Source of the DNA: Chitinophaga pinensis
GTDB lineage: Bacteria > Bacteroidota > Bacteroidia > Flavobacteriales_D > Crocinitomicaceae
Assembly: GCA_943327315.2 (NCBI GenBank)
Contig: CALPWQ020000020.1
Span: forward strand, 1 to 33,463
Reading direction: 5' to 3'
DNA: 33,463 nucleotides
Shown: piece after piece, positions 1-33,463 of the stretch
Numbering within the stretch: the first letter of the stretch is position 1
Layout: every line of letters begins with the position of its first letter
Notes under the pieces: model-generated
Told to the model about the DNA's origin: nothing
The model's input: the letters and a program-made list of their open reading frames with translations, nothing else
The model's database searches: none
Position numbers and translations under genes: made by a program

Positions 1-632
1 ACCACCGTGTTAAAACTATGAATCAATCGATCATTGGTAGTGTCCTTACTAGCGGGAACACTTGCATTATTGACAACGGAATAGTAGCATCCAGGTCCGC
101 AGTAGTTGGTGTCGATAAAACTTTTGTAGATAGGTGCAAAATCATTGAGAAGCTTCATGAAATACACTTTTGCTTGGTCGCTCGGGTTTTTTTCACTGAC
201 CGTTTTTTCTTCTTTAAGCACTGTAGGATTTGGATTCAAAGGATTGTAGTCGATGGATTGAAAGTAGATGCTATCTGTAGTTTTTGTGCCTACACAATTG
301 GCGCCGAGCATTGCCTCCCATCGTTCTTCAAAAAGTCGTTCACCTCGAATGAAAAAAAATTTTTCCTTGAGTGATTGGTACCCACGACGCTTCGACTTGG
401 AGTCAAAAGTCAATTTATGATGTCTCAAATTGTATAGCCCACTATCCACTTTTACATCCGATTTCGTGCAAAATAAATGCTCATAGTGACCATCGCTATA
501 AAGACGCAACACAAACAATCTTGATTTTCCATTTCCGTAGGTAAACACATTCATAGACTCAGAAATCTCAGCAGAAAGTGCCATGGATCCAGTCAATAAA
601 AAGAGTGCAAAGAATGAACTTAGGTTGCGCAT
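1..632 (-). CDS. Unknown exported protein, 5' part only (runs off the left edge)
   Basis: An uninterrupted reading frame begins at ATG 632 on the minus strand and is still open at base 1, so about 210 residues are visible and the C-terminus is missing. It begins MRNLSSFFALFLLTGSMALS, a signal-peptide-like start with a short basic end, a hydrophobic core and small residues, so export to the periplasm or beyond is likely. The mature part is polar with many aromatic residues and contains a GPGC segment near residue 186. I recognise no family. It is transcribed away from the secreted protease at 1061, with about 430 bp of repeat-rich DNA between them. I saw no clear TAnnTTTG element upstream. The frame is judged real because of its length, the signal peptide and the ordinary codon use. 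Confidence 0.75.
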   Translation of the reverse strand, partial: MRNLSSFFALFLLTGSMALSAEISESMNVFTYGNGKSRLFVLRLYSDGHYEHLFCTKSDVKVDSGLYNLRHHKLTFDSKSKRRGYQSLKEKFFFIRGERLFEERWEAMLGANCVGTKTTDSIYFQSIDYNPLNPNPTVLKEEKTVSEKNPSDQAKVYFMKLLNDFAPIYKSFIDTNYCGPGCYYSVVNNASVPASKDTTNDRLIHSFNTV

Positions 633-704
633 AGGATAGAGTTTTTAGGTGTGCTTGCTTGTAACGCAGGGTGAGGTTAAAAATAACAGGGGGGGGAGAG
701 ACAT

Positions 705-733
705 TTCGCCTTCGCTTTTTAAGCTTCGGCGAA
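705..733. repeat. Imperfect hairpin in the divergent intergenic region
   Basis: TTCGCC (705-710) pairs with GGCGAA (728-733). Inside it, GCTT pairs with AAGC around a TTT loop, with TTC facing TTC as a symmetric internal loop. A run of eight G lies just before it (689-696). It has no T-tract, so it is not a convincing terminator. It is probably another member of the small intergenic hairpin repeats in this genome. Confidence 0.5.
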
Positions 734-755
734 TATAAAAAGACCGCTTCGCTCA

Positions 756-797
756 AAGACAAAAGATTAAAGACAAAGGACAAAAGACAAAAGACAT
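756..797. repeat. Six tandem 7-bp units (AAGACAA type)
   Basis: Bases 756-797 read as six consecutive heptamers: AAGACAA, AAGATTA, AAGACAA, AGGACAA, AAGACAA, AAGACAT. The block is preceded by GACCGCTTCGCTC. An inverted, diverged version lies at about 955-1000 (GCGCAGCGG and TCTTTTGTCTT words), so the two blocks form a loose fold-back around the micro-hairpin array. Confidence 0.6.
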
Positions 798-849
798 GCT
801 CGTACTTCGGTGGCGTAAGGCAATTACTAATTACTAATTACGAGCCACG

Positions 850-1028
850 AATTGCTTACGGCATCAAATTCCCGAAGGGATCAAATCCCCAATTCCCGCA
901 GGGATCAAATTGCCTCTGGCATCAAATCCACCTCGAAGAACAATTAAGTCCTATAGCGCAGCGGGTCTTTTGTCTTAAAGCGCAGCGGTCATATGTCTCT
1001 TTCTTCCAAATTGGCTTCGCCATCAAAT
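850..1028. repeat. Array of 20-bp micro-hairpin units with covarying stems
   Basis: Five units share the form AATT, 3-nt stem, 3-nt loop, 3-nt stem, ATCAAAT. They lie at 850-869, 867-886, 891-910, 908-927 and 1009-1028. The centres are GCT-TAC-GGC, CCC-GAA-GGG, CCC-GCA-GGG, GCC-TCT-GGC and GGC-TTC-GCC. Every stem is complementary (the first needs a T/G wobble) although the stem sequence differs, while the flanks stay fixed. Neighbouring units share the AAT or AATT bases. The last unit lies next to the protease gene and supplies the TTG of its likely promoter. Confidence 0.7.
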
Positions 1029-1042
1029 TTTCCGTATCTTTC
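1011..1042 (+). promoter_or_regulatory. Likely promoter of the secreted protease gene
   Basis: TTG (1011-1013), 21 bp, then TATCTTTC (1035-1042) matches the Bacteroidota form TTG-N17-23-TAnnTTTG except for the last base. It lies 19 bp before the ATG at 1061. The -33 TTG is inside the last micro-hairpin unit. Confidence 0.5.
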
Positions 1043-1060
1043 GCTCAAATTCTTGCTAAT

Positions 1061-4000
1061 ATGAAACTGTTTACTTCTCTCCTGGCTGTTTTGTGCCTCG
1101 TTCAATTTGGATTTTCCCAAAGCTATTCGTCTGATTTCTTGGATGGAACAATCATGTTCAAGTTGAAAAATGATCCTGTTCAACACAATGGGTATCAAAA
1201 AGATAAAAATGATTATTCATTGACTGTGGATATCGCTAAATACCCTGAGATTGCTGAGGTATTTGAACAAATGACGGTGACCCAATTGGAAAAACCAAGT
1301 TACTTTACGTACAAGCCAAGCTTGCAAAACATCTTCCGCATTCACTTCTCGGAGTATGCGCAAATTGATGCCTTGATTCGTGAATTGAGCAAGTTGCCCA
1401 ATGTGGAATTCGTTGAAAAGGAACCGATTTACAAAATTGACTTCGTCCCAAATGACCCTTACCATTCTGGAAACAACAAATGGTACCATACGCTCGTGGG
1501 TTCAGAAACTGCGTGGAACATCTCGCAAGGAAGTTCTACGGTGAAGGTTGCGATCGTAGATAACGCCGTTTTCTGCGGACACCAAGACTTAACGACATAC
1601 GCACAATACGATGTGGCAGACAATGACGCGGATGCCACACCACCATTGGTTTCTACGGCTGACTTCGGGTGGTCACACGGTACACACTGTGCTGGACTTG
1701 CAACAGCGGACATAAACAACGGAAAAGGGATTGCATCGCTTGGCGCCAATGTACAGTTGATCGGTGTGAAAGCTACGCCCAACAGCGCAGCATCTTCTGG
1801 AAGTGTTTATTATTCGTACCAAGGTGTTCAATGGGCCTGCGAAAATGGAGCGAATGTGGTCAGTATGTCTTTCGGTGGTCCTTCGGCTTCAGCGAGTTTC
1901 CAAACCTTAATCAATGCCTATCCTACAGTGGTGTTCTTGGCAGCGGCAGGAAACGATGCGGTAACAACATTGATGTATCCAGGTGCCTATGACAACGTCA
2001 TCTGCGTGGGTTCAGTGAACTCAAATGATTCACGTTCAAACTTCTCCAATTACAATGGGACGACGCCCTATGTTGATATTGCTTCTCCGGGTGGATATTC
2101 GTATGGAGGTTTGTTTAGCACAGTTTATACATCCAATGGTAACGGATACGATCAAATGGGTGGTACTTCAATGGCAACACCATTTGCGGCTGGATTGGTT
2201 GGATTAATGTTAAGCTTAAATCCGACATTGACACCTGCAGCTGTCCTAAGTTGTTTGACGTCTACGGGCGTGAACATCAATCAAGCAATAGGCCCACGTA
2301 TCAATGCTCCTGCTGCACTGCAATGTGTGCAAGCAACCTTAACAGGAGATCCACTTCCTTTCTTCTCTGGGACACCAACGATGATCATTGAGGGTGATGT
2401 TGTGAACTATACGAATCTATCAGCAGATGGAGGTTCACCAATCACAAACTATACATGGAGCTTCCCGGGTGGAACACCTTCAACATTTGTTGGCGCGACA
2501 CCTCCTGCAATCACATACGCTGCGGCGGGGGTTTACAGCGTGAGTTTGACCGCAACAAATAGTCAAAGTACACAAACCTATACGCGAACGAATTACATCA
2601 ATGTGAGCATTCCTCCATACGGAGAGTGGTTGGTTCAAAACTCTGGATTTACCACGGCAAGTCGCGGGATTTCCCACATTTCGATAGTAGACCAAAATAC
2701 CGTTTGGGCAGTAGCTTATGATGGTTCAGGAGGAACGGCGAATGTGCAACAATTTACGAAGACAACAAACGGCGGTGCGACATGGACGCCTGGCAATATC
2801 AGTATCAATAATACAGCGCTTGGTATTGGTATGATTCACGCGCAGAGTGCGACAAAAGCATGGTTGGCAGCATTTCCGAATGCCGCTGGTCAAACCGGTG
2901 GAATTTGGATCACCACCAATGGAGGGACTACATGGACGCGACAAAATACAGCGACATTTAGCAATGCGGCTTCGTTTACCAATACGGTTTACTTCTGGGA
3001 TGACCTAGAGGGAGTTTGTATGGGAGACCCAATCAACAACGAATTTGAAATTTACCGCACCACCAACGGAGGAACAACTTGGACTGTTGTTCCAGGTGCC
3101 AGTATTCCAAATCCACAAGCCACTGAATTTGGATATACCCGTCAGATGGAAGTGGTAGGCAATAGCGTATGGTTTACAACGAGCAAAGGACGAATCTACC
3201 ACTCCACGAACAAAGGCGTGACTTGGGCGGTTTACACATCGCCAGTGACCGATTTTGGTGGAGCCAATGTAGCTGGAAGCTCTGCGAATCTTTCCTTCTC
3301 CTCATTGACAAATGGAATCATCATCAATCAGGCGGGCAGTGTTTGGAAATCGACAAACAGCGGATCTACATGGACGGCAGTAACGACGACAGGACCAGTT
3401 TATACAGATGGCTTGTGCTTCATTGAAGGAACATCAACGGTCTTCTCAACAGGCGCTGCAACAGGCGCTGCTGGTTCATCCTACTCAACAGACAACGGAA
3501 CAACGTGGAATCTAATTGACACAGAACAGCACTTGTACGTCGATTTCATCAATACATCCATTGGTTGGTCAGGTTGGTTCAATACCAGCGCTACAGCCGA
3601 CGGAATGTGGAAATGGAACGATTTAACGTCTCCTTTGAGTTGTGATTTTGCGGCAAATGCGCTGACCGTATGCACAAACACCTCGGTATCAATGGCAGAT
3701 TCAACATCTGGTGCCGTGCCAACATCTTGGTTCTGGCAATTCCCTGGTGGAACACCTACAACTTCGACCGTTCAAAATCCTTCTGTTACGTATACAACAC
3801 CAGGAGTTTATGATGTAACCTTAACGGTAAGTGATGGATTATCGCAAACAACGATGAATAAGCCTGCTTACATCACTGTTGTTGCACCGACATCGACACC
3901 ATCAGCCATCACGGGTCCAACAGCCATTTGTGCGAATACAACAAATGTATATTCAGTAACGCTCGTGCCAGATGTCATGTACAACTGGACACTTCCAGGG

Positions 4001-4612
4001 GCATGGACAGGAATGAGCACATCGAGCATCATGAACGCGACAGCAGACATTAGCTCTGGTACAATCTCCGTAACTGCTGAAAATGTGTGTGGCAGCAGCG
4101 CGGCAAGTACCCTGGCGATTACAGTAAATCCAGGAGCGCCAACTGCGGCGTTTACAAATAGTGTAGCTGGAGGAAATGCAAGCTTCACGAGCACATCGAC
4201 GAATGCATCCTCTTGGTCTTGGACCTTTGGTGATGGAGTTGGGACTTCAACATCAGAGAACCCAACGTATTCGTATTTGTCTAACGGAACATACACCGTT
4301 ACATTGATTGCGTCGAATGGTTGTGGATCAGATACGATTACACAAAGCGTGACGATTACGGGAGTAGGCTTGAGTGAAAATGCACCAGAGTGGATCCGTG
4401 TATATCCTGTCCCAGCAGACAATTCAGTGTTTGTGGCTTTGTCACAAGCTTTGGACAACGCAGAATTTGTCGTGTACGATGTAACAGGAAAAGTGATTCG
4501 TCGTGGTACATTGACAGGCAACACGACAGAAATTTCTATCGATGCATTGGCTTCAGGAATGTATGAATTGCGCATTTCAAATCAATACACCTACCGCATT
4601 GTGAAGAAATAA
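1061..4612 (+). CDS. Secreted subtilisin-like (S8) protease with PKD domains and T9SS sorting domain
   Basis: Start ATG 1061 is chosen because it begins a typical signal peptide (MKLFTSLLAVLCLVQFGFSQ). The frame is open further upstream to 671, but only through repeat DNA. The protein has 1183 residues. After a propeptide-like region (about 20-145) comes an S8 catalytic domain with Asp167 (VAIVD), His206 (SHGTHCAG) and Ser370 (GGTSMATPFAAG), so the triad is intact. A PKD domain follows (about 430-515), then a region of repeated GGTTW and WTTTNGG words typical of BNR/YCF48-like beta-propellers (about 520-850), a second PKD domain (about 860-940), an Ig-like stretch, a third PKD domain (about 1030-1105) and a T9SS type A sorting domain (about 1110-1183, starting VYPVPADN, ending YRIVKK). 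The known family role is an extracellular protease exported through Sec and then the type IX machinery. Its substrate is unknown. It is monocistronic with its own terminator. Confidence 0.93.
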   Translation: MKLFTSLLAVLCLVQFGFSQSYSSDFLDGTIMFKLKNDPVQHNGYQKDKNDYSLTVDIAKYPEIAEVFEQMTVTQLEKPSYFTYKPSLQNIFRIHFSEYAQIDALIRELSKLPNVEFVEKEPIYKIDFVPNDPYHSGNNKWYHTLVGSETAWNISQGSSTVKVAIVDNAVFCGHQDLTTYAQYDVADNDADATPPLVSTADFGWSHGTHCAGLATADINNGKGIASLGANVQLIGVKATPNSAASSGSVYYSYQGVQWACENGANVVSMSFGGPSASASFQTLINAYPTVVFLAAAGNDAVTTLMYPGAYDNVICVGSVNSNDSRSNFSNYNGTTPYVDIASPGGYSYGGLFSTVYTSNGNGYDQMGGTSMATPFAAGLVGLMLSLNPTLTPAAVLSCLTSTGVNINQAIGPRINAPAALQCVQATLTGDPLPFFSGTPTMIIEGDVVNYTNLSADGGSPITNYTWSFPGGTPSTFVGATPPAITYAAAGVYSVSLTATNSQSTQTYTRTNYINVSIPPYGEWLVQNSGFTTASRGISHISIVDQNTVWAVAYDGSGGTANVQQFTKTTNGGATWTPGNISINNTALGIGMIHAQSATKAWLAAFPNAAGQTGGIWITTNGGTTWTRQNTATFSNAASFTNTVYFWDDLEGVCMGDPINNEFEIYRTTNGGTTWTVVPGASIPNPQATEFGYTRQMEVVGNSVWFTTSKGRIYHSTNKGVTWAVYTSPVTDFGGANVAGSSANLSFSSLTNGIIINQAGSVWKSTNSGSTWTAVTTTGPVYTDGLCFIEGTSTVFSTGAATGAAGSSYSTDNGTTWNLIDTEQHLYVDFINTSIGWSGWFNTSATADGMWKWNDLTSPLSCDFAANALTVCTNTSVSMADSTSGAVPTSWFWQFPGGTPTTSTVQNPSVTYTTPGVYDVTLTVSDGLSQTTMNKPAYITVVAPTSTPSAITGPTAICANTTNVYSVTLVPDVMYNWTLPGAWTGMSTSSIMNATADISSGTISVTAENVCGSSAASTLAITVNPGAPTAAFTNSVAGGNASFTSTSTNASSWSWTFGDGVGTSTSENPTYSYLSNGTYTVTLIASNGCGSDTITQSVTITGVGLSENAPEWIRVYPVPADNSVFVALSQALDNAEFVVYDVTGKVIRRGTLTGNTTEISIDALASGMYELRISNQYTYRIVKK

Positions 4613-4630
4613 GACAGATAGTACCATTGA

Positions 4631-4661
4631 AAAAGGCGCGGTGTAAATCGCGCCTTTTTTT
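4631..4661 (+). terminator. Rho-independent terminator after the protease gene
   Basis: GGCGCG (4635-4640) pairs with CGCGCC (4649-4654) around an 8-nt loop. The stem is extended by AAAA/TTTT and followed by seven T (4655-4661). It lies 18 bp after the protease stop codon. Confidence 0.9.
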
Positions 4662-4670
4662 GTTGGTTAC

Positions 4671-4785
4671 ATTAGCCCCGGGTTTCAACCTGGGGAAAAG
4701 GGTTTCAACCTGGGGATAAAATGCAAGTAATGCGTATTGATAAACCATTTTAATGATTTACCCGTTGGGAGATTTGGTTATTGTC
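4671..4785. repeat. Dispersed intergenic repeat, degenerate copy A
   Basis: It begins with AGCCCCGGGTTTCAACCTGG. The word GGGTTTCAACCTGGGGA occurs twice in tandem, followed by a diverged tail ending near GATTTGGTTATTG. The order and wording match copies at 7264-7500 and 11005-11205, but at a clearly lower identity over the tail. The segment is non-coding and lies between the protease terminator and the converging transporter gene. Confidence 0.5.
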
Positions 4786-4830
4786 TCTGTTTAAATGAAA
4801 TTAATGAAGGCTCGGTCTAACAAAATTCAA

Positions 4831-6087
4831 TCAAGCAAACTGAAAATAAATCAAGGCCACTGCAGAGGTGGTCATTAAAATCAATGCAATAAATCCAAGC
4901 ACATTCGCCAAGCGAGAATTGGTATGTTTGCCCATCACCTTTTTGTTGTTGGAGATGTGTAGAATGATGGCGATCATCACGGGCGCTGTTAATCCGTATA
5001 AAATGGCAGAATAAATCAGTGCTTTAACTGGTGAAATGCCAATGTAGTTCAGCGACAAACCAATGATGAGCGATACCGCAATGACGGTGTAAAATGCCTT
5101 AGCTTCGTGGAACTTCTTGTCCAAGCCTTCGGGTAAATCAAACGATTCAGTGATGAGGTAGGAGACAGATCCGCAAAGTACTGGAATAGCGATTAAACCT
5201 GTTCCAATGACGCCCAATGCGAAAAGTAAATAGGCAGCATCTCCTGCCAATGGTTGCAGTGCTTTGGCTGCTTGATCGACCGTATCTATTTGCGTGATTC
5301 CTTCTTGATGTAACACAGTTCCCGTGGTGAGAATAATAAAGAACATCACCAAACCAGAAAAGGCCATCCCGAAGTCCACATCTTGACGCATGTCGCTCAA
5401 TAAGCGGCGATTGATGTAAATGCGTTTCTTCTTTTGCTTTAATTCCTCCACTTCAACAGAGGTCTGCCACAGAAACAGGTAAGGGGAGATGGTGGTACCG
5501 AGGATTCCCACCAATACGGCCAGATATTCTTTATTTAGTTCAATATGTGGTACAAAGGTCGAATAGGCAATTTTACCCCAATCTTGATCGTATAAAAAAG
5601 GAACCACCAAGTAGAAAAACAAGGCGATACATAAGTATTTGAGGATGGATGCTATGCGGTGGTAGGGGAGGTAAATGATCATCACCAGGAGGATCACCGT
5701 AAACATCACGCTAAAATAGGAGGCATCAATTGCAGGGAAGAGCATATTTCCGACAGCGCCCATACCGGCAATGTCAGCACCAATGTTCATGACGATACTC
5801 GGAAAGCTAAACAAAATCATGAGCCAAAGAATCGGCTTCGGATAATGTTGCTTTATGACACCTGACAATCCACGCTGCGTAACAATCCCAATGCGTGCGC
5901 ACATTTGTTGGATCCCAGCCATCAAAGGGAAGGCAACGATGGAAGTCCAAAGGGTGGAGAGTCCATAAGCGGCTCCTGCCTGCGAGTAGGTCGCAATTCC
6001 CGATGGATCGTCATCCGATGCGCCTGTGACCAATCCAGGCCCTAGTATTTTAAAGAATTTTTTGAATTTGCTTGTCCACTTGCTCAT
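4831..6087 (-). CDS. Nramp-family membrane transporter with non-canonical metal-site motifs
   Basis: The protein has 418 residues from ATG 6087. An in-frame GTG at 6111 would add eight residues, and ATG was preferred. About eleven hydrophobic segments span nearly the whole length, as expected for the LeuT-fold Nramp family (MntH/DMT1), which takes up divalent metal ions across the inner membrane. The first helix carries GASDDDPSGIATY where canonical Nramp has DPGN, and helix 6 carries TTISPYLFLWQ where canonical Nramp has an MPH motif. The metal-coordinating Met is therefore missing. Many bacterial proteins share this DPSG/SPY variant and are annotated simply as divalent metal transporters. 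Substrate specificity cannot be assumed. The gene stands alone, with no MntR/Fur-like site recognised upstream. Confidence 0.88.
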   Translation of the reverse strand: MSKWTSKFKKFFKILGPGLVTGASDDDPSGIATYSQAGAAYGLSTLWTSIVAFPLMAGIQQMCARIGIVTQRGLSGVIKQHYPKPILWLMILFSFPSIVMNIGADIAGMGAVGNMLFPAIDASYFSVMFTVILLVMIIYLPYHRIASILKYLCIALFFYLVVPFLYDQDWGKIAYSTFVPHIELNKEYLAVLVGILGTTISPYLFLWQTSVEVEELKQKKKRIYINRRLLSDMRQDVDFGMAFSGLVMFFIILTTGTVLHQEGITQIDTVDQAAKALQPLAGDAAYLLFALGVIGTGLIAIPVLCGSVSYLITESFDLPEGLDKKFHEAKAFYTVIAVSLIIGLSLNYIGISPVKALIYSAILYGLTAPVMIAIILHISNNKKVMGKHTNSRLANVLGFIALILMTTSAVALIYFQFA

Positions 6088-6395
6088 GTGAAGTTTTTCG
6101 AATGGTTTCACGTTAAAGGTAGGTGGAAAAAAGATGGGATGGGTAGGTCGATTGAAAATTAGCGAGATGGGGAAATAATATAGACGTATCTAGCTATTTA
6201 TCAGAATGAATAGTCTAATCGGAATCGCGGAGTTGATTTGTATAGGCCGTGATAAATGCTTCTTTGTTGTGTTTCAGTTCTTCAATAACCGTATTTCTCT
6301 CCGTTTTCATGGAATTGTATCATTTTCATTAGACAAAATGTTTTTTCATTTCGAAAAACAATTCTTAATTTTACGTAACCGCCAAGTTTTAAAGC
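6088..6395. other. 308-bp gene-free stretch
   Basis: The stretch is AT-rich and lies between the diverging transporter and small-ORF genes. The short open frame at 6206-6406 has no recognisable content. TAATTTTA near 6367-6374 is one base from the TAnnTTTG promoter box and could serve the downstream small ORF. Otherwise I see nothing. Confidence 0.5.
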
Positions 6396-6566
6396 ATGAA
6401 AATTAAAATTAGTCTTTCTGAAAGTCATTCAACAGGGCGGGTTAATTTGTCCCTTTTTGAAAAAAACGCGAAAAAGATTTTTACGAAAGAGGTTCAGGTT
6501 CAAATTAAAAAGGCAAGGGATTTCGATAAGCCGGCCAATGTAATTGGATGCAATAACCCTGTCTAA
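6396..6566 (+). CDS. 56-residue small protein before a zeta-like toxin; candidate antitoxin
   Basis: ATG 6396 to TAA 6566 encodes MKIKISLSESHSTGRVNLSL and about 36 more residues, rich in Lys and ending IGCNNPV. I recognise no family. Its end overlaps the nominal ATG (6548) of the zeta-toxin-like frame by 19 bp in another frame. Such an arrangement is usual for translationally coupled toxin-antitoxin pairs, and its small size and position fit an antitoxin. This is an inference from context only. Codon use is AT-rich like the toxin frame and unlike the core genes, which suggests transfer of both together. Confidence 0.5.
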   Translation: MKIKISLSESHSTGRVNLSLFEKNAKKIFTKEVQVQIKKARDFDKPANVIGCNNPV

Positions 6567-7165
6567 GAATTATTGCAGGTTGCAATAGTGCAGGAAAATC
6601 AACCTATTCGAAGTTGTTTTCCCCAGATGCAGTTCCTTTTGATTATGACAAACGATTTTTAACTCGATACAGATCAATGCCTGACTCTGAATTTCGAGAG
6701 AGAATTGTACAAAATCTTACTGCAGAGGAGTTTACCATTGAATTTGAAAACGCACTATTTTCCGATCGATCTTTTACGTTCGAAACCAATTTAATGATGC
6801 CTTACCCGAAAGGGATCATAGCTAGAGCCAAAGAAAAAGGTTTTCGCATTGAGATATATTTTTTTTGTCTGAGCTCTCAGCGTTTAGCTAGGGAAAGAGT
6901 TGATATTCGAGTAAAGAACAATGGGCACTTTGTGGATGAAAAAACGATTGCTTTAAAATGGAAAGAAGGTTACAAAAACATCAATCTTCATTTTACAGAT
7001 TTTGATTACCTCCTATTCATAGATAATTCATTGGAAAAGACACCGACTCCACTTTTCGAAATGGAAATAACAGATAAAACCAATTATACTTTGACAAAAC
7101 ATGTCAATGAATTGCCTGAATATGCGAAAAGAAGATTGCCCGCTATTTTTGATTTATTAAGATAA
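6548..7165 (+). pseudogene. Zeta-toxin-like P-loop kinase with a stop codon at codon 3
   Basis: The frame has a Walker A motif (GCNSAGKST, codons 11-19 counted from ATG 6548), FDYDK near the position of the zeta NAD motif, FETNL corresponding to FETT, then RVDIRVKNNGHFVDEKTI, NLHF and LLFIDNS. This is the typical order of zeta-toxin family kinases, which phosphorylate UDP-sugars in the well-studied members. The nominal start reads ATG CAA TAA CCC TGT. The third codon is a stop, and a single C-to-T change of CAA would explain it. After the stop the frame is open for about 200 codons. The only conventional start downstream (TTG 6614) lies beyond the P-loop and would give a dead protein. ATT at 6569 or 6572 is the only start that would keep the P-loop. 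Most likely this is a recently inactivated toxin, or one made at very low level from a rare start. Confidence 0.7.
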
Positions 7166-7199
7166 AAAGGTGGCCAATGTTCTAAATGAAGTGATGTAT

Positions 7200-7500
7200 G
7201 ACCCCAATGGGGTCAATATGTGATCAGGATTATAACCAAAAGTTGAGGAGGTATTTAAAATGGACCATGACCAAAAGTTGGGGAGGAATTAAGATGGCGT
7301 GTTTATCCCAGCCCCGGGTTTTAACATAGGGTTTTAGGGTTTCAACTCGGGGTATAATTCGAGCAATTGAGGAAATGAATCAACCAAAACAATGGTTTTC
7401 CTTTGGGGAATTTTGGAATTGACTTGATCTATTAAGAAGCTTAGCCTTTTTCGATAAAGGATTGTTTGACCCCCGCCGCAGCGGACAGGCCGATGAGGTC
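7200..7500. repeat. Dispersed intergenic repeat, copy B, with flanking hairpins
   Basis: The region begins with the hairpin GACCCC-AAT-GGGGTC (7200-7214). It continues with two tandem ACCAAAAGTTG(G/A)GGAGG blocks (about 7228-7292), the GCCCCGGGTTT palindrome word (7311), a segment nearly identical to copy C at 11080-11190, and ends in a disrupted GACCCC...GGTC hairpin (7468-7500). The ending contains about 19 extra GC-rich bases (CCGCCGCAGCGGACAGG). A 15-codon frame at 7375-7422 (MNQPKQWFSFGEFWN) is also present in copy C. I see no larger gene in 7166-7602. Confidence 0.7.
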
Positions 7501-7602
7501 ATAAATAAGGAGATCGCATAGAGCGCGAATTAAATATCATCGTGAATTATCTATTAACTTAAAGATGTGAAGAGTAACATTTTTATTACTTAAACATCAT
7601 CT

Positions 7603-8055
7603 CTAAGGATTGATGATCATTTTATTAATTCCAGGTTTTATATAATAGCGAATGAATTTAGCTTTATCAATACATTTTATGCGATCTGAATTTAATATTT
7701 CAAAGGTATTTGTAGGGTCTATGCAAAAATATTTCAAATCACCTCTATTGAGCGCTGAGTTCATGGCTTTAAGATAAAATCTTCCTTTGTATGGTTTGTC
7801 TTGATCTGCAAAAATTTCCTTATTAAAATTACTGTATGGAGCAATTTTCCAATGTCCAATAGATGTCCAACTACTATTTTCTTGATCGTAATAGACAAAA
7901 ATTTGATAAATCGTGTCTTTTGTATTGTTACGAATTTGAACTGTCGTTTTTGATTTTTCAATTTCAGATTGAACCTCTTCTCCTATTGTGCATCGAGTAG
8001 TAAGCAAAAGGATAGATAAAATAATTAAAACAGGAGCAACATGTTGATTTAACAT
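7603..8055 (-). CDS. DUF1036-domain exported protein
   Basis: The protein has 150 residues from ATG 8055. A TTG eight codons upstream is possible but less likely. The start MLNQHVAPVLIILSILLLTT followed by RC looks like a signal peptide ending at a Cys, perhaps a lipoprotein, although RC is a poor lipobox. The remainder fits DUF1036: VQIRNNTKDTIYQIFVYY, then WTSIGHWKI, and near the C-terminus YFCIDPTNTFEI and C-x-D. In the family the conserved Trp and Cys residues mark a small beta-rich domain of unknown function. The gene is AT-rich, stands alone between repeat copy B and a terminator, and is probably a transferred accessory gene. Confidence 0.75.
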   Translation of the reverse strand: MLNQHVAPVLIILSILLLTTRCTIGEEVQSEIEKSKTTVQIRNNTKDTIYQIFVYYDQENSSWTSIGHWKIAPYSNFNKEIFADQDKPYKGRFYLKAMNSALNRGDLKYFCIDPTNTFEILNSDRIKCIDKAKFIRYYIKPGINKMIINP

Positions 8056-8076
8056 AGAAACATTGATTTGAAAAAC

Positions 8077-8084
8077 CAAATATA
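8077..8084 (-). promoter_or_regulatory. Candidate -7 box for the DUF1036 gene
   Basis: On the minus strand this reads TATATTTG, a full match to TAnnTTTG, 21 bp before ATG 8055. No TTG lies at the usual 17-23 bp spacing, so the call rests on one element. Confidence 0.4.
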
Positions 8085-8238
8085 ATAATATTCTGCAAGT
8101 CAGTAATTGCTGTTCTCTGGTATCTGTTTAACCCCAAAAATTCTAAATTTTTTCTGATGTAATGATTAGTTGGTTTATTTATTACTTGAATCCCATCTGC
8201 ATCTCAGCCACCACAAGGATGGAATTATTGCCTAAACA

Positions 8239-8272
8239 AAAAAAAAGACTGCCCTTTACGAAGCAGTCTTTT
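8239..8272 (-). terminator. Rho-independent terminator after the T9SS repeat protein
   Basis: On the minus strand, AAAAGACTGC (8272-8263) pairs with GCAGTCTTTT (8252-8243) around a 10-nt loop and runs into T. It begins 23 bp after the stop codon of the gene at 8296-10695. The A and T flanks on both sides make it likely to work in both directions. Confidence 0.85.
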
Positions 8273-8295
8273 CTAATTTTTGTCCACATTCATTT

Positions 8296-10695
8296 TTAAT
8301 CGACCACCAATCTGAACATGTGATCTTCAATGCGAATGAAATAAACTCCCTTTTCTTTATCGCTCAAATCAATGAGCACTTTATTTTCGAGCAGAATATC
8401 TTCTAAAATTAGTCGCCCATTCATGTCGTAAATGTCAATCAGTGCATCATGTATCCCTTCAGCTTGCACCGTAAAGAGGCCATTGCTTGGATTTGGATAA
8501 ATGTTGATGGTACTGAAATCTTTTTCATCCAACAATTCAGTGGTGTAGTATGTGTAGCAAATAGATGTGTCATAACAGCCGTTCTGCAACACAACTACGG
8601 CATACGAACCATTGTAGATTGGGGTAAAAGATTGATTTGTGGCATTAAAAATTTGAGCTCCTGTATTGCAGTTTATCCAGTGGTATTGCGCACCGACAGC
8701 ATTGGAAGTTAGCGTTAACCCGTTTTGTGTTACTGTATTGTCTACAGGAAGTATCGTTAAATCAATGACCAATATACTATCACATCCAAGAACTGAAGTC
8801 AGCGTATCATTGTAGATGCCCGAGACATAATATGTTGCAGTTCCACTTGGTACGGTGTACTCTTTACAAAACAAGGCAGACATGTTGATTACGAATTCTT
8901 GTTGGACAGTCAATTGGATTGTAATCGTGCTGTCACACCCTGACACATTTGTTATCGTTTCGGTGTAAGTTCCTGAATTGGGATAAATATTTCCATTTGA
9001 TGATGTATAGGCTCCGCAGGATGTTACCGTCAGTGTAGAAGAAGTTGGAAGTCCTAAGATAATCACGGTTTGATTGGCTGTTACGGTTTGTCCATTTCCA
9101 TCATTGAATGACCAAGTCACCACCGTTGTTCCTTGTGTTGTAATTGGGAAAACGGTCGTTGTTGTTCCAGTGATTGTTCCAGCACAGTTGTCTGTTGTCG
9201 TAGGTGCAGTAGGCGTAGCTGAACACTGTCCAGTCACGTTTGCAAGAGTTGGCACAACAGGAGGAGTAGTGTCATCAACAATCACGGTTTGATTGGCTGT
9301 TACGGTTTGTCCATTTCCATCATTGAATGACCAAGTTACCACTGTAGTTCCTTGTGTTGTAATCGGGAATACGGTCGTTGTTGTACCGGTAACAATTCCT
9401 GAACAAGCGTTATTTGTAACTGGTGCTGTTGGTGTAACAGAACATTCACCCGTTAACGTGGCCAAAGTTGGTAAAACCAATCCTATTGGTTGGGTAATAT
9501 TAAAGTTTTGTGTTGCCGTACATGAGTTGGCATCGGTCACAGTAACTATATAGGTTCCTGCTGCTAAGCCTGAAGCTGTTGTTCCAGAACCGCCAGATGG
9601 TGCCCATGAATACGTATATGAAGGTGTTCCTCCACTTGGGGAAACCGTAGCCGTACCATTTGAACCTCCGAAGCACGAAACATTCGTTTGAGATGCTACG
9701 ACCGCGTTTGGCGCTGGGTAAACATTCAGAAAATTTGAAGGTGAACTATTTTCACTTGGGCTGGAGGCAACCGTTCTTATTTTGTAATTAGTACTTCCAA
9801 CAGTAGACAATGGAATAACAGCTGATAATTGATTCGCACTTACGACAGTAGTCGTTAATAACGTCCCAGGAAAATTTCCGTTTACATCTGATAATTCCAA
9901 TGTGTAGGTATTTCCTATATTTCGAACTATCGGATCTAAATAATTTACGGTCACATTACTTCCAGGACAAATAGGGTTGGGGCTAGGTGAAAATGAAATA
10001 AATTGACTTCCAAAAAGTTTGAAAGGTATCCCAACTGAGTATGTGCCATTAACTAAGGTAGCTGAGTAAGCAGTAGTATTAAACTGCTTCGCATCTCCAG
10101 TAGCACCAGTGCCTAAAATACTAATATTCGGAGCAAATGGTCCAGAAGCCAATGTACCTGTTAAGCCCCATTCAATCCAATGTGTTCCTGGTTGAATTAT
10201 GGCACCAATCGAAATCCGTATTCTCATTATCGGACGATTATTTGTTAGCAAGCTAGTGTTTTCTTGAACTCTATAGCAATTTGAGAAATTCGTCAAAGTC
10301 ATTCGATTGGTTGTAAAATCGCCGAATTCTGTTAATGCAGTTCCACTGCTAGGATCACTATTCCAAATTTTAACAACACCCCCTGTAAATGTTGATGAAA
10401 CCGAACTTCCAGTTTGGTATGCATAAACATCAACATAATCTAAATACCAGGGTACAGAATTCGTAAATTGATCAGTTAAACGAAAGTTACTGGCGTTATT
10501 TACGCTGTATCCAAATGTGCTATATCCCAATGTGGTCAATTGCATTACAGAAACATCTGAACCACCAAAACCAACAGCTGTATTTGTCACAAATGGTCCA
10601 TTGTCAAACAATAAACCCTGAGCTTTTATGCTGTTTAGGGTAAACATTTGGATGACAGACACAACCAGTAACAATTTGAAATATTCAGACTTCAT
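8296..10695 (-). CDS. T9SS-exported repeat protein (SprB and HYR-like repeats)
   Basis: The protein has 799 residues from ATG 10695. The signal peptide is about residues 1-25 (ending NSIKAQG). An N-terminal domain of about 200 residues that I do not recognise, with many Gly, Thr and aromatic residues, is followed by an Ig-like stretch (about 232-330). Next come one SprB repeat (about 335-400, NVSCFGGSNGTATVS and AGTYIVTVTD), two nearly identical HYR-like repeats (about 405-550, each with TTVVTWSFNDGNGQTVTANQ), two CDS-type repeats with GCDSxxxIxLT, and a T9SS type A sorting domain (about 725-799, IYPNPSNGLFTVQ ... VYFIRIEDHMFRLVVD). By family, such proteins are Sec- and then type IX-exported adhesins or surface structural proteins. 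The ligand is unknown. It is monocistronic with a strong terminator. I saw no consensus promoter in the AT-rich upstream DNA. Confidence 0.88.
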   Translation of the reverse strand: MKSEYFKLLLVVSVIQMFTLNSIKAQGLLFDNGPFVTNTAVGFGGSDVSVMQLTTLGYSTFGYSVNNASNFRLTDQFTNSVPWYLDYVDVYAYQTGSSVSSTFTGGVVKIWNSDPSSGTALTEFGDFTTNRMTLTNFSNCYRVQENTSLLTNNRPIMRIRISIGAIIQPGTHWIEWGLTGTLASGPFAPNISILGTGATGDAKQFNTTAYSATLVNGTYSVGIPFKLFGSQFISFSPSPNPICPGSNVTVNYLDPIVRNIGNTYTLELSDVNGNFPGTLLTTTVVSANQLSAVIPLSTVGSTNYKIRTVASSPSENSSPSNFLNVYPAPNAVVASQTNVSCFGGSNGTATVSPSGGTPSYTYSWAPSGGSGTTASGLAAGTYIVTVTDANSCTATQNFNITQPIGLVLPTLATLTGECSVTPTAPVTNNACSGIVTGTTTTVFPITTQGTTVVTWSFNDGNGQTVTANQTVIVDDTTPPVVPTLANVTGQCSATPTAPTTTDNCAGTITGTTTTVFPITTQGTTVVTWSFNDGNGQTVTANQTVIILGLPTSSTLTVTSCGAYTSSNGNIYPNSGTYTETITNVSGCDSTITIQLTVQQEFVINMSALFCKEYTVPSGTATYYVSGIYNDTLTSVLGCDSILVIDLTILPVDNTVTQNGLTLTSNAVGAQYHWINCNTGAQIFNATNQSFTPIYNGSYAVVVLQNGCYDTSICYTYYTTELLDEKDFSTINIYPNPSNGLFTVQAEGIHDALIDIYDMNGRLILEDILLENKVLIDLSDKEKGVYFIRIEDHMFRLVVD
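9061..9490. repeat. 219-bp internal tandem duplication (HYR-like module)
   Basis: The block beginning AATCACGGTTTGATTGGCTG at 9061 recurs at 9280. The first ~55 bp are almost perfectly identical and the rest is lightly diverged. The unit is 73 codons, so it is an in-frame domain duplication inside the T9SS repeat protein. Confidence 0.9.
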
Positions 10696-11004
10696 AAGAA
10701 TTTGTGTTTTTAGTTAATTTAAAATTTTTGCTTTTTTGAACAATATTCGAATTTATATATTAGACAAATTGCATGTTTACATAACTAATTTTTTATGCTA
10801 AGATTATTTTTTTCTTATCAAACAGACTGTTTGTAAAAACAAACATAGAAGATCAAAATTTAATGTTTTGATTTCAAAAAAAATCTCGTCAAAATTACAA
10901 AACTTAAATAAGAAAAAAATACAACCAGTTGTGTTTTTTGATCTTTCTATGCTCAAAAAAAAGAGGGTAAAAACTTTGATTTTTTTGCTGAAGAAATGAA
11001 TTGT
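10696..11004. other. AT-rich gene-free stretch
   Basis: It is very AT-rich with many A and T runs, upstream of the minus-strand T9SS repeat protein. No open frame with recognisable content and no full TTG/TAnnTTTG pair was found. It probably holds the promoter and leader of that gene. Confidence 0.4.
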
Positions 11005-11256
11005 TGTGGATCATTACCAAAAGTTGGGAAGGAGTTAAATGTGATTTTTTATTTAGCCCCAGATTTCAACTCTTGTATAATGAGAGCAATTGAAGATATG
11101 AATCAACCAAAGCAATGGTTTACCCTTGGAAAATTCAGGTATTGACTTGATCTATTAAGAAGCTAAATCCATTTCGATAAAGGATTATTTGACCCCGATG
11201 GGGTCATTGGTTTTCGCGAGAGCTTATGGTTACAAAGGTTAGACCCCGAAGGGGTC
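11005..11256. repeat. Dispersed intergenic repeat, copy C, with two GACCCC hairpins
   Basis: It follows copy B in order: ACCAAAAGTTGGGAAGG (about 11016), GCCCCAGATTTCAACTC, GAGCAATTGAAGATATGAATC, CTTGATCTATTAAGAAGCT, TTCGATAAAGGATT, then an intact hairpin GACCCC-GAT-GGGGTC (11191-11205). A second hairpin, GACCCC-GAA-GGGGTC, follows at 11242-11256. The 15-codon frame at 11098-11145 (MNQPKQWFTLGKFRY) matches that of copy B in position and length. Confidence 0.75.
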
Positions 11257-11399
11257 CATAAACCAGAGTAATACCGATTACATAAAATATAAAGTTGGTT
11301 TTAGTCGGACAACAATGATTCGGATACTTTCTTTTTAGATTGAAGCAAGTTTGTGTGTAGTCCCCAGGTTTTGGTCTTGATCCAGAATCCGATATTAAG

Positions 11400-11490
11400 A
11401 ACGAGAATCAGAATGAAAATGATGAAAAACAAAAACGAGACTGCGAAGCTGCAACGAAGTTAATGACGCTCTCGCTCTCATTCTCGTTTT
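11400..11490. repeat. Fold-back of 6-bp repeats upstream of the tRNA-Arg end copy
   Basis: The left arm has hexamer-like words (GAGAAT, CAGAAT, GAAAAT). The right arm, at about 11468-11490, has CTCGCT, CTCATT and CTCGTT in the opposite sense. Together they form a loose inverted repeat with about 40 bp between arms. No coding content is evident. Confidence 0.4.
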
Positions 11491-11492
11491 GC

Positions 11493-11512
11493 TTTGTGAT
11501 CCCGAAAGGATT
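11493..11512 (-). repeat. Copy of the 3' end of tRNA-Arg
   Basis: The 20 bp TTTGTGATCCCGAAAGGATT is identical to 11668-11687, which covers the last 16 bases of tRNA-Arg plus 4 bp of flank. The two copies are 175 bp apart. This is the kind of direct repeat left when DNA inserts into a tRNA 3' end. Confidence 0.75.
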
Positions 11513-11628
11513 ATTTCATGATCCATACGCATTTGTATCGTACAAGCATAGCGCCCATCAATGCGTTGCATTTCCTGAGCTTTTTTATTTCTCGATGTTT
11601 ACAGAAACGCTGTTTCTGACACCCCGAA

Positions 11629-11662
11629 AAATAAAAAATCCCGCTTCATTAGATGAAGCGGG
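11629..11662 (-). terminator. Terminator downstream of tRNA-Arg
   Basis: A perfect 10-bp stem is formed by CCCGCTTCAT (11640-11649) and ATGAAGCGGG (11653-11662) with a 3-nt loop. On the minus strand it is followed by ATTTTTTATTTTT. It lies 10 bp after the tRNA 3' end. Confidence 0.88.
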
Positions 11663-11671
11663 CGCCTTTTG

Positions 11672-11745
<74 letters not shown>

Positions 11746-11752
11746 AGAGAAA

Positions 11753-11863
11753 GCGAAGCTTTCGAAGACCGAGACTCCGTCTGAAAAGACGGTGAAGTCG
11801 AGGGACCTTGCGAAGCTTTCGAAGACCGAGACTCCGTCTGAAAAGACGGTGAAGTCGAGGGAC
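11753..11863. repeat. 54-bp unit repeated twice in tandem between two tRNA genes
   Basis: The copies at 11753-11806 and 11810-11863 appear identical and have a period of 57 bp. Each starts GCGAAGCTTTCGAAGACCGA, contains the hairpin CCGTCT-GAAA-AGACGG (6-bp stem, GNRA-type loop) and ends GTCGAGGGAC. The array begins 8 bp from the 5' end of tRNA-Arg, so it fills the place where that tRNA's promoter should be. Confidence 0.9.
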
Positions 11864-11900
11864 TCTTAGCTGACTACTTTCAATTTCAAAAAAAAACATC

Positions 11901-11931
11901 AAAAAAAAAGGGGGATGATCGCTCATCCCCC
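11901..11931 (-). terminator. Terminator downstream of tRNA-Pro
   Basis: GGGGGATGA (11910-11918) pairs with TCATCCCCC (11923-11931), a 9-bp stem with a TCGC loop. On the minus strand it is followed by nine T. It starts 4 bp after tRNA-Pro, so tRNA-Arg needs its own promoter. Confidence 0.9.
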
Positions 11932-11934
11932 ACG

Positions 11935-12009
11935 TCGGGGCGGCAGGATTCGAACCTGCGACCTCCTGGTCCCAAACCAGGCGCGATGACCGGACTACGC
12001 TACGCCCCG
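11935..12009 (-). tRNA. tRNA-Pro (anticodon TGG)
   Basis: This is a 75-nt cloverleaf on the minus strand. The acceptor CGGGGCG pairs with CGCCCCG, the anticodon arm is GCCTGG-TTTGGGA-CCAGG, the T-arm is GCAGG-TTCGAAT-CCTGC and the discriminator is A. CCA is not encoded. It reads CCN/CCA codons. Confidence 0.95.
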
Positions 12010-12064
12010 AGCTAATCATCTTTTTATTTCAACTACCCCCGAATCGTTTTCCGAAAGGCGAGTG

Positions 12065-12095
12065 CAAAAGTAAGCATTTTCTTGACTTTTACAAA
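12065..12095 (-). promoter_or_regulatory. Promoter of tRNA-Pro
   Basis: On the minus strand this reads TTTG (12095-12092), 19 bp, then TACTTTTG (12072-12065). It is a full match to the Bacteroidota TTTG-N19-TAnnTTTG form, ending 55 bp before the tRNA. Confidence 0.75.
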
Positions 12096-12128
12096 TAATC
12101 TTTGACGAACATTTCAGTAAACATTCAA

Positions 12129-12392
12129 TCTTGCGGTGGGAGCGGGATTATCTCAACCTCCAATTGTCGGTATTCGATGGACTCCGCTACGCTCCGGCAC
12201 ATCCGTCAGTTGACGGACTCTCATCCCGCAGTTTTTAGCACTACCAATAATTCTTGCGGTGGGAGCGGGATTATCTCAACCTCCTAATGTCGGTTTTCGA
12301 TGGTCTCCGCTACGCTCCGGCACGAACCCTACGGGTAATCTCATCCCGCAGTTTTTAGCACTACCAATAATTCTTGCGGTGGGAGCGGGATT
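12129..12392 (-). repeat. Tandem ~120-bp units, each bounded by a copy of the tRNA-Ser 3' end
   Basis: The 21 bp TCTTGCGGTGGGAGCGGGATT occurs at 12129, 12252 and 12372. The last is the true tRNA-Ser end plus 5 bp of flank. Between the copies lie two homologous spacers with the same order: ATCTCAACCTCC, GTCGGT, TTCGATGG, CTCCGCTACGCTCCGGCAC, a hairpin, CTCATCCCGCAGTTTTTAGC and ACTACCAATAATTCTTGCGG. The hairpin differs: CCGTCA-GT-TGACGG in one, ACCC-TAC-GGGT in the other. The periods are 123 and 120 bp. ATCCCGC and GCGGGAT at the two ends of each spacer can also pair. No open frame runs through. Confidence 0.9.
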
Positions 12393-12463
12393 CGAACCCG
12401 CGGTACAGTTACCCGTACGTCAGTTTAGCAAACTGGTGGTTTCAGCCACTCACCCATCCCACC
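12377..12463 (-). tRNA. tRNA-Ser (anticodon GCT)
   Basis: This is an 87-nt class II tRNA on the minus strand. The acceptor GGTGGGA pairs with TCCCACC, the anticodon loop is TTGCTAA, there is a long variable arm (CGTACGG...CTGTACCG), the T-arm is GCGGG-TTCGAAT-CCCGC and the discriminator is G. CCA is not encoded. It reads AGC/AGU. No ordinary T-tract terminator follows; the tandem repeat units start directly at its 3' end. Confidence 0.95.
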
Positions 12464-12486
12464 GAAGTGTTCAATGAACTAGGGGG

Positions 12487-12515
12487 CAAAAATAGTAAAA
12501 CACTTGATAAGTCAA
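12487..12515 (-). promoter_or_regulatory. Promoter of tRNA-Ser
   Basis: On the minus strand, TTG (12515-12513), 18 bp, then TATTTTTG (12494-12487) is a full match to TTG-N17-23-TAnnTTTG, ending 23 bp before the tRNA. Confidence 0.75.
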
Positions 12516-12549
12516 AGTGAAAATCTGCATTAATTCTCAAAAGTTTTGC

Positions 12550-13110
12550 TCAAATCAATAGCATTGCCAATTTCATGGCATAGAGTCCAGCCAATAATAC
12601 CCAAAGCTGATGGGTGGGCGCAAAGGGTTTCCAAATGATTGCGACAATTCCCATTCCTATATAGGCTATTGTTTCTAAAATGGGGTCATAAGGAGCACTC
12701 GCGATAAAGAGTGTTAAGGGAATTATAAGCGTCCAACTGCGGGAATAAATGTTTGAAATAACCGTTTTTAAACTAAAGAAAATGAGGATCAAGGTGATTG
12801 CCAAATTTATCAGTTTAAAGATATCTAGCCAAATGCCATGATAAAGAAATTCCCAGGCTTCTTGATTAACAAACAGGGACCAGAAAAATTCGGAGGCCAG
12901 CAGCGCACTTAAAGCTGAACAAAGAAATAAGCTTGTGATGAGTCTGAATTGCTTTTGGTTCCAGATGAAAAATTGAATGGAAACAATCAAAAATACAACT
13001 TCATTTAAAGGAAAAGGGTAGATGAAACTTCCGAACTCAAGGAAGACGAGAAAGGCAAAACCAATCAATGTCAAGATGCCAAGCAGAACAGCGCGCTCCT
13101 CGCGGATCAT
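12550..13110 (-). CDS. Integral membrane protein of unknown function, coupled to map
   Basis: The protein has 186 residues with about six hydrophobic segments and few charged residues. It begins MIREERAVLLGILTLIGFAF and ends in a hydrophobic KLAMLLI. I do not recognise a family. The start ATG overlaps the stop of the methionine aminopeptidase gene in the sequence ATGA (13110-13107), so it is almost certainly translated from the same mRNA by coupling. No motif suggests catalysis. It could be one of the lineage-specific small membrane proteins common in Bacteroidota. Confidence 0.75.
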   Translation of the reverse strand: MIREERAVLLGILTLIGFAFLVFLEFGSFIYPFPLNEVVFLIVSIQFFIWNQKQFRLITSLFLCSALSALLASEFFWSLFVNQEAWEFLYHGIWLDIFKLINLAITLILIFFSLKTVISNIYSRSWTLIIPLTLFIASAPYDPILETIAYIGMGIVAIIWKPFAPTHQLWVLLAGLYAMKLAMLLI

Positions 13111-13886
13111 TTTTTCTTTGCTAATGCTGCTTCGATGTAATCAAAGGTCGAAAGAATCTCAGGCATACCATTTACAACGGCTATATCATGCTCGAAATGT
13201 GCACTTGGCATACCATCGGCCGTAACAATCGTCCAATTGTCGTCCAATTGAACCACTTTCTCAGTGCCCATGTTGATCATTGGTTCAATCGCTATCGTCA
13301 ATCCATCCTGAATTTTCTTGCCACGACCTCTGCGGCCATAATTCGGAACTTGCGGGTCTTCGTGTAGCGTTTTTCCTAAACCGTGACCTACCAAGTCGCG
13401 AACAACACCATAGCCATTCTTCTCTGCGTGCTGCTGAATCGCCCAACCAATGTCTTCAATGCGATTACCCGCAGTACATTGCTCTATTCCTAAGTACAAA
13501 CATTCTTTGGTAACCTGAAGCAATTTTCGCACTTCGGGCTTGACATTCCCGACCTCGAAGGTATAGGCATGGTCTCCATAATATCCTTTGTACACAGATC
13601 CACAATCGACAGAAACAACATCACCGTCTTCAAATGGTCTATCGGTGGGTAATCCATGGACGACTTGTTCATTGACAGAAATCAAAAGGGTACTTGGACA
13701 GCCATACAATCCTAAAAATCCAGGAATTGCATGTTGCGAACGGATATACTCCTCAGCAAGTTGATCGAGAAATTTAGGGGTGACCCCAATAGCTATGTGC
13801 TCAGCCACTTTTCCAAGTGTTCGACTAACGACCAATGCTGCTTCGCGCATAATCGCAATTTCGTCTGCTGTTTTATAAATAATCAT
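13107..13886 (-). CDS. map: Type I methionine aminopeptidase
   Basis: The protein has 259 residues from ATG 13886. An upstream in-frame GTG at 13907 would add seven non-conserved residues. It removes the initiator Met from new proteins in the cytosol. All five metal ligands are visible: Asp94 (VSVDCGS), Asp105 (GDHAYTF), His168 (LVGHGLG), Glu201 (IAIEPM) and Glu232 (AHFEHDIAV). His175, the usual substrate-contacting His, is also present. The length is typical of type I enzymes without an N-terminal extension. It lies 65 bp after sucC. An inverted repeat TTCAACG/CGTTGAA (13922-13940) without a T-tract sits in that gap and may be an mRNA processing or stability element. Confidence 0.96.
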   Translation of the reverse strand: MIIYKTADEIAIMREAALVVSRTLGKVAEHIAIGVTPKFLDQLAEEYIRSQHAIPGFLGLYGCPSTLLISVNEQVVHGLPTDRPFEDGDVVSVDCGSVYKGYYGDHAYTFEVGNVKPEVRKLLQVTKECLYLGIEQCTAGNRIEDIGWAIQQHAEKNGYGVVRDLVGHGLGKTLHEDPQVPNYGRRGRGKKIQDGLTIAIEPMINMGTEKVVQLDDNWTIVTADGMPSAHFEHDIAVVNGMPEILSTFDYIEAALAKKK

Positions 13887-13951
13887 ATTCCGATTGAAAA
13901 TCCCCACGCCAGTCCATTACTTTCAACGATAAGCGTTGAACGGTTGGAAAA

Positions 13952-15163
13952 TTAAGAAAGCACTTCTTTCACAAGGTCTGCTGCTTCTTGAAGCAACACG
14001 GCTGAATGCACATTCAATCCTGACTCGTCAATCAATCGTTTCGCTTCTACGGCATTTGTTCCTTGAAGTCGAACGATAATTGGAACTGGAATAACGCCCA
14101 TGTTCTTGTAGGCATCAACAACGCCTTGTGCTACGCGGTCACAACGAACGATACCTCCAAAGATGTTGATCAATATGGCTTTTACATTTGGATCTTTCAA
14201 AATGATATGGAATGCTTTTTCAACACGTTCTGCATTGGCAGTTCCTCCAACATCCAAGAAGTTTGCTGGATTTCCTCCAGACAACTTGATGATGTCCATG
14301 GTTGCCATCGCTAATCCAGCTCCGTTCACCATACATCCAACGTTTCCATCCAACTTCACAAAGTTTAATCCTGCAGCATCTGCTTCAACTTCTGTTGGGT
14401 CTTCTTCTGAGGTATCTCGCATGGCAGCGTACTCAGGGTGGCGGAACAATCCGTTTCCATCCATTGTGACCTTCGCATCTACTGCAATGATTTTATTGTC
14501 TGATGTTTTTAAAACAGGATTGATTTCAAACATCGATGCATCAATTCCTTCGTAAGCACTGTACAATGAAACAACAAATTTTGTCATTTGCTTGAATGCC
14601 TCACCCGAAAGTCCTAGGTTGAAAGCAATTTTGCGCGCTTGGAATCCTTGGATGCCAACACGTGGGTCAATTACTTCTTTGTAAATTAATTCTGGTGTAT
14701 GCTCAGCAACATGTTCGATGTCCATTCCACCTTCTGTAGAATAAATGATGACGTTGCGTCCTTTTTCACGGTCCAACAACACAGACATGTAGAATTCAGA
14801 TGTTTCTGATTCTCCGGGGTAATAAACATCCTGAGCAATCAATACTTTGTTTACTTTTTTACCTTTTCCGTTCGTTTGCAAGGTTACCAGATGACCACCA
14901 AGGATTCCTTTCACTTTCTCCTCCACATGTTCAATTCCTTTCGCAAGGACAACGCCATGAGAACCAGTTTCTTCAACTGTTCCTTTTCCTCGTCCACCTG
15001 CATGGATTTGCGCCTTCACGACGTACCAGCTTGTGCCAGTTTCTTCTGTTAACTTTTTTGCTGCTGCTACTGCATCTTCAACTTTGTCAACAACGACGCC
15101 TTCTTGGACAGCGACTCCATAGCTTTTAAGGATTGATTTCCCTTGGTATTCGTGTAAGTTCAT
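13952..15163 (-). CDS. sucC: Succinyl-CoA synthetase (ADP-forming) beta subunit
   Basis: The protein has 403 residues from ATG 15163, close to the family's ~390-400. With the alpha subunit SucD it converts succinyl-CoA, ADP and phosphate to succinate, CoA and ATP in the TCA cycle. The N-terminus MNLHEYQGKSILKSYGV and KAQIHAGGRGKG (residues 50-61) mark the ATP-grasp domain. FLDVGGTANAERV (about 303-316) followed by ILINIFGGIVRCD marks the CoA-ligase domain. sucD is not adjacent in this window, as is common in Bacteroidota. It lies 74 bp after the biotin carboxylase gene on the same strand. Confidence 0.96.
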   Translation of the reverse strand: MNLHEYQGKSILKSYGVAVQEGVVVDKVEDAVAAAKKLTEETGTSWYVVKAQIHAGGRGKGTVEETGSHGVVLAKGIEHVEEKVKGILGGHLVTLQTNGKGKKVNKVLIAQDVYYPGESETSEFYMSVLLDREKGRNVIIYSTEGGMDIEHVAEHTPELIYKEVIDPRVGIQGFQARKIAFNLGLSGEAFKQMTKFVVSLYSAYEGIDASMFEINPVLKTSDNKIIAVDAKVTMDGNGLFRHPEYAAMRDTSEEDPTEVEADAAGLNFVKLDGNVGCMVNGAGLAMATMDIIKLSGGNPANFLDVGGTANAERVEKAFHIILKDPNVKAILINIFGGIVRCDRVAQGVVDAYKNMGVIPVPIIVRLQGTNAVEAKRLIDESGLNVHSAVLLQEAADLVKEVLS

Positions 15164-15237
15164 CTGTTTATTTTTTGCGTTGTAAAAGTAGGATTTTTAT
15201 CTTCAATAAATCGTTCTGTTGCGAATACTTTTTTTTA

Positions 15238-16722
15238 CTAGGAACGCATATTTTTCCATGAACTGCTTATTTCCCGTGATGCATATTCTTTGGCATGTCG
15301 TTCTTGAATGGAATCCCAAATTTGATCGACACTGTGCTGCAAGGCATCTTGCTCTTCTTGCATGGCGGTGTGCATGATTTTTGGGTCGCTGAAATAGTGC
15401 TTCACGAAGTTTGTATCGAAATTCCCACTACGGAAGGCATCGTGCTTCAATACATATTTCCCAAAGTCTAAGGTCGTTTTAATGCCAGAAATTTGATAGT
15501 CATCAATGGCTTTTAGCATGCGTTCAATCGCTTTTTCTCGTGTAGGGCCCCAGGTGACAAGCTTCGCAATCATCGGGTCGTAATAAATAGGAATGTCCAT
15601 GCCTTCTAAAAAGCCGTCATCTACTCGAACATGATTTCCCGAAGGAATACGGTAGCGTTTCAATGTTCCGATGTCAGGCGTAAAGCCATTCAATGTGTCT
15701 TCGGCATACACGCGCACCTCAATGGCATGGCCGTGAATGCTGAGTTCATCTTGAAGTTTTGGAAGTCGCTCGCCTCGTGCGACACGTATCTGCCATTCTA
15801 CGAGGTCCAAACCTGTGATTTCTTCGGTAACTGGATGTTCAACTTGTAGCCGAGTATTCATTTCCAAGAAGTAAAAATTCAAGTCGGCATCGACTAAAAA
15901 CTCTACAGTTCCCGCCCCTTCGTAGTTGCATGCCTTGCATACCGCAACAGCTGACTCGCCCATTTTTTGACGCATCTCTGGGGTAAGTATGGTACTTGGC
16001 GCCTCTTCAACTACTTTTTGGTGACGGCGTTGAATCGAACATTCACGTTCAAACAAATACACTGCATTTCCATGTTGATCGGCAAATACTTGGATTTCAA
16101 TGTGTCGAGGTTTGTTAACAAATTTTTCAATGAAAACTGCATCATCACCAAAGGACGAACGTGCTTCATTCTGGGCCATGCGCATTTGCTCAATAAAATC
16201 TTCTGAACGTTCAACCAGACGCATTCCTTTTCCACCACCACCTGCTGATGCTTTGATGAGGATGGGGTACCCAACTACTTCTGCAATTTTTATGGCTTCA
16301 TTCACATCAGTAATGGCACTGTCTACGCCTGGTACCAAAGGAACATTGTAACTTTTTACAGCTTGCTTGGCACTCAATTTATCACCCATCACATCCATAG
16401 ATTCAGGAGATGGACCGATAAGTTTCATTCCTGCATCTTTCACTTTTCGTGCAAAATCGGCATTTTCTGATAAAAATCCGTACCCAGGATGAATTCCATC
16501 AACGTTTAAGTCCTTGCAATATTGAAGAATCACATCTTGACGCAAATAACTCTCCGATGATGGACTTGGTCCAACATACACGGCCTCATCGGCTTCCATG
16601 ACATGGGGAGCTGATCTGTCTGCATCTGAATAAATGGCAACAGTAGCAATATTCATGCGTTTTAATGTGCGAATTACACGACGGGCAATCTCTCCACGGT
16701 TGGCTATCAGGACTTTTTTCAT
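15238..16722 (-). CDS. accC: Biotin carboxylase subunit of an acyl-CoA carboxylase
   Basis: The protein has 494 residues from ATG 16722 (MKKVLIANRGEIARR). The frame is open 16 codons further but without a better start. It carboxylates the biotin of a carrier protein with ATP and bicarbonate, for malonyl-CoA or propionyl-CoA synthesis. The carbamoyl-phosphate-synthase-like N-domain is followed by an ATP-grasp with KASAGGGGKGMR (157-168), catalytic Glu274, Glu287, Asn289 and Arg291 in EMNTRLQVEHPVTE, then the biotin carboxylase C-domain. There is a C-terminal tail of about 40 residues and no biotin domain (no MKM). It is therefore a stand-alone subunit, and its carrier and transferase are not in this window. 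Whether it serves acetyl-CoA or propionyl-CoA carboxylase cannot be told. The gap to tamB is 44 bp. Confidence 0.93.
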   Translation of the reverse strand: MKKVLIANRGEIARRVIRTLKRMNIATVAIYSDADRSAPHVMEADEAVYVGPSPSSESYLRQDVILQYCKDLNVDGIHPGYGFLSENADFARKVKDAGMKLIGPSPESMDVMGDKLSAKQAVKSYNVPLVPGVDSAITDVNEAIKIAEVVGYPILIKASAGGGGKGMRLVERSEDFIEQMRMAQNEARSSFGDDAVFIEKFVNKPRHIEIQVFADQHGNAVYLFERECSIQRRHQKVVEEAPSTILTPEMRQKMGESAVAVCKACNYEGAGTVEFLVDADLNFYFLEMNTRLQVEHPVTEEITGLDLVEWQIRVARGERLPKLQDELSIHGHAIEVRVYAEDTLNGFTPDIGTLKRYRIPSGNHVRVDDGFLEGMDIPIYYDPMIAKLVTWGPTREKAIERMLKAIDDYQISGIKTTLDFGKYVLKHDAFRSGNFDTNFVKHYFSDPKIMHTAMQEEQDALQHSVDQIWDSIQERHAKEYASREISSSWKNMRS

Positions 16723-16766
16723 AGGTCTATTGTCGGAATTTTCAAAGGATAAAAATAGAGATAATC

Positions 16767-19700
16767 TCACGAATGTTGTTCTTTCCGAAAACGAAGAATG
16801 GACCCACTATCTCCAAGTGCTGGAACAGGTGTTTGGCGTCTTTTTCGTTTGATCGGGAACTTTTTATTTTGCTTCGACCGGAAAATATCTAAGAAATACT
16901 GTCCGATTTTAAAGTTTTCCCAGGTGTCAAAATCTTCTTGGTAATGTAAACCCGCACCTTGACTGAAAGGTCCAAGATTTTTATCCTGAATAATGCTGTA
17001 GTCGTTGGATTCATTGAACACATTGATTCGGAATGTTCCGCTTTCATTGATCAAATATTCGAGACTAACATCTCCAATTAGCGCGCTTTGTCCTTGCTGC
17101 TGCTGCGCGCCTGAACTGTTTTCCACACCGAACGACCCTGTGAAGATCAAGCGGTCATCAAACAATCCTTTTTTAATTCCAAATTCGAACGAACTCTCGC
17201 CCGTATTTTGATCGGCATCAAGGTTCACATTCATCTTGTAATCTTTTGAAACTTTATCGAGAATGGAGTTGATTTGGTTTGAAGCGAGGTCCATCGCCGT
17301 TGAACTACCCGAGGCCGATGAACCTTTAAGGGGTTGAAATTTCTTCAGCAACATGAGTGAGAAAAACTGACGGTTCAATTCATCCTTATCCCCTGTAATT
17401 CGATCGATAAGTGCCCTGCTTGCTTCATCTGCTTTTGGGGATTTAATGTCGAATCCGATAGTTGGCTTCAATAGGCTTTCCTTCAAGCTGAGGTAACAAT
17501 AGATGTCTTGCTGGTTTCCTTTGTTGCCTTGCAACTGGTCCGGAGAAATTTCACTGATGTTCGCCCTAACAATAAGGTAGGTGTTTAAGTCAATGTTAGC
17601 TGTGTATGGATCTCCCGTCCAGGTGATTGTTCCACCTTCTTCGACATAAAATTTCTGCTTTACACTTCCCATCGCAAAGTTGTATAGCCCGTTTTTTACT
17701 CGGAAACTTCCTTCCATGGATAAATCTCCAAGGTTGTCAAGCTGCATGCTAATATCTCCAGAACCCGTGGCATTAATTTCATCGCCCGATTGATCGTTGA
17801 AGATGATTTTCAACTTTGCATCAGGCGTAACTCTGAAGTTTAAATCGAGCGAAACGCCAGAAAAATTGATTTTTGGTTCTGCACCATTGCCTTGTGACCC
17901 CTTGGGTTTGAACCGTATAAATGACTCTTCCTCTGCTATTTCCGACACACCGAACATCGGGAAGTAAATCCGGGTTCCTTTTTCGGTCTTGATGTCTACT
18001 GTGATTTCTAGATTGTCCGTGTAGCCGAAGATATTTGCAGTTCCTGTTCCGTAGGCTTTTCCATAATAGGTGTCTCCTTCTTTAAAGTTGGTGTTCAACA
18101 CTAAGAATTTCTGCAAAGGCAGCGGGCCGTTTTTTCCTCGGGCATAATAATCTTGTTCGAGGTCGAACTGCAAGTCAAAGTTCCAATCTTTGTATTGATT
18201 GTGGTATACAGAACCAATCAATGCCCCTGTGTTTCCTTCTTCATCTATGACAGGCATGTTGTCAATGTAAAATCCAAATTCGTCAGCAGAGATTTTTCCA
18301 TTGAACCCAAAGTTTACTCCGAGCAATTCCATTTTTGCATTCCCATCCAATAGGTTCAATGACCCATCTAGCTTCGGGAAATCGGGAGTTCCACTTACAC
18401 GCAGTTTTCCGTCGAGTTTTCCTCGAATATTGCTCACTACATCAGCATCAAGAAAGGCATTGGCAAATTGAATATCGGTTTCATCAAACAACAAATCGAG
18501 TTCAATGTTTTCTTCTTTGCGTTCTGTAAAATAATTGCCTTCAAAGGTGAAAGATTCATTGCCCTTGTAAATCAAATCACCATTCATCGCAATACTTTGA
18601 GATGCTTTGTTCCATCCTGATTGCGCGTAGATGTCACCGACTTCTTGGTTGTTCAAATACAATCCTTCGACACTGACATCGCCAAGATAAGTGAGGTTCT
18701 CATATGGATTGGAAATGTAGCCCCAGCTGTTCAAGGAGCCATTTAGTTTCAATTCAGATCCCAACAATTCTCCTAACTCACCGAGGTCAAGGTCATGCAC
18801 TTTAAAGTTCAATCGGTCTACATCATTTCGGGAAATACACCCGTCAATGCTAATGTATTGGTCCTTTTTTGATGCCTTACTGCCTTGTGAAGAATTGTTT
18901 TTCTGAAGCTTTAATTTAGAAATGTGAACGTCCCGATCGGTAATTAGTATGTCCGATTGGTTTTCAATGTCCCAGCGCATGTCGTTGATGCTGAAGTAGG
19001 AGGGCTCAAGCACAAAATTGATGTGGTTGCTATTGACGATGGTCGTTTTCCATGCAATGTCCGTTTCGTTTTTCGTTCCCTTGTTCCATGTGAGGTCGGA
19101 TGTTAATCCTTGCTTGCCACCGAGTGTTGTGAACTTTACATTGTCTAATGAAATACTGTCTTTGTATTCGAATTTCTTCAATGAATAAATGGCCTGAATT
19201 TCTGATGAAGTCATGGCTTGCTTTAAGTCAATTCCTTTAAACGTAAAGTCTTGGTAGTGGATTTCAGGTGAAATAAAACCCATCGTAAATGTCTCGTCCT
19301 TACCACTGTAGTTTCCAATTAAAATGGAATTTGATGCAACGCTAAGTTCAGGGGCGAAAATGGTCAAGAAGTCTTTCGTATCCTTCGTAGTAAGATTGTA
19401 GGAAAAATTGCTCTTTGTCCCCTTTTGTTTTTTCTCGTCGCCACGCGCTGCCACAATGGATGGGAATACTTTTTCAAATTGGGTTAGAAAGTCATCCACA
19501 AGCGTCGAGAAGTCAATCTTCCCTGTAAGCGTAATGTCTGCGATTGGACTTACAATTTTAAAAACATCTTCGGCTGCAGATCTCGTTACATTGATATTGA
19601 TATCCGGAAGTTTTATTTCGTTTCGTCCTTCCTTGTACAATAAGCCGTGCATGGTCACATTTCCAGCCATTTTATTGGGGTCACTTCCGTAAACATTGAC

Positions 19701-21386
19701 AACAAAATTGGTCGTTAAACTCGTGCTGTCACGCTGAGCTATATGCAGTTTGTCGAGCAAGGCTTTCTTCAAATCAATCGTAAAAGACATGTGTTGATTG
19801 TCCTTGAAGTCGATAAATCCGTTGTATTCGAGATCGAGATTATCGTCTTTCACGTCAATGATTGCCGCAAATTTATTGTCGGCAAAACTTCCTTTCTTGA
19901 CGATGATGTTGGTGTAGGCATAGTCGAGGTAATCAAAACGATTTACATTTCCCGTGATTTCGGTGAAATGAATGTCTGCCAATGAAAATGCTTCGCCCGT
20001 TAAGAAAAATGTACCGTCTACAACACCCAAACTTCGGTTGTCTAAGAACTGCCCAAGCTGAAATTGTTCGACCTTCACATCGTATTCGCTGGCTTCTGAG
20101 TTCTGGAAAAGGAAGGAGTTGTTTGCAAAGTTTTGAGTGAACATGATGCCGTTGTCCATGCGCACGGCACCAAGTTTTGTAGTCAACTTGTCCGTGGAAA
20201 CAACAAATTGGGAATAAAACCCATCCAATCTCAAATCGAGGGCTTCAAAATACCCCAAGCGCTGCAAAATTTTATCGAAGGACAAGTAGGTGCTGGCCGA
20301 AGCATTGGGCATTCGGATTTTTTGCAAGTCCTTCAAAGAAATGAACGCATAATCTAACTTTTCGGAGAAAAAGGCACGTTTTAGATTTCGGAAATCCGGC
20401 AAATTCACTGTTCCTCTAATCACTGTGCGTTTTCCTGTTTTTAATTGGAGGCCCGCAATTTTCAAGTCTTTGATGTGCTTGGTGACGTCCGCCTTTATGT
20501 CAATCACTTGTTCCATTCCCCAAAGTGCTGTTGCGAAATAGGAGACATCTTTTAAACTCACCGTGCTTTGAGCCAAACGTGCATCAAAGGTAACCTTGTC
20601 GACGAATTCACTCATGTCAGCGTAATCATTCATCAACAAATTGAGCTTGGGTGCTTTGATGTCTGAATCGTCTGTTTTTATGAGTAACGATGACAATAAA
20701 ATCCCTTTCGGACTCACATTGACTCGTGCACTGAGTTGATTTAGTTTAAATCCGGATTGCTCCTGTGCACTAAAAGACCGAATGTTGACAGAAATTTTAT
20801 CATTGACAATCGTGAATGCTTCAGCGGATAAATTGACGTGTTTGAAGTCTAGGTGATCAAAATCAATTCCTTCAAGATCATGCTTTTCTCGATTGTCTGT
20901 GTATTTAAAGTTTACGTCAGTCAGCTGAAGTGTTCGAAGCGACAAGGCCATCGGTTTCGATTTCGAGGGCTTGTCACTCTTGAAATAATCGATGATAAAT
21001 TGGAAATTAAATGCTCCAGTTTTTGAATCTCGGGACAAATGAACCACACCGCCGTCGAGTTCAGCAGCGCCTAAATCGAGTACATTCTTCTTTAGATCAA
21101 GCTTATCAAGTGTCGCGTACAGTGTTTTAATAGAGGCCAAGGTGTCTTGATCATGGTCCAAAACGAGCACGTCATCTAAGGCGACGCGATCGATAAAAAT
21201 GATGGAAACTGAGCCTACCTCAACACGTGTGTTCCATTCTTTCGAGAGAAAGGCTGCCGCTTTTTTAGCAAGATAGGTTTGAACAGGTGAGGTGCGAATC
21301 GCAAAGGCAAAGGCAATCAATAAAATGAGAATCCATTCAAATGAAATCCCAAGTGTTCGGCCAATTATTTTAAGTAATTTTGTCAT
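16767..21386 (-). CDS. tamB: TamB-like translocation/assembly protein (DUF490)
   Basis: The protein has 1539 residues from ATG 21386; a GTG three codons upstream is possible. It has one N-terminal transmembrane segment (about residues 16-32, ISFEWILILLIAFAFAIR), then a very long stretch of amphipathic beta repeats. It ends with the DUF490/TamB domain (about 1100-1470), recognisable from the NLGDLSMEGSFRVKNGLYNF and VEEGGTITWTGDPY region and SLLKPTIGFDIKSP. The tail is basic (PIKRKRRQ). In the family these proteins span the periplasm as a hydrophobic groove and help outer-membrane protein assembly or lipid transport with a TamA/BamA partner. The gene is divergent from tsaD with only 23 bp between the start codons. 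Confidence 0.93.
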   Translation of the reverse strand: MTKLLKIIGRTLGISFEWILILLIAFAFAIRTSPVQTYLAKKAAAFLSKEWNTRVEVGSVSIIFIDRVALDDVLVLDHDQDTLASIKTLYATLDKLDLKKNVLDLGAAELDGGVVHLSRDSKTGAFNFQFIIDYFKSDKPSKSKPMALSLRTLQLTDVNFKYTDNREKHDLEGIDFDHLDFKHVNLSAEAFTIVNDKISVNIRSFSAQEQSGFKLNQLSARVNVSPKGILLSSLLIKTDDSDIKAPKLNLLMNDYADMSEFVDKVTFDARLAQSTVSLKDVSYFATALWGMEQVIDIKADVTKHIKDLKIAGLQLKTGKRTVIRGTVNLPDFRNLKRAFFSEKLDYAFISLKDLQKIRMPNASASTYLSFDKILQRLGYFEALDLRLDGFYSQFVVSTDKLTTKLGAVRMDNGIMFTQNFANNSFLFQNSEASEYDVKVEQFQLGQFLDNRSLGVVDGTFFLTGEAFSLADIHFTEITGNVNRFDYLDYAYTNIIVKKGSFADNKFAAIIDVKDDNLDLEYNGFIDFKDNQHMSFTIDLKKALLDKLHIAQRDSTSLTTNFVVNVYGSDPNKMAGNVTMHGLLYKEGRNEIKLPDININVTRSAAEDVFKIVSPIADITLTGKIDFSTLVDDFLTQFEKVFPSIVAARGDEKKQKGTKSNFSYNLTTKDTKDFLTIFAPELSVASNSILIGNYSGKDETFTMGFISPEIHYQDFTFKGIDLKQAMTSSEIQAIYSLKKFEYKDSISLDNVKFTTLGGKQGLTSDLTWNKGTKNETDIAWKTTIVNSNHINFVLEPSYFSINDMRWDIENQSDILITDRDVHISKLKLQKNNSSQGSKASKKDQYISIDGCISRNDVDRLNFKVHDLDLGELGELLGSELKLNGSLNSWGYISNPYENLTYLGDVSVEGLYLNNQEVGDIYAQSGWNKASQSIAMNGDLIYKGNESFTFEGNYFTERKEENIELDLLFDETDIQFANAFLDADVVSNIRGKLDGKLRVSGTPDFPKLDGSLNLLDGNAKMELLGVNFGFNGKISADEFGFYIDNMPVIDEEGNTGALIGSVYHNQYKDWNFDLQFDLEQDYYARGKNGPLPLQKFLVLNTNFKEGDTYYGKAYGTGTANIFGYTDNLEITVDIKTEKGTRIYFPMFGVSEIAEEESFIRFKPKGSQGNGAEPKINFSGVSLDLNFRVTPDAKLKIIFNDQSGDEINATGSGDISMQLDNLGDLSMEGSFRVKNGLYNFAMGSVKQKFYVEEGGTITWTGDPYTANIDLNTYLIVRANISEISPDQLQGNKGNQQDIYCYLSLKESLLKPTIGFDIKSPKADEASRALIDRITGDKDELNRQFFSLMLLKKFQPLKGSSASGSSTAMDLASNQINSILDKVSKDYKMNVNLDADQNTGESSFEFGIKKGLFDDRLIFTGSFGVENSSGAQQQQGQSALIGDVSLEYLINESGTFRINVFNESNDYSIIQDKNLGPFSQGAGLHYQEDFDTWENFKIGQYFLDIFRSKQNKKFPIKRKRRQTPVPALGDSGSILRFRKEQHS
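21375..21382 (+). promoter_or_regulatory. Candidate -7 box of tsaD, inside the tamB start
   Basis: TAATTTTG is a full match to TAnnTTTG and lies 28 bp before the TTG start of tsaD. It overlaps the first codons of tamB on the other strand. No TTG is seen at -33. Confidence 0.5.
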
Positions 21387-21394
21387 TCGCAACA

Positions 21395-21402
21395 CAAATT
21401 TA
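21395..21402 (-). promoter_or_regulatory. Candidate -7 box of tamB
   Basis: The minus strand reads TAAATTTG, a full match to TAnnTTTG, 9 bp before ATG 21386. The predicted transcript start would fall almost at that of tsaD but in the opposite direction. Confidence 0.5.
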
Positions 21403-21409
21403 CTGAAAG

Positions 21410-22450
21410 TTGAGTCAAAAAGAGGTAATCATCTTAGGTATTGAGTCATCTTGTGACGATACATCCGCTGCAGTGCTTAAAAATACGGCTATTTTATCGA
21501 ATGTAACCGCAGGACAAAAGATCCATGAACAGTACGGCGGGGTAGTGCCAGAGCTTGCCGGAAGGGCACATCAGCAGAACATTGTTCCTGTGGTCGACGT
21601 GGCGCTGAAAAAAGCAGGGATAGCCCTCTCAGATGTTGATGCGATTGCCTTTACACGTGGTCCAGGCTTGATGGGTTCCTTGGTTGTTGGGACAAGTTTT
21701 GCGAAAGCACTTTCACTCGGATTGAATATCCCCATGATCGATGTCAATCACATGATTGGTCATGTCTTGGCACACTTTATCGACGATGAAGACAAGCCAA
21801 AACCCTCATTTCCTTTTCTTTGTTTGACCGTTTCTGGAGGACACACACAAATTGTTTTGGTCGAGAGTCATTTGAAGATGAAGGTGATTGGTACTACCAT
21901 CGATGATGCGGCTGGTGAGGCATTCGATAAAGCAGCAAAATTGTTGGGTTTTCCTTATCCTGGCGGACCATTGGTGGATAAACACGCGAAACTTGGAGAC
22001 GCTGCAAAATTTCAGTTTTCTAAGCCGAACATTCAAGGCTACGATTTCAGTTTTAGCGGTTTGAAAACGTCTATTTTGTATTTCTTGCAGAAGGAAACAG
22101 CAAAGAATCCATCGTTTATTTCAGAAAATTTAAACGATTTGTGTGCTTCCATTCAAGAGACGATTATTGACATCCTTATGAAAAAATTGACGAAAGCGGC
22201 GAGTGAGATCGGGGTGAAGGAAATTGCCATTGCAGGAGGAGTTTCAGCGAATAGTGGACTCAGAAATGCCATCAATGAGATCGGGCTGAGGCACGGATGG
22301 AACGTGTATATTCCAAAATTTGACTACTGTACAGACAATGCGGCGATGATTGCCATAACAGGGAAATATATGTTCGATAAGGGGCTTTTTGCCGATCAGA
22401 CCATTTCCGCAACAGCGCGTTATTCCATTTCAGAAGTCAAGTTGGACTAA
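21410..22450 (+). CDS. tsaD: tRNA N6-threonylcarbamoyladenosine transferase TsaD
   Basis: The protein has 346 residues. It transfers the threonylcarbamoyl group to A37 of ANN-decoding tRNAs, with TsaB and TsaE. The N-terminus IILGIESSCDDTSAAV and the metal-binding His114 and His118 (DVNHMIGHVL) are present, as are VSGGHTQIVLV, the DDAAGEAFDKAAKLLGF motif, AIAGGVSANSGLR and the C-terminal DNAAMIA. The only start that keeps the conserved N-terminus is TTG at 21410; the next in-frame Met is at residue 88. The gene is divergent from tamB with a 23-bp gap. Confidence 0.96.
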   Translation: MSQKEVIILGIESSCDDTSAAVLKNTAILSNVTAGQKIHEQYGGVVPELAGRAHQQNIVPVVDVALKKAGIALSDVDAIAFTRGPGLMGSLVVGTSFAKALSLGLNIPMIDVNHMIGHVLAHFIDDEDKPKPSFPFLCLTVSGGHTQIVLVESHLKMKVIGTTIDDAAGEAFDKAAKLLGFPYPGGPLVDKHAKLGDAAKFQFSKPNIQGYDFSFSGLKTSILYFLQKETAKNPSFISENLNDLCASIQETIIDILMKKLTKAASEIGVKEIAIAGGVSANSGLRNAINEIGLRHGWNVYIPKFDYCTDNAAMIAITGKYMFDKGLFADQTISATARYSISEVKLD

Positions 22451-22513
22451 AGAACTTTAACAGGAATTTAACTAAGTTTAAGAAAGCGGTGTCATATTTC
22501 TCATTGCATTGTG

Positions 22514-22521
22514 TATTTTTG
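22514..22521 (+). promoter_or_regulatory. Candidate -7 box before the DsbD-type operon
   Basis: TATTTTTG is a full match to TAnnTTTG, 16 bp before ATG 22538. No TTG lies at the right spacing. It probably drives the two-gene redox operon downstream. Confidence 0.45.
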
Positions 22522-22537
22522 AACAACACGAAAAACT

Positions 22538-22978
22538 ATGAAATTTCCGATTCTTTTAATCTTCTTCACATGCTTGTCACTAACCAGTTTAGCGCAAAAG
22601 GAAATTGCTTGGGTTGTAACTTACAACTCTGAAAGTCAATCTATTGAATTTTCTGCTTCGATTGCCAAAGGATGGCATTTGTACAGCCAACACATTGCTG
22701 ATGGCGCTGGCCCCGTTGCTACTTCCTTTGCATTCAATGAGTTGAACGGAATAAAATTGAAGGGTAAAGTCGAAGAACCAGAATCCATACAAAAGTACGA
22801 TCAGAGTTTTGAGGCAACATTGAACTTCTTTGAAGGGAAAGTAACCTTCACACAGCATATTTCTAAAACGACAAAAAAACCATCACTATTAACAGGAACA
22901 ATCACCTACATGCTTTGCAACGACACGATGTGCCTCCCTCCAGTTGACGTGCCATTCACCATTGAAATTCCGAATTAA
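22538..22978 (+). CDS. Stand-alone DsbD N-terminal (alpha) domain protein, periplasmic
   Basis: The protein has 146 residues with a signal peptide (about 1-19, ending LSLTSLAQ). The rest resembles the N-terminal immunoglobulin-like domain of DsbD: AKGWHLYSQHI near residue 43 and a C-terminal LCNDTMCLPP with Cys127-x4-Cys132. In DsbD the two Cys of this domain pass electrons to periplasmic partners. No membrane or thioredoxin domain follows. The gene is 11 bp upstream of a full dsbD, so it is co-transcribed and is probably a second periplasmic electron acceptor for the same membrane domain. The functional part is inference. Confidence 0.85.
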   Translation: MKFPILLIFFTCLSLTSLAQKEIAWVVTYNSESQSIEFSASIAKGWHLYSQHIADGAGPVATSFAFNELNGIKLKGKVEEPESIQKYDQSFEATLNFFEGKVTFTQHISKTTKKPSLLTGTITYMLCNDTMCLPPVDVPFTIEIPN

Positions 22979-22989
22979 TCCCATCTGAT

Positions 22990-25020
22990 ATGACAATTTT
23001 TCGCACACTATTCTCGGTACTTTTCGTTTTATTGACCGCAAATGCCTTTTCTCAAACCATTGAATTGCCAGAAGACAAGGTAAAATGGTCTTTTTCTGTT
23101 GAACAAGAGGGGGATGAAGCGTTTATTGTTGCCAAAATTAAGATTGTTAAAGATTGGCATATCAATGCCGTTAAATTGCCCAAAGGAAGTTTCGGTTTTC
23201 CGACAAGTTTAGACGTGAAGAAAGGTCCTCAGTATACTTTAGTTGGTGGTGTGATTGAACCAGAACCTATTCAAGTGCACGATGAGCTTGCCGATGAAGA
23301 TTTGGCCTATCACGAGGGTAGCTTTCAGCTGAAAAGAAAGATAAAAGTCCTTTCTGAAAATGACTTTGAAATCAGTGGAACTTTTGCCTTTCAAACTTGT
23401 GATGAGTTTAAATGCTTGCCAGATATGTCTGTCCCATTCAAGGTAAAGGTGAAAGGAGCCATCGCTTCAAATGATGCAACAGCGGATACAACTGCAAGTG
23501 CAGGCTCAGAAACAGCAGTTGATTCAGATGATACGGACTCTAAAACGGATAAAATAGCAGATGGCAAAGAAAAAAAATCGGAGCGTCGTTCGCTTTGGAC
23601 AACGTTCATTATATCCTTTCTGAGCGGACTTTTGGCGCTGTTCACACCCTGTGTATTCCCAATGGTGCCAATGACGGTGAGCTTCTTTACAAAACAAAGC
23701 AAGACAAAAGCAAAGGGCATACGCAATTCCTTGATTTTTGGGATATCCATCATCTTGATTTACATCGTTCTAGGTACCGCGGTCACTGCAATTTTTGGTG
23801 AAGAGGCATTGAACAACATGTCGACTGATCCAATTTTCAACCTTGTTTTCTTTATCATCCTCATCATTTTCGCCATCTCGTTCTTGGGCGCATTTGAAAT
23901 TCGCTTACCCAGTAAATGGGTGAACAAGGCGGACCAAAATGCAGATCGCGGTGGATTGATTGGCATCTTCTTTATGGCACTCGCTTTGGCTTTGGTGTCG
24001 TTCTCATGCACCGGACCAATCGTTGGAACGCTCATCGTTGAGGCAGCGCGTCAAGGTGGAATTACACCAATCATCGGAATGTTTGGTTTTTCATTGGCCT
24101 TGGCAATTCCATTCGGTTTATTTGCTGCTTTTCCCGCTTGGTTAAATACACTGCCTAAATCAGGTGGTTGGTTGAACAGCGTGAAGGTGGTACTTGGATT
24201 CTTGGAACTTGCACTTGCCTTTAAATTCTTGTCCAATGCCGACATGACTTTGGATTCTCACATGCTAGAGCGTGAATTGTTCTTGGCAGTTTGGATTGCC
24301 ATTTTTGGGGTCTTAACATTGTATTTATTTGGGAAAATTAAGATGCCTCACGATAGTCCTGTAGAGAATCTTTCTGTCGGACGAGTATTATTAGGAACAA
24401 CTACCTTATTGTTTGTGATTTATATGATCCCCGGAATGTGGGGTGCGCCATTGCAAATCATCAGTGCATTCCCTCCACCACTTGAATACAGTGAGTCACC
24501 ACTTGGAGTAGGCGGTGGCGGCGCTGCCTCTAGTGAGGTAGGGCCTGAAGGTACAGTGCGTGGCCCTCAAAACTTATGGGTATTCCACGACTACGATAAG
24601 GCCTTGGCGTATGCAAAAGAAGTCAATAAACCCTTGTTTGTGGATTTTACGGGAATCAATTGTGTGAATTGTCGAAAGATGGAACAGAAGGTATGGGGTG
24701 AAGATGGCATCATTGAGTCTCTGAAAAATGATGTGGTGATTGTTTCCTTGCATGTGGACGAACGAAAAGCGTTGCCAAAGAAAGAGCAAGGTCAATTCAA
24801 GGTCGCTGGACGCAAAATGACAGTGCGCACGACTGGAGACAAATGGAAACTGCTGCAAATTAAACGGTATAAGATTCTCGCGCAGCCTTACTATGTAATG
24901 CAAGATCCGAACGGGAAAGATCTTTCAAATGGTTCTGCTGACTTTGAGCATACCAGCGATCCTGTTGATTTCAAGAATTGGCTCGATGCAGGAATCAGCC
25001 AATTTTCGAAGAATAAATAA
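22990..25020 (+). CDS. dsbD: Thiol:disulfide interchange protein DsbD
   Basis: The protein has 676 residues. It carries electrons from cytosolic thioredoxin across the inner membrane to periplasmic thiol proteins. The order is a signal peptide (about 1-21), the alpha domain with Cys137-x4-Cys142 (TCDEFKCLPD), and a charged Asp/Lys/Ser-rich linker (about 155-200). Next comes the CcdA-like membrane domain with Cys221 (FTPCVFPMVP) and Cys340 (SFSCTGPIVG) and about eight membrane segments. Last is a periplasmic thioredoxin-like domain with Cys558-Val-Asn-Cys561 (TGINCVNCRKME). All three Cys pairs needed for the relay are present. A Gly-rich insert lies between the membrane and thioredoxin domains (about 505-520). 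Confidence 0.95.
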   Translation: MTIFRTLFSVLFVLLTANAFSQTIELPEDKVKWSFSVEQEGDEAFIVAKIKIVKDWHINAVKLPKGSFGFPTSLDVKKGPQYTLVGGVIEPEPIQVHDELADEDLAYHEGSFQLKRKIKVLSENDFEISGTFAFQTCDEFKCLPDMSVPFKVKVKGAIASNDATADTTASAGSETAVDSDDTDSKTDKIADGKEKKSERRSLWTTFIISFLSGLLALFTPCVFPMVPMTVSFFTKQSKTKAKGIRNSLIFGISIILIYIVLGTAVTAIFGEEALNNMSTDPIFNLVFFIILIIFAISFLGAFEIRLPSKWVNKADQNADRGGLIGIFFMALALALVSFSCTGPIVGTLIVEAARQGGITPIIGMFGFSLALAIPFGLFAAFPAWLNTLPKSGGWLNSVKVVLGFLELALAFKFLSNADMTLDSHMLERELFLAVWIAIFGVLTLYLFGKIKMPHDSPVENLSVGRVLLGTTTLLFVIYMIPGMWGAPLQIISAFPPPLEYSESPLGVGGGGAASSEVGPEGTVRGPQNLWVFHDYDKALAYAKEVNKPLFVDFTGINCVNCRKMEQKVWGEDGIIESLKNDVVIVSLHVDERKALPKKEQGQFKVAGRKMTVRTTGDKWKLLQIKRYKILAQPYYVMQDPNGKDLSNGSADFEHTSDPVDFKNWLDAGISQFSKNK

Positions 25021-25156
25021 GCTTTTTACGCCTCCGCTAAGTAGAACTACGTAGTCCACGTAGTCGTAAACGCTGAAACTCACCTTCATTAAAGGAAGAA
25101 GGTTGATTTGTTTGAAATAGATGTCGTTGCTTTGTTGAAAGAAAAACACAGACATT

Positions 25157-25834
25157 ATGAAAACGGCAAATTTTTCCTCAGCAATTCTCTTCATTCTCTT
25201 CACTGCTTTTGCATGGACAGCTTCGGCAAAGGAAATGACACTCAACCTCACGAAACAAGATGTCTCTTGCTTCGGACGAAAGGATGGGGCATTAACGTTA
25301 AACATCACAGGTGGCGCAGCACCGTACGCGATTGTATGGAATACAGGTGAAACAACAGCTTCTCTTTCTGGATTGACGAAAGGTGCATATACCGTTACAG
25401 TAACTGATGCGAAAGGTCTGAAAGCAGAAGCACAGTCGGTGATCGAAATGCCAAAACCGCTGATGTTGTATTATGACATGGATGAAGCAACATTCGTTGA
25501 TGCCTTGAATGGCAGCATGAATGCGAAGATTGTAGGTGGAACGCCTTGGTCAGCAGATAAGGCACCGTTTTATTTTATACGTTTAAATGGAAATGCAAAT
25601 TTCACGGATCCAACGTCAATGACTGATGGTGTTTACGCCATGACGGTTGAAGACGCCAAGGGTTGTAAATTGAACGTTAAGGTGAACGCTGACTTCGAAG
25701 TGCTTGGCGAGCAAGCTCAAATCTCTGAGAACCCTGAAATGAATGCAGACTATGGCTCTATACATTTCATGCTTAATGCACCACAACATTCCAATCTGAA
25801 TAACACGGTCACCATGGATCTTGGAAAACTTTAA
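25157..25834 (+). CDS. Small exported SprB-repeat protein without sorting domain
   Basis: The protein has 225 residues. The signal peptide is about 1-24 (ending WTASAKE). Residues about 28-100 form one SprB repeat (DVSCFGRKDGALTLNITGG, then AYTVTVTDAKG). A second, weaker repeat spans about 105-180 and ends YAMTVEDAKGCKLNV. SprB repeats are normally found in giant T9SS surface adhesins. Here there are only two, and no T9SS C-terminal domain is seen; the protein ends TVTMDLGKL. It may stay in the periplasm or depend on a different export route. The gene is 136 bp after dsbD and has its own terminator. Confidence 0.8.
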   Translation: MKTANFSSAILFILFTAFAWTASAKEMTLNLTKQDVSCFGRKDGALTLNITGGAAPYAIVWNTGETTASLSGLTKGAYTVTVTDAKGLKAEAQSVIEMPKPLMLYYDMDEATFVDALNGSMNAKIVGGTPWSADKAPFYFIRLNGNANFTDPTSMTDGVYAMTVEDAKGCKLNVKVNADFEVLGEQAQISENPEMNADYGSIHFMLNAPQHSNLNNTVTMDLGKL

Positions 25835-25868
25835 GAAAAGAATAAGATAGAAAATACTGTACAGAATG

Positions 25869-25891
25869 CCCCGGCTTGTCCGGGGTTTTTT
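25869..25891 (+). terminator. Rho-independent terminator after the SprB-repeat gene
   Basis: CCCCGG (25869-25874) pairs with CCGGGG (25880-25885) around CTTGT, followed by six T (25886-25891). Confidence 0.92.
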
Positions 25892-25923
25892 GATGAATAA
25901 AAACGAGAGTTTTTCTATCTTTA
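25890..25923 (+). promoter_or_regulatory. Likely promoter of recG, overlapping the terminator T-tract
   Basis: TTG (25890-25892), 23 bp, then TATCTTTA (25916-25923) is one base off TAnnTTTG. The box ends only 4 bp before the GTG start of recG, so the mRNA would be almost leaderless. Confidence 0.4.
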
Positions 25924-25927
25924 CGGA

Positions 25928-28024
25928 GTGAATGATTTTCTGAAAACCCCCATCGAGTTCTTGAAAGGTGTCGGTCCACAGCGGGCTGATCTCCTCCGTC
26001 AGGAATTGGGAATTCACACCTTTGCTGACCTCCTAAATCATTTTCCGTTTCGCTACATCGATCGTTCGCGCTACGTCACCGTTTCCGAGCTTTCAACCAT
26101 GGAAACTGCCGCGCAGCTTCGAGGACGCATCATTGCTGTTTCTGAAAGCGGTGTCGGACGAACGAAGAAACTTTCTGCAAAATTTCAAGATGAGAGTGGT
26201 ATCATTGACTTGATTTGGTTTCAAGGGATAAGATGGATCAAGCCACTTTTAAAAATAGGCATTGAATATCAACTCTATGGGAAAGCAAAATTCTATGGAA
26301 GCTCATGGAATATGCCTCACCCAGAATTGACAGAATGGAAAGATGTTCTCTTAAAAACGGGACTACAGCCGGTGTATTCCACAACGGAAAAACTTACAGC
26401 GAAGGGCTTGCATTCGAAAGGAATTGAAAAATTGACTGCAACACTTGTTTCTCAAGTCAAAGGCAAACTTGCAGAAACAATCCCAACTGCGATACTCAAT
26501 AAACATCACCTTATTCCAAGAGAATCTGCATACATACTTGTTCATCTTCCTTCAATAGAAAATGACTTTCACCGGGCACGTCTGCGTTTAAAGTTTGAGG
26601 AATTGTTCTTTCTGCAATTGGAGTTGTTATTGAGAAAATCAATTACAGCTCAAAAATCGAAAGGATTCGTTTTTAATGAGGTAGGTACAATTTTCAATCA
26701 TTTTTATCATGAGTATTTGCCTTTCCCATTGACGGGGGCACAAAAAAGGGTAATCAAGGAAATACGAAAGGATTTCATTTCTGGTCAACACATGAACCGA
26801 CTCTTGCAAGGTGATGTGGGAAGTGGTAAAACTTTGGTTGCTTTGTTGACAATGCTCATTGCTGTAGGGAACGGATTTCAAACTGCACTGATGGCCCCGA
26901 CAGAAATCCTTGCCTCACAGCACCTTGAGACTCTGTCTGAATTTTTGAAGGATATGCCCGTAAAGGTGTCATTATTGACGGGGTCTGTAAAGAAAAAAGA
27001 CCGAGTTTCAATTCATGAAGGTCTAGAAGATGGTTCAATTCATATTCTTGTGGGAACGCATGCCTTGTTAGAGGATGCGGTACAGTTCAAAAATCTAGGG
27101 GTGGTGGTTATTGATGAACAACATCGTTTTGGTGTGGCTCAGCGCGCTCGAATGTGGAAAAAGAACACCATTCCACCCCATGTGTTGATCATGACTGCAA
27201 CGCCCATTCCTCGTACCCTCGCCATGACATTTTACGGTGACCTTGAGGTCTCTGTCATTGATGAACTTCCTCCTGGACGAAAGCCTGTAAATACAGTCCA
27301 TCGCTATGAAGCGAGTCGCTTGCGTGTATTTGGTTTCATGAAGGAGGAAATCGCAAAAGGTCGTCAGGTATACATCGTTTATCCGCTGATTAATGAATCA
27401 GAAACTCTGGATTTTAATAATTTGATGAGTGGTTACGAGGCAATTACTCGTTCCTTTCCTTTACCTGATTATAAAGTGAGTATAGTACACGGGAAATTAA
27501 AGCCGGAGGATAAGGACTATGAGATGCAGCGATTCATCAAAGGTGAAACGCAAATCATGGTGGCGACAACAGTCATCGAGGTTGGGGTCAACGTACCAAA
27601 CGCCTCAGTGATGATCATTGAAAGCGCTGAACGTTTTGGATTGTCGCAGTTGCACCAGTTGCGGGGACGAGTCGGCCGAGGGGCTGAACAATCGTTTTGT
27701 ATTTTGATGACTGGAATTAAACTTTCCAAAGAATCCACTCGTCGCATGGAGACCATGGTCAGAACCAATGATGGATTTGAAATCGCAGAGGTTGATTTGC
27801 AATTGAGGGGTCCGGGTGACTTGATGGGAACCCAGCAAAGTGGTGCCTTGGACCTGCGCATCGCAGATCTTTCGAGGGATGCACAAATTGTCATTATGGC
27901 GCGTGATGAAGCTCGAGGTTTACTTGATCTTGATCCTGGATTGGATCGCCCTCAGCACATGACGTTGAAGGAAATTTTGCGCGAAATATTGAAAAGTAGA
28001 CCTGATTGGGGTAAGATTGCTTGA
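25928..28024 (+). CDS. recG: ATP-dependent DNA helicase RecG
   Basis: The protein has 698 residues, typical for the family. RecG remodels stalled replication forks and branch-migrates Holliday junctions. The start GTG 25928 gives MNDFLKTPIEFLKGVGPQRA, which matches the conserved family start; no ATG is nearby. An N-terminal helical region and wedge/OB domain (about 60-200) is followed by a two-domain superfamily 2 helicase. Visible motifs are Walker A GDVGSGKT (about 295), DEQHRFGV (Asp396 of motif II), MTATPIPRT (motif III), TTVIEVGVNVPNAS and QLRGRVGRG (from Gln577, motif VI). A C-terminal TRG-like region follows. All motifs are intact. Confidence 0.97.
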   Translation: MNDFLKTPIEFLKGVGPQRADLLRQELGIHTFADLLNHFPFRYIDRSRYVTVSELSTMETAAQLRGRIIAVSESGVGRTKKLSAKFQDESGIIDLIWFQGIRWIKPLLKIGIEYQLYGKAKFYGSSWNMPHPELTEWKDVLLKTGLQPVYSTTEKLTAKGLHSKGIEKLTATLVSQVKGKLAETIPTAILNKHHLIPRESAYILVHLPSIENDFHRARLRLKFEELFFLQLELLLRKSITAQKSKGFVFNEVGTIFNHFYHEYLPFPLTGAQKRVIKEIRKDFISGQHMNRLLQGDVGSGKTLVALLTMLIAVGNGFQTALMAPTEILASQHLETLSEFLKDMPVKVSLLTGSVKKKDRVSIHEGLEDGSIHILVGTHALLEDAVQFKNLGVVVIDEQHRFGVAQRARMWKKNTIPPHVLIMTATPIPRTLAMTFYGDLEVSVIDELPPGRKPVNTVHRYEASRLRVFGFMKEEIAKGRQVYIVYPLINESETLDFNNLMSGYEAITRSFPLPDYKVSIVHGKLKPEDKDYEMQRFIKGETQIMVATTVIEVGVNVPNASVMIIESAERFGLSQLHQLRGRVGRGAEQSFCILMTGIKLSKESTRRMETMVRTNDGFEIAEVDLQLRGPGDLMGTQQSGALDLRIADLSRDAQIVIMARDEARGLLDLDPGLDRPQHMTLKEILREILKSRPDWGKIA

Positions 28025-28110
28025 TTACCATCGAGGCGCGGAGAATGAATAATTTCTTGTTGTAACATTTAAGCCCTTACTGCGTATCCCACGCTACAAA
28101 CTTCTCGACC

Positions 28111-28449
28111 ATGAAAACACTTTTTCTCCTATTGTTTTTAAGCATTACCTGGATTTCTACAGCTCAAATTACGGGAGGAACTCTTGTGGATGATGGTCGA
28201 AAAATGATTTCGACATCCAATTTTACTGTAACGGATAGTCTTTACACAGGAACAGTGGTGATGTCACTTTCTGTCAATCGAAAAGGGGAAGTGACTTCAG
28301 GGAAATACATCGCAGAGGGCACCACAATCACATCCACGCCTATTCGAATAAAAGTCCGCAATTATGCAATGAAATTAAAATTCGAGGAGGCTGTGTATTT
28401 CCCCGAATTTCATTACGTCACCGTTAAATTCACAGTCAAAAAACCTTAA
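28111..28449 (+). CDS. Small exported protein resembling a lone TonB C-terminal-like domain
   Basis: The protein has 112 residues with a signal peptide (about 1-19, ending TWISTAQI). The mature part has the pattern VVMSLSVNRKGEVTSGKYIA, then TTITSTP, KVRNYAMKLKFEEA and VTVKFTVKK. This is the strand-helix-strand order of TonB/AgmX-type C-terminal domains, in which a Gly-x-Val turn and a basic helix are followed by a last strand. There is no membrane anchor or proline linker. It could be a periplasmic partner of a TonB-dependent system, but this is an assignment by pattern only. The 3' end meets the acyl-CoA synthetase gene tail to tail, 7 bp apart. Confidence 0.65.
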   Translation: MKTLFLLLFLSITWISTAQITGGTLVDDGRKMISTSNFTVTDSLYTGTVVMSLSVNRKGEVTSGKYIAEGTTITSTPIRIKVRNYAMKLKFEEAVYFPEFHYVTVKFTVKKP

Positions 28450-28456
28450 CGCTCAC

Positions 28457-30226
28457 TTAGTTTCCGGCGTAAATTGACGAATATTCCAATTGGTGTTTCG
28501 CTAAAATTTTCTTGCGCTTTAATTTCAACGTAGGGGTCAATTCTTCCGCTTCAATAGAAAACTCTTTTTCAAGTAAAACGAATTTTTTGATCTGTTCCCA
28601 GTTCCCAAATCCTTTGTTGAAGTGATCTATTTCCTGCTGGATTCGTCCAATCACATGGTTGTCTTTAGAGATAGCACGATTGCTACCATCACCTAAGTCA
28701 ATCTCCTTGCGTTGTGCCCATTCTTTTATAAATGCAAAACTTGGAACAATGAATGCGGATGGGAACTTTTCTCCTTCGCCAATCACCATCATTTGTTCAA
28801 TAAAACGAGATTCCTTGAACTTATTCTCCATCGCTTGTGGAACAATGTATTTTCCGCCTGATGTTTTGAAAATCTCTTTCTTTCGGTCGGTAATTTTTAA
28901 GAATTTATCTTCAACAAACGTTCCGATGTCACCTGTGTGGAACCATCCTTCCGCATCAATCGCTTCGGCAGTCGCATCCGGTAAATTATAATAACCGATC
29001 ATCACATTCGGGCCTTTCACTAAAATTTCTCCATCCTCGGCAATGTGGACTTGAACATCGTCGATCAAAGCTCCAACAGTACCTATACGAATGCCTCGGC
29101 TAAATGAGTTCACAGAGACAACAGGAGAAGTTTCTGTCAGACCATAACCTTCAAGAATTGGAATGTCAGCCGCAAGGAAAATGCGCGCCAAACGAGGTTG
29201 AAGTGCAGCACTTCCTGAAGCAATGGCGCGTACGTTTCCACCAAGCGCTTCTTGCCATTTCGAAAAAATCAATTTTCGGGCAATGAAAAGACGGAAGTTG
29301 TACCACCAGCTTCTGCCTACAACATCATATTCTTCGGCTAAACCTACAGCCCAGAAGAAAAGCCTGCGCTTGATTCCTGTCAAATCGTCCCCCTTGGCCA
29401 TGATGCGGTCGAACACCTTTTCGATGAGTCTCGGAACGGCAGAAAATACATCTGGTTTTACCTCACGGATGTTGTCACCAATGGTATCCATTGATTCTGC
29501 GAAATGAATCGAACAACCAATGTACATGTAGAGGTAATGCAACATGCGCTCATAGATGTGACAAACAGGTAAGAAGGTGAGTACTTTCGATTTGTTATCC
29601 GCGGGTATTGGCTCCTTACATCCTGACACATTGGCGAGGATGTTGTGGTGCGAAAGCATCACACCTTTTGGATTTCCAGTTGTTCCAGAGGTGTAAATGA
29701 TTGTTGCTAAATCATGACTTTTTACTTCGTCCATTCGAGCCTGAACAACAGACTCCTCAATCTCTTGCGATCGCGCATGTATGAGGTTCCAATGGTCAAA
29801 TCCTTCAATCAAATCAAAGGTGTATAAATTCGTCAAGGTCGGAACTTCGCCACGAATATGACTGATTTTTGTAACAAGGTCGAGCGTGCTTACCACGCAC
29901 ATTTTCACTCCGGCATCGTTCAGAATATACTTGTAATCACTTTCTGAAATGTTTGGATACAGAGGGACCACAATGGCTCCAACTTGCTGGACAGCAATGT
30001 CCATGACGTTCCACTCCACGCGGTTAGATGAAACCAATGCAACATTATCACCTTTACTTACTCCTAAAGCAATTAATCCACGGGAAACAATCATGACCTC
30101 GTTCAAAAATTCATCACACGACATTTTGTGCCATGAGCCTTCCTTCTTCGTTACGAACATCCCTTGATTGGGGTAGGTGCGTTGCTGGTAATAAGGAATA
30201 TCGAATAAGCGATTTGCTTCAATCAT
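28457..30226 (-). CDS. fadD: Long-chain fatty-acid-CoA ligase (AMP-forming synthetase)
   Basis: The protein has 589 residues from ATG 30226. It activates fatty acids to acyl-CoA through an acyl-AMP intermediate, in the cytosol or at the membrane. The ATP-binding loop is YTSGTTGNPKGVM (178-190). LEGYGLTETSPVV is the second core motif, GWFHTGDIG and ITDRKKEIFKTSGGKYIVP form the hinge and catalytic-loop region, and a family-typical C-terminus of about 120 residues follows. The length fits the bacterial/eukaryotic-like FAA1 group (about 590). The symbol fadD is used for function rather than strict orthology. It is divergent from the sigma-factor operon with a 218-bp gap. Confidence 0.92.
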   Translation of the reverse strand: MIEANRLFDIPYYQQRTYPNQGMFVTKKEGSWHKMSCDEFLNEVMIVSRGLIALGVSKGDNVALVSSNRVEWNVMDIAVQQVGAIVVPLYPNISESDYKYILNDAGVKMCVVSTLDLVTKISHIRGEVPTLTNLYTFDLIEGFDHWNLIHARSQEIEESVVQARMDEVKSHDLATIIYTSGTTGNPKGVMLSHHNILANVSGCKEPIPADNKSKVLTFLPVCHIYERMLHYLYMYIGCSIHFAESMDTIGDNIREVKPDVFSAVPRLIEKVFDRIMAKGDDLTGIKRRLFFWAVGLAEEYDVVGRSWWYNFRLFIARKLIFSKWQEALGGNVRAIASGSAALQPRLARIFLAADIPILEGYGLTETSPVVSVNSFSRGIRIGTVGALIDDVQVHIAEDGEILVKGPNVMIGYYNLPDATAEAIDAEGWFHTGDIGTFVEDKFLKITDRKKEIFKTSGGKYIVPQAMENKFKESRFIEQMMVIGEGEKFPSAFIVPSFAFIKEWAQRKEIDLGDGSNRAISKDNHVIGRIQQEIDHFNKGFGNWEQIKKFVLLEKEFSIEAEELTPTLKLKRKKILAKHQLEYSSIYAGN

Positions 30227-30333
30227 AGTACTTCAGTTTTAGAATGTTAAATGTATTTATTTTTTTGCTAAAAAAGTGTTCGGTAGAAACTTGAATTTGT
30301 TCAGCCGAAACCACTAAATATTCGTTCACTGAC

Positions 30334-30361
30334 TTGATTTGATAAACCATTTATAAATTTG
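30334..30361 (+). promoter_or_regulatory. Consensus promoter of the sigma/anti-sigma/SprF operon
   Basis: TTG (30334-30336), 17 bp, then TAAATTTG (30354-30361) is a full match to the housekeeping TTG-N17-23-TAnnTTTG form. The leader to the TTG start is about 75 nt. It contains a 6-bp inverted repeat AACGAT/ATCGTT around 30371-30388, which could be an operator or a small hairpin. The match suggests basal transcription by the primary sigma factor. Confidence 0.65.
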
Positions 30362-30444
30362 TAAGCTAAAACGATGTAAATATCGTTCACCATGTAACTT
30401 TAAGAGTTATCAAATTGTTTTAACTGCTACCTCGGAACACTGTT

Positions 30445-30933
30445 TTGAAAAGACAAGAATACAATATTGCGGTCAGCACGCACAGCGGTAAACTTTACGG
30501 CTTTGCGTTGAAGTTTCTTCGGAATTCTGAAGATGCCCAAGATGTCGTGCAAGATGTTTTTGAAAAACTGTGGATCAACCGAAAGAAAGTGGAAGCGGAG
30601 AAGGCGAAGGCCTGGATGTTTACAACAGCACACAATGCAATGATTAATTTTGTAATGAAAAAACAACGTATGATTTTGCCAGGAGATGATTTGATTCCTG
30701 AAACAGCAAAAATGGAACGTAGTGTATTCGAATCATCACAAGTCGTTGACCGAGCTGTTAGTATTCTTCCTCCTGTGCAGAAAAGTATTATTCTGTTGCG
30801 GGATCTCGAAGGATATACCTACGATGAAATAGGCAATATTCTTGAACTTTCACCTTCCCAAGTGAAGGTCTATTTGTTTAGAGCGAGGAATAAAATTAAA
30901 AAGCAGTTAAAAGGTTTGACACAACTCGTATGA
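30445..30933 (+). CDS. ECF sigma factor, partner of a trans-envelope anti-sigma protein
   Basis: The protein has 162 residues. The start is TTG 30445 (MKRQEYNIAVSTHSGKLYGF); no ATG fits, and the homologous start of ECF factors lies here. Sigma region 2 is at about residues 5-75, with DAQDVVQDVFEKLW (30-43) typical of -10 binding in Bacteroidota ECF factors. Region 4 is at about 100-157 (SILPPVQKSIILLRDLEGYT, DEIGNILELSPSQVKVYLFR), with a helix-turn-helix for the -35 element. There is no C-terminal extension. The stop overlaps the start of the next gene (ATGA, 30930-30933), so the two are translated together, as expected for sigma and anti-sigma. Confidence 0.93.
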   Translation: MKRQEYNIAVSTHSGKLYGFALKFLRNSEDAQDVVQDVFEKLWINRKKVEAEKAKAWMFTTAHNAMINFVMKKQRMILPGDDLIPETAKMERSVFESSQVVDRAVSILPPVQKSIILLRDLEGYTYDEIGNILELSPSQVKVYLFRARNKIKKQLKGLTQLV

Positions 30934-32705
30934 GCAATCCATCATTTTCAAACATCGATCGTTGGCTTTTTGAGCTCATGGAGGGAAACCTCAGTGAGGA
31001 GCAAGTGGCTCAATTGGAGACTTTTCTGATTCAGCATCCTGAACTGGATGTTGACCGCGACATGTGGGAATTATCCAAAGTGGACGATTTTGAAGTAGCT
31101 TATCCACACACAGACAAAATCATTCGCCGCCGACCAGTTGGACTTTTCATGTCCATGGGAATGGCATCTATCGCTGGAATTATTGCCTTGGGAACAGTAA
31201 TGTATTGGCCATCAGGAGACGAGCAATCAACTGCGGTTTTTACTTCACAAACGGAAACGAAGAAAACAATAGATAAAGTCGATCTTCAGACGGCCGAAAC
31301 GCAAACGACATCGGAAGATGTTACTGGCACAGGAACAATGGCTGCAACAGCATCTTCAGCCTTTCAGGAAATTGTTCCTCAAGCCATCAAAAGTCAATTT
31401 GGTGTTGAGCAAACTGATCGATCAAAAGTAGAAATGGCGTCAGGTGAAATGGCAAACACAATTGATTCGCCTAATGATGTGACGAATGAAAATTCAACTC
31501 ACCTCAGTTCTTTACAGCAAATAAATGAGCAATCAACGGTGGTGGTTTTTTCCAAACAAGAGGAAGATAAGCGAGTAACTGCTGAAAAGATAGAAGAAGT
31601 AGATGCAATCAAGGAGCAATCTGAGCTTACAGAAAAAGTGATTCAGGATGTGGTGATGAACGAGACAGTTTCTGAACAAGAGGTAAAAACAACAACAACA
31701 CCGAAAACAACTCAAACACATAGTGTCTACAAGGAAACGTTTTCGTCAAAACTGAGACAAGCGGGTAGGGCAGTAAGCCGAATGCTGGACAATCCTGTGG
31801 CCTTGAAGAACTTGAAAGACCCACATTATCACCTGCCTGGAATGCAGCCTACCGAAGTGAATTTTGGTTCAGTTGGAACATTGTTGGCCATGCGCGTTCA
31901 AACAATGTCTCGCCTTCAATGGGCAGGTCAACCAAATGAGCAGCTGATGAATAGTGTCTCCGTGGATGGTTATTCATACGGCATGCGCGGTGGACTTGGT
32001 CTTGTGGTTAGTCATTCACAATATGCCAATGGCGGAATTCAAAACATACACTCGTCTTTCACCTATTCACCGAAGTTCTCTGTGAGCAGAAATGTCATTG
32101 TAGAACCTTCATTCCGCTTCACGATGGGGAACAAAACGATTGATCCAACAAAAATTCAGACGGGATCAATGGTTGAAATGGAGCGTTTAAATTCACATCA
32201 GTTTTATGCTGTAGGACAAATGCCAATTGGTCGTTCCTTGTGGTACCGCGACTTAGGGCTCGGACTTTCTGTAAACACCCGTTGGTTCTACGCCAGTGTT
32301 CAAGGAGACAATTTATTAAAACATGCCGATAATATTTACTCAAGCAATCTGACAGACATTCGTCGCTCGGGCCAGCATTTCATTGCGACCATTGGAACGG
32401 ATTACGAGACACGCAAGGAGAACTTGGGCGTTTCTCCTTACCTCGTGTATCAGCAATATGAAACATTGAAAGAAGCATGGTTGGGTGTAAATCTTCGCTA
32501 CCATTGGATTACAGTAGGTGGAGCAATTTCTTCACAACTCGATCCTGCGGTGTCCTTAGGCATCAAATTCAACCATTTCATGTTGACCTACAATGCGGAT
32601 ATGACGCATTCGGAAGTCCTCGGAAAACAATTCTTGTCACATCAATTGACTATTCGCATCCTAACTAAACCAAGTCGCATGGGGCAACGTCTCCTAAACC
32701 TATAA
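30930..32705 (+). CDS. Predicted dual-membrane anti-sigma factor: cytoplasmic anti-sigma domain, one inner-membrane helix, linker and PorP/SprF-like barrel
   Basis: The protein has 591 residues. Residues 1-68 are a Bacteroidota-type anti-sigma N-domain (LFELMEGNLSEEQVAQLETF, then HPELD). RRR at 66-68 precedes one membrane helix (71-93), which puts the N-end in the cytosol. Residues about 95-265 are a low-complexity Ser/Thr/Glu/Gln linker. About 295-591 form a beta-rich domain ending in an amphipathic strand (HQLTIRILTKP). This region aligns by eye with the PorP/SprF protein of the next gene: GGLGLVVSHSQYANGGIQ (about 354) with GGVGILATHDQQGVGTIK, and FTMGNKTIDPTKI with WYQKSLDWDKLTF. The plan is like the dual membrane-spanning anti-sigma factors (Dma) reported in Bacteroides, which I recall from the literature. 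No signal peptide is present. Function is inferred from architecture and operon. Confidence 0.8.
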   Translation: MSNPSFSNIDRWLFELMEGNLSEEQVAQLETFLIQHPELDVDRDMWELSKVDDFEVAYPHTDKIIRRRPVGLFMSMGMASIAGIIALGTVMYWPSGDEQSTAVFTSQTETKKTIDKVDLQTAETQTTSEDVTGTGTMAATASSAFQEIVPQAIKSQFGVEQTDRSKVEMASGEMANTIDSPNDVTNENSTHLSSLQQINEQSTVVVFSKQEEDKRVTAEKIEEVDAIKEQSELTEKVIQDVVMNETVSEQEVKTTTTPKTTQTHSVYKETFSSKLRQAGRAVSRMLDNPVALKNLKDPHYHLPGMQPTEVNFGSVGTLLAMRVQTMSRLQWAGQPNEQLMNSVSVDGYSYGMRGGLGLVVSHSQYANGGIQNIHSSFTYSPKFSVSRNVIVEPSFRFTMGNKTIDPTKIQTGSMVEMERLNSHQFYAVGQMPIGRSLWYRDLGLGLSVNTRWFYASVQGDNLLKHADNIYSSNLTDIRRSGQHFIATIGTDYETRKENLGVSPYLVYQQYETLKEAWLGVNLRYHWITVGGAISSQLDPAVSLGIKFNHFMLTYNADMTHSEVLGKQFLSHQLTIRILTKPSRMGQRLLNL

Positions 32706-32708
32706 GCT

Positions 32709-33463
32709 ATGAAAAAACTACTCGTCATCACCGCACTTTTGGTTTCAACCACGTCTTTTGGACAAGATCCAACGTTTACACAATTCTATGCAAACCCAAT
32801 CTATTTGAACCCAGCATTGGCGGGTTCTTACGGTTGTTCGCGCTTTGCCTCGAATTACAGGAACGAATGGCCCAATTTGTCGAGCAATTATGTGACCTAC
32901 AGTGTCGCTTGGGATAACTATTTTGACAATATTTCGGGTGGTGTTGGAATCTTGGCAACTCACGATCAACAAGGTGTAGGGACGATCAAAACGTCGATGC
33001 TTGGTTTGGTCTATTCTTGGCATAAGAATTTTAATCGCAAATGGAGGGTTCAAGTAGGTGCGCGTGCTGCATGGTACCAAAAATCATTGGATTGGGATAA
33101 ATTGACCTTTGGCGATATGATTGATCCACGACGAGGGTTTATTTATTCAACTGGGGATGTTCCAAGAGGTGGTTCAAGAGGGTTCTTTGACGCATCTATG
33201 GGCGCAGTAATTTATAACAAGAATTTTTTTGCTGGAGCGGCATGGCACCACATGAATAAGCCGAATGAATCCATGATCGTTGGCGAATCCAAACTGCCAT
33301 GGCGTTTTACGGCTCACATGGGCGCTGAAATTAAAATTGGAGGAAAATCTAAGTACTCGAGTAAAACATCCATTATGCCGAACATCATTTACCAATACCA
33401 AAATGGTTTTCAAGAATTAAATATTGGAACCTACTTTAAATACAGCGCATTCACCATGGGGGT
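32709..33463 (+). CDS. PorP/SprF-family outer-membrane protein, 5' part (cut by the window edge)
   Basis: ATG 32709 lies 3 bp after the previous stop. 251 residues are visible and the frame is open at base 33463. The signal peptide is about 1-19 (MKKLLVITALLVSTTSFGQ). The mature start QDPTFTQFYANPIYLNPALA is the hallmark of PorP/SprF proteins: an F-Q-x-x-NP-x-x-NPA-type segment after the signal. Beta-barrel strands with GGVGILATHD, VQVGARAAWYQKSLDWDKL and FFAGAAWHHMNKP follow. Family members are outer-membrane barrels that anchor or help export particular T9SS substrates (SprB in Flavobacterium). It is the last visible gene of the sigma operon, so it is probably controlled by that sigma factor or co-monitored by the anti-sigma barrel. 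Confidence 0.92.
   Translation, partial: MKKLLVITALLVSTTSFGQDPTFTQFYANPIYLNPALAGSYGCSRFASNYRNEWPNLSSNYVTYSVAWDNYFDNISGGVGILATHDQQGVGTIKTSMLGLVYSWHKNFNRKWRVQVGARAAWYQKSLDWDKLTFGDMIDPRRGFIYSTGDVPRGGSRGFFDASMGAVIYNKNFFAGAAWHHMNKPNESMIVGESKLPWRFTAHMGAEIKIGGKSKYSSKTSIMPNIIYQYQNGFQELNIGTYFKYSAFTMG

Follow-up and report, generated by a model that had tools for sequence, protein, structure and literature searches.

Dual membrane-spanning anti-sigma factors of the Dma/Das kind, described for Dma1 and Dma2 of Bacteroides thetaiotaomicron, join an N-terminal anti-sigma domain, one transmembrane helix, a long disordered tether and a C-terminal barrel in one protein, and they are encoded in an operon context beside an ECF sigma factor (PMC13088901 and the 2024 PNAS paper cited therein). 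In Porphyromonas gingivalis, PorXY-SigP places the por regulon under an ECF sigma factor with two-component input (PMC7712824), and PorP/SprF proteins are the carriers of type B CTD cargo (PMC9143113, PMC12618676, PMC12635249). Two questions are open in this field: by what means type IX secretion and its cargo are kept in step, and how, with no relay, the genome learns of an event at the outer membrane. The operon described here allows a candidate sensor, a sigma factor, a promoter and a target set containing PorP/SprF genes to be defined together.

The window, meaning the whole stretch of 33,463 nucleotides that was analysed, is an entire contig of a 3.04 Mb draft genome (a Crocinitomicaceae-type MAG), and the contig ends within the third gene of the operon. 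The original prediction had proposed a type IX secretion system (T9SS) surveillance operon made of an ECF sigma factor, a trans-envelope anti-sigma protein and a PorP/SprF protein. The three reading frames are confirmed in the sequence, genes 1 and 2 overlapping by 4 bp and genes 2 and 3 being separated by 3 bp:

30334..30361, + strand: match to a Bacteroidota housekeeping-type promoter, TTG-N17-TAAATTTG (sequence; partly kept in relatives)
30393..30424, + strand: putative autoregulatory promoter of ECF type, TGTAAC-N16-TTGTTTTAAC, 52 nt ahead of the sigma start codon (81/81 loci; co-occurs with the triad)
30445..30933, + strand: gene 1, ECF sigma factor of the NF058625 (PG0214/GFO_1088) family, TTG start, 162 aa (ORF, domain and family profiles)
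30930..32705, + strand: gene 2, fusion of anti-sigma domain, transmembrane helix, linker and PorP/SprF-type barrel, 591 aa (ORF, profiles, AlphaFold2)
30930..31079, + strand: predicted N-terminal three-helix anti-sigma domain, residues 1-50, motif NIDRWLFE.xEGNLS..FLxQHPE (AlphaFold2, sequence)
31137..31205, + strand: predicted inner-membrane helix, residues 70-92, preceded by RRR (AlphaFold2, sequence)
31206..31730, + strand: predicted disordered periplasmic linker, residues 93-267 (AlphaFold2, alignment)
31740..31790, + strand: predicted amphipathic helix ahead of the barrel, residues 271-287, FSSKLRQAGRAVSRMLD (AlphaFold2, alignment)
31827..32675, + strand: predicted PorP/SprF-family outer-membrane barrel of the FadL/PorV fold, residues 300-582 (Pfam, AlphaFold2, fold search, hhalign)
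32709..33463, + strand: gene 3, PorP copy (PorP2), truncated by the contig end (ORF, profiles)

Another contig of the same genome (G000:C82) overlaps the window at its end by 364 bp with 50 mismatches; it encodes the C-terminus that gene 3 lacks here (...LVSCPSF) and has the downstream gene that relatives also have there. Most likely it is the continuation of gene 3, the overlap showing strain variation or conversion. Divergently upstream of the operon lies an AMP-binding (long-chain acyl-CoA synthetase-like) gene (28457-30226, - strand), present in nearly all relatives read, L064 excepted. Elsewhere in the window, positions 671-4612 encode a subtilisin-like protease with PKD-like repeats whose C-terminus resembles, by eye, a T9SS type A sorting domain.

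Profile searches find Sigma70 r2 and r4 domains in gene 1 and a score of 133 against NCBIfam NF058625 (GFO_1088/PG0214 ECF sigma; curated cut-off 130), which gene 1 alone reaches among 21 sigma-like matches in the genome. The architecture that had been read from gene 2, an anti-sigma domain followed by one transmembrane helix, a linker and a barrel, agrees with its AlphaFold2 model (pLDDT 85-93, about 77, <50 and about 92 along these parts), in which the three-helix N-domain occupies residues 9-48 and the barrel, at high confidence, about residues 322-578. The same N-domain occurs in ordinary anti-sigma factors adjoining related sigmas, where there are sub-threshold zf-HC2 matches, and for these reasons we infer that it binds the ECF sigma. 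In this genome, one ordinary paralogous sigma/anti-sigma pair (G000:C83, L180:2299-3782) has an anti-sigma with two copies of the N-terminal motif; the anti-sigma at L182:2541-3860 has three.

The barrel of gene 2 itself belongs to the PorP/SprF family. It scores 60.1 bits against Pfam PF11751 (PorP_SprF; cut-off 22.3, E 3.3e-16) with a match that runs across the barrel, and 67 against TIGR03519, under the stricter cut-off of that profile (90.6). PF11751 is found in 4 of the 5 fusion barrels scanned, relatives scoring 52.7, 74.0 and 99.7 bits (L055, L053 and L054) and L064 giving no match, and profile-profile comparison of the gene 2 barrel with gene 3 returns a probability of 99.6% (hhalign). 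Searched by profile against PDB sequences, the fusion produced no more than weak, unconvincing matches, which covered the N-domain and linker, and a fold search with the barrel model was needed; it retrieved FadL and the T9SS carrier PorV, both with Z about 22. The barrel presumably lies in the outer membrane. The fusion of the window contains no cysteine, and neither do those of most relatives.

In the model the linker is disordered and exposed, which would suit a proteolytic relay, compatible with any sensor, in which a first cut in the periplasm is followed by a second within the membrane; the fusion would then be an ordinary anti-sigma of the cleaved type whose sensor is long. The linker is unconserved in sequence among relatives (14% identity over residues 93-270) and bounded in length (149-259 aa for region 93-290), and no conspicuous conserved cleavage motif emerges from the alignments; these points argue weakly against cleavage, and we regard such a relay as somewhat unlikely. 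The signal would instead pass by release or loss of the tether.

Gene 3 keeps its original assignment as a PorP_SprF protein, with 138.3 and 168.6 bits against PF11751 and TIGR03519, over cut-off (Pfam E 4.6e-40); a search of PDB sequences gave no sequence match. It shares 74.5% identity with the gldK-adjacent PorP of the same genome and at most 31% with 13 other paralogs, and in a tree (from whose PorP count the very long branch L294 was left out) it falls closest to the gldK-adjacent PorP, the placement that marks a core T9SS PorP. Gene 3 is thus a second core T9SS PorP, besides the one whose gene adjoins gldK. Within genomes, third gene and core PorP are 94.4% identical in G029, 95.9% in G031, 85% in G008 and 71-77% in G000, G010 and G030, whereas the third genes of G029 and G031, from two genera, share 59.9%. 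Since near-identity within genomes is combined with divergence between genera and with a tree in which third genes interleave with core PorPs, the two copies appear to be under concerted evolution. The pairs of distant, near-identical PorP genes in G029 (L050 and L278) and G031 (L052 and L259) resemble gene conversion.

The C-tail of gene 3 has cysteines at positions -16 and -4 and ends in ...SCPSF. A track-linked carrier of the SprF type pairs a C-tail cysteine with the cysteine of the RGCF motif of GldK; GldK here reads RGNVF and has no cysteine at that place, so a gene 3-GldK bond as in F. johnsoniae was rejected. The RGNVF form recurs in GldK at L005, L259, L273, L274 and L278; in F. johnsoniae, the RGCF cysteine bonds SprF and PorG. 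We also rejected the SCPSF tail as the mark of many proteins: among long ORFs it is found solely in PorP copies and one MuiA/DUF4139 protein. This MuiA-family DUF4139 protein (L223:1312-3042, L226:2649-4379) ends in QRFRTVSCPSF, identical to the tails of the two PorP copies, and its gene has a near-match to the sigma promoter upstream; the common ending is possibly a shared docking tail.

Conservation of the triad in relatives had been set beforehand as a test of the proposal, and it is borne out. Among the best 80 sigma relatives from named genomes (the majority of them MAGs with the label Flavobacteriales or Crocinitomicaceae, the others including Fluviicola, Crocinitomix, Brumimicrobium and Lishizhenia), the order of sigma and fusion with its 4-bp overlap is kept at 80 of 80 loci (the fusion frame being interrupted in L146), and a PorP/SprF gene follows the fusion at -34 to +16 bp wherever the contig extends far enough. 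That sigma, fusion and PorP are accidental neighbours, sharing an operon without a functional link, is refuted by this conservation with overlapping stop and start and by the co-occurrence of promoter motif and triad, and we give it practically no weight. The operon is real, conserved and well beyond chance. The fusion is present in four further families of the host's order (f3, f10, f11 and f13); a strong N-domain match was found in 118 of 245 sampled genomes of the order, 111 of these 118 having it in a reading frame 497 codons long or longer, and several genera of the order have no such match. Outside the order, the frames that contain N-domain matches do not exceed 428 codons and the related sigma adjoins an unfused anti-sigma, to which several loci read add a separate small outer-membrane barrel. 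The fusion to a PorP-type barrel is thus specific to this lineage, one form of a sigma/anti-sigma/barrel arrangement that is itself widespread.

A consensus promoter had been placed ahead of the operon. The TTG/TAnnTTTG site at 30334-30361 does exist, but it is loosely kept in relatives and was rejected as the main promoter; matches in a Sigma-70-type promoter scan were no commoner than in shuffles. The deeply conserved promoter is the ECF-type one at 30393-30424, with TGTAAC-N16-TTGT at -43 to -75 from the sigma start in 81 of the 81 loci counted. Genome-wide, the exact pattern TGTAACWWTN13TTGTTTNA gave 79 sites in 32 triad genomes (28 ahead of the operon and 51 elsewhere) against 1 for the reversed control pattern, and 1 site in 32 triad-less genomes, three of the same genus included. 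Allowing 2 mismatches gave no enrichment over the control, so the tight pattern is needed. Sites L295, L297 and L306 were rejected as promoters because no suitable gene lies downstream, and are probably chance; the sole site in a triad-less genome (L329) is likewise probably chance.

We read 40 regions holding non-operon sites, judging signal peptides and lipoboxes by eye. Nearly all sites lie 36-225 nt upstream of a gene, mostly of the signal-peptide or lipobox type, and the main target classes recur between species: PorP/SprF genes (L289, L299, L302, L308 and L312, with L216 in the host's own genome and L221), paired small lipoproteins, a CIEHE lipoprotein and outer-membrane proteins, with one type B CTD cargo gene in one genome (L322). 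The PorP at L289 (G058), which has the gene 3 tail and its own promoter copy, lies on a contig other than that of the fusion. At L291 and L325, in two genomes, the motif stands ahead of another ECF sigma gene, which suggests a sigma cascade. The paralogous sigma operons L180 and L183 share the -35 TGTAAC and have GGTC/CGTC at -10. In the genomes read, the gldK-linked porP has an ECF-like motif of its own, TGTAAC-N16-GCGTTA (L005, L274 and L278), not TGTAAC-N16-TTGTTT; it looks like the promoter of another ECF factor and recalls the CGT box of Flavobacterium psychrophilum T9SS promoters (PMC9723704). Since this core porP carries another motif, any broader role in T9SS surveillance is conjectural.

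The link to PorP/SprF is stronger than originally proposed: the sensor barrel falls in the family, gene 3 is a core PorP copy, and PorP/SprF paralogs and type B cargo stand under the motif. New here are the barrel's PorP/SprF membership, gene 3 as a core PorP copy, the invariant ECF promoter and the co-occurrence of motif and triad. The reading that we favour, as probable but well short of certain, is a Dma-like operon that signals directly across the envelope and is specialised on PorP/SprF; judging from these sequences, a direct line from the secretion carriers of the outer membrane to transcription is probable. The N-domain of gene 2 would hold the ECF sigma at the inner membrane, as family and position suggest, one helix followed by about 190 residues of flexible linker would cross the periplasm, and the C-terminal PorP/SprF-type barrel, predicted in fold and presumably in the outer membrane, would be the sensor. 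Its signal may be PorP or carrier status, the trigger being changed PorP-dependent carriage, for example when partners or cargo held in common with PorP are lost or become occupied. Freed sigma would then transcribe the computed targets behind TGTAAC-N16-TTGTTT promoters: its own operon, giving more anti-sigma and the second core PorP copy, and other PorP/SprF carriers, small lipoproteins, outer-membrane proteins and, in one genome, type B cargo. A more tentative idea, which we hold to be possible though doubtful, is that the anti-sigma barrel is a signalling PorP and that true PorP/SprF proteins are its competitors, either for type B cargo or for some partner of PorP; if so, the sigma would read type IX carrier loading across both membranes and answer with more carriers, the second core PorP included.

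The regulon also includes lipoproteins and outer-membrane proteins that are not known to act in the T9SS, and the motif is absent from the gldK-linked porP. A general role in outer-membrane stress would fit almost as well as the PorP-specialised reading. The barrel might be a general assembly sensor, a tethered BAM client whose failed insertion leaves the anti-sigma lost or cut and envelope genes on, with its PorP kinship incidental. Many targets are indeed unrelated outer-membrane proteins and small lipoproteins, and related sigmas elsewhere adjoin a separate non-PorP barrel (OMP_b-brl_2-like), so that the barrel type looks replaceable. Yet a single family includes the sensor barrel, gene 3 and the recurrent targets L216, L221, L299, L302, L308 and L312, and in 2 of 6 genomes compared gene 3 has stayed almost identical to the core PorP; we consider this explanation unlikely. 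Quite improbable is a regulator of vesiculation or surface remodelling like Bacteroides Dma1/Dma2, with a barrel that binds a surface ligand and PorP genes as merely part of a surface programme: the four-part architecture is that of Dma (PMC13088901) and the lipoprotein and OMP targets would suit it, but in the targets read we recognised none of the genes of glycan uptake (SusCD/PUL), and it is PorP/SprF and small lipoproteins that recur there.

The original prediction had known of no such system tied to SprF, and in the openly accessible literature searched we likewise found no description of PorP/SprF joined to such an anti-sigma; the Dma2 paper does not mention PorP (PMC13088901). Ordinary Bacteroidota operons with sigma, single-pass anti-sigma and separate outer-membrane barrel (L072 and L183) share the related ECF sigma, the N-terminal motif and the transmembrane helix, in some cases a similar RKAGR-like amphipathic stretch and, where checked, the TGTAAC -35; they differ in that the anti-sigma is unfused, the barrel is a separate OMP_b-brl_2-like protein and the -10 is GGTC/CGTC, not TTGTTT. 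The ordinary pair in the host's own genome (G000:C83) has no barrel. As in PorXY-SigP, an ECF sigma is involved; for PorXY-SigP, however, no PorP-barrel anti-sigma is described (PMC7712824). Genes 2 and 3 share the barrel family of the type B carriers, and the C-tail cysteines of gene 3 recall the SprF CxC tail, whereas gene 2 is cysteine-free and tethered to an anti-sigma domain, and neither gene lies beside type B cargo. The feature by which SprF of F. johnsoniae is anchored on the gliding track (PMC12635249) is missing from gene 2, and the GldK disulfide partner is likewise absent here. By described architecture, rather than by Dma sequences, the operon may work like Dma1/Dma2; unlike Dma, its barrel is of the PorP/SprF family, it includes a core T9SS PorP copy and its predicted regulon contains PorP/SprF carriers. 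If our favoured reading is true, it would add a sensor based on a secretion carrier to the Dma class and give a reason for the second PorP in many such bacteria.
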